Source: an uncultured Phocaeicola sp.
GTDB lineage: Bacteria; Bacteroidota; Bacteroidia; Bacteroidales; Bacteroidaceae
Length of the DNA: 64,000 nucleotides
Assembly (NCBI GenBank): GCA_947626525.1
Contig: CANQSM010000001.1
Location: 62,001-126,000, forward strand
Direction of reading: 5' to 3'
Part shown: positions 1 through 64,000 of the stretch, one piece after another
Layout of the letters: each line of letters opens with the position of its first letter
Numbering within the stretch: position 1 is the first letter of the stretch
Translations under genes and position numbers: made by a program
The notes under the pieces: generated by a model
The model's input: only the letters and a program-made list of their open reading frames with translations
The model's database searches: none
What the model was told of the DNA's origin: nothing

Positions 1-883
1 GATAAGCTGTCAATTCATTTTGAAACTGTATGTCATGCTCCGCTAAATTCTTAATTTCATTTTCCCGTTCACGACGCAATTTCGCACAAACGGGACCCAG
101 CAACCTCATCACCACATTATCCATGATATGATGCCCTTGTATAAACATATATGTATTGTCTGGCGTGACTCCTAATTTTCGCAATTCTCCACGCAATGCA
201 TCAACTTCGTACACGGCAAAGGCATACTCTTTTTCCAACCGTTTTAATTTCCTCTCCACTAATTTCTGCACCCGCTGCAAAGAAATCTCCGGATGGTATA
301 TGTCCACATGATCGAGCTTCACCACATTACAGAAATCTAATAACGAAAACCTACTTAACTTGTGTTTGCGATAGAACCAGATAGACCAGATAAACAACGG
401 GTAAGTAATTTGGGAATATAATCGCATAAAGGCAGGGAAATCAATTACCGGACGGTCGTTTAAGGTAGCCATCACGCATACCTGGTGCAAACTCTCCGCA
501 TAACACTGGTAATTCTCTATGGCATAAGCATACGTGTGAAAAATATACTTGCTATGAATGATACGACGTGATGTATTGGTCGCTCCTTGCAACAGATAAT
601 CGTAATCACTATCGACACAGGCTATCATATTCTGCCCCAATGAACATCCCAACACATTCATCAGTACTGTTTTTTTCCCTTTGGCCAAAGAATGGGAAGA
701 AGGAAGCATGACTTGAAAACAATACTTTTCACTTTCAAACTCACCTAACAGTGTCCGCCAGAAAAAGACATCATCATAACTTTCCACGTACGCTATGATT
801 TTTTTCCGTGTATTTTTAGGCCTCAACTGATTGGCGGCCCCGACATAGAGTGAATTCAGGTTTTCTATTAATCGTTTTCCCAT
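1..883 (-). CDS. DUF4435 domain-containing (TOPRIM-like) protein, 3' part off the left edge
   Basis: Not in ORF track because it runs off the edge. Minus-strand frame open from ATG at 883 to position 1: MGKRLIENLNSLYVGAANQLRPKNTRKKIIAYVESYDDVFFWRTLLGEFE...IACVDSDYDYLLQG...YAYAIENYQCYAESLHQV; VES-DD, DSDYD and ENY motifs typical of DUF4435. Confidence 0.8.
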   Translation of the reverse strand, partial: MGKRLIENLNSLYVGAANQLRPKNTRKKIIAYVESYDDVFFWRTLLGEFESEKYCFQVMLPSSHSLAKGKKTVLMNVLGCSLGQNMIACVDSDYDYLLQGATNTSRRIIHSKYIFHTYAYAIENYQCYAESLHQVCVMATLNDRPVIDFPAFMRLYSQITYPLFIWSIWFYRKHKLSRFSLLDFCNVVKLDHVDIYHPEISLQRVQKLVERKLKRLEKEYAFAVYEVDALRGELRKLGVTPDNTYMFIQGHHIMDNVVMRLLGPVCAKLRRERENEIKNLAEHDIQFQNELTAY

Positions 884-913
884 GTTTTATTCCCTATATT
901 AAAGACAGAGCAC

Positions 914-1756
914 CTATTCCCCTCCCGAAGGTTCCGTAATGTCACTCACCTCCGTTACAGCATCCAGCCAGCCATTCATAATCACAGCCGGAGAATGGGT
1001 GGTCAGAATAATCTGTACCTTATCATTCAGCTCACGGATTAAAGAGATAAGGCGTTGCTGCCACTCCACGTGCAAGGACACCTCCGGTTCGTCCATAAAC
1101 AATGTAAAGCGCTGATTATCCTGCACAAGGACAGTGAGAAGAATAGCCAATATCTGCTTCTCACCCGAAGAAAGCTGATAAGGATACAAGGTCTCCCCTA
1201 CCTGTTCAAAAGCAATCTCATTGCTTTTGCGCAAAACTTTCTTCCCTGTTTCGCCGAACAGTTCATCAATGATATCCTGAAACTTCTTCTTCGGCAAAGA
1301 CACTTCCGCAGCTTTGGCTTGCGCATCCGGATCTCCGGAAGAAAGCAGTTCGATAATCCGGTTCCCTATATTGACCTGATAATCCAAATAACGCCGTTGT
1401 AATTGGTAAATCTGCCAGTCCAACTCCGTACCGACATTCTTATCCACTATTTTTTCCAACAAATCCGAATGTATCAACGGCCGGTCGAAACTCCGAATGA
1501 CACTAAAACGAATAAAAGTGGCATCCTCAGGAAAGAAAGCCAACCGGACATTCGGTTCTTCCGTACCATTCAGCTCTCCGGAAACCATCAAATTCAGTCG
1601 ATGAATAGACTTATTGAGAATCGTACTCTTCCCTATCCCATTGATACCACTCAAGATATTCACATCCGGACGTAAATCCCATACAATATCCCTGTCTTTG
1701 CGTCCCCACAAAGATTTGATCTCAATACGCTTAATGTAATCCGCTTGCTTTTTCAT
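914..1756 (-). CDS. ABC-type AAA ATPase (AAA_21-like)
   Basis: Walker A GINGIGKST, signature LSSGEKQ, Walker B FTLFMDEPEVSLH, H-loop TTHSP; directly upstream of the DUF4435 gene on the same strand. Confidence 0.85.
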   Translation of the reverse strand: MKKQADYIKRIEIKSLWGRKDRDIVWDLRPDVNILSGINGIGKSTILNKSIHRLNLMVSGELNGTEEPNVRLAFFPEDATFIRFSVIRSFDRPLIHSDLLEKIVDKNVGTELDWQIYQLQRRYLDYQVNIGNRIIELLSSGDPDAQAKAAEVSLPKKKFQDIIDELFGETGKKVLRKSNEIAFEQVGETLYPYQLSSGEKQILAILLTVLVQDNQRFTLFMDEPEVSLHVEWQQRLISLIRELNDKVQIILTTHSPAVIMNGWLDAVTEVSDITEPSGGE

Positions 1757-1889
1757 GGTAAAACTCCTTTTTTAGACAACACAAGGTGCGATTGCAACAA
1801 AGGTAGGAATAAAAACCGAAAGAAAAAGAACGAGGTGGAAAAAAATAACCGTAACTTTGCTGCCCAATAAACCCTATACACATCGCATC

Positions 1890-2879
1890 ATGAAAAGTAA
1901 GAATTGTACCGGACACCTCTGTATGCTGATGGCCAGCATTGCATGGGGATTGATGTCCCCCATCGGAAAAGACATAATGAGTACCGAAGTAACCGCTCTT
2001 TCACTGGCCACTTTCCGTATGGTAGGAGGATCTGTTTGTTTCTGGATTGCCTCCCTGTTTGCCAAACATGAAGAAGTAAAGCCCCACGATTTGATGATGT
2101 TGTTCTTCGCCGCCTTATTTGCCATCGTATTCAATCAGGGAATGTTTATTTTCGGACTCTCACTCACCTCCCCCATCAATGCATCCATCATCACCACCAC
2201 GGCTCCCATCGCTACCATGATTCTGGCAGCCATTTACTTGCACGAGCCTGTCACAGGCAAAAAGGTTTGCGGGGTGTTCCTGGGAGCCATCGGAGCGCTG
2301 ATACTCATCCTTGGCAGTACGGGAAGCGGAGGCAGAAACAGCAGTATATGGGGAGATGTGATGTGTTTCATTGCCCAGATCAGTTTTGCTGCCTACCTGA
2401 CATTCTTCAAGAATCTGGTAACCAAGTACAAGCCTATTACCTGCATGAAATGGATGTTTACCTATGCGGCCATGTGTTTCATACCTTTCTCTTATAGGGA
2501 AGTTTCCGTTTTGCCTTTCGGAGAGATACCTGCCGGCACTTGGGGCGAAATCGCTTTCGTGATAGTCGGTGCCACTTTTATGACATTCCTATTGCTGATG
2601 TTTGCCCAAAAGATATTGCGCCCTACCGTGCTGAGTATGTACAACTACACCCAACCTATCGTAGCTTCCATCGTATCCGTGCTTATCGGTCTGGGCGCTT
2701 TCGGATGGCCGAAAGGAGTGGCAGCAGTACTGGTATTCGCCGGAGTCTACTTGGTCACCCAAAGCAAATCCCGTGCACAAATGTTACAGGAGACAATCCC
2801 AAACACACCCGCTTTCCACGGCAGGGCTTCCTTAAAAAGAGACTCCGACGAGGATGAAAGGAAAAAAGAGACCGAATAA
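1890..2879 (+). CDS. DMT superfamily EamA-type transporter
   Basis: About 10 hydrophobic segments and duplicated EamA repeats (HLCMLMASIAWGLMSPIGKDIM...; LHEPVTGKKVCGVFLGAIGALILIL). ORF track starts at 1857; the internal Met at 1890 (MKSKNCTGH) is more plausible. Confidence 0.85.
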   Translation: MKSKNCTGHLCMLMASIAWGLMSPIGKDIMSTEVTALSLATFRMVGGSVCFWIASLFAKHEEVKPHDLMMLFFAALFAIVFNQGMFIFGLSLTSPINASIITTTAPIATMILAAIYLHEPVTGKKVCGVFLGAIGALILILGSTGSGGRNSSIWGDVMCFIAQISFAAYLTFFKNLVTKYKPITCMKWMFTYAAMCFIPFSYREVSVLPFGEIPAGTWGEIAFVIVGATFMTFLLLMFAQKILRPTVLSMYNYTQPIVASIVSVLIGLGAFGWPKGVAAVLVFAGVYLVTQSKSRAQMLQETIPNTPAFHGRASLKRDSDEDERKKETE

Positions 2880-2924
2880 GGACGAACGTCTTAATCTTCA
2901 CACTTTAAACATATCATACGAAAC

Positions 2925-4826
2925 ATGCCTTCATCTTCCTTGTCTGTCCTGCAGCGGCAATACGAATTACTGGAAATAGAATATAACCACGAAAAAGAAC
3001 TATTCCTGCAAGAGAACGATCGGATGGGACTGGACCGAAAAGTACGCAAAGGCATCTGCTGGTATCCGTTGTCGGTAGGCTCCAGCTACTACAACTCACT
3101 CAATCAACTGGTCGTAGAAGTATCTCGTACCGACCATCTTGACGAAGAACATCAGTTCGAATTCGGACGTCCTGTCCAGTTTTTCAATCTGGATGTAGAA
3201 CAAAGTGCCCACCGTTATCTACCTTTTACGGCTACCGTCAACTATGTAAAAGACAACCACATGGTGGTCATCCTGCCCGGAACCGATGCGCTTCACGCGC
3301 TGCGTGACGCCGAACGCCTCGGCATCCAATTGGGATTCGATGAGAATGTATTCAAATTAATGTTCGCTTCGCTAAAAGCTGCCCTAAACGATACGGACGG
3401 ACGACTGGCCGAGTTACGCGAAATATTCCATGGCCCGCGTCCGGCTACGGAACTGTCGTTTGCTCCGATCCGCTTTCCTTGGCTGAACGCTTCGCAGGAA
3501 CAGGCTGTAAACAAAGTGCTCCGAGCCAAAGATGTGGCCATCGTACACGGCCCTCCGGGAACCGGTAAAACAACCACTCTGGTAGAAGCCATTTACGAAA
3601 CGCTGCACCGGGAAAGTCAGGTATTGGTCTGTGCACAAAGCAACATGGCTGTCGACTGGATTTCGGAAAAGCTCGTAGACCGAGGTATTCCTGTACTGCG
3701 TATAGGCAATCCGGTACGGGTAAACGATAAAATGCTCTCTTTTACTTACGAGCACCGCTTCGAGGCACACCCCGACTATCCCTTGTTGCACAGCATACGC
3801 CGTACCATACGCCAATTGTATGAAATCCGGCAGAAAGGCTCATCGGAAAGCATCCGCAAAAAGATTCATTCCCTGCGTGACCGGGCCGACGATTTGGAGA
3901 TACGTATCCATGAAGCGCTTTTCAGTGAAGCACGTGTAGTAGCCTGTACCCTGTCCGGTGCCGCCAACAAACAGCTTTTCCGACAACACTTCGACACTCT
4001 GTTCATCGATGAGGCGGCCCAGGCACTCGAAGCCGCTTGCTGGATTGCCATCCGCAAGGCCCATCGGGTCATCCTGGCCGGCGACCATTGCCAACTTCCG
4101 CCCGTCGTCACCAGCTATGAAGCGTTAAAAGGAGGACTGGGCACAACTCTGATGCAACGTATCGTAAAGAACAAGCCGGAGTGCGTCTCCCTGCTCCGGA
4201 TTCAATACCGGATGAACGATACGATCATGCGTTTTTCGTCCGAATGGTTCTATCAAGGACATGTGCAATCGGCACCGGAAGTCAAGCACCGAGGCATATT
4301 GGACTACGACACCCCCATCGTATGGGTCAATACGGAAGAGCTCGAAGGCAAGGAAGAATTCGTGGAAAGAGGATCCGGACGCATAAACAAAAGCGAGGCC
4401 GAACTCACCATGCACTACTTGGAAGCATATCTCACCCGCATCGGAAAACAACGCATCCTGGAAGAACGGATAGACATCGGTGTCATTTCCCCCTATCAGG
4501 CACAAGTCCACTATCTGCGCCAGCTGTTACGGAAACATCCTTTCTTCTCTCCATACAGACAACTGATTTCCGTCAATACCGTCGACGGTTTCCAAGGACA
4601 AGAACGGGACGTTATCCTTATCAGCCTGGTTCGGGCCAACGAAAACGGGAACATCGGCTTCCTCAATGACTTGCGGCGAATGAATGTAGCCATGACACGG
4701 GCCCGCATGAAGCTGATCATCTTAGGAGACGCGTCCACGCTCACCCGACATCCCTTCTACCGACAACTGTATGAATACGCCTTTTCAGCCAGCCGAACAA
4801 ATACCGGCAAGCTTTCCGGCGAATAG
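2925..4826 (+). CDS. SF1 DNA/RNA helicase (UPF1/IGHMBP2-like, AAA_11/AAA_12)
   Basis: HGPPGTGKTTTLVEAI, DTLFIDEAAQALE, LAGDHCQLPP, SVNTVDGFQGQERDVILISLVR, NVAMTRAR motifs. Confidence 0.92.
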   Translation: MPSSSLSVLQRQYELLEIEYNHEKELFLQENDRMGLDRKVRKGICWYPLSVGSSYYNSLNQLVVEVSRTDHLDEEHQFEFGRPVQFFNLDVEQSAHRYLPFTATVNYVKDNHMVVILPGTDALHALRDAERLGIQLGFDENVFKLMFASLKAALNDTDGRLAELREIFHGPRPATELSFAPIRFPWLNASQEQAVNKVLRAKDVAIVHGPPGTGKTTTLVEAIYETLHRESQVLVCAQSNMAVDWISEKLVDRGIPVLRIGNPVRVNDKMLSFTYEHRFEAHPDYPLLHSIRRTIRQLYEIRQKGSSESIRKKIHSLRDRADDLEIRIHEALFSEARVVACTLSGAANKQLFRQHFDTLFIDEAAQALEAACWIAIRKAHRVILAGDHCQLPPVVTSYEALKGGLGTTLMQRIVKNKPECVSLLRIQYRMNDTIMRFSSEWFYQGHVQSAPEVKHRGILDYDTPIVWVNTEELEGKEEFVERGSGRINKSEAELTMHYLEAYLTRIGKQRILEERIDIGVISPYQAQVHYLRQLLRKHPFFSPYRQLISVNTVDGFQGQERDVILISLVRANENGNIGFLNDLRRMNVAMTRARMKLIILGDASTLTRHPFYRQLYEYAFSASRTNTGKLSGE

Positions 4827-6229
4827 ACATGCGCTCCTTCATGATAATGATACACAATACTCCCCTCCTCATACACGGCATTCAACTCCGGTTCTTTCTC
4901 CTCCATCACCAGTCCTTTCCTGCCTAACAACTCATAGACCGGAGTTGCGCCCCGCGCACAGATGACAGCTCCTTTCGGATCGCTCCATAAATCCTCCGCA
5001 CCGGCAGTAATAAACAAGGTACGCGGAGCAAGCAAAGCAATGAAAGCATGCACATCTATTTTCAGATTAGCCACCTTACGGGGTAGATAATTCCCCTCTT
5101 CCAATGCCCCGCAATACTTCATCATGTTACCGGCGAACCAATAATAAGGAATAAATTCAAGATCCTCTCCAAAATGACGATGCACCGGCGTCACTCCCAA
5201 ACAGCCGGAGCAACCTGCATACACAACATATATGCGCGAATCGAACACGGCAGCGATGATAGCTGTTTTCCCTAATCGGGAGAAACCAATCACACCACAT
5301 TTATCCGTGTCAATCTGTTCTGATTCCGTCTCCTCCAGACGGTCTATCAGACGACTTACGCCCCATGCCCAGGCACGCAGCGTTCCCCAATCCTGAGGCT
5401 TACGCCAGTTCCCTTTATTGACCAGTCCTATCAGGTAATCGCTTAAAAAGGCACCATGGTCAGGTTGCAGAGCCTGATGATCAAATTCCAGATATCCCCA
5501 TCCCTGTTCAAAAAACGCTTTCTTAAATTCCTGACGGCACTCTCCGATATGAATCATAACCGGAACCTTTTTCCCCTTCTTAAGACCAACGGGCAACCAC
5601 AATCTGGCCTTAATCAGCGGCACATGCTTTATTTCCGGGAACAAGGAAGTATTGATACTCCCCACCATCTCCTTGCAGACAGACAAGCCACATACCGAAT
5701 CCTGAATTTCACGCACATTGACCTGCCAACTGACAGACAAGTTCTTGGCCTCCTCCGGAACATACCCCCAAATATCTTCCTGGCATCTTTCCAACAATTC
5801 CGGATATCGCTTGTTCCACCACAACTCCGGCGTATCAATAACCGTACCGTCCTCAGCCCGAAGCAAATCTATCGGCTCATACGTACCCGCCCGCTCTTCC
5901 TTGTAATTGCTCCACAATCCCCAATCCGTACGGAAGAAGTAAAGGTTCTTGGGAGACCCTTCGCCATATTCTTCCGTGTCGGCCCAACCATACGGACTGT
6001 CTGAAAGGGAATCGGGATAACGGGGAGTTGTCCCTTTCGGACGATTCGGATCCATACGGGTTGAAGGAAGCGCAGGCAATTGGATTCCTAACTGTTCCAA
6101 CATTTGCTCCTTATGCGTGTTTTTGGCAAGACTATCCGGAGGATAAGCAGGAAATTTAGTTTGAGCCATTATAGAAAAGCAACTTCCAGCCATAAAAAGG
6201 AGTGACGCAATTTTAGATATGGGGGTCAT
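4757..6229 (-). CDS. Secreted CE15-like (glucuronoyl esterase-type) alpha/beta hydrolase
   Basis: Signal peptide MTPISKIASLLFMAGSCFSIMAQ; nucleophile elbow GVIGFSRLGKTAIIAAVFDSRI; LLAPRTLFITAGAEDLWSDPKG; C-terminal His in HYHEGAHVYSP. Confidence 0.65.
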   Translation of the reverse strand: MTPISKIASLLFMAGSCFSIMAQTKFPAYPPDSLAKNTHKEQMLEQLGIQLPALPSTRMDPNRPKGTTPRYPDSLSDSPYGWADTEEYGEGSPKNLYFFRTDWGLWSNYKEERAGTYEPIDLLRAEDGTVIDTPELWWNKRYPELLERCQEDIWGYVPEEAKNLSVSWQVNVREIQDSVCGLSVCKEMVGSINTSLFPEIKHVPLIKARLWLPVGLKKGKKVPVMIHIGECRQEFKKAFFEQGWGYLEFDHQALQPDHGAFLSDYLIGLVNKGNWRKPQDWGTLRAWAWGVSRLIDRLEETESEQIDTDKCGVIGFSRLGKTAIIAAVFDSRIYVVYAGCSGCLGVTPVHRHFGEDLEFIPYYWFAGNMMKYCGALEEGNYLPRKVANLKIDVHAFIALLAPRTLFITAGAEDLWSDPKGAVICARGATPVYELLGRKGLVMEEKEPELNAVYEEGSIVYHYHEGAHVYSPESLPVFVRLAEKAYSYSCR

Positions 6230-6349
6230 AGCGCAATTTTTTAGTATTCCCGACTAAGATAAGTTCAAAATTATAAAATCTTACAACCTGAGAGGCGCAC
6301 ATTCATTAAAAAGAGAGAAAATATTTACTCCATCACACAAGGTATAAAA

Positions 6350-7453
6350 TCAATGCCCTTTCATGGAACCTTCCAGCTGACCTATCGGAGTCCCGATAAA
6401 GAAGAAATTGTTCACCGGCATTTCCGGCAACAGACTGCGAAGAAATTTCGCCGCACGCTGCCTTACGGCTTCATCCTTCGTAGGGAACATAGCCGAAAAG
6501 TTCAACATCAATGAATTACGCTCCTCTTCCGGTAGATTTTTCATCTCCTTTTGGCAAAAATCCAAATAAGCGTTGAGGTCCCCTTTGGCGTGACATTCAA
6601 TGAACTCACACGCCTTTGCATACGTTTCCAACTTGTCCAGCTCCGCCAATCCCTTCTTTATGGCCAGATAATCCGCTTCGTCATAAGGAACATATCCGCA
6701 TAAGTAGTCAATCACTTGCCTCTTATACAACTGGTCAATTTGTTTGGCTATGGCCTCTTTTACCGTTTCATCGAATTCGTCGCGGTGAGCGATCATAAAC
6801 TTGGCGGTTTCAGCTAACGGCGTATCCGTATACGTCATATAGATGAAGAGATTTTCCGCTTTCAACCTCTCTTTATCGCTCAAGTTCTCGAAATAACCGT
6901 TCACCATCTCCGTTACTTCTTTCATTTTAACTTCATCCGTTCCACGGCTCCTCTGTGCTTCCTGCTTTTTCAATCCGGCATAAGAAGAAATCAAATCAGC
7001 CGTCCGTTCTCCGCTTTCGTAGCGTTGTTTCAAACGTTCCGGCGTTTTCTCCGGGTCAGCAATACGGTCGATATCATTCACGAAAGCCCATCCGTCGGGA
7101 TTGCCTCCCTCTTTCGTCCCCAACACCTTTTCATTCGCATCCAGCACGATAAAGGTAGGATAAGCCTTGACGGCATGTTTTCGAGCCAGCTCTTTCCCTT
7201 CTTTCTCCGCATTTACCTTCAAGCAGACAAACTTCGCATTGAAATAATCGCCCACCTCTTTCTGTGGAAACACTTGGTTCATCATCATCTTGCAAGGGCC
7301 GCACCAATCGGTGTAAAAGTCCAAGAACAACATTTTGTCTTCCGCCTTGGCAGCGGCTACCGCCTCCTCATAGGTGATATGACGGAAATCAGTCTGAGCC
7401 GCGCACGGCAAGGCCGCCATCGCGACCATTGCCACAAATAGATTCTTTTTCAT
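6350..7453 (-). CDS. Thioredoxin-fold protein, periplasmic
   Basis: DFYTDWCGPCKMMMNQVF active-site motif after a signal peptide (MMKKNLFVAMVAMAALPCAAQ; likely start 7453, ORF extends to 7483). Confidence 0.88.
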   Translation of the reverse strand: MKKNLFVAMVAMAALPCAAQTDFRHITYEEAVAAAKAEDKMLFLDFYTDWCGPCKMMMNQVFPQKEVGDYFNAKFVCLKVNAEKEGKELARKHAVKAYPTFIVLDANEKVLGTKEGGNPDGWAFVNDIDRIADPEKTPERLKQRYESGERTADLISSYAGLKKQEAQRSRGTDEVKMKEVTEMVNGYFENLSDKERLKAENLFIYMTYTDTPLAETAKFMIAHRDEFDETVKEAIAKQIDQLYKRQVIDYLCGYVPYDEADYLAIKKGLAELDKLETYAKACEFIECHAKGDLNAYLDFCQKEMKNLPEEERNSLMLNFSAMFPTKDEAVRQRAAKFLRSLLPEMPVNNFFFIGTPIGQLEGSMKGH

Positions 7454-7507
7454 CATATTGTCAGTTTTCTTATAAAACATCAATGAATGGAGTGTATTCC
7501 GTCACAA

Positions 7508-9031
7508 TCAGTCGGTCAACGGAAAACTATCACCTCCGTAACCTTGGAAAGACTGCGACGCATAGCGCACGCTTTTCACCTTTCCGGTTCCGCTCACGCT
7601 CTTCTCCGGTTGCCCATCGGGAAGTCCCCCAAGCATATTGTAAAAATAAAGATGGTAATCGGATCCCCCTTTCGAGGTTCCTACAATCAAATAGTCCATA
7701 TTCCACATCATACCGTACATGCCCATATACTGGTTAGAGACATATTGTATCGTTTCATCGGCAGGTATGCCGGACAAGGGCATAGATACCTCCTCTCCCG
7801 TATTCCAATCGTACCCATACAGTTTGTTTCCGTCCACACAGTAAATCCATGTGGCATCCGGCCCGTTTACACTTATCAGCTCCGCTTTCGCCAGACAGGA
7901 AGAAGGAGATACCGCACTCAACTCCGAAACCACCCCATCAGAGCCTACGGTGTAGACCGCACGCGCCTTTGTCTCCTTATCCTGCATGACAAAACAGGAA
8001 ACTCCCCCACTGACATAACTTGTCCCGGCCGCAACACACTCGTATGCGGACATATCGACCGGTATACCCTCGGCATCCGTGGCCTCTGTCACACCTCCGT
8101 TATAATCCACCAAATAGAACCTCGAACCGGATTCATCCCACCAAACTATGTAGTAACAATTCGAATCTCCCCAAGCGAGATGGACACTTCCTCCGGTAGC
8201 CATCCCGGGAATGCCGTACTTTCCACTCCCCTTGGAGCTATCACCCATGTCACCGGCATAATTGCTCCTCATTCCTCTATTCGAAAGATAATAAACGCTC
8301 CACACGCCATGCACCACCGCATAAGGCTGTTCGTCAGCCTCCATCTCGCCATAAAGCAGGTTGGTACGGTCGAAAAACCGTTTCAGATCCGTTGTCCTGA
8401 ACATATTGATGTCTCCCGATTGGGATATCACGCTCAGCAGATGATCGTATTTCATACAATTGTCATCCGTATCGATGTACCAATGATTGTATGCTATGGA
8501 CAAATTGCGGGGCTTTCCCTGCATGGGTCCACCGTCCCGCACCTTACTCAACAAATTCTCGTTCAACATCCCGTCTTCCTGCCACAAGTCCACGTCCGTA
8601 TTTCCGTCATCCGTTTCTTTCAATATGTAAAAGCCTTGCGAGAACAGGGTGGTAACCAGCACATCGGCCGTCCGGCTTACCGTATATCCATTTTCAATGG
8701 CCGTCACTTCCAACTTCAATATATATTCGCCCGGAGCCAGATTTACCTCATAAGAAAGGTTCCGCTCCTCTCCTATGACCTCCGGCTGAATCAAATCGCC
8801 ATTACTGTCCTGCTCAGGTACGATAGACCACTTGTACGCAAGTTCCGGGTATCCGCTTTCGATAGCAGGAGTAACTTCCAGTTTCTTTCCCGAATAAGAA
8901 ACGACCGGCGCCAACTCTCCAAAATCATCGATGACGATCTCCTCTATATAACCTCCCACGGAACTATCGTCATTAAAGCAAGCGCTCAACAAACAAGCGC
9001 CCATTATCATAGTCATTAATTCTTTTCTCAT
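7508..9031 (-). CDS. PKD-like family lipoprotein
   Basis: Lipoprotein signal MRKELMTMIMGACLLSAC; Ig/PKD-like N-terminus (VEVTPAIESGYPELAYKWSIVP-type sequence); position downstream of SusD-DUF4843. Confidence 0.7.
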   Translation of the reverse strand: MRKELMTMIMGACLLSACFNDDSSVGGYIEEIVIDDFGELAPVVSYSGKKLEVTPAIESGYPELAYKWSIVPEQDSNGDLIQPEVIGEERNLSYEVNLAPGEYILKLEVTAIENGYTVSRTADVLVTTLFSQGFYILKETDDGNTDVDLWQEDGMLNENLLSKVRDGGPMQGKPRNLSIAYNHWYIDTDDNCMKYDHLLSVISQSGDINMFRTTDLKRFFDRTNLLYGEMEADEQPYAVVHGVWSVYYLSNRGMRSNYAGDMGDSSKGSGKYGIPGMATGGSVHLAWGDSNCYYIVWWDESGSRFYLVDYNGGVTEATDAEGIPVDMSAYECVAAGTSYVSGGVSCFVMQDKETKARAVYTVGSDGVVSELSAVSPSSCLAKAELISVNGPDATWIYCVDGNKLYGYDWNTGEEVSMPLSGIPADETIQYVSNQYMGMYGMMWNMDYLIVGTSKGGSDYHLYFYNMLGGLPDGQPEKSVSGTGKVKSVRYASQSFQGYGGDSFPLTD

Positions 9032-9067
9032 AATCGTCTAAATTTAAAATATCATTGGCTCTTTTAT

Positions 9068-9877
9068 CTAATCCCACCACGAAGGAGGGTCGAACACGAC
9101 CGGATCCAATACACCATCGCCATCCTCATCCGTATCCTCACGCAAAATGTCCAGCCCCTGACTTGTCCGTTCCGCATTTACCCGCTCCAGTTCCTGAGGC
9201 AACCATGCTGCCATATACGTCTGGTATCCTGAATCACCATTCATGAACTCTTCGATATACGCCTCGTCCCAGGCGTTTCCGGTCGCATCAATCATGAATT
9301 GATGTTTCCCGGGCCGATAAGGACCGAAAGCATAGTCCAAATAATAAGCTTCCCAATTGTCCGGTTTCGATAACTTATCGGTAAAAAGAATCTCGCGATA
9401 ACTGAACGATTCATATCCGGCCTTAAAATACTCATTTTCCTTCACAGCCACCCGCAATACGACCGTTTTCTTTTTCAGCGAACCGTCACGCAACAGCACC
9501 ACCGGTACCCGTGTTTTCACGGCTCCGGCAGGTACCACATAAAACCTCTTCAAGTCCGCATTATCAAACGCCACATAATGCACTCCCGGCTCGGCGTCAT
9601 CGCCTTCGGTAGCCACCTGCCGCAGTTCCAAAGCGCGCTCTTTATCCGACACAAAACCCATCGTCGACATCTCAAGCCACACCGTATCGTTTTCCACATC
9701 TCCATGATAGACAAACGAATAAGAAATTTCTTTCCTCTCCGATGAAGAATTCGGCAATATGAAGTTCAACCGGCACACATCCGTATCATACACAGGCAAA
9801 TCTTCTTCACAACTTGTCGCCATATACAATCCGCAACAAATCCCTATACAGTATATAAATCTTTTCATATCCATCAT
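9068..9877 (-). CDS. DUF4843-like lipoprotein
   Basis: Lipobox ATSCEED; size and position immediately after SusD; VYDTDVCRLNFILP N-terminal pattern. Confidence 0.7.
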   Translation of the reverse strand: MMDMKRFIYCIGICCGLYMATSCEEDLPVYDTDVCRLNFILPNSSSERKEISYSFVYHGDVENDTVWLEMSTMGFVSDKERALELRQVATEGDDAEPGVHYVAFDNADLKRFYVVPAGAVKTRVPVVLLRDGSLKKKTVVLRVAVKENEYFKAGYESFSYREILFTDKLSKPDNWEAYYLDYAFGPYRPGKHQFMIDATGNAWDEAYIEEFMNGDSGYQTYMAAWLPQELERVNAERTSQGLDILREDTDEDGDGVLDPVVFDPPSWWD

Positions 9878-11412
9878 TCCTTATTTAAATTGGGGTTATA
9901 TTCCGATGCGGGAAGTTTCACAATGTACTCGTCTTCCTGCACCGCACCGTCTTTCCACATCATCGTAGCGGAATGATTCCGTTTGTAGACATAAAACATC
10001 AATCCTTCCGCAAAGAACTCCCTCCGATATTCATTTATCATTTCCGTCCTCACCTCATCAAGCGACGCGAACGCATCCGCTTCCAACAGCACTTCACGGT
10101 CGCGCATATAAATGCGATACAACCGGTTCGCTTCCTCCAGGCTCGTAGTGGTTTCCATTGCAATCAGATAGATTTCGGACATACGTATCAACGGGATCAC
10201 CTGATGTTTCCGCATCAGATTCTTCGCGTCATCCTCATAATAATATTTCATTACCGCACAGTAAGTAGCTCCTGTGTTTTCGCGAAGCGATTTATTCCAA
10301 ACGGAACGATAACGGTTATGGGAAGCCGTCAACATCCCATTGTACAAGTCATTGAGCTTGTCAACGGACAAAATATAATAGCGGGTCGGACTGTAAAAGT
10401 GGTTATCCGCAGTCGCTCCCACCAATGTAGACACAGTATAATTCTTCAAGTCGAATTTACTCAGCAAAAGCAAGGCTTCCGACGGACATGCGTAATAGTT
10501 GTTGCTCTTGGACAAATCCGAAGCGCCGGTCAAAGGGAAACGGGTCTCGCCGTCAATCTCCAAATTGATGATCTCCATTGCCAGTTTATATGCGTCTTCC
10601 GTCTTTCCCAAGTAAAGAGCCAGACGGGCCTGCATGGCTCTCACAGCCCAATAGTTCATCCGGAACTGACGGTCAAGCAAAAACTCGTCGGATAGGCTGT
10701 TGTCGCTGTTTACCTGTTCGAAAGTAGCTTCATAAGAAGGGTCGCCCTCTTTCAATAAAGCCGCGGCTTTATCCAGATCCTCTTCCAACCTTGTCACATA
10801 TTCGGTAAACGAATAATAAGCCGGCACCTCATCCAACTGTGTCGTATAGGAATAGGGAAGCTCCACCTGCCGGTTCGCCCCTTGCGGCAACTGCCCGAAC
10901 AAACGCAGCACATCCATCTGGCAATACGCGCGCAACGCATAGGCCTCGCCCATAAACATTTCCCGTGTTTTCTCGCTTGCGAACACATCCTTGTCGGTAT
11001 CACAGTGCTTCAGAACTATATTCGCTTGCGTCACCACATTAAACAATCCCGTATAGATGGCCTGAACCGCCGTCTTCGCATAATCATTGTCATAATCGTG
11101 CAAATTCAAATAATGATCAGCCATAACCGATTCCGAGGCATTCTGGCCGAACTGCCACAAATTCGCCAACGACTCGATATTCGTCATGGTCAGGCGTTCA
11201 CCATATACATCCCGGTCAGCCATAGCCATATAACAACCTGTCAGCGCACTTTTAAACCCCTCATACGACCGGAATATATCCTCCTCCTTATCTTCCAAAT
11301 CGGACCGGACATCCAACCAGTCGTCACAAGAAGAGAAGCAACACGTAAGAACCGCCCATAAGGCTATATAGATTTTCCTTTTCATACTCTTTCCTTTTCC
11401 ATTAATATCCAT
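9874..11412 (-). CDS. RagB/SusD-family outer-membrane lipoprotein
   Basis: Lipobox CCFSSCDDWLDV; SusD N-terminal and C-terminal motifs (RMSEIYLIAME, NEYRREFFAEGLMFYVYKR). Start may be the internal Met at 11385. Confidence 0.9.
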   Translation of the reverse strand: MDINGKGKSMKRKIYIALWAVLTCCFSSCDDWLDVRSDLEDKEEDIFRSYEGFKSALTGCYMAMADRDVYGERLTMTNIESLANLWQFGQNASESVMADHYLNLHDYDNDYAKTAVQAIYTGLFNVVTQANIVLKHCDTDKDVFASEKTREMFMGEAYALRAYCQMDVLRLFGQLPQGANRQVELPYSYTTQLDEVPAYYSFTEYVTRLEEDLDKAAALLKEGDPSYEATFEQVNSDNSLSDEFLLDRQFRMNYWAVRAMQARLALYLGKTEDAYKLAMEIINLEIDGETRFPLTGASDLSKSNNYYACPSEALLLLSKFDLKNYTVSTLVGATADNHFYSPTRYYILSVDKLNDLYNGMLTASHNRYRSVWNKSLRENTGATYCAVMKYYYEDDAKNLMRKHQVIPLIRMSEIYLIAMETTTSLEEANRLYRIYMRDREVLLEADAFASLDEVRTEMINEYRREFFAEGLMFYVYKRNHSATMMWKDGAVQEDEYIVKLPASEYNPNLNKE

Positions 11413-14400
11413 TAAAACAAGAATTTCACACTTGCCTGCACATTCCGGGCAAACGGATAATTGATACCTCGCTCCAGTTTTACAGACGAGAAATAGAATA
11501 TATCAGACATATTCACCCCAAATGTAACGGTCTGTACCGGCAGCGCTTTCCGCAAGGCATCGTTATCCCATTTATATTGCAGGCTTACCGATTGCAACTC
11601 CAACACCCTCTCGTCCATCACATAACGTGATGTCGATTTGGTGTCATTATCCGAGAACCCTTTGAAGAATGTCACGTCTCCCGGCTTCATCCAGCGCTCA
11701 CTCCACACGCGCTTATCCACATTTTGGTCAAGAATGGCGCTTCTTCTCACTTCCACCCTATCCCGCAAAGTCGAGTTGTACACTTGTCCACCCCAACGAT
11801 AGGCGAAAGAAAGATTCAGGGAAAATCCCTTCCACCTGACCATAGAGCTCAATATACCTTTGTATTTGGGATCTTTGCAGCCCAAATATACCATATCGGA
11901 AGATTTCCACGTATTCGTCACATTTCCATCCTTATCCAAAAATATCTCCTCGCCCGTGCTGGGGTCGATTCCCAAGGAACGGACCCCGTATATCGCGTTT
12001 TGCGGACGTCCTACCGTCAGCAGATTGGCAATCTCGACATCTTGTTCCAAATAGGCCTTATTCTGCGCTTCAATATCAGCCGACAATTCGGTGATTTCAT
12101 TCTTGTTGTACACCAACTGGCCACTCAACATCCAACTCAAATCATGCACACGGTCGCGAATCAGATACGCGCTCAAAGAAGCCTCGAAGCCCACATTCTT
12201 CACGGCCCCGACATTCGCCGAATAGGAAGAGAACCCCATAGAAAGAGGCAGGTCCATGTAGGAAAGCAGGTTGGATGTTTTCTTCGTATACACATCAAAC
12301 GAGCCTTTCAAGCGGTCATTCCATAGTCCCCACTCTATTCCCAGATTGAATTCGTCCGTCTTCTGCCACGTCAAATCGGGATTTCCCAAACCTTGCAAAA
12401 GCGCGCCTCCCCAATTGAGATACTTGTTATCCGTTATATAATCATATACCGACAAAGTGCCGGCGGAAGAAGTCAGCTGGGTACCTGTCTCTCCATAAGA
12501 AGCTTTCAGACGCAACGTATTTATCACACTGTTTTCCCGTAAGAACCCTTCATTATGCAAGTTCCAGCCAAGGCCTACACTATAGAAGGGCGCATACTTC
12601 TTATTACTTCCGAAATTGGAATTGCCGTCAACACGATAGGACACATCCACGTAATAACGGTTATCGTATGTATAACTGGCATTTCCGGTCAGGCCGAAAC
12701 GACGATATATCGACTGCGAACCTGACGGCTTCGAATTCTTCGCATACTGTTGCGCGTTTACCAGACTGGTAATATTCTCCGTACCGAATCCTTCCAGATT
12801 GAAAATATACATGTGCGATTTTCCCTCCGACGCCGAAAGGTCGACACCGACATACAACTGATGGACATCCTTGAAGACCTTGCTGTAGGAGAATGTAAGA
12901 TTCGCATTCATGGAAAAATCCTTCCCGGTATTGTAATCGTATGTTCCCTTGCGGAAATAGCCTTCATCGGAAGCGTACTCGTCCCCATCGAACCTTGAAT
13001 TATAAGGAGACACGAACACGTCCCTTGTGTTCCGCACATTCGTAAGTCCCAACTGCCCGCGCACGGTGAACTCCGGCAACGGTTTCCATTCTATCGAGAA
13101 ATTATTGGTCACTTCCTCATACCCTGACTTATCAAAGGAATTCAACGAAGCGTCATACAACGGATTTCCGGCATAAGCCTGATAATACTCCCTGTGCCGG
13201 TAAGAACGTATCCAATCCCCGTTCTCATCCACCGGCGATTCATAGGGATTCATGGACACATAATCGCTGAACGATCCATATTTGCTCTCGCGGCTACGAT
13301 TCACCCCGATAGAAGTATAGTTCTTGAAAATGAAGTCCTTTACCCGATACATCAAGGTAATGTCTCCGGTAAAGTTTCTCCGTTCCGAGTCTTTCATAGC
13401 TCCCTGCGTGTTGCCATACGTTGCGGAAGCCGCCCAGCGGAACTCTTCGCTACCTCCTTCAAGGCGAAGGTTATAACGCTGTCCCACTCCGGTATGGAGA
13501 GGTTTGCTTATCCAATCGGTATCCACTCCCCGAAGTACGTCTCTCAACCTCCTGTTGTACACCTCCTGCCAATTCGTATCCGACGGGGGATAATCGTCAT
13601 GGTACAAGCCCAACGAATTCTCCAGTTCCAGCTTCTGCGCCGCATTCAGCAAATCATAGGAAGTCAAGTCCGGAATCTCGAACGTAAGCCCCATTTCCGC
13701 GTTGGCCCTCAGCTTGCCGGCTTCCGGCTCTTTCGTAACGACCACAATCACACCATTTGCGCCCCGCGAGCCATAAATGGCCGTAGCCGCGGCATCCTTC
13801 AATATATTAATGGATTCAATCTCCTCATCATTGTAATCCATCAACTTGGTCAAGGATATTTCAAATCCGTCCATAATGATAAGAGGTGTGTTCACCATGC
13901 TTTTCTGCGACTCGTTGAACTCCTTCAAATCAGTCGGTATCGAAGCGTTACCGCGGATACTGATGGAGGGAAGGTTATTCGGGTTACTTCCGTTCAGGTT
14001 ATCGACCGCGAAATTCAGCGAGGCGTCGATATTCTTCAGCGTATGCAACAGGTTCTGCCCCTTAAACATGTCCAGTTGCTCTTTCGTCACCGTCGACACG
14101 GCTCCCGTGTAACTTTCCTTTGCCTTCCTGAAGATACCGGTCACCACCACATCTTTCAATGTTGTCTGCGAGCTTTCCCTCAATTCAACCGTTAATTTAG
14201 CCATACCATTATATACGACCTCCTTCGGCTCCATACCTATATAACTGAACGTCAGCACTTCACCGGGCTCCACCTCTATTTCATAATTACCATCCACGTC
14301 TGTCGCCACACCTCTATGTGTGCCTTTTATCATCACCGCAGCCCCTATGACAGGAAAATTGTCCTTGTCCAACACCGTACCTCTCAACTTACGAACCTGT

Positions 14401-14783
14401 GTTCCGGCTTTTACCACTCCTTTCTTGGCAACGGTTACCATTTTCCCGTCTATTTTAAAAACAATGTCTGTTTCCCCAAACACACGGGCAAGTACAGACG
14501 GGACGGGTTCATTCGTAGCTTTCACCGTAACAGGCGGCACAGAAGCAAGTTGTTCGGTATTGTACATAAAGTCCATACCGGTTTGTTGATGAATGGCATC
14601 GAACAACTGTTTCACCGTCACATTCCTCAAATCCAATGTGACACGCTGACCGTCATCGTTTACCAGTTCAACCACATTATCCGCCCCTCTCCACGAGTTT
14701 TCGGGAGAACGGGCCCAAGCGGGTCGCGACAATAGCATGCCGGACACCAAAGCCAGACATAAAAATGTTTTTTCTCTCATCAT
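11412..14783 (-). CDS. SusC/RagA TonB-dependent transporter with N-terminal STN (signalling) domain
   Basis: STN domain (VTLDLRNVTVKQLFDAIHQQTGMDFMYN), carboxypeptidase-regulatory-like domain, plug (SINILKDAAATAIYGSRGANGVIVVVTK), beta-barrel end NVQASVKFLF. Confidence 0.95.
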   Translation of the reverse strand: MMREKTFLCLALVSGMLLSRPAWARSPENSWRGADNVVELVNDDGQRVTLDLRNVTVKQLFDAIHQQTGMDFMYNTEQLASVPPVTVKATNEPVPSVLARVFGETDIVFKIDGKMVTVAKKGVVKAGTQVRKLRGTVLDKDNFPVIGAAVMIKGTHRGVATDVDGNYEIEVEPGEVLTFSYIGMEPKEVVYNGMAKLTVELRESSQTTLKDVVVTGIFRKAKESYTGAVSTVTKEQLDMFKGQNLLHTLKNIDASLNFAVDNLNGSNPNNLPSISIRGNASIPTDLKEFNESQKSMVNTPLIIMDGFEISLTKLMDYNDEEIESINILKDAAATAIYGSRGANGVIVVVTKEPEAGKLRANAEMGLTFEIPDLTSYDLLNAAQKLELENSLGLYHDDYPPSDTNWQEVYNRRLRDVLRGVDTDWISKPLHTGVGQRYNLRLEGGSEEFRWAASATYGNTQGAMKDSERRNFTGDITLMYRVKDFIFKNYTSIGVNRSRESKYGSFSDYVSMNPYESPVDENGDWIRSYRHREYYQAYAGNPLYDASLNSFDKSGYEEVTNNFSIEWKPLPEFTVRGQLGLTNVRNTRDVFVSPYNSRFDGDEYASDEGYFRKGTYDYNTGKDFSMNANLTFSYSKVFKDVHQLYVGVDLSASEGKSHMYIFNLEGFGTENITSLVNAQQYAKNSKPSGSQSIYRRFGLTGNASYTYDNRYYVDVSYRVDGNSNFGSNKKYAPFYSVGLGWNLHNEGFLRENSVINTLRLKASYGETGTQLTSSAGTLSVYDYITDNKYLNWGGALLQGLGNPDLTWQKTDEFNLGIEWGLWNDRLKGSFDVYTKKTSNLLSYMDLPLSMGFSSYSANVGAVKNVGFEASLSAYLIRDRVHDLSWMLSGQLVYNKNEITELSADIEAQNKAYLEQDVEIANLLTVGRPQNAIYGVRSLGIDPSTGEEIFLDKDGNVTNTWKSSDMVYLGCKDPKYKGILSSMVRWKGFSLNLSFAYRWGGQVYNSTLRDRVEVRRSAILDQNVDKRVWSERWMKPGDVTFFKGFSDNDTKSTSRYVMDERVLELQSVSLQYKWDNDALRKALPVQTVTFGVNMSDIFYFSSVKLERGINYPFARNVQASVKFLF

Positions 14784-14796
14784 GTAACATTAAATA

Positions 14797-15909
14797 TTAT
14801 GGTTTTCTCATTATTCTAATCTGATGGTTCCGTATTTGGAATTGTACGTTTACAGTAGCTTCCACTCCTTTCAGAATCACATTGATATCTTCATAGCGGC
14901 TGACGTTTCCGGTAAAATGCAGGTCAGCCAGCTCCGTGTCCTGAAAGCGGACATCCATGTTATACCACAAGGAAAGGGTTTCCATGATTTCCCCCAATGA
15001 TTCGTCCTCGAATACGAAACGGTTGCGGTGCCATGCCGTATAGGGTTCCAGATTCTTGTCCGAAATGCTGAGGGAACGCTCCGTTCCGTTCCATACCGCT
15101 ACCTGGCCGACTTCCAGCATACGCGCCTCTTCCTCGGAGAAGAACACTCCGATGGAGCCTTCCTCCAACGCTACGGTAACAGTTTGCGGAGAACGCGCAT
15201 TGACACTGAACTTAGTCCCGTATTGTCTGATAGTCAAACCGTTTGCCTGCACATAAAAAGGCCGCCCGGCATCTTTGGCCACTTCGAAATAAGCTTCCCC
15301 GGTGAGAGTCACGACCCGTTTGTCCCGGTCGAACGAAAGAGGGTATTTCAGTTCGGAAAGGGAATTCAGATGAACCATGGTCCCGTCGGGCAAAGTTATA
15401 TGGTATTCACCACCACGGGGAGTCACTAACGTATTCTGCTGACTGGTGCTTACCTTGCTGTCTTCTTCATAACGCAACCTGCCATTCTCGTCCGCCGCCA
15501 TCAGCTGATCATCGATGCGTATCCATCCCAGCTCTCTGGAATTGCCAAGTTCCACGATTGCGCCATTTCCCAAATAAAGGGTAGCTTTCGGGCTTCCAGG
15601 CACTATTTCGTCGGATTGCCCGGGAGAACTTAACCCCAGCCACAGGCTGAAAGCGAGCAGCACAGGCAAGGCAAGCATGGCAGCCCAAGTAGCGACATGT
15701 CTCCAATTGAATCTCCGCACAACCGGAACAGGTTGCGGACGCATCTCACAATAGGCGCGATAAAGTTCCCTGTAATTATGGCGCAACTGAAGTTTCCGGA
15801 AATAAGCCTCATGTGCGGGGTCTTCATCCAACCATGCTCGCAGGGCCTTTTCTTCCTCTTCATTCAAAATGCCCAAAACATGCTTCGCCAATAACTCCTC
15901 TATCTTCAT
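14797..15909 (-). CDS. FecR-family anti-sigma factor
   Basis: LVTPRGGEYHITLPDGTMVHLNSLSELKYPLSF...VTLTGEAYFEVAKDAGRPFYV. Likely start MKIEELLAKHV at 15909; ORF extends to 16014. Confidence 0.93.
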   Translation of the reverse strand: MKIEELLAKHVLGILNEEEEKALRAWLDEDPAHEAYFRKLQLRHNYRELYRAYCEMRPQPVPVVRRFNWRHVATWAAMLALPVLLAFSLWLGLSSPGQSDEIVPGSPKATLYLGNGAIVELGNSRELGWIRIDDQLMAADENGRLRYEEDSKVSTSQQNTLVTPRGGEYHITLPDGTMVHLNSLSELKYPLSFDRDKRVVTLTGEAYFEVAKDAGRPFYVQANGLTIRQYGTKFSVNARSPQTVTVALEEGSIGVFFSEEEARMLEVGQVAVWNGTERSLSISDKNLEPYTAWHRNRFVFEDESLGEIMETLSLWYNMDVRFQDTELADLHFTGNVSRYEDINVILKGVEATVNVQFQIRNHQIRIMRKP

Positions 15910-15946
15910 TTCATTTTGTCGTTTATTATTAAAACGACAAGAGGTA

Positions 15947-16513
15947 TCAAAGGGGGTATGCCATTTCCAAAAAAATGAGAAGGAATGATGTTTTTTTATT
16001 ATTCCGGCTGCCAAAATGCTCTCTCAGCATTTTCATGGCTTTCTTTTTCTGCGTTTTGACAGTAAGGACAGAGAGATTCAGTTGGCAGGCAATCTCTTCG
16101 TTCGACAAGCCGTCGAGATGCATCAGAAAGATTTCACGGCAACGTCCCGGCAGCCGGTCTATGGCCTGAAACAGGAGATTCAGCATCTCTTCATCCAATC
16201 TGGCTTCCCAGCGGCTTTCCCTGGAAGCGGAAAGGAAATGCTCCGCATAGCGGTTCTCCACTTCCAGATGTTTTAAGAAATCGAGCGCCGAGTTCCTTAC
16301 GGAAGTATATAGATACGTATTCAAAGCCGTCTTCGAGAAGAAACGCGGTTCTTTCTCCCACAAACCGACAAAAATCTCCTGCACGATGTCTTCCGCGACA
16401 TCCCGCCTTGCCACATAGCTCTCGGCAAAACTCACCAAAGAATCGTAATACTCCTTATACAAAAGCTGAAAGGATTCTTTCACTCTCTCCTTATCGGGGT
16501 CCGTATTTCTCAT
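15947..16513 (-). CDS. ECF RNA polymerase sigma-70 factor (Bacteroidetes expansion family)
   Basis: YYDSLVSFAESYVARRDVAEDIVQEIFVGLWEK; LPGRCREIFLMHLDGLSNEEIACQLNLSVLTVKTQKKKAMKML (regions 2 and 4). Confidence 0.93.
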   Translation of the reverse strand: MRNTDPDKERVKESFQLLYKEYYDSLVSFAESYVARRDVAEDIVQEIFVGLWEKEPRFFSKTALNTYLYTSVRNSALDFLKHLEVENRYAEHFLSASRESRWEARLDEEMLNLLFQAIDRLPGRCREIFLMHLDGLSNEEIACQLNLSVLTVKTQKKKAMKMLREHFGSRNNKKTSFLLIFLEMAYPL

Positions 16514-16556
16514 GCTCCGCCTTTCCTGTTTCTACTAATTACGCTTCATCATCGTA

Positions 16557-16588
16557 CAAAAGTAAACAGAATGTGTGAATGAAGCAAT
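16557..16588 (-). promoter_or_regulatory. Putative Bacteroidales-type promoter of the sigma/FecR/SusCD operon
   Basis: Minus strand reads ATTG-N20-TACTTTTG (+ strand CAAAAGTA 16557-16564, CAAT 16585-16588), close to TTTG-N19/21-TAnnTTTG. Confidence 0.5.
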
Positions 16589-16702
16589 AATCCGTCTCTT
16601 TTTTAACAGCCTCATTCCGAAGTCCTTTCCGGCATCCTCTCACTCCCGTACATCCACACATCGATTTTTCACATTCCCGCACGGCACAAAACATATACGA
16701 CC

Positions 16703-16752
16703 GACGCGGACTCCGCGGCAACCCATCGGGTCATCTCCGCGGAATCCGCGTC
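16703..16752. repeat. Long inverted repeat / stem-loop 3' of the acyl-CoA dehydrogenase gene
   Basis: GACGCGGACTCCGCGG (16703-16718) pairs with CCGCGGAATCCGCGTC (16737-16752) over 16 bp with one mismatch; loop itself contains ACCCATCGGGT. No T-tract. Confidence 0.7.
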
Positions 16753-16775
16753 TGGCAGAAAGGGCGGATATGAAA

Positions 16776-18482
16776 TTATCTGCGGTAAGCTTCCAACCCT
16801 TCAGCCTTAAACTTGCGAATGAAATTGAAGTGTTTCTCCACTTCCGCTTCAGCATAATTCACATACACCAACGCCGACTTCGCAAACATTTCCGGCTCGC
16901 GGGTCGCGTCCTGAACAATCAAGTGGGACATGACGCACACGGCAGCCATCTCGTAAAGGCGACGGGCCACGAAATCCAGCAACTCCTGATTCTGTGCCTC
17001 TTTCACCGCACCGGTGCAAGACTCAAGCTTGACAGTCATTTCCTTTATACGCTCCAGCAGAGGTTTCATTTCCTCGCTGCAAGGAACTTGCTCAAAATCA
17101 TGAAGCGTAGCGGCATACGAGCCATTGGTCACGTAGCGGATGGCAGCCACGGTCTGCAACTGGGTCGTCCCTTCGTAAATGGAAGTGATACGCGCGTCAC
17201 GGTAAATGCGCTGGCAAGCATACTCCAGCATGAAGCCGGAACCGCCATGAATCTGGATGCAATCGTACGCATTCTGGTTGGCATACTCGGAATTCATGCC
17301 TTTTGCCAGCGGAGTGAACGCGTCGGCCAGCTTCGCATAAGCTTTCTGCTCCTGACGCTCCTCCGGAGTGAGCTTACGCTCGCGGGCAATGTCGTCCAAT
17401 GCCTTGTAAATGTCCACATAACGTGAAGTCTGGTACAGCAACGAACGTCCCGCGTCCAATTTGGCTTTCATGAGAGCCAGCATATCGTACACGGCAGGGA
17501 AGTCGATAATCGCCTTGCCAAACTGTTTGCGGTCCCTGGCATAAGCCAAGCCCTCGTTGTAGGCGGCCTGCGACAAGCCGACCGACTGGGCGGCAATACC
17601 CAGGCGGGCTCCATTCATCAAGGCCATCACATATTTAATCAGACCTAACTTGCGATCGCCGCAAAGTTCGGCCTTGGCATTCTTGTAGACCAGCTCGCAA
17701 GTGGGTGAGCCGTGGATGCCTAATTTATTTTCAATACGGCGTACATTCACACCGCCCTGATTCTTATCGTAGATGAACATGGACAGGCCGCGTCCGTCTT
17801 TGGTTCCCTCCTCCGAGCGGGCCAACACCAGATGGATGTCCGCGTCACCGTTGGTAATGAAACGTTTCACACCGTTCAGACGCCAGCAGTTCTCTTTCTC
17901 ATCGAAAGTCGCTTTCAACATCACGCTCTGCAGATCGGAACCCGCATCCGGCTCCGTCAAGTCCATCGACATGGTCTCGCCCGCGCATACACGCGGAATG
18001 AAACGGCTGTGCTGATCCTCGTTGCCGAACTCATAAAGCGTCTCGATGCAATCCTGCAACGACCAGATATTCCCGAAGCCCGCATCGGCAGCCGCCACGA
18101 TTTCCGCACACATGGTATACGGCGTAATCGGGAAGTTCAGTCCGCCAAAACGGCGCGGCATGGTCATACCGTTCAACCCGGCCTTCACCATGGCATCCAG
18201 ATTCTGTACCGTTCCCGAAGCATACCGCACCCGGCCGTTCGCGCAACGGGGGCCTTCCGCGTCCACGCCCTCAGCATTGGGGGCGATGATTTCACCACTA
18301 ATTTCGCCAGTGATATCCAGCACTTTATCATAAGAGTCCATTGCGTCCTCGAAATCCACGGGAGCATAATCAAACTCATCCTTGTCTCTGTAATCGCGCT
18401 CTTTCAGTTCACAGATACGCTTCATCATCGGATTGTTCAAGTGATACTTGAGTTCCGGTATGTCTTTATAAAAGTTTGCCAT
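16776..18482 (-). CDS. Acyl-CoA dehydrogenase
   Basis: MSMDLTEPDAGSDLQSVMLKATFDEKENCWRLNGVKRFITNGD; RKQFGKAIIDFPAV; IQIHGGSGFMLEYACQRIYRDARITSIYEGTTQLQ. Confidence 0.95.
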   Translation of the reverse strand: MANFYKDIPELKYHLNNPMMKRICELKERDYRDKDEFDYAPVDFEDAMDSYDKVLDITGEISGEIIAPNAEGVDAEGPRCANGRVRYASGTVQNLDAMVKAGLNGMTMPRRFGGLNFPITPYTMCAEIVAAADAGFGNIWSLQDCIETLYEFGNEDQHSRFIPRVCAGETMSMDLTEPDAGSDLQSVMLKATFDEKENCWRLNGVKRFITNGDADIHLVLARSEEGTKDGRGLSMFIYDKNQGGVNVRRIENKLGIHGSPTCELVYKNAKAELCGDRKLGLIKYVMALMNGARLGIAAQSVGLSQAAYNEGLAYARDRKQFGKAIIDFPAVYDMLALMKAKLDAGRSLLYQTSRYVDIYKALDDIARERKLTPEERQEQKAYAKLADAFTPLAKGMNSEYANQNAYDCIQIHGGSGFMLEYACQRIYRDARITSIYEGTTQLQTVAAIRYVTNGSYAATLHDFEQVPCSEEMKPLLERIKEMTVKLESCTGAVKEAQNQELLDFVARRLYEMAAVCVMSHLIVQDATREPEMFAKSALVYVNYAEAEVEKHFNFIRKFKAEGLEAYRR

Positions 18483-19501
18483 TATTTACTGTTCTGTTTA
18501 TAGTACTTAATCATTTTGGGAATCACTTCTTCTACCGTACCGTTGATGACATAATCGGCTATCGTATTGATGGGCGCATTCGGGTCGTTGTTCACCGAAA
18601 TGATGATGCCGCTCTCCTGCATGCCGGCAATGTGCTGAATCTGTCCGCTAATGCCACAGGCAATATACAGTTTCGGACGCACTGTCACACCGGTCTGGCC
18701 AATCTGGCGGTCATGGTCGGCAAAGCCCGCGTCCACCGCCGCACGGCTGGCACCCACTTCCGCATGAAGCTCTTTCGCCAGGTCGAACAGCATGTCAAAG
18801 CCTTCCTTCGAGCCCATACCGTATCCTCCGGCCACCACGATGGGCGCGCCTTTCAGGTTGTGTCTGGCCTTCTCCACATGACGGTCTATCACCTTCACCA
18901 CATAATCCGTTTCGGGCACGAATTTCGCGACATCGTGTCTCACGACTTTCCCCCGATAATCAGCGTCGAGGATTTCTTTCTTCATCACGCCCTCACGTAC
19001 CGTAGCCATCTGCGGACGGTGTTCGGGATTCACGATGGTAGCCACGATGTTACCGCCGAAAGCCGGACGAATCTGGTACAGCAGGTTTTCATACGTCACG
19101 CCCGCTTTCTTGTCTTCGTGCGGACCGATTTCAAGCGAAGTGCAGTCGGCAGTCAGACCGCTGGTCAATGCGGAAGACACACGCGGACCGAGGTCGCGCC
19201 CGATAACGGTGGCGCCCATCAGGCAGATTTGGGGCTTCTCTTCCTTGAACAGGTTAATCAAGACAGAGGAATGGGGCAAAGAGGTATAGGGGAACAAGCC
19301 CGGCGCGTCGAATACATGCAGCACGTCCACCCCGTATGGCAACACTTGTTTTTCAATTTCATCCAGACCGCTGCCGGCTGCCACAGCTTCAAGTCGGCAA
19401 CCTAACTGATTCGCTAACTTACGGCCTTTGGTCAATAGTTCGAGACTTACGTCGGCAACTGTCTTGCCTTCAATCTCACAATATACAAATACGTTATTCA
19501 T
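18482..19501 (-). CDS. etfA: Electron transfer flavoprotein subunit alpha
   Basis: VVAGGYGMGSKEGFDMLFDLAKELHAEVGASRAAVDAGFADHDRQIGQTGVTVRPKLYIACGISGQIQHIAGM - ETF-alpha FAD-binding signature. Confidence 0.96.
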   Translation of the reverse strand: MNNVFVYCEIEGKTVADVSLELLTKGRKLANQLGCRLEAVAAGSGLDEIEKQVLPYGVDVLHVFDAPGLFPYTSLPHSSVLINLFKEEKPQICLMGATVIGRDLGPRVSSALTSGLTADCTSLEIGPHEDKKAGVTYENLLYQIRPAFGGNIVATIVNPEHRPQMATVREGVMKKEILDADYRGKVVRHDVAKFVPETDYVVKVIDRHVEKARHNLKGAPIVVAGGYGMGSKEGFDMLFDLAKELHAEVGASRAAVDAGFADHDRQIGQTGVTVRPKLYIACGISGQIQHIAGMQESGIIISVNNDPNAPINTIADYVINGTVEEVIPKMIKYYKQNSK

Positions 19502-19505
19502 AATT

Positions 19506-20399
19506 TTATCCGATAGTATGGTTAGCTAACAGTTCAACAATCAAATCTTCCACATCCTTGTCCGAACCGGAAAGCGTCTTGCTTTCCTTTGTCTGGAACA
19601 CGATGTTCTGAATGGCTTTCACCTTGGTGGGGGAACCGGACAAGCCGCATTGCTCAAGGTCGCCCTCCACATCCGCCACACTCCATTCGGTGATGTTCAG
19701 ATAAGGGTATTTCTCATACAGTCCGGCATACGGGAGTTCCCGTCCTTCCTTGGTTATGGCCGCCTTCTCCTGCGCGCCCAGCGCGCGTTTATACTTCTGT
19801 ACCAGCTTGGCATTGCGCGGACGGCAGGGAGCCGCCGAACCGTTTACCGTAATCACGATAGGAAGCGGACCTTCCACCGTCTCCACGCCGCCGTCGATAT
19901 GGCGCTTCACGGTGATGCGTCCGTTTGCCTTGTCCACATTCAGAATCTCCTCCGCATACGTAATCTGTGTCAATCCCAGCTTTTCCGCCACCTGAGGCCC
20001 CACTTGCGCCGTGTCGCCGTCGATGGCCTGGCGCCCACCGATAATCACATCAAAATCCTTGATCTTGCGGATAGCCGTTGCCAGCGCGTAAGAAGTAGCC
20101 AGCGTGTCGGCTCCGGCAAAAGCCCTGTCGGTCAGCAGATAGCCATTGTCCGCTCCGCGATACAAGCCTTCCCTGATTATTTCGGCCGCGCGTCCCGGCC
20201 CCATTGTCAAGATTGTAATCGTAGAGCCCGGATACTGCTCTTTCAAACGCAACGCCTGTTCCAAAGCGTTCAAATCCTCCGGGTTAAATATAGCCGGCAG
20301 AGCGGCGCGGTTTATCGTCCCCTCCGCGGTCATGGCATCCTTTCCCACATTTCTCGTATCAGGTACTTGTTTTGCCAATACAACAATTTTTAAACTCAT
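19506..20399 (-). CDS. etfB: Electron transfer flavoprotein subunit beta
   Basis: MSLKIVVLAKQVPDTRNVG; VIIGGRQAIDGDTAQVGPQVAEKLGLTQITYA. Confidence 0.96.
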   Translation of the reverse strand: MSLKIVVLAKQVPDTRNVGKDAMTAEGTINRAALPAIFNPEDLNALEQALRLKEQYPGSTITILTMGPGRAAEIIREGLYRGADNGYLLTDRAFAGADTLATSYALATAIRKIKDFDVIIGGRQAIDGDTAQVGPQVAEKLGLTQITYAEEILNVDKANGRITVKRHIDGGVETVEGPLPIVITVNGSAAPCRPRNAKLVQKYKRALGAQEKAAITKEGRELPYAGLYEKYPYLNITEWSVADVEGDLEQCGLSGSPTKVKAIQNIVFQTKESKTLSGSDKDVEDLIVELLANHTIG

Positions 20400-20539
20400 C
20401 TTTGTTTATTTTTGGTATTAGTAAATTTCTCGTTTCTCCCCGTGCAGGCCGGCCTTTCCCTTTCTCACCCCACGGGTCTCCTCCCTCGCCTCCTCATGCT
20501 CTTTTTCCCGGCACGCGCGCGGGCGAAGCTTAGCCGTGG

Positions 20540-20570
20540 CAAATTTAACCAATTGAATCTCTTGTACAAA
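20540..20570 (-). promoter_or_regulatory. Promoter of the etfB-etfA-acyl-CoA dehydrogenase operon
   Basis: Minus strand reads TTTG-N19-TAAATTTG (+ strand CAAATTTA 20540-20547 and CAAA 20567-20570): perfect match to the Bacteroides -33/-7 consensus; implies a ~130-nt 5' UTR. Confidence 0.7.
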
Positions 20571-20753
20571 GTGATTTCTGAAAAAATTGAACCCTGGCAA
20601 GCCGACAGCTTAAACAAAACCTCTTTTTCACGCGAAGCGGCAATCATCCCCTTCACCTGAAGTACCCACACCGATAAAGCGCCGCTCTGCTCAGGAGCAC
20701 CCCGCTTCCGCCTCGGGCGGCTTACCATCGCCACGGCCAGCCCCATACGGTTG

Positions 20754-20845
20754 CGACAACTGTCGCATAAGCCTTGCAACTCCTGTCGCAATAGTCATCC
20801 AACTCCCGTCGCAATGGTCATCCGATTCCTGTCGCAACCGTTATC
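20754..20845. repeat. Four-unit 23-bp degenerate tandem repeat
   Basis: Units CGACAACTGTCGCATAAGCCTTG / CAACTCCTGTCGCAATAGTCATC / CAACTCCCGTCGCAATGGTCATC / CGATTCCTGTCGCAACCGTTATC, contiguous at 20754, 20777, 20800, 20823. Confidence 0.85.
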
Positions 20846-20933
20846 CGCCAACCGCCTCCCTCCCCGTCCGGTTGTTGCCTCATCCGTCATCCGAAGGAGA
20901 TATGCCAAGAAGGCGACTCAGGCAGCATCCCGC

Positions 20934-21023
20934 ACCGTCCGGCGGTCGCTGGACGGTGAAGCCAGATAGCCGCGAAAGCCGATGCACCTATCCGCATGGA
21001 CCGTCCAGCGTTCGCTGGACGGT
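20934..21023. repeat. Pair of near-identical 24-bp palindromic elements
   Basis: ACCGTCCGGCGGTCGCTGGACGGT (20934-20957) and ACCGTCCAGCGTTCGCTGGACGGT (21000-21023), both followed by GAA; the second is an 11-bp perfect inverted repeat with a 2-nt centre. Confidence 0.85.
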
Positions 21024-21120
21024 GAACGGAAATACAAGGAACAAGCAAGACATGTCCATAACAAAGGCGATTCATATAGGTTGGCAGACATAGCGCGGTC
21101 GGCAGGCACGGTGCAGGGAC

Positions 21121-21170
21121 AAACGCAAAAGAGGCCATATCCGGTTCGCTCACCGTGATACAGCCTCTTT
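21121..21170 (-). terminator. Stem-loop, probable terminator after susD
   Basis: Minus strand AAAGAGGC-TG-TATC-A-CGGT-GAGCGA-ACCG-GATA-TG-GCCTCTTTT followed by GCGTTTG; long, slightly imperfect stem 3' of susD. Confidence 0.55.
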
Positions 21171-21232
21171 GGCATATTTATCAGCCGCCCGACAGGCGGG
21201 CAACCGATACTCGGATTAATTATGCCATCTTA

Positions 21233-23185
21233 TTAATAACCCGGATTCTGTCCGAATTCTTCCGCATTATAAATCGCATCCAAAAATTCTTGAGGAATCG
21301 GACGAAGATAGTCTCTGTCCGCTCTGAAATTCGCGGCCGCGCGCTTGTTATACTTCGACAAGCGAGCTTCGAACGCATGATTACGTTTCAGTAAATACCA
21401 ACGACTATATTCACCACAAAGCTCACGTGCATATTCATCATAAATATACTCCATATCTATGTTTGCCGGAGCTTCTGAAGCATGAGCGCGGGTACGCAGG
21501 ACATCAATATACTGTTTGGCATCCGTCTTCCCTAACCGAACGGCAGCCTCCGCAGCAATCAGATACACCTCCGCAAAACGCATAATCGGCATATCCACGG
21601 TTTTTCTCTGTGCGTTTAAACCATAGAACTCCTCGCCCGGCATATTGAATTTGGACAATGCCGGATAAATGCTTGTCTGTCTGGTGGAAGCAGAATTATT
21701 TCCAAAATCAGTAGTCGTTTTAGCGACACCTTCCGCATCGTACAAGTCAAAGATATTATTTACGAAACAAGGATACTCCGCTCTTTCCTCATCAGTCAAT
21801 TTTTCCAAAGAACAATAGATACAGTATTGCCAGTCTTCTCCTTCTACAGGATGGGCAAGAGGCAATGCAGGATGCAAGATATTTCCCTCTGTATCTTTCT
21901 GATTGATGTAGCCGCTTCCATCAGGTTTCCAAACGCCCAGTTCGTCTGTTCCGTTGTTAATCAGCTCGAAGTGTTCATAGATAGTGGTACCTTTCCATCT
22001 CGAATCAATTTCGTATGTATCAATCAGCTTATCATCAATCACTTTCGAATAATTCTGACCATTACCATAAGCGAATTCATCGCCCCGCGCAGCAATACTG
22101 TATCCGGAGTAAGCCGTAATGAATGAGTAACGGAAACGGGTATCATTCATATCCTGAGCGAAGCACTCCATCAGATATTTAGAAGGCAAGAACACATTTG
22201 AGTTAGGACGGCCGTAGATAAAGTTACTCGTCTTATCTACCAAACCTAAATCGGTATATTCACCCAATTTAGGCAAGAAATGCCGAAACACCTCGCATTG
22301 TGAATAGTTTCCACTGTTATAAGCTTCCGAATCTTTCTTCGCACCGGTTGCCACAAACAAGAATTCTTTATTATTGCGATTGTTCTTTTCATTGAAAACA
22401 TCCGCGAAATCATTGTATAGATAAGCATTGTACTCATCTTTGTGCGCAATAAAATCAGTGGCTGTATCGTACGCCTTCTGCAGATAATCCACTCCATCCT
22501 CATCTTTCAAACCATACGCAGCCCCTTGGATGTAAGCACGGCAAAGAAGCCCCTTGGCTGTCTTTCTGGTTACACGACCGTAATTAGAAAAACTCACCGG
22601 CAACTTCTCCACGGCATATTTCAAGTCGGCAATAATTTGGGCATAAATTTCAGCAACAGAGCTACGAGTAGGATATAAATCCACCTCACCCGTTCCAGTA
22701 CCTTTCAGAGTCAACGCCACATCACCAAATTGCTCGGTCAAAATGTAATAATAAAACGCACGCAAACAACGAGCCTGCGCCACCATTTCTTCACGTTCCG
22801 CCTCTGTCAACCCTTCCGCATTCTCGGCACGTTCGCATACAGAGTTACAAATGGCGATGGTATTCATACTAAATCGCCATACTTTCTTCAAATAACCATC
22901 ACCCGGCAACAAGCCATCGTACGAATGATATCTCTGATAACTGTCCGAACGGGTAGGTTCCTCCCAAAGATCGGTTCCTCCTTCGGCAAACAGCACATAA
23001 TCGCTACTTTGATACAAAGCATTGAACAAAGGTGTATAACACTGATTTACCAGGCCCTCGAAAGTCTCCCTTTCCGTCAACTTCTCATCACCGGTTACCT
23101 TATTCGGATCATACGGGTCCAAACTACAAGCATTAAATGCCAAAACAGCCCCGATACAAGCCAATTTATATATATTCTTTTTCAT
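21233..23185 (-). CDS. RagB/SusD-family outer-membrane lipoprotein (PUL)
   Basis: Lipobox LAFNACSLDPYDPN; RFAEVYLIAAEAAVRLGKTDAKQYIDVLRTRAH; ELCGEYSRWYLLKRN. Confidence 0.93.
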   Translation of the reverse strand: MKKNIYKLACIGAVLAFNACSLDPYDPNKVTGDEKLTERETFEGLVNQCYTPLFNALYQSSDYVLFAEGGTDLWEEPTRSDSYQRYHSYDGLLPGDGYLKKVWRFSMNTIAICNSVCERAENAEGLTEAEREEMVAQARCLRAFYYYILTEQFGDVALTLKGTGTGEVDLYPTRSSVAEIYAQIIADLKYAVEKLPVSFSNYGRVTRKTAKGLLCRAYIQGAAYGLKDEDGVDYLQKAYDTATDFIAHKDEYNAYLYNDFADVFNEKNNRNNKEFLFVATGAKKDSEAYNSGNYSQCEVFRHFLPKLGEYTDLGLVDKTSNFIYGRPNSNVFLPSKYLMECFAQDMNDTRFRYSFITAYSGYSIAARGDEFAYGNGQNYSKVIDDKLIDTYEIDSRWKGTTIYEHFELINNGTDELGVWKPDGSGYINQKDTEGNILHPALPLAHPVEGEDWQYCIYCSLEKLTDEERAEYPCFVNNIFDLYDAEGVAKTTTDFGNNSASTRQTSIYPALSKFNMPGEEFYGLNAQRKTVDMPIMRFAEVYLIAAEAAVRLGKTDAKQYIDVLRTRAHASEAPANIDMEYIYDEYARELCGEYSRWYLLKRNHAFEARLSKYNKRAAANFRADRDYLRPIPQEFLDAIYNAEEFGQNPGY

Positions 23186-23200
23186 CTGATAACGTCTTAA

Positions 23201-26200
23201 TTAGAATGTTAAATTTAAACCAAATACAAACTCGCTACTCAACGGGAAGTCGATGCTACCGTTCATTTCCGGATCATAGTCTTTCACATATTTATTCGGA
23301 GAGAACACGAACAGATTCGTCGCCGTTCCATAAATGCGCAAGCGGCTTACACCAAATTTCTGACAGATGGATTTCGGCAAGGTATAACCCAATGTCACAT
23401 TTTTCAGTTTCCAGAACGAACCGTTTGTATAAGCCATATCCGAGGCACCCTCATAACCGGAATAGGAGGCTTCTCTCAATGCGTTGGCGGCATAGAACAG
23501 CACATTCTGGTCTTGTTCGAGCGTTGTGTCGTAGTAAGTGAAATATTCCGGAATGTTGTAGTTGGCAAAGTTCGGCTGATATTTACCTATCACCTTGTCA
23601 AACTTCATCATCTGTCCCCAACGGGCGTAGATAAAGAATGAAAAGTCGAAATCTTTATAAGTGAAAGTATTCTTGATACCTCCTGTCCAGTCGGGAGAAG
23701 TCTTGCCAATAATCATGCGGTCTTCACCTCCCAAGCCTGTGGTATAAGGATTCTCCGCAGTCAGATACACCTTTTCATTTGTATTCTTGTCATTATAGAA
23801 ATACCCGTTATTATCTTTATGCACATTCGGATAAACCATCTTTACGTCACCCGGCTCACGACCAAACAACGCGGCAGTCTCACGCTCGCTCCACTGCCAA
23901 ATACCTGTGACATTCCAACGATAGAATGCGTCGACAGCCTCGCCTACTTTCCAAGCTTTGTTCGCGTCCCAGCCGTTAATGATTACATCCTGGCCACCGG
24001 CCAACTTAGTAATCTCTTCCTTATTTTTAGCAAAAGTAAAGTTGGTAGTCCAAGAGAAGTTCTTCTTCACGATGTTGCGTGTAGTCAATGCCAGCTCAAT
24101 ACCGCGGTTTCGGGTTTCGGCAAAATTACCATCCATTCTGTACAGAGTCTTGTCATTGTAACCTCCCATAGTGTTAGGCAAATCTGTAGACATTATCACA
24201 TCCTTCGTCTTGGTATCGTAGTAATCCAAAGTCAAGTCGATGCGGTTGTTCAAGAACGAAGCGTCAATACCTATATTCAAGTTATAAGAACGTTCCCAAG
24301 TAAGTAACGGGTTGGCTACATTTCTTTCGAAGAGAGTCGTGTTTACTTTCTCGCCACCCAGAGCCGTAGCACCTAATTCTATACTTGAAGTTCCCGGATA
24401 GTAACCAATGCCGGACGTAGAACCGGAAACTCCATAGCCCACACGGATTTTCAAGTTATCCAACCAACTTTGTGTCCGTTCCATAAAGCTTTCGTCAGAG
24501 ATACGCCATCCCAAAGACACAGCAGGGAAACTGTCCCAACGGTTATCTTTCGCCAAACGGGAAGATCCGTCCCAACGGCAAGAAACAGAAGCCAAATATT
24601 TACCCTTATACGAATAATTCATACGGGCCACATAACCCATACTTTTCGACATCGTATAGCTGTTGGCAATGGCTTTATTGTTGGCATTATTCAATCCGTA
24701 CCACAAAAGTTTATTATCAGCGATGCCGTCTCCTGACATTTTGAATGACTCGTTGCGGTCATGACTGTAAGAAGTCACACCGGTAAAGGTGAAAGCATGG
24801 TCTTCAGCTAAGGTAAAATTGTAGGTAAGGATGTTTTCCCATTTCCAGTTATATGAAGAGCTATTGGTAACCTCCCCGCTCACTTGATCGGAGCTACGCC
24901 CATTCGTCAACCATTTGTAGGAACCTTCGCCTTGGAACTTTCCAGAACGGGTGTGGCTGTAGTTACCGCCAATCTGCGAACGGATTGACAACCCTTTAAT
25001 AGGCTTCCAGTCCACATACGCATCCACATAAATCTTACCAGTACGGGAGTTGTTCTTGAAAACGCCCGGTTGCTCGTCTGCCAACATGTTAGGCTCCGCC
25101 GTGTCACCAACTACAGGGTATTGGTTCAGTGTACCATCTTCGTTCCAAACCACACCCAAAGGACGCGCAAACAACGCATCTTCGTACACTCCGCCACGCG
25201 CATTCTTATTGGTATATGAAGCCTGCGCATTGATACCGGCCGTAATCCATTGATTAATCTCTTGGTCGATGCGGAAACGAGTAGAATACACCTGGTAGTT
25301 ATCATTCTTGTACAAGCTCTCTTCATCCGAGTAGTTTAAAGAAAAGTAAGCCTTGGTCTTTTCCGTACCACCTGTTACCGAAATACTGTAGTTTTGCTCG
25401 AAACCGGTATTCAGCACCTCGTCTCCCCAATTAATCCATTGATTGTTGTTTACAGCATCCACGACAGCCTGATTACTGCTGAACAAATCACTCAGTTCTG
25501 TTCCCAATCCAGCTGCGCGGTTGGCATCACGAAGCATGTTCAAATAGCTTTCGCCCGAACGCATTTTCATGGTATTCATTGCTTTGGTAAAACCAGCATA
25601 CATATCGAAATTGATTACAGGTTTACCAGTTGTTGCCTGTTTGGTCGTAACAATAATCACACCATTCGCACCTGCAGAACCATATACGGCCGTAGAAGAA
25701 GCATCTTTCAAAACCTCAATGGATTCGATATCATTCGGATTCAAAGTATTGATATCGCCAGGCATTCCATCAATGATGTATGTAGGGCTACCACCTGTCA
25801 ATTCTTTTGAATCATCGTCATACTGCATGGAACGTACACCACGCAACTGGACACTTGACGTAGTACCAGCCTGACCGGAAGATTTAGTTATATCCAAACC
25901 TGCCACTTTACCTTGCAGCGCGTCCATAGGACGAGATCCCGGATTCAGACGAATGTCTTCACTCTTAACAGAAGTCACGGCACCCGTCAGGTCGCGTTTC
26001 TTCACCGTACCATAACCGATGACCACCACTTCATCAAGAAGCTGGTTGTCCGGCTGCATTTTAATAGAGAGAGGAGTTTTGCCAATCTGTACTTCCTGAG
26101 TCTTATAACCGATATAAGAAATTTCCAGCGTTTTGGCATTGGCCGGAACATTGAGAGAGAAATTACCGTCGAAATCGGTAATCGTACCCGTAGTGGTACC

Positions 26201-26440
26201 TTTCACCACTACCGAAACACCAATCATAGGCTCGCCATTTTCATCGAGAATAGAACCTTTTACTGTCTTTTGCTGTTGTACAGATTGGGTTGCCTGCACA
26301 TTGTTGTTTGACACCGCAAAAGAATTCATAGGGGAAGACAGGCATAAACATGCCACTAAGCCTAAAACAACGGGAGAAGTATATTTTCTACCCCCCCCCA
26401 CGCCTTTTGAAAAGACGCAATTAACTTGCTCTTTTTTCAT
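23201..26440 (-). CDS. SusC/RagA TonB-linked outer-membrane transporter (PUL), no STN domain
   Basis: CarboxypepD_reg (VKGSILDENGEPMIGVSVVVKGTTTGTITDFDGNFSL), TonB-box-like VVVIGYGTVKKRDLTGAV, plug and barrel, ends FVFGLNLTF. Confidence 0.96.
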   Translation of the reverse strand: MKKEQVNCVFSKGVGGGRKYTSPVVLGLVACLCLSSPMNSFAVSNNNVQATQSVQQQKTVKGSILDENGEPMIGVSVVVKGTTTGTITDFDGNFSLNVPANAKTLEISYIGYKTQEVQIGKTPLSIKMQPDNQLLDEVVVIGYGTVKKRDLTGAVTSVKSEDIRLNPGSRPMDALQGKVAGLDITKSSGQAGTTSSVQLRGVRSMQYDDDSKELTGGSPTYIIDGMPGDINTLNPNDIESIEVLKDASSTAVYGSAGANGVIIVTTKQATTGKPVINFDMYAGFTKAMNTMKMRSGESYLNMLRDANRAAGLGTELSDLFSSNQAVVDAVNNNQWINWGDEVLNTGFEQNYSISVTGGTEKTKAYFSLNYSDEESLYKNDNYQVYSTRFRIDQEINQWITAGINAQASYTNKNARGGVYEDALFARPLGVVWNEDGTLNQYPVVGDTAEPNMLADEQPGVFKNNSRTGKIYVDAYVDWKPIKGLSIRSQIGGNYSHTRSGKFQGEGSYKWLTNGRSSDQVSGEVTNSSSYNWKWENILTYNFTLAEDHAFTFTGVTSYSHDRNESFKMSGDGIADNKLLWYGLNNANNKAIANSYTMSKSMGYVARMNYSYKGKYLASVSCRWDGSSRLAKDNRWDSFPAVSLGWRISDESFMERTQSWLDNLKIRVGYGVSGSTSGIGYYPGTSSIELGATALGGEKVNTTLFERNVANPLLTWERSYNLNIGIDASFLNNRIDLTLDYYDTKTKDVIMSTDLPNTMGGYNDKTLYRMDGNFAETRNRGIELALTTRNIVKKNFSWTTNFTFAKNKEEITKLAGGQDVIINGWDANKAWKVGEAVDAFYRWNVTGIWQWSERETAALFGREPGDVKMVYPNVHKDNNGYFYNDKNTNEKVYLTAENPYTTGLGGEDRMIIGKTSPDWTGGIKNTFTYKDFDFSFFIYARWGQMMKFDKVIGKYQPNFANYNIPEYFTYYDTTLEQDQNVLFYAANALREASYSGYEGASDMAYTNGSFWKLKNVTLGYTLPKSICQKFGVSRLRIYGTATNLFVFSPNKYVKDYDPEMNGSIDFPLSSEFVFGLNLTF

Positions 26441-26492
26441 TTTTGGTTAACAAATTTGTCAATAAGTATAGTCTCTTTTTATTTTATCAACG

Positions 26493-26523
26493 CAAAGCTA
26501 TGTAAAATTATCGAAACATAAAA
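26493..26523 (-). promoter_or_regulatory. Putative promoter of susC
   Basis: -7 element TAGCTTTG on minus (+ strand CAAAGCTA 26493-26500); -33 element only loosely matching. Confidence 0.4.
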
Positions 26524-26552
26524 ACATTTTCCGTGTGAAATAAACACATTCA

Positions 26553-26599
26553 TCAAAAAAAAGTGCGTTTTTAACTTTTCACAGTCTAAAAACGCACTT
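26553..26599 (-). terminator. Rho-independent terminator between enzyme operon and susC
   Basis: Minus strand AAGTGCGTTTTTA - loop - TAAAAACGCACTT (13-bp perfect stem) running into a T-tract. Confidence 0.85.
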
Positions 26600-26630
26600 A
26601 AGAAGCAGGAAATTGTATTTTTTTATATAA

Positions 26631-29600
26631 TCATTTGATACGTTGTAACCAGTAAGCTCCGGCATGCTCCACATTCAGCGTATAAGTGCCGTTCACTTTT
26701 ACTTTCCTTGTCAGGAGTGTCACTTCCCCACTGTGGGGATGGATATATTTTACCGCATACGTACCGGACGGCAACGAGAGTTCTATATTTCCTTCTTGCC
26801 GAGTATATGCCACCGCACCGTTCTCTCCGGCCAGCAACTGATAAGTCGAGTTTTCCTTCACCACCGGTTTCATGTGGGGCACGGCGGAAAGGAAATCTTT
26901 GTCCTCCACCGGCAACACCGGACAGGAACCTCCGCCCATCAGCACGGCCCACCCACAGCTCGGGTAGTCTTGCGCATACAGCGTGACGGCTTTCTCCGGA
27001 TACCTGGTACGGTATTCGCTCACCGCCTTATAAGCTCCTTCATACCCCATCGTGCCTACTTTCATCTTACGGGCATGCTGGCGGGGAGCCATGTTCTTGC
27101 CTCCCTCGGGAGCATAGACGCTGCCGTCCTGACGATAATGCCAATAACGGATGTCAATGATATCGACAACAGCCGCGCGTTGGGGATCACTCAAAATAGC
27201 ATCCTGCACATCCTTGGTCGTACTCAGCGCTACAAGGGCATGTTTCCCGGTTTCCTTTTCCCACTCGGCAATGCAGTCTATCCAGAACTGCACGAAATGC
27301 AACGGGCCGGTAAACTCTTCGCTAATCAGCTGCACCACGTTGGCATTATCCGCGAAATGATCCAGACACATGCGAATGTACTGACGGTGCAAGGCCCGAC
27401 GGACCGGATGGTTGACATCATAGAACATATCGGCCACAAACACACGTTTGTCTCCGGCAAAGTTCACCGGTTCGGGGAATCCCGTATTGTTGATATTGTT
27501 GGCCGAACGCCACGGACAATCCACCCAATGCGCTCCGGCTTCAATGATGTTGTGTTGGAAATAGTTCTGATGGAACAGCAGCAGGCCTTCCGTCTCCGCC
27601 TTGTCGGCAAACTCTTTCAACCGGCCGAAGTACCAAACGTTCGGACGGGTCAGGTCATATTTGCTCATGCCTTCCCATGCCGTACCCTGTCCGCTACGGG
27701 CAAAGGGCTGTTCGTAGAACGGTGCCCACACATCCCCGTCGCGCCGGCGGATGCGTTCGTGGTCGTCACGGCGACGGTCGTACCAGAGGCCGTAGTTGTG
27801 GTCCATCACCAAACTATGGTGACGTTTCATGTTCACAATCACCGAGTCGATACGGTCGGTCAGTCCTTCGCCCTCCATATCCGGCACGAAGCGGGTGATG
27901 TGGTCGGAAGCTTTCGGCAAGGCATTATATTTGATGCTTCCGCTCCACCAGCGGACATTCTGACGATTTCCAACCAACAGGCAATCATCAGCCACCAGAC
28001 AGCCGTTCTCTATGCCGTAGCGCTTCTTCGGCGCGGTCACCCGGAAAGGTTCCTTATATTTCACCTCTTTCACCGATGCCACTCCTTCGGTAGAGACCGA
28101 AGCGGGGAAAACAGCCTGGCCAATCCATCTCTGCATCGTCATCACAGGCTCGTAAGCCTCTTTGGCCATAGCCATCGCCTGTTCCACGGTAGGACTACTG
28201 GTGGGTTCTCCCTTCAGATAGAGCACACGTGTCCGGGCCGATACATCGGTGTTCAAGCGCTCCGCCAATTGGGCGTCGAACAAACTTCGGGGAGAGACGT
28301 GGCTGTCCGACGAGCCCCATTCCCCATCGCCCGAAAATTGGGCCCAGCAACCATAAGCATAGTTCTTGGCATCCGCCGCCGGAGAATAGCATTTAATCTC
28401 CGCCGCCGTACATTGCCAGAACATACTGTTCGCCGTATTCCAGCCGGCTCCGTTCTTGGCCTGTCCCAAATTGGTGAAAGCCAAATCGTTCCCGTCGATA
28501 TTCACTATATCGAACAGCAAGCCACAAGCCCATGCGCCGACAGAACCGCTGAAGCCTTTCGACTCTTTCGACTGACACTGTACGAAAGCGTTCGGACCCG
28601 GAGCAGCCATGCCTGCCGAAAAGTCGTTGATACCGTATTCGGAATAGCAGCGTTGGAAGAGTGTGTGCTGTCCTAACGTGTAGAACGTACGCCGGCGCAT
28701 TCCGGCAATCTCCGAAACAGGATTCGTCGCGATACAGTCTTCCACCGTCACTTTCGAGGCTTGGTGCCGCACAATCACGGCACTTCCGGCAAACTGTTTG
28801 AAATCCACGTTCCTCACCCAACAGTTCTCCGCATTATTTATGGAAACACCTGTCCAGGCATGGTTTTCATCCATCGGGTAACGTCCGTCATAGTCCGAAA
28901 CGAGAGTCAGATTCTCTACGCCACTGTCGGCAACGCGTCCGGTCCAAGTATAAAGCAGGATGCTCGCCTGGCCTTCCGACTTGTTCAACGCCATGCTGAG
29001 CGGGGCATCCAACGTCACCAAATTGCCGTGAATCTCTTTTACCGAACGGTCCCAGTTCAGATCCTGATCTCCTTTTTTCCATCCCAACGCACCAATGCCT
29101 CCGCCAAATACGTCACACTTCAACGACTTGATCCATGCCACCTCGGCCGGACGATACACCATCACACGGTCGCCCGGTCTCAATGCCGAAGCGGACTTCA
29201 CCTGCAACACGCAATCGTTTACCGGCACATAGTCGGAAGTCACCTCTATCGTATCCGTCACCCGATAGTCATTTGTCCCTTCGATATAGAGCACGGCGCC
29301 TCTGTCATATCCTCGTTTCACCAGCGCCGTACCGGCCTTATCGGCTCCACGCAACACGACACCGGAAGCGGTGACACGAAGCGCGTTGTCAAGATGATAG
29401 ACCCCTTTTTCAAGCAATACAGCTCCCCGGAAGCCATTTGCATCGGGCCGCAAGGAGGAGACATAATTGATGGCCTTCTGAATCAAGGCACTGTTGTCGC
29501 CTTCTTCGGGCGATACATACACGGCTACCGGCACATTCGGAAGGTCCTCATTCGAATTCTTGTAACCACAATAAGAGAAATCCAGTATGCGGTTCCCTTT

Positions 29601-29726
29601 CGCGTCTTTCTGATACTGGATGTGTTTTCCTTCGGAACTTAAAGGAAAGGTTTGCGCTTGAAGTTGCGCAAACCCTAATGCCATCAGTACCAAACCTAAA
29701 AATGTTTTCAGATTGATTTTCTTCAT
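26631..29726 (-). CDS. Pectate-lyase-superfamily-like beta-helix fused to a TIM-barrel-like C-terminal region (DUF6298-like)
   Basis: Signal peptide; N-terminal beta-helix (GVYHLDNALRVTASGVVLRGADKAGTAL...VENLTLVSDYDG...NCWVRNVDFKQFAGSAV); C-terminal half with VQLISEEFTGPLHFVQFWIDCIAEWEKETG and DIIDIRYWHYRQDG. Confidence 0.65.
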   Translation of the reverse strand: MKKINLKTFLGLVLMALGFAQLQAQTFPLSSEGKHIQYQKDAKGNRILDFSYCGYKNSNEDLPNVPVAVYVSPEEGDNSALIQKAINYVSSLRPDANGFRGAVLLEKGVYHLDNALRVTASGVVLRGADKAGTALVKRGYDRGAVLYIEGTNDYRVTDTIEVTSDYVPVNDCVLQVKSASALRPGDRVMVYRPAEVAWIKSLKCDVFGGGIGALGWKKGDQDLNWDRSVKEIHGNLVTLDAPLSMALNKSEGQASILLYTWTGRVADSGVENLTLVSDYDGRYPMDENHAWTGVSINNAENCWVRNVDFKQFAGSAVIVRHQASKVTVEDCIATNPVSEIAGMRRRTFYTLGQHTLFQRCYSEYGINDFSAGMAAPGPNAFVQCQSKESKGFSGSVGAWACGLLFDIVNIDGNDLAFTNLGQAKNGAGWNTANSMFWQCTAAEIKCYSPAADAKNYAYGCWAQFSGDGEWGSSDSHVSPRSLFDAQLAERLNTDVSARTRVLYLKGEPTSSPTVEQAMAMAKEAYEPVMTMQRWIGQAVFPASVSTEGVASVKEVKYKEPFRVTAPKKRYGIENGCLVADDCLLVGNRQNVRWWSGSIKYNALPKASDHITRFVPDMEGEGLTDRIDSVIVNMKRHHSLVMDHNYGLWYDRRRDDHERIRRRDGDVWAPFYEQPFARSGQGTAWEGMSKYDLTRPNVWYFGRLKEFADKAETEGLLLFHQNYFQHNIIEAGAHWVDCPWRSANNINNTGFPEPVNFAGDKRVFVADMFYDVNHPVRRALHRQYIRMCLDHFADNANVVQLISEEFTGPLHFVQFWIDCIAEWEKETGKHALVALSTTKDVQDAILSDPQRAAVVDIIDIRYWHYRQDGSVYAPEGGKNMAPRQHARKMKVGTMGYEGAYKAVSEYRTRYPEKAVTLYAQDYPSCGWAVLMGGGSCPVLPVEDKDFLSAVPHMKPVVKENSTYQLLAGENGAVAYTRQEGNIELSLPSGTYAVKYIHPHSGEVTLLTRKVKVNGTYTLNVEHAGAYWLQRIK

Positions 29727-31420
29727 TAGAACAGACTTTTACGTTTAGCCAATGTATCATAGTTGTTTTTCACATCCGTCCAGTCCACTTTCTTGGTCGG
29801 ATCGATGCCGTTGATGTATTTCTCTATGTTGGTATACCCGTCTCCATTGCAGTCTTTCACCGCATCCGAAGCGTCATTCGGGTTCAAGCCGTACTTGATT
29901 TCCCAAGCATCCGGCATACCGTCGCCATCCGTATCCTGACAGGCATCGCCTTTATATTCGGGCAATCCTCCTACCTGACGCGGGTCGGTGATGATGCCGT
30001 TCTTGTACGAATCGGCAGGCAGACGACGCTTTACATACGGCGTAGCGCTCAAATATTTATCCGCGTCTTCCACATAAATGGCCTTGCCTGTCTTCACGGT
30101 CTTGATGACACGCGCATCCACCGCATCCCGTTTGGGAAACGATGCACCGGCATGATCCAATACAAAATCATAAGCTTCTTTGGCATCCATAATGGTCACG
30201 TTAGGCATTGGGAAAGGTTGGTCCACACGAATTTCAGCCATCCGCTCTCCTACACCGCCCTGATTGCCAATCTGCACACCACCAGCCCAGTTGTCCGCTG
30301 TCACTTTCTCGTTATCCCACACAACATTGCCCGTAACATACGCCTTGCCGTACCGGTCACCGAATTCCTTACTCCGGCCCGACTCCAACTTGACGATACG
30401 GTAACGAATGGGCGCATCAGGTTTGTTAGTATTGGTCATCGGACCCGGTTTAAAGTTGTTGTTGATTATGTTCAAACGGCTGGTATGGTCACCGCCGTCC
30501 ACCGAACGGTTCCACCAGTTATAGGTCACATTATTGACGAAATTGAAGTCTTCATCCATACCGATGGAACAATTGCGCGAAATGTTCGACGCAAACAGAT
30601 TCCGGGCAAACATACAGTTGTGCCCGCCGATGGTAGCGCCAAAAGCGTGGTTATACAGGTCGAGTGCTTCCGAAAAAATAGAGTTTTGAATGGTGATATT
30701 CACCGTAGGCAACTTATCGCCCTGTCCAGTTTCCGGATTGCGGTTATATACATGACGATAGATAGACATGTTTTCATCCAGTCCCCATGAAGCGGAAACG
30801 TGGTCAATCATGACATTACCCACCGCATTACCTCCCAACGCATCATCACGGAAAGCCACATCCTGCGCGCCACGGCGAAAACGCATATGGCGAATCACCA
30901 CATCGTGTGTATCAATCAGAAACGAAGCACCGGTAACACAGACCCCGTCACCCGGAGCAGTCTGGCCTGCAATGGTAATATACGGAGCACGCACATTGAT
31001 TGGTGAATTCAAACGAATAACCCCCGAAACATTAAATACCACAATACGGGCACCCCCTGTCTCACAAGCTTCACGCAACGTTCCGGGACCACGGTCGGCC
31101 AAAGAAGTCACGACTATTACTTTTCCTCCACGTCCACCAGGCGTATAAGCGCCGCCTCCTTCCGCACCGGGAAACGCAGGAATATCGCTTTTCATTAAAT
31201 CTTCCGGCTTTGAAGCCCATGGCCGATACGGACGACCGTTTTCTTTTTCTTCTTTCTGCACCGTCGGGTAAGCCTTTTCCCAAGCCTGGTCCGACAGGCG
31301 ATCAAATTCTGCCGTTTGTCTCGCCGCACGAGCCTTTACAGAATCTGGAATTACCGGATACTGTGCCGCCAAAGGCAACACGCAAGCCGTCAACACCATC
31401 ATTGATACAATTTTCTTCAT
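29726..31420 (-). CDS. Pectate lyase, PL1-like, with C-terminal calcium-binding-type repeat
   Basis: PAFPGAEGGGAYTPGGRGGKVIVVTSLADRGPGTLREACE; WGLDENMSIYRH; C-terminus DTDGDGMPDAWEIKYGLNPNDASDAVKDCNGDGYTNIEKYING. Likely start 31420; ORF extends to 31525. Confidence 0.85.
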   Translation of the reverse strand: MKKIVSMMVLTACVLPLAAQYPVIPDSVKARAARQTAEFDRLSDQAWEKAYPTVQKEEKENGRPYRPWASKPEDLMKSDIPAFPGAEGGGAYTPGGRGGKVIVVTSLADRGPGTLREACETGGARIVVFNVSGVIRLNSPINVRAPYITIAGQTAPGDGVCVTGASFLIDTHDVVIRHMRFRRGAQDVAFRDDALGGNAVGNVMIDHVSASWGLDENMSIYRHVYNRNPETGQGDKLPTVNITIQNSIFSEALDLYNHAFGATIGGHNCMFARNLFASNISRNCSIGMDEDFNFVNNVTYNWWNRSVDGGDHTSRLNIINNNFKPGPMTNTNKPDAPIRYRIVKLESGRSKEFGDRYGKAYVTGNVVWDNEKVTADNWAGGVQIGNQGGVGERMAEIRVDQPFPMPNVTIMDAKEAYDFVLDHAGASFPKRDAVDARVIKTVKTGKAIYVEDADKYLSATPYVKRRLPADSYKNGIITDPRQVGGLPEYKGDACQDTDGDGMPDAWEIKYGLNPNDASDAVKDCNGDGYTNIEKYINGIDPTKKVDWTDVKNNYDTLAKRKSLF

Positions 31421-31598
31421 TTCTTTTACTTTTAGTTTATTCCGCCAATAGTCCTTACACAGAAGATAGAGCACGGAACATGATTGACAAACAACCGTTC
31501 CGTTTTTTTTCTCACTTCTTATCATACGGACTTGCGAAAGTCATGTTTTTAATATTAAAATGTCTACCTCAATTCTTCAATTACAGGAAATAGATGGA

Positions 31599-34214
31599 TT
31601 ATTGTATCCCAAACTCCTGTTGCTGCTTATCTACTTCTTCCAGCAACTTGCGTTTTTCCTCTTCCGAAAGTTGCGCGCCTCCCTCTTTCTTCGATATGGA
31701 AACCGTTTGTGCCGGACGATTTTCGTCAACATAACAGAAAGGTAACTCCGCAGGAATACTTTCGAATTCTATTTCAGCCGGAGCAGGTGCATGAGTTCCT
31801 TCAAATTGTACACGAGCTTTCACTTTAATCTTTCCGGCCTGTTTCGTGGAACGAATCAAGACCGGAGCCGAGCCCCATTCTACCGGACGAGGATTGGCAC
31901 AAATCGATCCGTCACCAATGATTTCCCCTTCTCCTTCTACCGTAAAGACTATATTTTCTTTAGCCAACCGACGTACGTTGCCATTATCATCCGTCACCTC
32001 AGCCACTACTACAATAAAATCCGAGCCATCAGCCACTAACGGTTTATCCTGCCAGTCAACATACAGACGAAGTTTTGTGGAACGACGCGAAGGCATTTTT
32101 TTCATCGTACAAACTACCTTACCATCGACAATGCCTTCAACCAACATATTTACTTTCTGCCAGTTTTTCTGTGTATAACTATATCCGCGGGCTTCCCAAA
32201 AATCCCAAGCATCTTCAAATACCACCGGTTCGTTAGGCATACCTCCTTTACGATGAACAACCGGTTTCGTCCAAGTTTTGGTTCCATCATACATTGAAAG
32301 ACGCACCGAATCACAATTACTGAAAACCACCACATCCTTATCCGAGAATTGTGTCATCTCATGCATGACATACACCATCGGACCGCTATCTGCCAACGGA
32401 TGATTCAAATCGGAAGCCGTCTGGCTACGGAACATGTAATAAGCATACTTCGGCTGACGGAAACAGTCGAACAATCCTCCCCAATACGGATCAGGATGAT
32501 ACCCTCGCTGATGATCAAACGGATGCCACTGCGCTCCCCCGACAAACTTGCCGGTTGTGCGATACAGTCCATCGTATGTTTTTGCCAACGACAAAGCTTG
32601 CACCTTCATAGGACGTTCGCCCCAACTACGTGAAGCACGATTGTCATTATTATGCGCATACCAATCGTCCACATTCTCACCAAACTCACGGGTAAAGATA
32701 CACTGTTCAGGCGCATCCGCCTTTTCATCATCCCCAGGCCAGCCATAGACTACATCATAATGCTCCTTCACTCCGGCCGAATGCATGTCGGCAGCAGCCA
32801 CAGGGCGCCCAGGATAAGGATACTCGTCTTTCGTTATCTGCAACGCTTTCAATGCAAAATCTTCCGGATAACGGGTTTCATTTAAAATCGGCTCCCACAT
32901 CAAAACGGAGGGATGATTACGATCACGACGAATGATATCGCGCGTATTTTGATATACCCGCTCCGCAAACTCAGGCTTTTTATTCCAAAACTGCCAACCG
33001 GGAGTTGCCACTATGACAAACAAACCCAATTCATCACAAGCATCCATAAAAGCAGGGTCTTGCGGATAATGGGCCACACGGATGATCCGGCATCCGGCAT
33101 CACGCAGACGCTTTGCATCGCGCCATTGCTGTGAATTGGGAACAGCATTACCTACATAAGCAAAATCTTGATGGCGGTTGGCACCAATTAATTGGCCAAA
33201 AGGCTTGCCATTCAACCAAAAACCTTCTTTTCCTTTAAACTCACATTGACGGATTCCAATACGAGTGGTTCCACCATCTACAGAGCGGCCTTCCTCTTTC
33301 ACACGTGATTCCACTCTATATAAATAAGGTGTATCCGGTGACCACAGACGAGGATTTTTTAACAAAAACTGCTGTCGGGCCGTTTTTGTCTCTCCTGCAG
33401 CGAGCGTAAGTTTCTTAGATGTTTTCTTTATGGATGTTCCATTCATATCCGTCAACATCGTCTCTATTGTCACATTCTTCGACTGCTTACCGCTGTTTTT
33501 CACATCCGTGTTGACAAATACCTCCGCACTTTCCTCGGAAATACGGTCAAAATGAACAAATACGCCACCACCAGCCACTTTACCGGCTTCTATCGCATCA
33601 GTAATGGCTACCGACGATTTGGCAATCATCCATACATCCCTGTAAATTCCTCCATGGTAGGCAAAATCTAGTGTATATTGTGTTTTACCGGGAGGAAAGC
33701 TTTTGTCGTCACTGTTATCAGTCATGACAGCTACCACACACGAATCGCCAGCCTGCACACCTGCTCCCGTTAACGATACAGTGACAGGCAAATAACCTCC
33801 CAAATGCTCTTTTACCAACTTCCCGTTCACGTAAAACTTCTGTTTTCCCATAATAGCTTCAAAATGCAGCTCCAATTCCTTGCCCGCCGTTTCTTTCGGT
33901 GCGATAAAATACTTGCGATACCAGGCTATGCCCTGATAATTGCGGCAACCGCTTGCCTCTGCCGGCATAAGTTCCACGGTATGAGGCGTAGAAACCACAG
34001 CCCAAGAAGAATCGTCAAAACCGATCGCTTCGGCATTCACTACATCTCCTTTATGAAAACGCCAACCAGGATTAAAATCATACACTTGCCGCCCACTCCC
34101 TTGCAAAGGAATGAATCCGGCAACCGAAATTTCCTGACGGGAGTGCTCTTCCGCCATCATAAAACCCGGAAAGCATAACCAAATCAGGATAGTTAAAATA
34201 TTCTTCATATACAT
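31599..34214 (-). CDS. Glycoside hydrolase family 2
   Basis: Sugar-binding (WAVVSTPHTVELMPAEASGCRNYQGIAWYRKYF) and TIM-barrel motifs (GANRHQDFAYVGNAVPNSQQWRDAKRLRDAGCRIIRVAHYPQ; RDRNHPSVLMWEPILNE). Confidence 0.9.
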   Translation of the reverse strand: MYMKNILTILIWLCFPGFMMAEEHSRQEISVAGFIPLQGSGRQVYDFNPGWRFHKGDVVNAEAIGFDDSSWAVVSTPHTVELMPAEASGCRNYQGIAWYRKYFIAPKETAGKELELHFEAIMGKQKFYVNGKLVKEHLGGYLPVTVSLTGAGVQAGDSCVVAVMTDNSDDKSFPPGKTQYTLDFAYHGGIYRDVWMIAKSSVAITDAIEAGKVAGGGVFVHFDRISEESAEVFVNTDVKNSGKQSKNVTIETMLTDMNGTSIKKTSKKLTLAAGETKTARQQFLLKNPRLWSPDTPYLYRVESRVKEEGRSVDGGTTRIGIRQCEFKGKEGFWLNGKPFGQLIGANRHQDFAYVGNAVPNSQQWRDAKRLRDAGCRIIRVAHYPQDPAFMDACDELGLFVIVATPGWQFWNKKPEFAERVYQNTRDIIRRDRNHPSVLMWEPILNETRYPEDFALKALQITKDEYPYPGRPVAAADMHSAGVKEHYDVVYGWPGDDEKADAPEQCIFTREFGENVDDWYAHNNDNRASRSWGERPMKVQALSLAKTYDGLYRTTGKFVGGAQWHPFDHQRGYHPDPYWGGLFDCFRQPKYAYYMFRSQTASDLNHPLADSGPMVYVMHEMTQFSDKDVVVFSNCDSVRLSMYDGTKTWTKPVVHRKGGMPNEPVVFEDAWDFWEARGYSYTQKNWQKVNMLVEGIVDGKVVCTMKKMPSRRSTKLRLYVDWQDKPLVADGSDFIVVVAEVTDDNGNVRRLAKENIVFTVEGEGEIIGDGSICANPRPVEWGSAPVLIRSTKQAGKIKVKARVQFEGTHAPAPAEIEFESIPAELPFCYVDENRPAQTVSISKKEGGAQLSEEEKRKLLEEVDKQQQEFGIQ

Positions 34215-34270
34215 ATACTTTTAGATTCTTTATACATGGAGGATAATCCTTTTTATTATCACATGACGGT

Positions 34271-36631
34271 TCATTTCTCCCATTCAGGATTCACTACCAC
34301 ATCTTTTTTACGCTCTTCCGGAGTCACTTGAAGTTTGGTTACTTTTCCATCCTTCAACTCGGCCTCTACTACGGTTTGTCCGAGAGCATAAAGCTTGAAA
34401 TGTACATTCCATGCTTTCGGCCATGCAGGGAAAAGTAATATCCGGTCACCATTTGTCTGCATCAGCATTTCCTGCAAACCAATCATGCCACTACCACCCC
34501 AATTATGATCAGGCGTCCAGTCAAAACCCGGTCCCCAAAATGCCGGAAAACGATGTGGCCCATCTGAAAGCTTCTCCCGATTCAGCCGAACAGCGTCATC
34601 AGTCAGTCCTAAACATGCCGCCCAAATATTATCCTGCTTCCATCCTTTGGAAGAACGAAATTTCAAAGCGTCCGGATCGTATAAATACGTATTCAACGCC
34701 ACTTCCAACTCTTTCGGATTCTCCATTGTCACCCCATATATACGCCAAGGGAATACAGGATAAAGCTGTGAGGTTTCCACATTATTGATACGCTCCCACG
34801 TTTTGGCCGGCGCAATCATCTCTTTCCCATCCAGTATACGGAAAGGTATCTCCGGAATGCGTGCCAACATTTGTTTCCACTTGTAAACGACTGTATCAAA
34901 AGACATACCTTGCGAACTTCCGGCATCATTCTGTTGGCACACGGAAGACAAAGCCTCCTTCGAGGTATTCGGAACATAATTCGCTACCGTCTTCTCTTTC
35001 AGCTCAATATATGTTTTCAAGACAGTTTGTAGAGCAGCAATGGTAGAAGAGGCATTATTGGCCATTTTATACGTTTCACATCCGGAACCAGGAAACAAAA
35101 CAAGTTTACCTTCTTCATCAAGCGTTTTAGATCCCCTACGGGAGGCCAAAAACTGATAATGCTCATCGAAAAAGGTCAATGCGCTTTCTATCAACGGTAC
35201 ATAACGGGTAATATCTTTTCCGGCATAACGATGTGTTTCCAGTATCATCTGGCAGAACTCCAATACCGTATCCCACTCATACTCCAACCATGCATTGTAT
35301 TCTACACCCTTGTCAAACCAATCCGGACGCTTCATCCCATATTCTACCATATTAGGAAGGCCAAATAACTCTATCTGTTCCGCAAAACATCCGCCGGCAT
35401 GATTCCAGTAGAACTTGCTGCGAAGTTCTGCATTCTTCAGCATTCGATTGTAAAATTCAAACTGAGAAGGCATCATGTCAAAATCACCACTCTTGAGCAT
35501 AGGCCAATAGACCAAACGTTGGTTTTGAGCCGTCATCGTGCCCCCACCCCAATTACGGTAATCGGGAGTAAAGGTTTGCTTTTCATCTACATAGATAGGA
35601 TCAAATGTAAACAGACCACCGTTAAATTTGGTAGGTTCCGTTCCATAGGCATTGCAACCCAACATATAACGGAACAACGTATAATTACGGGCTAACGAAA
35701 AAGCCTCCCCGTCAGCCGAAACAAAACTACGTTGCCAAAAGGCGTTCCACCAAGCACGTGAAGCCTTTCGGTCCTTCTCTGTCCGAATGGAAGATTCCGT
35801 ATGTACCAAGTCCTCCTTCCACTTCCGTACATCCGGAGTTTGCTCTGTGTGAAGCGTGATAGTCAAGTGACATTTCTTTAGGGGTTTAGAAGAACGGAAG
35901 TTCCATGAACGATAATCCGTACCGGCATACGTTCCCTCTGAGGTCCCGATGTATTCCAACTGCTCACTTCTCATTCGTCCTCCAAAAGTCAGATTAGCCA
36001 AAGGATTCCATAATTGCCCTTTCACTTCCTCCATCCCCTGTATCGAAACAGTGCGGTCGAATACCGTTTGTAACGGATTCCGGTGATAAAACCAAACAGA
36101 ACCATCCTCTATGCACACTGAATCTTTTGAAGTAACCAATCCTTTTACTGATGACCATTTCAGTGAATTTTGGCGTCCTTCTCCTTTACGGAGGGGTCTG
36201 TCGGCATAACGCCAGTTTTCATAGGACATCTCACAAACAACGGGCTTTTTGCTTTCGCTTTCCACATGAATGACCGGACGATACACATCGGCCCACAAAC
36301 AGATTTTAGAACCATTCAAATAGATCTCCACATATCCATCCTTCAACTTTAGAGTCTGCCGGAAATCCTTTTCTGCTTTATCCCCAATCTTCAAACGTAT
36401 ACGTCCTTGCTTAAGCAAAGTATTATGTTCATCATACGTTCCGCTTCGACCGAAATAAAAAAGAAGTTCTCCATTCTCTACCCACACATTCATCCCTATA
36501 TCCCCACCTCCACAAGGCATGGATTCGGAAGAGTTTTTACTAAAACTTGTCCACGAAAAATCTGCAGGTTGTCCCCATGTCAATAGGGTTCCACAGAAGT
36601 AGAGAAGCCATACTACTATCTGTTTTCGCAT
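34271..36631 (-). CDS. Putative glycosyl hydrolase, DUF5703-like with (alpha/alpha)6-type catalytic region
   Basis: N-terminus DFSWTSFSKNSSESMPCGGGDIGMNVWVENGELLFYFGRSGTYDEHN; C-terminal MLMQTNGDRILLFPAWPKAW typical of GH95/GH65-like proteins. Confidence 0.6.
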   Translation of the reverse strand: MRKQIVVWLLYFCGTLLTWGQPADFSWTSFSKNSSESMPCGGGDIGMNVWVENGELLFYFGRSGTYDEHNTLLKQGRIRLKIGDKAEKDFRQTLKLKDGYVEIYLNGSKICLWADVYRPVIHVESESKKPVVCEMSYENWRYADRPLRKGEGRQNSLKWSSVKGLVTSKDSVCIEDGSVWFYHRNPLQTVFDRTVSIQGMEEVKGQLWNPLANLTFGGRMRSEQLEYIGTSEGTYAGTDYRSWNFRSSKPLKKCHLTITLHTEQTPDVRKWKEDLVHTESSIRTEKDRKASRAWWNAFWQRSFVSADGEAFSLARNYTLFRYMLGCNAYGTEPTKFNGGLFTFDPIYVDEKQTFTPDYRNWGGGTMTAQNQRLVYWPMLKSGDFDMMPSQFEFYNRMLKNAELRSKFYWNHAGGCFAEQIELFGLPNMVEYGMKRPDWFDKGVEYNAWLEYEWDTVLEFCQMILETHRYAGKDITRYVPLIESALTFFDEHYQFLASRRGSKTLDEEGKLVLFPGSGCETYKMANNASSTIAALQTVLKTYIELKEKTVANYVPNTSKEALSSVCQQNDAGSSQGMSFDTVVYKWKQMLARIPEIPFRILDGKEMIAPAKTWERINNVETSQLYPVFPWRIYGVTMENPKELEVALNTYLYDPDALKFRSSKGWKQDNIWAACLGLTDDAVRLNREKLSDGPHRFPAFWGPGFDWTPDHNWGGSGMIGLQEMLMQTNGDRILLFPAWPKAWNVHFKLYALGQTVVEAELKDGKVTKLQVTPEERKKDVVVNPEWEK

Positions 36632-36670
36632 GATAACTATTTCCTTTTATTATTTCTACCTATCTGGTTT

Positions 36671-38146
36671 CTATTTCTTTATCGGACGCTCATCCGGCCA
36701 GTCATCCGATCGAAATGAAGAGACAGGCAATCCATCCCCACCGAACAAATCTCCTTCGGCATAGTTTTCAAAAGCATACCGAACGGCCACAGGATGAGGG
36801 ACTTGTTCACTTTTCACATAAACCTTACTACGCTGAATCCAAGCTTTTGCCGGATAAAAGATCCTATCCGATCCAGCCACTTTAAACTGGCTGGATTCAA
36901 AACTATGCTTTCCACAAATCCACATCGGGGCTCTTTCAAAACTAACAATCACCGTATCATTCTGTATTTCCATGGATTTGTAATAAGGACTGTCTCCGGA
37001 AATACCTTCCATACCATACGTTTTATTCAAAGCCAATAACGCCAACCGCTCACCGGGAGTACGCTTGTCGTAAGGATGAATTCCCTCTTTAAACCCTGCA
37101 TCCATCAATACGGCCATCCCTACATTAGGTACCATATGTTCAACTTGTGACTGGGCCTCACGCAAATAGGCAGAATTGATAATCTCTTTTCCTCGCTCTG
37201 TAATCAGCCCATAATCATAGGGGGCTATCTGACAATAATAAAACGGAAAATCTCCCTGATTCCATAGCCGTCTCCATCCTTTAATCAAGGTCGAGAACAT
37301 TTCGGCATAAGTATGGGCACGGTTCCAATTGTCTTCTCCTTGATACCAAATCACTCCTTTCATGGAAAGCCCAATCAACGGGCTCAGCATACCTTTGAAC
37401 AATACGGTAGGTGTTCGATTCTTCGATTCTATTTCTCCTTGTGCCTGAGGTATTTTTGCCGCAGCCTCCGGAAAAGCTTTCAACATATCTTCATTCATCC
37501 AGGCTTCACAGGCCGAACCGCCCCATGCTGCTACAATCAGACCAACCGGGACCTGCAAAGTTTCTTCCAACTGACGTCCAAAAAAATAGGCCGTAGCACT
37601 AAACTCCCGAACAGATGCCGGATTAGCTTCCTGCCACTGCCCGGTTACATCCTTTGCCGGCTCTGTGGAAGAGTAACGTTTTACTGTGAACAAACGTATA
37701 TAGGAGTTTTTACTCTTCAATGCAGCCATATTGGCCCCCTCCACAGGTTGATTCTTAAAGCCTTTCATGGGCATTTCCATATTACTTTGTCCGGAACAAA
37801 GCCACAGTTCGCCTACTAACACATTTTTTAGTGTAAGCACTTTTCCATCACTGAAAACAATTTCATAAGGCCCTCCGGCTTCAGGAGTAGGAATGGATAA
37901 TTTCCAATAGCCTGATGCGTCCGACATGGTCGTATAACGTTGATGATCCCAGCCCGGAATCACGGTAACCTGTTTATGAGGAGTAGCTGTTCCCCACAAA
38001 TTCGCATGGGTCTGCTGTTGCATGACCATGTTGTCTGCAAAAATCGCCGGCAACTTTATTTCAGCCTTCACATTCAAAAGGAGTGCACAGAAGAAAAACA
38101 GTGCAACCATCCTACCTATACAAGTACGTATTTTCATGTTTTTCAT
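36671..38146 (-). CDS. Sialate O-acetylesterase-like (SGNH/SASA) carbohydrate esterase
   Basis: LPAIFADNMVMQQQTHANLWGTATP; GELWLCSGQSNMEMP; GLSMKGVIWYQGEDN. Confidence 0.9.
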   Translation of the reverse strand: MKNMKIRTCIGRMVALFFFCALLLNVKAEIKLPAIFADNMVMQQQTHANLWGTATPHKQVTVIPGWDHQRYTTMSDASGYWKLSIPTPEAGGPYEIVFSDGKVLTLKNVLVGELWLCSGQSNMEMPMKGFKNQPVEGANMAALKSKNSYIRLFTVKRYSSTEPAKDVTGQWQEANPASVREFSATAYFFGRQLEETLQVPVGLIVAAWGGSACEAWMNEDMLKAFPEAAAKIPQAQGEIESKNRTPTVLFKGMLSPLIGLSMKGVIWYQGEDNWNRAHTYAEMFSTLIKGWRRLWNQGDFPFYYCQIAPYDYGLITERGKEIINSAYLREAQSQVEHMVPNVGMAVLMDAGFKEGIHPYDKRTPGERLALLALNKTYGMEGISGDSPYYKSMEIQNDTVIVSFERAPMWICGKHSFESSQFKVAGSDRIFYPAKAWIQRSKVYVKSEQVPHPVAVRYAFENYAEGDLFGGDGLPVSSFRSDDWPDERPIKK

Positions 38147-41100
38147 TTATTTGTTTTCACTAACTTTACCGGACCTAACAAACCCGCAGGAAGTAATTTT
38201 TTTTCTGCCAAACGATAATTACCATTTGTCCAAATACCTTCATAAGGTGCTTTTCCCTGATCGGCCCCGTTTAAAGCATTGGCCCACGAATTGGTGACCT
38301 CTATTTCAACCGCATTCGTTCCTTTCCTCAAAGCTTTAGTGATATCTACTTCATAAGGAGCCGTCCAGGCAATGCCACAATCCACCCCGTTTATTTTCAC
38401 AGCAGCTACGTCATATAAAGTTCCTAACTCTAACATGACTTTCTCACCTTCTTTTCGTGTTGGCTGTGTCCAAGAGAATTCACCCATATAAACGGCAGTA
38501 CCGGAATAATAACGTATTTTTTCGTCAGCTTCCTTCACCCAATCAAAAAGGTCTTTCCGCTTCATCTCCTTATCTATTGATTCAAAACGAACCGTCCACT
38601 CTTCCACCGGCAAAAGTTCTTTTTTACTCCATACAAACGCGCCTTTTTCTGTTTCTTTAGTCGGTTGTCGGAAAACAATGAAAGCCGACTCTCCAGCATT
38701 CAATTTCATGGTGACTTCCGTTCTGTTTTCATGAACTTTCCAAGCAAATTGCTCTGTAATCTCTCCCGTCATCGGATTCCACCATTCCGGCAACATTCCC
38801 TCTATCCGGAAAGAAGCGGTAAATTCACGAGACGCATTTTCCTGATTAGAGATAAAATAAACATCCGTATTTTCCTGCTCGTTACGACGATGTGTCCAAG
38901 CGACATTCTCCGGAACCATCACATCCCGTTCCAGACCGTAAGCGGAGAAGTCCTCTTGTGTATAAGGCAACTCAGGTATCACCACACCTGCCTGACGCAG
39001 AAGTTCCACTTTTGCCTTCACTTCATCACTCATTTTATTATTGGGATTCATCGGACGCTCCAATGGTAAAACCAATACTTTATACGAAGCACCACCCGGC
39101 AAAACCATACGTCCGTCTTTTACTTCCGCCAGACGCAATAAAGCATCCTTGTTGAATGAGTCATAAGCATATCCCCTCATTGGATTCACCCAATCTTCCG
39201 GATCGGCCATATTAGCAGAATGCGCTACGCCTACCGGCATGACTCTCAACGGTTCCCCAACGTTCGCCAAACGGACTTTCTCACTTCTCACCCTCTCTTC
39301 GCCATAAATCCCGGGCAAGGAAGATACCAACCGGTCGGGTAATATAGCCCGACGCGGCATCTCCTCACCAGTAAAGACCGCAATATCTGTTACCGGTACT
39401 CCATATTGCAACAATGCCTGGCAACGGGTAATATAATCAACCAATCCCTTTCCACCATTCTTCCACCACGTATTATCACGCTGGAAAAAGAGTCCGATAC
39501 CATCCAAGGTCATACCCGGTTTTTTATCCAAATAAGGATTATGCACATATACATGGAAAAAAAGTTTATTGAGACCCAAAGCGTAATTCCGATCCAATAC
39601 AGGTTTCAACATTGCAGGAGTTTCGTCCCACATACCTCGTACTGATGTGAACCCTTCTGCCTGAATAATATGTTTTCCGTACACATGTCCACCACTAATG
39701 GCATCCAGCATGTCGTTCAATTTATCATGCGTAGGACTTCTCAACCAAAATTCTCCCATCGGGCAATCCACCTTCCGATAATGGAGCATACCATCACTTA
39801 CCATCGTAGGAGCCACGCTTTCGCCCGCAAATCTGCAACCAAGTTCTTTAGCCCCATCCGCAAACACTTGATAAAAGACATTGTCCACCAGTTCTGCAAT
39901 GGTAGTCCGGACATCACGCAACACACGCTCCGAAGTTTCCACATCATCCATCGGAATACCTGCCAGAAGAGGCAAATAAGGCATTAATTCATATCCTCTC
40001 CGTTTTTCAAACTCCTCCGCAAAGTTGCTACTCCAATTCTGGCTTCCACATTCCCAACTATCTATATAAGTATATTTCAAGACTCTATGTGCCAAGTCTG
40101 GCCCCATTTTCGCAAAGATCTTACCAAACCAGTTATCAAATTGTTTACGCACAGCCAATGCGTTGAATTTATCACATTCCAAACCTTTTCCAGCGCCTCC
40201 TGTGGCATTGATATGTCCCGTAGAAGTATGCCCCATACGAAGAACACACCATTTTCCATCCGGTAAGGTAGCAGAAAGCATACCGTTTTTCATACCTTTG
40301 GTAAGATCCAATACCTCTTCCTTTTTAATGCAATCAGCAAAAGGAAGTTCATCCGATGGAGTATCGGCAGCCACACGCCAGACCAATCCAGCTTTACCTT
40401 CCCATTGATGCAATCGGGGTTCCCCATGCAACAGAATCTGCTTGATTTTCAAATTCGGCTTCCATTTTGCCGCATCCATATCTTCACATCCCGGTTCACT
40501 TCCCTCCGGTGTCCAATAAAAACGGAAAAAACGGGCCGTGGTAGCCGGTATCGAATGGGTGGACTGCTCATCTGTATTCTGCCATCCCTGCCGCGCAGGA
40601 ACCAATTGCTTTACCGTATAAAAACGTTTTCCATCCTTACTGGCCATCACTTTCAAACGATGGGCTTGATAATTGTTTCCATTCAATATGATTTCAATAT
40701 TGCGACATGTAACCGGAGTCTCATATCCATACTGAATCCAACATGGCTCGGAAGAACGAATCACTCCAGCCTCATCTATCGAAACCGTTTTTCCCGGGTT
40801 AGCGACTTCCCCCCAATTTCCACAAGTTATTTTAGGCATTTGTGTAATCTTTTCCCCTTTCACCGGCAAAGCGAATAGGGCTATATCTTCATAATAACCC
40901 TCATAATTTTTCGGCATAGGAAGCTTCAAGTTCTTTACATACCCTCCCGAAACAATCGTATCACTGAATACCACCTTTTGCATGGATTCTTCCGGAGTAA
41001 TCCACGGTCCTCCCGCCAAAGCAAAACCATCGCAAATATGCACGCCCAGCTTCAGCCCTAATTTATCGGCTTGTTCCATTGTATAACGGAGCAATTTCCA

Positions 41101-41487
41101 CCATTCAGGAGAAAGTTGCGTGGCCTTTCCCTGATACTGTTCGCCTTGTTCCACAGACTTAATGAACACGATATAAGCACCTCCTAGGCCGATCTCTTTC
41201 ATCGCCTCCAAATCGGCCTTGATCCCTTCCTCGCTTACCGCTCCGTACATCCAGTACCATAACGTCCAAGGCTTAGCTTCCTCAGAGGGGGTGATAAACT
41301 GCTGTAGCAACGGACGCACATCTCTGCTATCCTGCATGAAACCTGCGACAGAAAGTTTCTTTTCCTTTTCCAACTCGGACAAAGTGGAGTCCGATAAATG
41401 GAAAAGTATTCGTGCCGAGGCCTGCCACACAAACAAGACAAACCACCCCAACACAAATCCCCATTTTTTAACTATATTATCACTCAT
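38143..41487 (-). CDS. GH106-like alpha-L-rhamnosidase
   Basis: FITPSEEAKPWTLWYWMYGAVSEEGIKADLEAMKEIGLGGAYI; AEGFTSVRGMWDETPAMLKPVLDRNYALGLNKLFFHVYVHNP; C-terminal jelly roll MLELGTLYDVAAVKINGVDCGIAWTAPYEVDITKAL. Confidence 0.85.
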   Translation of the reverse strand: MSDNIVKKWGFVLGWFVLFVWQASARILFHLSDSTLSELEKEKKLSVAGFMQDSRDVRPLLQQFITPSEEAKPWTLWYWMYGAVSEEGIKADLEAMKEIGLGGAYIVFIKSVEQGEQYQGKATQLSPEWWKLLRYTMEQADKLGLKLGVHICDGFALAGGPWITPEESMQKVVFSDTIVSGGYVKNLKLPMPKNYEGYYEDIALFALPVKGEKITQMPKITCGNWGEVANPGKTVSIDEAGVIRSSEPCWIQYGYETPVTCRNIEIILNGNNYQAHRLKVMASKDGKRFYTVKQLVPARQGWQNTDEQSTHSIPATTARFFRFYWTPEGSEPGCEDMDAAKWKPNLKIKQILLHGEPRLHQWEGKAGLVWRVAADTPSDELPFADCIKKEEVLDLTKGMKNGMLSATLPDGKWCVLRMGHTSTGHINATGGAGKGLECDKFNALAVRKQFDNWFGKIFAKMGPDLAHRVLKYTYIDSWECGSQNWSSNFAEEFEKRRGYELMPYLPLLAGIPMDDVETSERVLRDVRTTIAELVDNVFYQVFADGAKELGCRFAGESVAPTMVSDGMLHYRKVDCPMGEFWLRSPTHDKLNDMLDAISGGHVYGKHIIQAEGFTSVRGMWDETPAMLKPVLDRNYALGLNKLFFHVYVHNPYLDKKPGMTLDGIGLFFQRDNTWWKNGGKGLVDYITRCQALLQYGVPVTDIAVFTGEEMPRRAILPDRLVSSLPGIYGEERVRSEKVRLANVGEPLRVMPVGVAHSANMADPEDWVNPMRGYAYDSFNKDALLRLAEVKDGRMVLPGGASYKVLVLPLERPMNPNNKMSDEVKAKVELLRQAGVVIPELPYTQEDFSAYGLERDVMVPENVAWTHRRNEQENTDVYFISNQENASREFTASFRIEGMLPEWWNPMTGEITEQFAWKVHENRTEVTMKLNAGESAFIVFRQPTKETEKGAFVWSKKELLPVEEWTVRFESIDKEMKRKDLFDWVKEADEKIRYYSGTAVYMGEFSWTQPTRKEGEKVMLELGTLYDVAAVKINGVDCGIAWTAPYEVDITKALRKGTNAVEIEVTNSWANALNGADQGKAPYEGIWTNGNYRLAEKKLLPAGLLGPVKLVKTNK

Positions 41488-41499
41488 TTTTCACATCAA

Positions 41500-44343
41500 T
41501 TATTCAAACCGCAAAACAATGCGACCGTTTTGCGATCCGTCCACCCATTTAGCCTGCGAAGATGGGCCAATTAAATCTGTCGTATTCACTTTATTACGCA
41601 CAGGAGGTATCACTTTCATGACCGCAATACCCGTCTTGGGAAGCGTGTAAAGAATATGATCACGTCCATCACGGGGTTCGTATATACCAATATAGCTTTC
41701 AGGAGTTTCATTCTGAATACAGATGGTTCCATCCTGTGTTCTCAGATTCATCCATGAAACATGGGCAAAATAGCCTTTGAATTCAGGATAAGTGAAGCTT
41801 TCTGCTGGAACCGGGTCATTGTAATCATTCTCCCATAATCCATATTGAGGACCATGCAGACGATTCTGCCATACACGATACGGGCCATCTCCTACCCAGC
41901 ATTTGCTTATTACTTTCTCTTCCGGATAATCGAACTTCACTCCCATTAAATCTACCACACCACTAAAATTATAAGTAAAATCCAATATAGCCGATCCATC
42001 TGGAGCTATGGTCCATCGGGCTTTATCGAAGCAACCAAGCCGGTAAGTTGCCGTCACCACCACTGTGTTTCCTTTTTCTTCTACTTCCAAGCCGACAAAC
42101 TTGCCCACATCTTCAAATTCTTCATATTGTGTTTTCTTTTTTTCTGCATCTTTATCATCGTGGTTGTAGAACTGATCCATAGAACGGTCTGCACGACGTG
42201 CGCAAATAAAACGTGGACCATCTTTCAAGTCTATGGTCTTGCCATTCAATACGACACCTTTTAACTGGCCGATTTTTTTACAAAAAATATAAGTACGCCC
42301 ATTGGCAGTCACTGTCAATTTTTGGCTATCTTGTTGACAAATCGGCTTGCTGCCTTGGTTACTTTGGGCAATTTCCTTTTGTTGGTAAGTCAGCGGATAG
42401 CTCCAAGTAAACAATTCATTTCCATACATATCAATGGCTGTAATCTGTAAAGCATCCGCTTCGTCCTTGATATATGGTATCTTTACAATTCCTGTACCAT
42501 GAGGCGCCACATCACAACCTTTCACCTCTCCTTGTGCCAATACTTTCACATCGCCTTTCTCATTGTATGAAGGGAACTGAACACGCTTCCAAACAAAACG
42601 GCAAGAATTCAGATTCAGGAAGTCATAACGATTTTCCACCTGAAGTGTCCCATCAAAATTCGAATCTATATGTTTGTTCATAATTTGTACCGGACACCAA
42701 ACCTCCTTAACGGTCCAGTAACTGCCTTCTTTCTCATGATGAGGACCGACAATACCATCAGCACCGTAATTGCCACAGTTATCAATAAAGCCGTCCATGT
42801 CCACCCTTTTCACGCCTTCATCGGCCAATACCCACAAGAATCCACCGACACAACGAGGATGTTTACGCATCATCTCCCAATAATCGTACAAGCCTGCGCC
42901 ATGACCGCCATCATAAAGTCCATGCAAAAATTCGGTAGGCATAAAAATTTCCGGCTTACGCATGTAATTCTGACTCTCCCCATACGAACGGTAATGCATC
43001 GTTTCGAATCCTCCGAAATTACCTTGCGGATGCAATACAGGACGTTTTTGTGGATCATATTTATGAAATTCGCCATTCAATTCATCATTCCAACCTTTTT
43101 CATTGCCATTGCTCCACCAGATGATACACGGATGGTTCACATCACGTTCCACCATCTCTTTCACCAACTTTTGTCCCACAACGGTTTCATGCTTACCATG
43201 CCAACCAGAAAGTTCGTCCATCAAATAGAGGCCAAGTGAATCGCAAGCCTCGTAAAATTCAGGATCAGCCGGATAATGTGACAGACGTACGGCATTCATA
43301 TTCATACTCTTTATCAGCAACACGTCTTCAATATTCTTTGCCTTACTCAACGTACGACCGCTTTCCGGACGGAAACTGTGACGGTTTACACCTCGGATAT
43401 TCACCCGGACACCGTTGATATACAATCCATCGCTTTCACGCACCTCAATGGTACGAAAGCCGAACTTCTCAGTCTCTCGATGCAACACTTTACCAGAAGT
43501 GTTCATCAACGTAAACTGGGCACAATACATATTGGGTGTTTCGGCCGTCCACAAAGCCGGATTCTTTACTTTCAACTGAGCAAGACACTGGTCACTACCC
43601 GTTCGAATAGGGTTTGTACTCTCAGCCACTTTTTTTCCATTTTTATCAAATAGCACTGTTTCCACCGAAGCATTTTCCACCGCTGTATTCAAATAGCAAT
43701 GAGCGTTGAATGTACCATCCGCTTTAGCGTCAATAGCCACATGGTGAATATTTTGTGCCGGACGCGCCAACATAAACACCGGTCGGAAAATTCCTCCAAA
43801 ATTCCAATAATCGGCACGGCGTTCGGACAAATTGACTCCTGCATTCTCACTTTCTTTGCTGACCGTTACTTCCAATACATTTTTCTTTTTTGGCCCAAAA
43901 AAAACACGATCACTAACATCATAAACAAAACGATAAAAAGCCCCCTGATGCATCGAACCGGCTTTCCGGCCATTTATTTTTACCTGTGTATCCGTCATGG
44001 ATGCTTCAAAAACCAGTTCCACTTGTTTACCGTTCCATGATTCCGGTAATTCAAACTCATATTTATACAGTCCTTTCTCACTGGCAACGCCCTCGGGAAA
44101 AGCTTTTCCATAAAATTTCATACCATATTGGTATGTACCAAAGCCTTGAAGTTCCCAGCAAGAAGGAACTCCTATTTTGGTCCATTTTCCGGAATTATTA
44201 CCATCGGTACACATAAAATCCCATTGTACCATATTATCGCATCCTGTACCTGAAAGGTACTGTTTTTCCGTCTGCACAGACGACTGGGCAAACAATCCGG
44301 TCGACAACAACAGCGAAAAGAGCCATGTCACAATTTTCTTCAT
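41500..44343 (-). CDS. Glycoside hydrolase family 2
   Basis: RGVNRHSFRPESGRTLSKAKNIEDVLLIKSMNMNAVRLSHYPADPEFYEACDSLGLYLMDELSGWHG; NHPCIIWWSNGNEKG. Confidence 0.92.
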   Translation of the reverse strand: MKKIVTWLFSLLLSTGLFAQSSVQTEKQYLSGTGCDNMVQWDFMCTDGNNSGKWTKIGVPSCWELQGFGTYQYGMKFYGKAFPEGVASEKGLYKYEFELPESWNGKQVELVFEASMTDTQVKINGRKAGSMHQGAFYRFVYDVSDRVFFGPKKKNVLEVTVSKESENAGVNLSERRADYWNFGGIFRPVFMLARPAQNIHHVAIDAKADGTFNAHCYLNTAVENASVETVLFDKNGKKVAESTNPIRTGSDQCLAQLKVKNPALWTAETPNMYCAQFTLMNTSGKVLHRETEKFGFRTIEVRESDGLYINGVRVNIRGVNRHSFRPESGRTLSKAKNIEDVLLIKSMNMNAVRLSHYPADPEFYEACDSLGLYLMDELSGWHGKHETVVGQKLVKEMVERDVNHPCIIWWSNGNEKGWNDELNGEFHKYDPQKRPVLHPQGNFGGFETMHYRSYGESQNYMRKPEIFMPTEFLHGLYDGGHGAGLYDYWEMMRKHPRCVGGFLWVLADEGVKRVDMDGFIDNCGNYGADGIVGPHHEKEGSYWTVKEVWCPVQIMNKHIDSNFDGTLQVENRYDFLNLNSCRFVWKRVQFPSYNEKGDVKVLAQGEVKGCDVAPHGTGIVKIPYIKDEADALQITAIDMYGNELFTWSYPLTYQQKEIAQSNQGSKPICQQDSQKLTVTANGRTYIFCKKIGQLKGVVLNGKTIDLKDGPRFICARRADRSMDQFYNHDDKDAEKKKTQYEEFEDVGKFVGLEVEEKGNTVVVTATYRLGCFDKARWTIAPDGSAILDFTYNFSGVVDLMGVKFDYPEEKVISKCWVGDGPYRVWQNRLHGPQYGLWENDYNDPVPAESFTYPEFKGYFAHVSWMNLRTQDGTICIQNETPESYIGIYEPRDGRDHILYTLPKTGIAVMKVIPPVRNKVNTTDLIGPSSQAKWVDGSQNGRIVLRFE

Positions 44344-44370
44344 ATTATCAATTTTTAATTATTTTCTCTA

Positions 44371-47658
<3,288 letters not shown>

Positions 47659-47876
47659 CTACTCGGATTGATTCTATTAATTATCATAAATTCATTTTAT
47701 TTTTTTCTTTCGTTTTTACCACTCCAAATCAACTATATCTCAAATAGTTGACATTGAGAATCGTCCTTACCACATTGCAAAACATACCTCAAAGCCCTTT
47801 ACAAAAGCCACTTTTAACGCATGGGTATCACCCTCCAAACGGAGGGAAACCTAAGTTAATTGGACATCCCAATAGT

Positions 47877-50800
47877 TTATTGCACATCTAAAGCGTCAAA
47901 AGAGAGTTGATCCATATTCTCGGCAGACAAAATCACTCTATAGGTACCTGCATTAATAAAACCACCGGTGGTCGTACTCATCATACGCCATTTCTCCGGT
48001 GTATCAGGGAAAGTCAACATGTCATCCTTCAACACGCTCCCGTTCGACGCTATCAACTTTAAGTTTACCAGAATCGGCTTCCCGCTCTGGTTCATGAACT
48101 TAAATCGCAAGGCATAAACTTGCGCCAGTCCAGTAGTAATGATCCATTCTATACTATTTTTCTTTCCTGCACCAAAGAACACACCGGTCTGCTTTTTAAA
48201 CTCTTTCTTCTCGAACTTCCCTTTCAGCAAGGCATCTTCCGCCTCATACGTCACACTGGCACGGGCATTTTTATCCTCCGGCAGCAGTTCCTTCGGCATT
48301 TTCTCCATTACATCCTTGTCCACTTTCTCCCAACTCCAGGAAGAAGAAATTTCCTGCAAAGAAGCCGATGGCGTTTTCGAAGCAATGGCAATGGCCGAAA
48401 TCAGCGCTTGCCCAGCTTTTACTTCCGGAAAGTCAATCACCAACTGTCCGCCTTTCACATCAACTTCCACTACTTTCTTCAAAGCACTGTCGTGGCCAGC
48501 TTCCGCCCATATATCCAAATTATCTATTACTCTCCTTCCATTCGCAGCCACATCGAAAATGCGAAGCCCTTCACAATCGGTTCCGGCACCGCCTCCCGTA
48601 CCATGCCATGGCTCCGTGAAATAAAGTTCCAACCGATACATACCATCAGGAAGCTGAAAACGATAGTTCAGTTTGTGGCGTCCGAAACGAAATGTCTGAA
48701 AAAGTTTCCAATCACGAGTTCCCCGTATCGGGTCGTACGTTGCACGCTGACTAGCTTGGTAAGGAGAAAACTCCTTAAAATCTTCCGCCCAAGAATGCGA
48801 ATATGTGGAATCATCCGTCGCCCATTGTTGTCCGAACTCATCGATATAAGCATCTCCTCCACAATTGATACGATATAGGTACGAATACCCCTTTTCTCCC
48901 TTCAACAGAGAAGTCGGTTCTTTATATAAAGCCTCAAAATGAGGTGCTCTTTCCAAACTATCCAATACAATCACATCTTCGGCAACCGGTTTCCCTTTAT
49001 AATAGCCTACAGCACGAAGTACATTGTAACGAACATCACGATTCTCCCACATGAAATGAGTGCCCACGCCGTGATTGACTTTGCGCCCCAAGAAAGCGTC
49101 CTCTGTCGCATCATTATAAAGGAGTACCGAATCGCAATTACTATACACCTCTATCGTTGCCCGACGGCGGTTTTTAAAACGATTGGGCCACGTGTGCGAC
49201 ACGATATACACCATCGGATCTTTCTTTGCATCCGTATAATTGGCGCGATACATGTAATAAACATCCAAAGGTTCTTCCCAAGGAGTGGTCAATCCCTTAT
49301 AATTAAACGGTCCTACTTTGTCAATCATCCGATAAGCCTCATCCGGCTGACATCGTCCCGGGTTATCATGACTACTGAATATCCATTGGAAATGTCCGCA
49401 CAAACTATCTTTCGCCTTTTCAGCCAAACGTATTTTGGTTTCCATCAATTGGCACATGCGCTCCTCACTCCACGGAGCTTTCGGATCGAAATCTCCCGGT
49501 TCCGTATGGAAATCTATACTGCGCCACGCACCGTATTCACCGTTAAGGAGCTGATTGGGTTGCGACAACTCTTGGTCATACTTGCATACATCCCCTCCAT
49601 ACGTTCCACTCCAATTCTGTATGACATTCCAGTCAGTTCCTTCGCCCCCGTTGCAGGTGGTAATGACACGCATATTGTTCGCCGTAGGGTCCATTTCCCG
49701 GATGATTTCGCTACACTCTTGTGCAAACTCACGCGGCAACGTACTCTCATTTTGCAATCCCCACATCACTATCGACGGAGAATTACGACGTTCCTTCACC
49801 CATTGACGAAGCAGTTTCTTGAAATTTTCCCGGAACTCGGGAGTATCATACCAAATATGAGCAGAGAACTGAGTCCAAAAGAGGATTCCGTTTTTATCCC
49901 AATACGTCTGATAATCCAGATGATGAGGCTGATGTGCATCACGAAAAGCATTGAAGCCGGCATTCTTTATCTGTTTCACCCGAGCAGCCACCTGTTCTTT
50001 GCTGAAAGCATGGCTCTGTCCGAACTGGTGTTCATACTCACACACACCGTTTAAAAACACAGGTTTTCCATTCAGATAGAAACGTCCATCCCCATCCTGA
50101 CGTTTTACCGGCCAACTAATCGTCCGGATACCAAACGGAGTCATAATCTCATCTGTCGTCTTGGTGTCACGCTTAATCATGGAAACCAGCTTATAGAGAT
50201 AAGGACATTTCGTATTCCACAGAATCGGATTCTTTACGGAAGCTTGTTGCTTGATAACTTTTGTTTCACCAGGAGTCAAGGTTACTTTCTCTACCAGACG
50301 AAAGACCTGCGCCCCATCTTCATTACAAAACTTATTCACCAACTCCACGTTTTCCTCTGTCTTGCCATAATTTTTTATTTCGATTTCCATCCACACGGTT
50401 TCGGCTTTGTCATCATTCCAAATGTGCACGCCAAACGGCTCTATGCGAATTTCATCGGTAGCTTCCAATGTCACTGGGCGGAAAAGCCCAAAGGGTTGGG
50501 AACCTTCACTGAATCCCCATTCCGAAGAACAACCTCCACATACCCAAGGCATATCAGCAATCATCTCAGGATGTTCCGCCTTTACTTCCAACCGATTGAC
50601 TTGTCCTAATTTCAAGGCTTCCGTCACATCCAATGTCAAAGTAGTACGCCCCACAGGATGACGACCGAAATCCACCCCGTTTACCCGAATAGTGGCATAC
50701 GTACCAACCCCTTCGAAACGTAAGAAATAACGTTTTTTTCCTACCAATTGCGGCACAGTAAATTCTTTCTCATACACAGCTGTTCCATGCAGATTACCAT

Positions 50801-52067
50801 GCACCAATTGGCGGTATCCATAGTAATCATCCCAGTTGTGGGGAATGTCCACCATCCTTGGAGACAACCGTTTACCTGGCAGTTTTTCATCCACCAGCCA
50901 AGTTTTCCAGCTTTTATCCAAATCCACCGATACCCTTTTATCCTTAGAAGGACGTTTAGGAAAGTGCACAGCAGAACGACCCATCGGCTTACTCGTCGCA
51001 ACCGCAATGCCACGCTGTTCCGCACTATTCACCGCACAATAGAAATGATACACCACTCCATCATGCTTTACCACAAAACTTTTATGAGCAAATAGTTCAT
51101 CATACTCTTTAGTCGGATAAACCAGATCATCTCCTTGCCAATCGTCCCACGTAAGCAGGTCATAACTGCAAGCAAAAGTATTGAACGCCTTATATGGGCG
51201 AATCGGATTAAAAGCCGAGAAGTAAAACATTACATAGACATCGCCCATTTTCTGAATCTGTGCATCTCCCGTAATCGTTCCTTGTGACTCATGTGCAAAG
51301 ACCGGATTACCGAGATAACGCTTCCATTTTTTCATATCTTTAGATAAGGCAATACCAATACGTTCTCCCTTCAGACCGGTCTGCGGATGCACGCCACCGG
51401 CATTATAATACATCACAAAGGGAGCACCTAGCTTCTTGCTTTTATCCCAATAAACTGTACTCTTATATTGAGTCAACGACTCCCACCACTGCACCTCTTT
51501 ATCTTTGATAGAGAGGATAGGCTTATCAAGCGCTTCCCATTCATGAGAAGTACCTATATTTCCTTTTGTCCAAGCTAATCCTACATATAACGGAGCATTT
51601 ACCGCCTCATAACCGGTGCCTTCACCACCGATATAAGTCATCCAGTAGCGGTCTTTATAGCGTTGCATAGCATAACTACCCCCCCACTCCATATCTATCA
51701 GACCGGGAAAACCACCTCGTTGATTGGCATCCCAAGCCCCATCCCGATAAGAAAGAATTCTTCCTAGCGTTTTCCATTCAAGTAAATTCTCGCTTTCCGC
51801 TAACCAAGTTTCATAGCCCCGTCCGTCTTTAGCACCTTTTCCGTTATATATCACATACGTCATATACCATTTCCCGTTCTCTTGAAATACAGTAGGGCAA
51901 TCTATTTTGTAGTTGTTGTCCTCAGGAGCAATCACCAAACCGTATTTGTACGGAGTTTTTACTTCTTCATAAATCTCAGCCATCCGTTCTTGCGAGACGT
52001 GGCGCTGTGCTTGTCCGTTCACCAATACCCATCCCACAAGTGCGAGAAATAAAAATCTTTTTTTCAT
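47877..52067 (-). CDS. Multidomain enzyme: N-terminal five-bladed beta-propeller glycosidase (GH43/GH137-like) + GH2 + malectin-like / CBM-like C-terminus
   Basis: Residues ~30-370 repeat propeller blades (DCPTVFQENGKWYMTYVIYNG...AMQRYKDRYWMTYIGGEG...FVMYYNAGG...GDAQIQKMGDVYVMFYFS); then GH2 (DIPHNWDDYYGYRQL; RDAHQPHHLDYQTYWDKNGILFW; NSPSIVMWGLQNES); C-terminal malectin-like YRINCGGDAYIDEFGQQWATDDSTY. Confidence 0.85.
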   Translation of the reverse strand: MKKRFLFLALVGWVLVNGQAQRHVSQERMAEIYEEVKTPYKYGLVIAPEDNNYKIDCPTVFQENGKWYMTYVIYNGKGAKDGRGYETWLAESENLLEWKTLGRILSYRDGAWDANQRGGFPGLIDMEWGGSYAMQRYKDRYWMTYIGGEGTGYEAVNAPLYVGLAWTKGNIGTSHEWEALDKPILSIKDKEVQWWESLTQYKSTVYWDKSKKLGAPFVMYYNAGGVHPQTGLKGERIGIALSKDMKKWKRYLGNPVFAHESQGTITGDAQIQKMGDVYVMFYFSAFNPIRPYKAFNTFACSYDLLTWDDWQGDDLVYPTKEYDELFAHKSFVVKHDGVVYHFYCAVNSAEQRGIAVATSKPMGRSAVHFPKRPSKDKRVSVDLDKSWKTWLVDEKLPGKRLSPRMVDIPHNWDDYYGYRQLVHGNLHGTAVYEKEFTVPQLVGKKRYFLRFEGVGTYATIRVNGVDFGRHPVGRTTLTLDVTEALKLGQVNRLEVKAEHPEMIADMPWVCGGCSSEWGFSEGSQPFGLFRPVTLEATDEIRIEPFGVHIWNDDKAETVWMEIEIKNYGKTEENVELVNKFCNEDGAQVFRLVEKVTLTPGETKVIKQQASVKNPILWNTKCPYLYKLVSMIKRDTKTTDEIMTPFGIRTISWPVKRQDGDGRFYLNGKPVFLNGVCEYEHQFGQSHAFSKEQVAARVKQIKNAGFNAFRDAHQPHHLDYQTYWDKNGILFWTQFSAHIWYDTPEFRENFKKLLRQWVKERRNSPSIVMWGLQNESTLPREFAQECSEIIREMDPTANNMRVITTCNGGEGTDWNVIQNWSGTYGGDVCKYDQELSQPNQLLNGEYGAWRSIDFHTEPGDFDPKAPWSEERMCQLMETKIRLAEKAKDSLCGHFQWIFSSHDNPGRCQPDEAYRMIDKVGPFNYKGLTTPWEEPLDVYYMYRANYTDAKKDPMVYIVSHTWPNRFKNRRRATIEVYSNCDSVLLYNDATEDAFLGRKVNHGVGTHFMWENRDVRYNVLRAVGYYKGKPVAEDVIVLDSLERAPHFEALYKEPTSLLKGEKGYSYLYRINCGGDAYIDEFGQQWATDDSTYSHSWAEDFKEFSPYQASQRATYDPIRGTRDWKLFQTFRFGRHKLNYRFQLPDGMYRLELYFTEPWHGTGGGAGTDCEGLRIFDVAANGRRVIDNLDIWAEAGHDSALKKVVEVDVKGGQLVIDFPEVKAGQALISAIAIASKTPSASLQEISSSWSWEKVDKDVMEKMPKELLPEDKNARASVTYEAEDALLKGKFEKKEFKKQTGVFFGAGKKNSIEWIITTGLAQVYALRFKFMNQSGKPILVNLKLIASNGSVLKDDMLTFPDTPEKWRMMSTTTGGFINAGTYRVILSAENMDQLSFDALDVQ

Positions 52068-52082
52068 CCGTTGTTTCTATAA

Positions 52083-54776
52083 TTAATAAAATAACCAATC
52101 CATCGCTTCCTCTGTTCCTTCCAATGCCACATTACGAGTTTTCAGTATCGTGTCGGTAAAGCCAAGTACCAGTGTATATCCTTTCGGCAACAACAAAGAA
52201 TGTTTTCCTGCGTCAAAGTGATAAGCATGAATATTTGCCAAAGGCATTTTCTCCAGATGAATAGCATTGGTCAGTAAAGGTTCTGCCTGTCCGTATTCGT
52301 TTGCCGAAGCATCGGTCTCCAATTTCGGAGCTTTCGCATATTTCTTTTGGTCATCTTTGAAATAACCAACTAACAGCTGAATAGGATCTTCACATTCAAA
52401 ATCCAATTTTGTACCCTCTTTACGCTGTGCATCTCCATTCAAACAGAAAGCAGTCAAACCTTCCAATTCCGGTGCCAAAGCTTGCACCTTATTGCCCGGC
52501 ATATTACTCAGCAGCGTAGCACCTTTCGTCAGTTTCACCCGCTTCCATATTCCTGCCAGTTTTATTTTGGCGTCAGTAGCCGGTTGAATATCCTCTTTGG
52601 TCTCTAAAATCTCGATCTCTTTTGCTTTCAGCATTTCTAGATTCGCCTTAAAGTTACTTAATTCTTTTTCATAATGTACCAACATTTCAGCCCATGTTTT
52701 ATTCTTACCATTATCACCTCCGATAGGAATACGACGCTGAGCAGTCTGCATACTATTGGCATATAAATAGTGGCCTTTCGTCAAGTCTACCAATTTACGG
52801 TAATGCTCTAAACTCTCTTCCAAAAGAGGTACCGCTGCATCCAAATACTTCAAATTTTTTCCCCATTGGTAATTCAGTACCTGCTCAGCGGCTTTCACTT
52901 TCAAATTGAAAGCATAGGCAAATTCCCGGTAACAGTGCATATCATTACGCAAACGTTCAAACTCCTCTTTATTCATCTTCACCTTTCCTTCCAACTGATC
53001 GATAGCAGCTACCGCTTTGTCACCATGTTGAACACATTGTGCTATAATGTCCAAAGGCAACTCTTTGGCATGCGGAAGATTCTTCCATTTTCTTTCTACA
53101 TATTCAATCAACTTTTCACCGTTCGGGCCACAGCTTTCATAAAATCCCGGATACACTGTATATTTATAAGGGTTCACCAATTGACTGACAAACATACCTA
53201 ACAACAATGTCTGACGATTACCTTCCGTGATACCGAAACGGCGCAACAATTTCGGTGCAATCTCTCCGGATTCTTCATAAGCCTCCCGAACCAATGCTCC
53301 ATTCTCGGCGGAAAGTCCGTAAAAACGTCCAAATTCCTGATCCCAATAAGTCATTTCCTCTTGACGGTCACGGCGACAGTTCCAAGCATAACGTCCCCAT
53401 GCCTTATACCAAGGCCAGTCACGATCCAACTGCATCTCCCGTCCTTCAGCAATGCTGTCAGCCGAATAAGGCCAGTCCCAATAAGAAGCTTGTGGGAAAA
53501 GATGTAATGCATTGGCTCCATGAACATCGTGCATGGCTTGTACGGTCTTTTGCGTAAAATCAGGAGAACCCCAGCGGAATGGTTCCAAATTGGCCAATAC
53601 GTGCACGTTACTGATATGAATACTTCCCAAGGCACTCAGTCCCTTATGAATTTCTCCCCACGGTCCACCAGGTGTATAAGTAGTCAGAGATTCTCCGTTA
53701 TATTTATGCATTGTATAAAGATTCTTATAAAGAGGCAAAGCCGCATCCATCACCATTTTACAATTAGTATCATGCGCTCGGAGCAATACAGGAGGTTCAT
53801 CGGTACGTCCCAATGCAGTCAGTCCATCTTTTATTCCCGGAATAATGGTTTTTGTAAACCACTCTACATCGTCTTCATACGTATCCATAGCTTCACCAAG
53901 ACAAACCAATAACCCCACATTAGGATATTTTTCAATAAATGCCGCCACACTCTTACGAGTATAGTCACTCAATAGCGGAGTAATGGGGCGGTTACGATCC
54001 TGAGTTTTTATACCATAGTGTTCAGCAAAAGGTTTGGAAACAAGAATATTATAAAACATCTGAATGACAAAAATACCACGTTTGTCAGCCTCTTGAGTAA
54101 GGAAAGAGAACATTTCCTCATTCTTCTTAAAAGTTTCATCATCCACTTCCACGGCAAACGGGTAATCTTTCAGTTTAACCAAGGAAGCAAACGGATGGCC
54201 GTTCCACAAATAAAGAGAGTTCATACGGTTGGCAACCAACATATCCAAATATTTAACCCAAAGTTCCTTATCATAAAACCAAGGAAAATTCTCCGGTGTA
54301 TAAGGATATTCGTATACGGCACGTCCCGGTAAAATGAAAGTTTTCTGTATACCAAGGCAACCACCGCGAAGCACCATTTCCGGAGCATCCGTAAAGTTCT
54401 TTGGACAATCCAGCTTCCCTTTCAATTCCATGCGATCGATCAATTCACAACATCCATAAATCACACCACTACCATCATTTCCACACACAATCGTTTGATT
54501 ATCCTTCGTGGTAATGGTAAAACCCTCTTTCGGCAAACTATCCTGTTTGGCTACCATCAACCGAATTATCTTCATATCTTCCGAACTTGCCAAAGCACTT
54601 CCCGTGACATAAAACACCTCATATCCATGCTTCTCTAAAGCCGTTTTCAACTGTTCACCAGCAAATTCCATACGGTTGGAAGGATTCTCAGAAAGCTGCA
54701 AAGCAATTCTCTCTCTCGCACAACTTGTCATGAAGCAAGCCAGCAATATAAATCCTAAATGTTTCACCATCTTCAT
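52083..54776 (-). CDS. Putative glycoside hydrolase lipoprotein, GH20b/GH67-like N-terminal domain + TIM barrel, family unresolved
   Basis: Lipobox FMTSCARERIALQ (start 54776; ORF to 54836); GFTITTKDNQTIVCGNDGSGVIYGCCELIDRM resembles the N-terminal domain preceding many hexosaminidase/alpha-glucuronidase TIM barrels; NRMNSLYLWNGHPFASLVKL. Confidence 0.55.
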   Translation of the reverse strand: MKMVKHLGFILLACFMTSCARERIALQLSENPSNRMEFAGEQLKTALEKHGYEVFYVTGSALASSEDMKIIRLMVAKQDSLPKEGFTITTKDNQTIVCGNDGSGVIYGCCELIDRMELKGKLDCPKNFTDAPEMVLRGGCLGIQKTFILPGRAVYEYPYTPENFPWFYDKELWVKYLDMLVANRMNSLYLWNGHPFASLVKLKDYPFAVEVDDETFKKNEEMFSFLTQEADKRGIFVIQMFYNILVSKPFAEHYGIKTQDRNRPITPLLSDYTRKSVAAFIEKYPNVGLLVCLGEAMDTYEDDVEWFTKTIIPGIKDGLTALGRTDEPPVLLRAHDTNCKMVMDAALPLYKNLYTMHKYNGESLTTYTPGGPWGEIHKGLSALGSIHISNVHVLANLEPFRWGSPDFTQKTVQAMHDVHGANALHLFPQASYWDWPYSADSIAEGREMQLDRDWPWYKAWGRYAWNCRRDRQEEMTYWDQEFGRFYGLSAENGALVREAYEESGEIAPKLLRRFGITEGNRQTLLLGMFVSQLVNPYKYTVYPGFYESCGPNGEKLIEYVERKWKNLPHAKELPLDIIAQCVQHGDKAVAAIDQLEGKVKMNKEEFERLRNDMHCYREFAYAFNLKVKAAEQVLNYQWGKNLKYLDAAVPLLEESLEHYRKLVDLTKGHYLYANSMQTAQRRIPIGGDNGKNKTWAEMLVHYEKELSNFKANLEMLKAKEIEILETKEDIQPATDAKIKLAGIWKRVKLTKGATLLSNMPGNKVQALAPELEGLTAFCLNGDAQRKEGTKLDFECEDPIQLLVGYFKDDQKKYAKAPKLETDASANEYGQAEPLLTNAIHLEKMPLANIHAYHFDAGKHSLLLPKGYTLVLGFTDTILKTRNVALEGTEEAMDWLFY

Positions 54777-54858
54777 TTTTAAGTTGTTCTTTAAAGAAAG
54801 TATTATAAATCTACTTACACTCTGATAGGTATTCACAAAACTTATTCTATTCCTGTTT

Positions 54859-57030
54859 CTAATATTTGATACTTATTTCGCCGGCATTATCCATCCATAT
54901 GCGGAAATAGCCGTTGCTCACCTTTTCCAAAGTTCCTGTCGAAACCTCCGGTGTCTGATGACATCCGGAAGCAAAATACACATACCCTTTACCGCATGTG
55001 GCATTCACCTTAATAATCTTATCATCCATGTATACTCGGATATCGCCGCAAGGAGTAGGCACACTGCCCTCCATCCATTTCAATCCGCCTAATACTGGCT
55101 TCACCTCAAACTCTTCGTATCCTCCTTTTACCGGTTTCACACCCAAATAATATTTGCCCAACAAATAGATAGGACTGGCTCCCCAAGCATGACATAAACT
55201 TTTTCCGTATGGACGCCCGTACATAGCCAAATGTTGCACTCCGTGTTCATCCGGATTGTATTTTTCCCAAAAAGAGGTAGCGCCTTCCCGCAACATGCCA
55301 CCCCAGTAAGCCTTCATTTCTTTCATCACTTGCTTCTGATATCCCATGCCACACATTGCTTCCAGCTCATAGAACCGCATATAAGGAGTGGTAATCTTCA
55401 GCACTTCTTCGTTAAGCATGACATTTTTCATGACAGAAACCTTTTGCTCCTCATCCAGATAACCGAGAGTGATGGCAAACATATTCGGGAATTTATTGAT
55501 TTGTTCGCTCCGCCTACCCTGCTCCACATTGTGAATTAGAGCCTGTTTCTCTTCATTCCAGAAAGTTGGCAATAGTTTGGCACGAAGTTCTACAGCCAAT
55601 TTCCCATACTTAGTAGCGTCCTCTTCATTACCCACCAAATCTGCGCACAAATTCATGGTTTCCAAGCTCTTACAAAAAAGAATTTGTTCAAAAGTCAACG
55701 CACCTTGCTTACTCATTGGGAAATCGGCCCAATCAACAAATATCCAATCGCCTGTAAGGCCTTCCACCATACCATCCTTGTTGGTACGACCCAGTACATA
55801 CTCCATCATTGTCTGCATACGTGGATAAATTTGCGACACGAAATGCTTGTCGCCAGTATACATATAATAATCGTAAATACTTATGAACCAATAGAATGTA
55901 TAGTCCATAATGGTATTAGTATGACTAGTTACAGGATCTTTTCCGCGTAACAGCCATATGGTACGCTTAACCGTCTCCGTGTCAAAAAACAGGTAATAGT
56001 TCATTAAATAGCTCTGAATTGCATCACCACTCCATACCCAACGGTCACGCTTGATACCATCGATAAAAAACTCCCTAGTGGTGAGATGCATCGTATAAGC
56101 ACTTACTTTCCAGATTCGGTTCAGTTCTTCGTCATCACATTGGAAAGAAGCACGATAACTCTCCGGCAAATATTCGTATTGCATCGACACATTGTCCAGC
56201 TTCACGCTTTTATCAACCATAACGTATACATACCGGAATGCCTTACTGTTTTCCAACACATAACTGTCTACCACTACCGAAGTGCGATTCAATGCCAAAT
56301 CCGTTACTTGTTGGCCATCCACCGCAATTCTGTCCAACATCTCACCATATTCGGTATCCAAAGCCTCTTCCGGGCTTTCGCCATAGTAAATGTTTACCAA
56401 TCCTTTTCCTGATAATCCCTCCAACACCAAAAATCCGAACGTCTCCCTACCGAAGTCGTATAAAACGCCTTCTTTTTTATTTTGTTGCGACACTGCACGT
56501 TCCGGCCTACGCGCCAGCGTAAACGCAGAAGGACGTTGCGACATTTCATCAAGATTCCAACACCCGGCATCCATATAAATGGTAGCAGACGTATCACTGG
56601 CCTTGCCACTTTCGTCAATCCATTCCTTATCCTCATAGGTTACTTTCCAAGTAGCATCTGTATACACTGTTTCACCTTTTATATATAAAGCAGGCGGAGT
56701 TGCCTGACTCCATACTTTAATATTCAGGCTGTGCTCTCCAGCCGGAAGTTTAAATGTTTCTGGCATGCCGAACTGCAACTTACCATCAAGCTTGACATTA
56801 TATTGTCCTTCTGCAGCAATGCATATCTCCTCCTCCTTTTGCAAATGCAATTTTTTACTAAACTCCACCGTCACATAATGGCTGTCCATTTTCCAGAAAG
56901 GAGGAAAAAATGCGCCCCGTTCTGTGCGACGATTATTCATCTTGTTGCCGAGCCATATCTCATAATCACCCGGGTACCATATCCAAGTCGGACAGCTTGT
57001 CTTATTTTTCATTATATTCCCCATAATCAC
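54859..57030 (-). CDS. GH78-like alpha-L-rhamnosidase, no signal peptide
   Basis: YDFGRETFGFLVLEGLSGKGLVNIYYGES; REFFIDGIKRDRWVWSGDAIQSYLMNYYLF; MDYTFYWFISIYDYYMYTGD; SLCHAWGASPIYLLGKYYLGVKP. Confidence 0.88.
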   Translation of the reverse strand: MIMGNIMKNKTSCPTWIWYPGDYEIWLGNKMNNRRTERGAFFPPFWKMDSHYVTVEFSKKLHLQKEEEICIAAEGQYNVKLDGKLQFGMPETFKLPAGEHSLNIKVWSQATPPALYIKGETVYTDATWKVTYEDKEWIDESGKASDTSATIYMDAGCWNLDEMSQRPSAFTLARRPERAVSQQNKKEGVLYDFGRETFGFLVLEGLSGKGLVNIYYGESPEEALDTEYGEMLDRIAVDGQQVTDLALNRTSVVVDSYVLENSKAFRYVYVMVDKSVKLDNVSMQYEYLPESYRASFQCDDEELNRIWKVSAYTMHLTTREFFIDGIKRDRWVWSGDAIQSYLMNYYLFFDTETVKRTIWLLRGKDPVTSHTNTIMDYTFYWFISIYDYYMYTGDKHFVSQIYPRMQTMMEYVLGRTNKDGMVEGLTGDWIFVDWADFPMSKQGALTFEQILFCKSLETMNLCADLVGNEEDATKYGKLAVELRAKLLPTFWNEEKQALIHNVEQGRRSEQINKFPNMFAITLGYLDEEQKVSVMKNVMLNEEVLKITTPYMRFYELEAMCGMGYQKQVMKEMKAYWGGMLREGATSFWEKYNPDEHGVQHLAMYGRPYGKSLCHAWGASPIYLLGKYYLGVKPVKGGYEEFEVKPVLGGLKWMEGSVPTPCGDIRVYMDDKIIKVNATCGKGYVYFASGCHQTPEVSTGTLEKVSNGYFRIWMDNAGEISIKY

Positions 57031-57045
57031 CTTGTTATCATTTTA

Positions 57046-58422
57046 TTAGATATTATCACCATATCTTTCTTTTGTAATTTCTTCCAACGATTTACCCTGT
57101 GTCTTGGGAGCTCCGAAGAAGCCGATAACCAAAGAAATAATAAAGAATACCATCATAATGTATCCGGCCAACGTGAATCCATCGCCTTCTTCGCCATAGA
57201 TATAAACGAAGCAGAGTCCCCACACTGCCGACACACCTCTTACGATAAAAAACATCACTCCTTGCGCGGCAGCCCTGTATTTCGCCGGGAAAAGTTCTGA
57301 AGCCCATAACGCATAGAAGGTCTGTACAGAGATACCAGCTTGGATAGCCCATAGAAGCGTAAACACTACAAGTCCGGTCATATCGTTGATACCGAATGTG
57401 ACAACAATGACCCACGCAATGATTCCTGCGCTTACACCTGAAGCGAAAAGCCAACGTTGATTAACTTTATCCACAATCAGCGAACAAATGAAAGTCATGA
57501 AGATAATGACAATCCACTGCCATGCAGCAAACATATTGGCCATGCTATTAGAAAGACCACCAGCAGTTTCGTAAATATGCGGTTGAAAAAATCCCATCAC
57601 ACTGCACACCATATTCCAAGTGAGGTACATACCAGCCAAAAAGAGCATGGATTTGACGCATACCTTATTGGAAAAGAGTTTTCCAAATGATGAGAAGACA
57701 CTATTTTGTCTCTTCTCACCTCTCATTTCCGCCTTTTTAGCTTCTTCCCATTCTTTACTCTCATCAAGCCGACGTTGCAACAGCCATGCTATCAACGCCA
57801 CAACAAAAAGCGAAGTAAACACGATACGCGAACTGAACACATTCAGTTCGGCTACTTCAATAGAATACCCGTAAATCCACTCCGCCATACTTTTCACCAA
57901 CGGGAAAAGAACACCACCCGTATCTTCATCTCCACCAGTAGCTGGAGCAAACAACGTACCAAGTAGCAAGATAATAAGCGGTCCAATCCCCCAAGCCATC
58001 TGTGAGATGCAAATATTGCGCCCACGGTTGTTCGTTTCAGAGCTTTCGGATATATAGGTCCACGAAGCAGGCACTCCTACCCCCACAGAGATTCCCGTAA
58101 TGAGGAATCCGACGAGCAGAGTGGGGAAATTCATGGCAAACATAATCACCAACACACCCACCATATACATCAGCATGTTATAAGTATATATGACTTTCCG
58201 CCCGTATTTATCGGCCAAAAAACCACCAACAATGGCACCGACAGCCGCTCCAAGACAATTGGCACTGATAAAATTGAGCCATCCAAGATGCGCTTCACTC
58301 AATCCTAAATAACTTTTCCAGAGAGTAAGTCCACTGGCTCCCGCCACAATAGCGCCAGCATCCAGGTAATTGGTCAACGATACGGCAATTGTGCTTTTTA
58401 AACTTCCTTTTTGGTTTTTCAT
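57046..58422 (-). CDS. MFS transporter (sugar-porter type)
   Basis: 12 predicted hydrophobic segments; GGFLADKYGRKVIYTYN loop motif; SWTYISESSETNNRG. Confidence 0.9.
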   Translation of the reverse strand: MKNQKGSLKSTIAVSLTNYLDAGAIVAGASGLTLWKSYLGLSEAHLGWLNFISANCLGAAVGAIVGGFLADKYGRKVIYTYNMLMYMVGVLVIMFAMNFPTLLVGFLITGISVGVGVPASWTYISESSETNNRGRNICISQMAWGIGPLIILLLGTLFAPATGGDEDTGGVLFPLVKSMAEWIYGYSIEVAELNVFSSRIVFTSLFVVALIAWLLQRRLDESKEWEEAKKAEMRGEKRQNSVFSSFGKLFSNKVCVKSMLFLAGMYLTWNMVCSVMGFFQPHIYETAGGLSNSMANMFAAWQWIVIIFMTFICSLIVDKVNQRWLFASGVSAGIIAWVIVVTFGINDMTGLVVFTLLWAIQAGISVQTFYALWASELFPAKYRAAAQGVMFFIVRGVSAVWGLCFVYIYGEEGDGFTLAGYIMMVFFIISLVIGFFGAPKTQGKSLEEITKERYGDNI

Positions 58423-58456
58423 ATCATTAAATTTAAATTCTAGGTCATTATTCCCT

Positions 58457-60262
58457 TTACCGGATAAGTCCGGCTTTTATCCTGATACTATCATTCACCA
58501 TCGGACCGTTATTTTCCCATACATTCCCCGGACCATTGGCATTCTTTAAAAATTTCTCCCCTTCCGTCCAATTGTCCTTCACGGTAATGAACGAAGAACC
58601 TTCATCGGTATAAAGATAGAACCAGTGATTCGGATCGTGCGCATAACCCGGAGAATAAATGCTGTGCACCACATTTTCCGTTACATAACTTTTCGGCTGC
58701 GAACCTAATGTATAAATACCGGCCGTATCATACATATGTTTGGCATAATGATGAATCAGGTTGGCATGTACCACATTGTTACGCATACAATTTACGCTTT
58801 GTGTCCACCCCCAGCCCAGACTGATACCGGTATAAGACACTTCATTGATTTCATTGTGCTCGATAGTGATGTCAGCCACATATCCGGCACAGATACCCAC
58901 ACATCCCCAATCTTCATTGGATACATTTGTGATCAGAGAGTTGCATATAGTCTGATGTGTACAGAGTTCCCGACGGTCATACGGATCGTATGGCTGATGG
59001 GTCTCATGCGCAGCCGGAGAGAAACTTCCCACTACGATTCCATTCCCAGCTATATCACGGAACAAGCATCCTTCTACAGTGCCTCCGTGCGTACCGGCCA
59101 CATAGTCCAATCCCGTAGAACCCAAATGCTCAAATATGCAACCAGAAAAGTCGATATCATCAGCAAACTGCACCTGTACGGCAGCAGCCGGACGGCCCAG
59201 CCATCCCTGATTGTCCAATTCATGATTACGATAGTTACGAATCATCTTCGGATTAATCTTATAACCATCAGTCAAATACATGCCGGCTTGCAAGGGAACA
59301 TGTCCCAACAAAGACGGACGCATCCAAGTAGTATAGTTGAAAACCACATTTTTAAACCGAACTTCTTTCACAGGATTATCAAGCGTGCCCAGCACTTGTA
59401 CCAGCGTCTCTACCGCCGGCACCACCACTTCCGCACTACGCATGTCTTCCCCCTTGCGTGGACAATAATAGACCTTACGCATTTCGATATCATGGTACCA
59501 CTCTCCCGGACGATCGAGTAACTCCTTTGCATTGGTCAGATAAAATGCGGAATTACGTCCATCGGTCATCACCATCGGGTGCGGCCATGGGTGTTCAAAC
59601 TGAATACGGCTTTCCGGATTATGGAAACGCACGGCTGCCGAATCCCCCTGTATTTCGATAGATTTAATGCGCAAGTTCGCCACGCACCACATTTCATGAA
59701 GTACCATTTCCGCATACTTTGCTTTCTGTATCTTCCTAACAGCCTCTGCCGGTACCCATAGAATACGGTTCCTCACATCGTTATTGAGAATACGGTACAT
59801 CTTCTCAAAATCTTCCACATCACGAGCCCGATCTGCCTTCACTCCATTTACCCACATCTGTCTAAAATCCAGCGGACGTCCGTTAAATGAGGGAACATCC
59901 GCCACCCAATATTTACCCTGTTTCTTCCAGCCGGAGAGCCGGACTCCCCCGCTTATCGAAGCTCCTTTTTCTCCTTCTATCACAGTAGGAGATTCAGAAG
60001 TTCCGCTATCCTTTGGACGGAGAAAGAGCGGTTCATATATATTATGTACTCCACTCATCAGATGAATGGTCACACCATTTTTTACACTTTTATCGTTTAA
60101 GCGACGCAATTCACGTACTTGCCGCAATGCAGCTGTCAACGAAGCTTTCGGTGCATTTTTCGAGCCGTCCGCCAAATCGCTACCTGAGGGAGAAACCCAT
60201 ACATCGGCAGCCGACAGACTAACACCCACTGCTAAAAATAATCCTGTAATAATGTGTTTCAT
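58457..60262 (-). CDS. Right-handed parallel beta-helix protein, GH141-like
   Basis: Signal peptide MKHIITGLFLAVGVSLSAADVWVSPSGSDLADGSKNAPKASLTAALRQVREL; EHLGSTGLDYVAGTHGGTVEGCLFRDIAGNGIVVG; WGCVGICAGYVADITIEHNEINEVSYTGISLGWGW. Confidence 0.7.
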   Translation of the reverse strand: MKHIITGLFLAVGVSLSAADVWVSPSGSDLADGSKNAPKASLTAALRQVRELRRLNDKSVKNGVTIHLMSGVHNIYEPLFLRPKDSGTSESPTVIEGEKGASISGGVRLSGWKKQGKYWVADVPSFNGRPLDFRQMWVNGVKADRARDVEDFEKMYRILNNDVRNRILWVPAEAVRKIQKAKYAEMVLHEMWCVANLRIKSIEIQGDSAAVRFHNPESRIQFEHPWPHPMVMTDGRNSAFYLTNAKELLDRPGEWYHDIEMRKVYYCPRKGEDMRSAEVVVPAVETLVQVLGTLDNPVKEVRFKNVVFNYTTWMRPSLLGHVPLQAGMYLTDGYKINPKMIRNYRNHELDNQGWLGRPAAAVQVQFADDIDFSGCIFEHLGSTGLDYVAGTHGGTVEGCLFRDIAGNGIVVGSFSPAAHETHQPYDPYDRRELCTHQTICNSLITNVSNEDWGCVGICAGYVADITIEHNEINEVSYTGISLGWGWTQSVNCMRNNVVHANLIHHYAKHMYDTAGIYTLGSQPKSYVTENVVHSIYSPGYAHDPNHWFYLYTDEGSSFITVKDNWTEGEKFLKNANGPGNVWENNGPMVNDSIRIKAGLIR

Positions 60263-60280
60263 AGTGCCTTGTTTCCTTCA

Positions 60281-62371
60281 TTACTTAGCCAACGGCATCC
60301 ATACTGTCATCTCAGCCTTTCCGCGATTTCCCCATGCAAAATAAGGAATCAGACGAATCTTCACCTGCTTGTCGGCTTTACCAACTTCGCGATACAGCGT
60401 ATTGCTCCACGAATCCTCGTCAATCAAACGGGCAATTCCTTCCAAAGCCACCATACGACTACCGTCAATTGTCATCTCTTTAGTTGTAAACTGCATATCG
60501 GCAGGAATCAGCACATTGTCAATCTTCTTGCCACCTTCAATATCCATGCTCTCCAAGCAATATACCAACGGACCGCGCTTCACAACTGTCTGGTTGCGGG
60601 TTTCTTCCACCAAAGGATTCGATTCCAACAGTTTCACTTTCATTTCCATATCAAGTTCTACCACATCTCCCTTTTTCCATACACGGTTCACCTGAGCATA
60701 CGTGTTCGCTTTGGTAGCTATGTCCACCGATTCGCCATTCACCTTCACCGTAGCGTTATCGCACCATTCGGGAATACGCAGGTAAAGAGAAAGAGCCTGC
60801 TTCTTCGGTGCTTCTACAAAAGTCAACTTCACTTTTCCATCATAAGGGTAACCTGTCTCCTGAGTAAGCACCAACGGCATTTTCTTACCGAGAGAAGTGT
60901 TCAACTCATTGGCTCCGTAGAGATTGCACCAAACAGCGTTCTCGCTTACCGTATAAGCATAGTTCTGCGCCTCACAAATAGTACGCAAAGTATTGGGAGG
61001 GCAACAGAAACAGCTGATGTATTCTTGGCGTTCCTTCGGCCAGCGTAACGTATAAGGGAAATCCGCACTGATGCGCAACGGATTAGTATAGAAATAACGT
61101 TTTCCGTCCAGACTCACACCGCTGAGTACACTATTATACAGAGCTGTTTCCACAATCTCCGCATACTTGACATCACCAGTAGTCTCCAGCATACGCCAGT
61201 TGAACAACATGTTACCGATGTTGGCGCAAGTTTCATTATGAGCGGTACTGTTAGGCAACTGGAAAGCGCGTCCGTAACTTTGGTGCACTTTCTGAATGCT
61301 GTCCGGTTCGTAGCAGGTGCCATCAGGAGACGTGCCATCGTACAAAGCACCGCATGCACCGGTTACATACATTTTGCGATTCACGATATCCTCCCAAATA
61401 CTGGTCAAATTCTTCATCAGTTGTTCTTCTCCGGTCTCGGCATATACATCGGCCACCCCGGCATACAGATAGTTAGCACGCACGGCATGCCCCATCGCTT
61501 TATACTGATTGCGAAAAGGAATACGATCTTGGTTGTCGTCCGTACCATTCTCCACCATTCCACGGATGTTGATCAAGTTTTTGGAAAGCTCCAGATAGCG
61601 TGGGTTACCGGTAGCTCGATACATTTCCACCACGCCCATATAGTGGGAAGGGCAAATGGCATTACGCGCCAGTTCCGCCGAAGCGGTTTCATAGAAATGG
61701 CACAGGAAATCGGTAGCTTTCACCGCTGCATCAAAAAGGGAACGTTTTCCCGTTGCCCGGTAGTGAGTGATTCCCGCCATCATCAAGTGACCCAAGTTAT
61801 AAGTTTCAAAATTCAGCCGGTTAGCAAACGCACCTTTCTCGCCTTCCGATCCCACTTTCGTTCCGATAACCATCTGTTTTTGCTTGGAATGAGTATCCAC
61901 GCCCCGATTCCTTTCATTGATGATAACAGGAGTGTGAATATAACCGTCTTCCCGTTGAGCTTTCACCACCTGTTCGATAAATTTATCCATCAGCACATCC
62001 AACTCTGGATTTTTGTTCACAGCATAAACTGCGGCCACGGCTTCCAGCCATTTATACATATCACCATCGTGGAAAGGAGGTCCCCAATGTTCTCCCTCAC
62101 AAGTACCAGCCGCAATTTCAAAATTACGGAAACCATGCGATATATCCGGATTATTCCAAGTATTCCACATACTTTGCAAAGAAATACTGCTGTATACGTT
62201 GAAGCGTTCACCCCAGAATCCGTTGGTCCAGCGAACCGCCCCCAAAGGAGTATTAGCCATCTTAGCATATTCACTTTTGCTCATATCCGTCAAACCGTTA
62301 GACTGGGCAAAAGAAGATGTACCGGCAACGCCTGCCACCAGCACCACAAAGGTAAAAAGTTTTTTTATCAT
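60281..62371 (-). CDS. GH127-type (DUF1680) beta-L-arabinofuranosidase-like enzyme
   Basis: NTPLGAVRWTNGFWGERFNVYSSISLQSMWNT; EWYxx-type CFCCPPNTLRTICEAQNYAYTVSENAVWCNLYGANEL. Start placed at 62371 (MIKKLFTFVVLVAGVAG signal peptide); ORF extends to 62392. Confidence 0.88.
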   Translation of the reverse strand: MIKKLFTFVVLVAGVAGTSSFAQSNGLTDMSKSEYAKMANTPLGAVRWTNGFWGERFNVYSSISLQSMWNTWNNPDISHGFRNFEIAAGTCEGEHWGPPFHDGDMYKWLEAVAAVYAVNKNPELDVLMDKFIEQVVKAQREDGYIHTPVIINERNRGVDTHSKQKQMVIGTKVGSEGEKGAFANRLNFETYNLGHLMMAGITHYRATGKRSLFDAAVKATDFLCHFYETASAELARNAICPSHYMGVVEMYRATGNPRYLELSKNLINIRGMVENGTDDNQDRIPFRNQYKAMGHAVRANYLYAGVADVYAETGEEQLMKNLTSIWEDIVNRKMYVTGACGALYDGTSPDGTCYEPDSIQKVHQSYGRAFQLPNSTAHNETCANIGNMLFNWRMLETTGDVKYAEIVETALYNSVLSGVSLDGKRYFYTNPLRISADFPYTLRWPKERQEYISCFCCPPNTLRTICEAQNYAYTVSENAVWCNLYGANELNTSLGKKMPLVLTQETGYPYDGKVKLTFVEAPKKQALSLYLRIPEWCDNATVKVNGESVDIATKANTYAQVNRVWKKGDVVELDMEMKVKLLESNPLVEETRNQTVVKRGPLVYCLESMDIEGGKKIDNVLIPADMQFTTKEMTIDGSRMVALEGIARLIDEDSWSNTLYREVGKADKQVKIRLIPYFAWGNRGKAEMTVWMPLAK

Positions 62372-62403
62372 AGTAATTTGTATTAATTTCATAGATTAAC
62401 GGA

Positions 62404-62434
62404 CAAATATACATTATTTTGTAAGAATCCCAAG
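62404..62434 (-). promoter_or_regulatory. Putative promoter of the PUL enzyme operon
   Basis: Minus strand CTTG-N19-TATATTTG (+ strand CAAATATA 62404-62411, CAAG 62431-62434), ~30 nt before the GH127 start. Confidence 0.6.
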
Positions 62435-63062
62435 TAGTCGACGCGGAAAACTTTCAATTTTATAAGGAGTTTTACAATATCTCTACAAGTATTTATCCGT
62501 TAATCGCTTGTTACCAACCCAAATTACCTGCTTTCTAGCCCATCCATTTTTTCGGCAAGTTTAACACTACTTCCCATGTGAAAAGGCTAGGGCTGATAAA
62601 TCCACCAATACCATTTCCTTCGGTACGCAACGTTGTGCCAGATAGAATTCCGGTCATAAGTCACATCACATCCGAGATATTCCTGCTATATAAAAAGATA
62701 TTTACATCCAATATAGATTTTATCAATCAGGTCATAGCCCCACAACGCTCCGTTCAGCCTTGCGCAATGAGAACATCTGTGTAAATTCACCTGCCCATAT
62801 AGGCATCGTTACGTGCGCAGTGTCTATAGACTACGTCTATCTGATAAATTATATCCAAATTTTTCAACAACACAAAGTTTGCCAACATCTTCAATCTTAC
62901 TACATATCCGTCACCTTTCGCAGCACCGGGATTCATGTATTCCTTCCTTACTGAAATTAGGATTGTCCCGATAGTTCCTTCCGCCACTTTTACCACATCA
63001 CAATCTAATCTTTCCATATCGATCCATTAAAAAAAATCGGGACTATCCGATTCAGACTTAAA

Positions 63063-63094
63063 TTTGGAAGTTAAACAAAACATTCATATATTTG
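63063..63094 (+). promoter_or_regulatory. Bacteroidales-type promoter upstream of mscS-family gene
   Basis: TTTG (63063-63066)-N20-TATATTTG (63087-63094): full consensus match. Confidence 0.65.
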
Positions 63095-63214
63095 CAAAGC
63101 ATCTGTAAGAAACAGGGAGTGCGTAGATTCACCGGCATTGGCTGGGATGATGAAGCGCAAATGTTTGACGGACGCAAACCCAAAGTAGACAAATCCGATT
63201 AAAATTATAATAAC

Positions 63215-64000
63215 ATGTTGACAGAATCACAAATGGACATTAATCAAGTTTTAGATAAACTAATTAATTTCGGATTGAATGCCGGCAAAAATCTTCTAGT
63301 TGCCATCCTTATTTATATTGTCGGACGTTTTATCATCAAGTACGTACTCAAATTGGTTGCTGGCATTCTGAAAAAACGGAACGTGGAAGCCAGCGTACAG
63401 ACTTTTCTGAGAAGCTTCCTAAGTATCATCCTGAGCTTAATCTTGGCTTTTGCCATTATTGCCAAATTAGGAGTAGAGACAACAAGCTTTGCCGCTTTAC
63501 TGGCTTCCGCCGGTGTAGCTATCGGTATGGCCTTATCCGGCAACCTATCCAATTTCGCCGGAGGATTAATCGTATTGATGTTCAAGCCTTTTAAAGTAGG
63601 GGATTACATCGAAGGTGCCGGAGTAAGCGGTACGGTACAGGAAATCCAGATCTTTCATACCATCCTAGTCACTCCTGACAACCGGGTCATATTTGCCCCG
63701 AACGGAGCGTTAAGTAGTAACGCGGTCATCAATTACAGCAAAAAGGAACTCCGACGTGTCGATTTCTCATTCGGAGTGGAATATAACGAAGATTTCGATA
63801 AGGTGAAGACCGTCATCCAACGTATCATTGATGCAGACCAACGCATACTGAAGGAACCGTCCGCCACCATAGAATTAGGCGCCCTGAACGCAAGCAGCGT
63901 GGACATCACCGTGCGTGTATGGGTAAAAGTCACCGATTACTGGAATGTATTTTTCAATATGAACAAGACGGTTTATGCCGAGTTCAACAAGGAGGGTATC
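63215..64000 (+). CDS. MscS-family mechanosensitive ion channel, truncated by window end
   Basis: Open + frame MLTESQMDINQVLDKLINFGLNAGKNLLVAILIYIVGRFIIKYV...FAALLASAGVAIGMALSGNLSNFAGGLIVLMFKPFKVGDYIEGAGVSGTVQEIQIFHTIL; runs off right edge (absent from ORF track). Confidence 0.93.
   Translation, partial: MLTESQMDINQVLDKLINFGLNAGKNLLVAILIYIVGRFIIKYVLKLVAGILKKRNVEASVQTFLRSFLSIILSLILAFAIIAKLGVETTSFAALLASAGVAIGMALSGNLSNFAGGLIVLMFKPFKVGDYIEGAGVSGTVQEIQIFHTILVTPDNRVIFAPNGALSSNAVINYSKKELRRVDFSFGVEYNEDFDKVKTVIQRIIDADQRILKEPSATIELGALNASSVDITVRVWVKVTDYWNVFFNMNKTVYAEFNKEGI

Follow-up and report, generated by a model that had tools for sequence, protein, structure and literature searches.

The susC gene of the analysed stretch carries an uninterrupted run of nine G in the part that encodes its signal peptide. 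We consider it very probable, on sequence grounds, that this run is a slipped-strand phase-variation (simple-sequence contingency) locus and that it belongs to a genome-wide phasome.

A nine-G tract in the signal peptide region of susC

The tract lies exactly where the first-pass annotation had placed it, in the signal peptide region and within the first ~20 codons of susC (Table 1). The forward strand reads C9, and the coding (minus) strand begins ATG AAA AAA GAG CAA GTT AAT TGC GTC TTT TCA AAA GGC GTG GGG GGG GGT AGA AAA, so that the tract product is GVGGG in the n-region of the signal peptide. It is the sole G/C run of at least 8 in the window, i.e., the whole 64-kb stretch of DNA that was analysed; C7 at 51679 and C6 at 40809 follow in length.

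By translation, the susC frame is open at G9 or G12 only. Stops appear after 25 residues at G8, after 17 at G10, after 16 at G7 and after 26 at G11, in agreement with the earlier claim that slips of one or two bases break the frame early. No downstream in-frame Met saves the signal peptide, as had also been proposed: the next one, M38, sits where the signal peptide ends, and a restart there would therefore lose the signal and export. Two features expected of a contingency locus are present at this site, namely a homopolymer of slip-prone length (about 8 units or more) within a reading frame or promoter, and the loss of expression, by translation, upon a change of one unit (G8 or G10).

A start codon downstream of the tract is disfavoured, since the ATG at 26440 is backed by an upstream −7 box and by a stretch conserved in a congener from promoter to signal peptide. 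The consensus of the Bacteroidota −7 box is TAnnTTTG. Because a terminator-like hairpin followed by T8 stands before this box, susC-susD probably has a promoter of its own; a strict terminator pattern gave this hairpin no score. The gene product matches the SusC/RagA model TIGR04056 with 881 bits (G000:C1:85204-88269) and combines CarboxypepD_reg, Plug and barrel as in this model with an adjoining susD, which would probably be silenced along with susC by polarity.

Table 1. Features at and around the susC tract (positions in the window)
Feature	Position	Strand	Details
susD partner	21233..23185	-	15 bp after susC; susD family
susC-type TonB-linked outer-membrane transporter	23201..26440	-	1079 aa, presently ON; ORF; CarbopepD_reg_2 and TonB Plug domains
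Signal peptide region of susC, MKKEQVNCVFSKGVGGGRKYTSPVVLGLVACLCLSSPMNSFA	26315..26440	-	By inspection; tract-encoded GVGGG in n-region
3' flank TAGA	26387..26390	-	Right after susC G tract; wider class TA[A/G]A
G9 homopolymer (C9 on +)	26391..26399	-	nt 42-50 of susC CDS, codons 14-17; proposed slippage switch
Bacteroidota −7 box, TAGCTTTG	26493..26500	-	TAnnTTTG; ~53 nt 5' of susC ATG; kept in G014
Terminator-like hairpin, AAGTGCGTTTTTA..TAAAAACGCACTT + T8	26553..26599	-	Between susC-susD and upstream gene; fold z-score -3.8
DUF6298 protein	26631..29726	-	Same polysaccharide-utilization cluster, upstream of susC; homologue also adjoins related susC in G014
599-aa protein	29726..31525	-	Weak TSP3 repeat only; domain search
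GH2 glycoside hydrolase of cluster	31599..34214	-	Upstream of susC; domain search

Poly-G tracts across the genome

The genome from which the window is taken (G000; a draft of 3.77 Mb in 233 contigs, 99.96% complete) contains 61 G runs of at least 8 and 50 of at least 9. Whole-genome counts amount to 17 for G7, 11 for G8, 28 for G9, 16 for G10, four for G11 and two for G12; short runs, counted in the fetched stretches only, fall from 2486 (G3) through 512 (G4) and 84 (G5) to six (G6). Because shorter G runs decay this steeply, the length mode at 9-10 is a separate tract population. With about 50 such tracts in the genome, the susC tract is therefore no isolated oddity. The first-pass annotation, which had called a slip switch on a nutrient transporter unusual, had no view of these other tracts.

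Within the genus, the number of G runs of at least 9 ranges from 0 to 57, with 57 in the congener G014, 50 in the own genome and 34 in the congener G013. The 143 family genomes outside the genus mostly had fewer than ten such runs and a few as many as 26, and the highest count among 118 other genomes of the order was 20. MutS is intact in all 15 of the 15 genomes of the genus, so that mismatch repair is not missing from this lineage and MutS loss is ruled out as the origin of the tracts; this is a point against the contingency reading.

Although susC-type genes make up only ~3% of the genome, they hold 15 of the 50 own-genome tracts of at least 9 G, an about tenfold over-representation among tract genes (P about 1.5e-11; gene classes come from a simple open-frame rule, a subset having been checked against Pfam). 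These tracts occur within the signal peptide or immediately behind it, within CarboxypepD_reg, or in the stretch that links STN to CarboxypepD_reg; one lies in the plug domain. Other tract genes encode an O-acyltransferase (Acyl_transf_3), a hexapeptide transferase, an ion channel, FecR, AraC, FabH-like and PgpA proteins. The tracts are in excess over background and biased to surface functions, as expected of contingency loci.

These distributions bear on the reading of the tract as a chance or neutral homopolymer, i.e., a Gly-rich stretch of codons that the n-region tolerates and that has no role in switching. GVGGG would be tolerable in the n-region of a signal peptide, and native Gly codons may account for some tracts (e.g., L099, with RVRGGGSI in the plug domain). 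However, the separate 9-10 length mode, the enrichment in susC, the many OFF genes described below and the absence of such tract numbers from most related genomes all speak against neutrality, which we therefore regard as quite improbable.

Two further loci deserve mention. A PgpA-type phosphatidylglycerophosphatase gene (L077:1757-2261, G000:C11) is split in frame by a G10 tract; it belongs to lipid metabolism and is not an obvious surface gene. In G014, a region at G014:C9:117880-144420 (L218-L221) harbours nine poly-G tracts within ~23 kb, among glycosyltransferase, acyltransferase, hexapeptide transferase and AMP-binding genes, and looks like a capsule locus with several independent switches.

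ON and OFF states of tract genes

A gene's state was called from whether the open frame before the tract agrees with the one after it. Ten own-genome susC genes were ON, including that of the window (L068, L069, L075, L082, L089, L096, L099, L103, L104, L122), and five were OFF (L085, L086, L106, L107, L114). L114 carries a second frameshift, which weakens it as a clean OFF case. When one fixed rule was applied to all fetched stretches, 11 of 35 scorable G/C sites of at least 9 were out of frame, compared to 5 of 87 G/C runs of 5-7 (Fisher P 4e-4). Two split genes retain both halves in register: L076 matches the Acyl_transf_3 profile at 4-146 and then 158-320, and L077 the PgpA profile at 1-61 and then 67-140. 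The mixture of ON and OFF genes is repeated in both congeners, G013 and G014, and ON as well as OFF lengths occur within one locus class, a further feature expected of contingency loci. The contingency-locus reading put forward in the first-pass annotation is thus borne out in its sequence-level predictions: an exact tract at the 5' end, a frame broken by single slips, and sister tracts in both states.

Some OFF calls could represent decayed genes or errors of tract length in the draft assembly. Ordinary breakage of susC genes provides a baseline: two SusC-type genes (G000:C6:26117-29243, G000:C18:42841-44202) are split or contain a stop with no G tract of at least 8 listed.

An assembly or sequencing artefact would mean that tract lengths, and with them the OFF frames, were miscalled in the drafts. 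Homopolymers are generally the commonest site of indel errors, the own assembly is a draft of many contigs, and several tracts lie close to contig ends (e.g., C9:703, C12:702, C40:414). Tract positions nevertheless recur across independently assembled genomes, and lengths of 11-12 are no single-base miscall of a fixed 9. Moreover, 6 of 43 A/T runs of at least 7 were flagged, five of which adjoin a G tract or one gene junction in the window, the other being L173, and frame breaks were found at 0 of 4 A/T runs of at least 8. We accordingly consider miscalling a very improbable source of the pattern.

Tracts near promoters

Across three genomes, 14 intergenic tract ends lie 14-24 nt from a TAnnTTTG box on either strand, where the density at 25-79 nt predicts ~2. 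Since a distance of 14-24 nt from the −7 box places a tract near the −33 element, this position suggests transcriptional switching. Poly-G/poly-C loci of this promoter type are L070, L083, L097 and L116 in G000, L175, L181 and L186 in G013, and L204, L209, L211 and L213 in G014. Three G013 tracts (L175, L181, L190) have homologous flanking sequence in common.

The promoter-located tracts are left unexplained if programmed slippage of RNA polymerase or ribosomes at the G run sets expression, such that OFF lengths still yield some full-length protein. It is general knowledge that long homopolymers can slip in transcription too, and the OFF-length genes with otherwise intact downstream frames would fit such a process. 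Nonetheless, it also fails to explain why related genes differ in DNA length, and it can coexist with phase variation. We judge it highly unlikely that programmed slippage is what sets expression at the G runs.

Sequence following the tracts

The dinucleotide TA, often as TAAA or TAGA, follows 29 of the 50 own-genome tracts of at least 9 G, compared to about 6% of G4-G5 runs. In counts covering three genomes and three G011 loci, with classes set by the simple open-frame rule, TA followed 82% (59/72) of coding-strand, 79% (19/24) of template-strand and 48% (14/29) of intergenic tracts. In the genus, GGGGGGGGTARAA occurs 78 times versus 7 times for the reversed control. The flank bias is weaker in some other genera; for viral contigs, the matches listed for G9TAAAA and for the reversed control do not tell the two apart.

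The flank might supply a stop codon (TAA or TAG; GGG TAA in a slipped frame). This would suit coding-strand tracts only; since the flank is also found at template-strand and intergenic tracts, we reject such a role as the only cause. An effect of the flank on slippage rate is likewise unsupported, given that slippage in PCR was unaffected by the flank in C. jejuni (PMC4965091). Because the TA flank is frequent at coding, template and intergenic tracts alike, tracts in this genus may be created or destabilised by a sequence-specific process, such as a factor that binds there or an activity that makes or extends them, with G9-10 plus TAAA as a signal at the DNA level. We offer this as a tentative and rather doubtful proposal; if true, the phasome would be enzymatically managed instead of arising from passive slippage.

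Comparison across species

The species comparison covers one genome per species. A contig search with P0001 gave no close relatives and four distant matches only (27-40% identity). G014 contains a related cluster, with identities of 67% for DUF6298, 54% for SusC and 37% for SusD. Around the start of its susC (L217), the first ~525 bp show about 81-82% DNA identity to the window and the same in-frame G9. This is the only related copy of the window tract that was found; that the tract is kept in frame amid DNA of this identity counts for the contingency reading, and its equal length is a point on the side of a neutral run.

At other sites the tract persists with a different net length. The G014 counterpart of L069 (ON) is L228, which is OFF and measures two bases less across the tract border; L086 (G12) and L225 (G9) are four bases apart in net length. 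Such pairs point to between-species length change at fixed sites, short of proof for switching in a clone. Within G013, L198 and L200 are 93% identical regions with a G9 each near a contig end and a two-base difference just before the tract.

Proposed mechanism and relation to known systems

In the phase-variation model that we favour, replication slippage by one or two G would convert susC between the in-frame form (G9/G12) and a form truncated after 16-26 residues. The SusCD transporter would be off in a fraction of cells and later on again, with slippage presumably frequent and reversible and susD falling with susC. The susC tract would be part of the ~50 poly-G loci of its genome, a class common to the congeners. 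Two modes can be envisaged: a translational one, in which the tract occupies the 5' coding part or the linkers that join the signal peptide, STN and CarboxypepD_reg domains, and, probably, a transcriptional one, with the tract 14-24 nt from the −7 box and near the −33 element. The benefit might be escape from phages, or bet-hedging with respect to glycans or surface antigens.

A poly-G phasome that covers SusC transporters together with capsule and acyltransferase genes would place a second layer of switching beside DNA inversion and, if true, would matter for the use of glycan niches, for resistance to phages and for the tracking of strains. Ordinary annotation hides switches of this kind, as OFF genes resemble pseudogenes or truncated ORFs, and homopolymer indels are often thrown out by short-read variant callers.

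As the first-pass annotation had stated, Bacteroides surface systems are mostly known for invertases. A general review of phase variation names Bacteroides with invertases (PMC11868660), and a recent review describes phase variation in Bacteroidales by DNA inversion, SusCD included, with slipped-strand or homopolymer switching unmentioned (PMC12632263). The literature searched, which was thin on subscription journals and preprints, yielded no account of phase variation by homopolymers in Bacteroidales. In Bacteroides fragilis, SusC/SusD phase variation is described as being under invertase control (Nakayama-Imaohji 2009, as cited in PMC11868660; PMC12632263). Both cases concern phase variation of SusCD outer-membrane proteins in Bacteroidales, but site-specific DNA inversion operates there, whereas homopolymer slippage is proposed here.

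Poly-G/C contingency loci are indeed established in other bacteria, as had been stated. The TonB-dependent haemoglobin receptors HmbR and HpuAB of Neisseria meningitidis have a poly-G in the reading frame (PMC3786947) and resemble the model proposed here in that a TonB-dependent outer-membrane receptor is turned ON or OFF by frame. They belong to another phylum and receptor family, whereas the present transporter is of the SusCD glycan type with its tract in the signal peptide n-region. The poly-G/poly-C phasome of Campylobacter jejuni NCTC11168 comprises 29 loci of 7 or more repeats, with ~1e-3 switches per division (PMC4965091). It likewise consists of genome-wide G8-G12 tracts, mostly in reading frames and partly intergenic, in surface-modifying genes. 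In contrast, the present genome has 61 loci of at least 8 G, a dominance of SusC-type genes, promoter tracts, a conserved TAAA 3' flank and an intact MutS. Taken together, ordinary slipped-strand phase variation fits best, a known kind of switch that is apparently new in its host group, in its gene class and in its mixture of promoter and coding sites.
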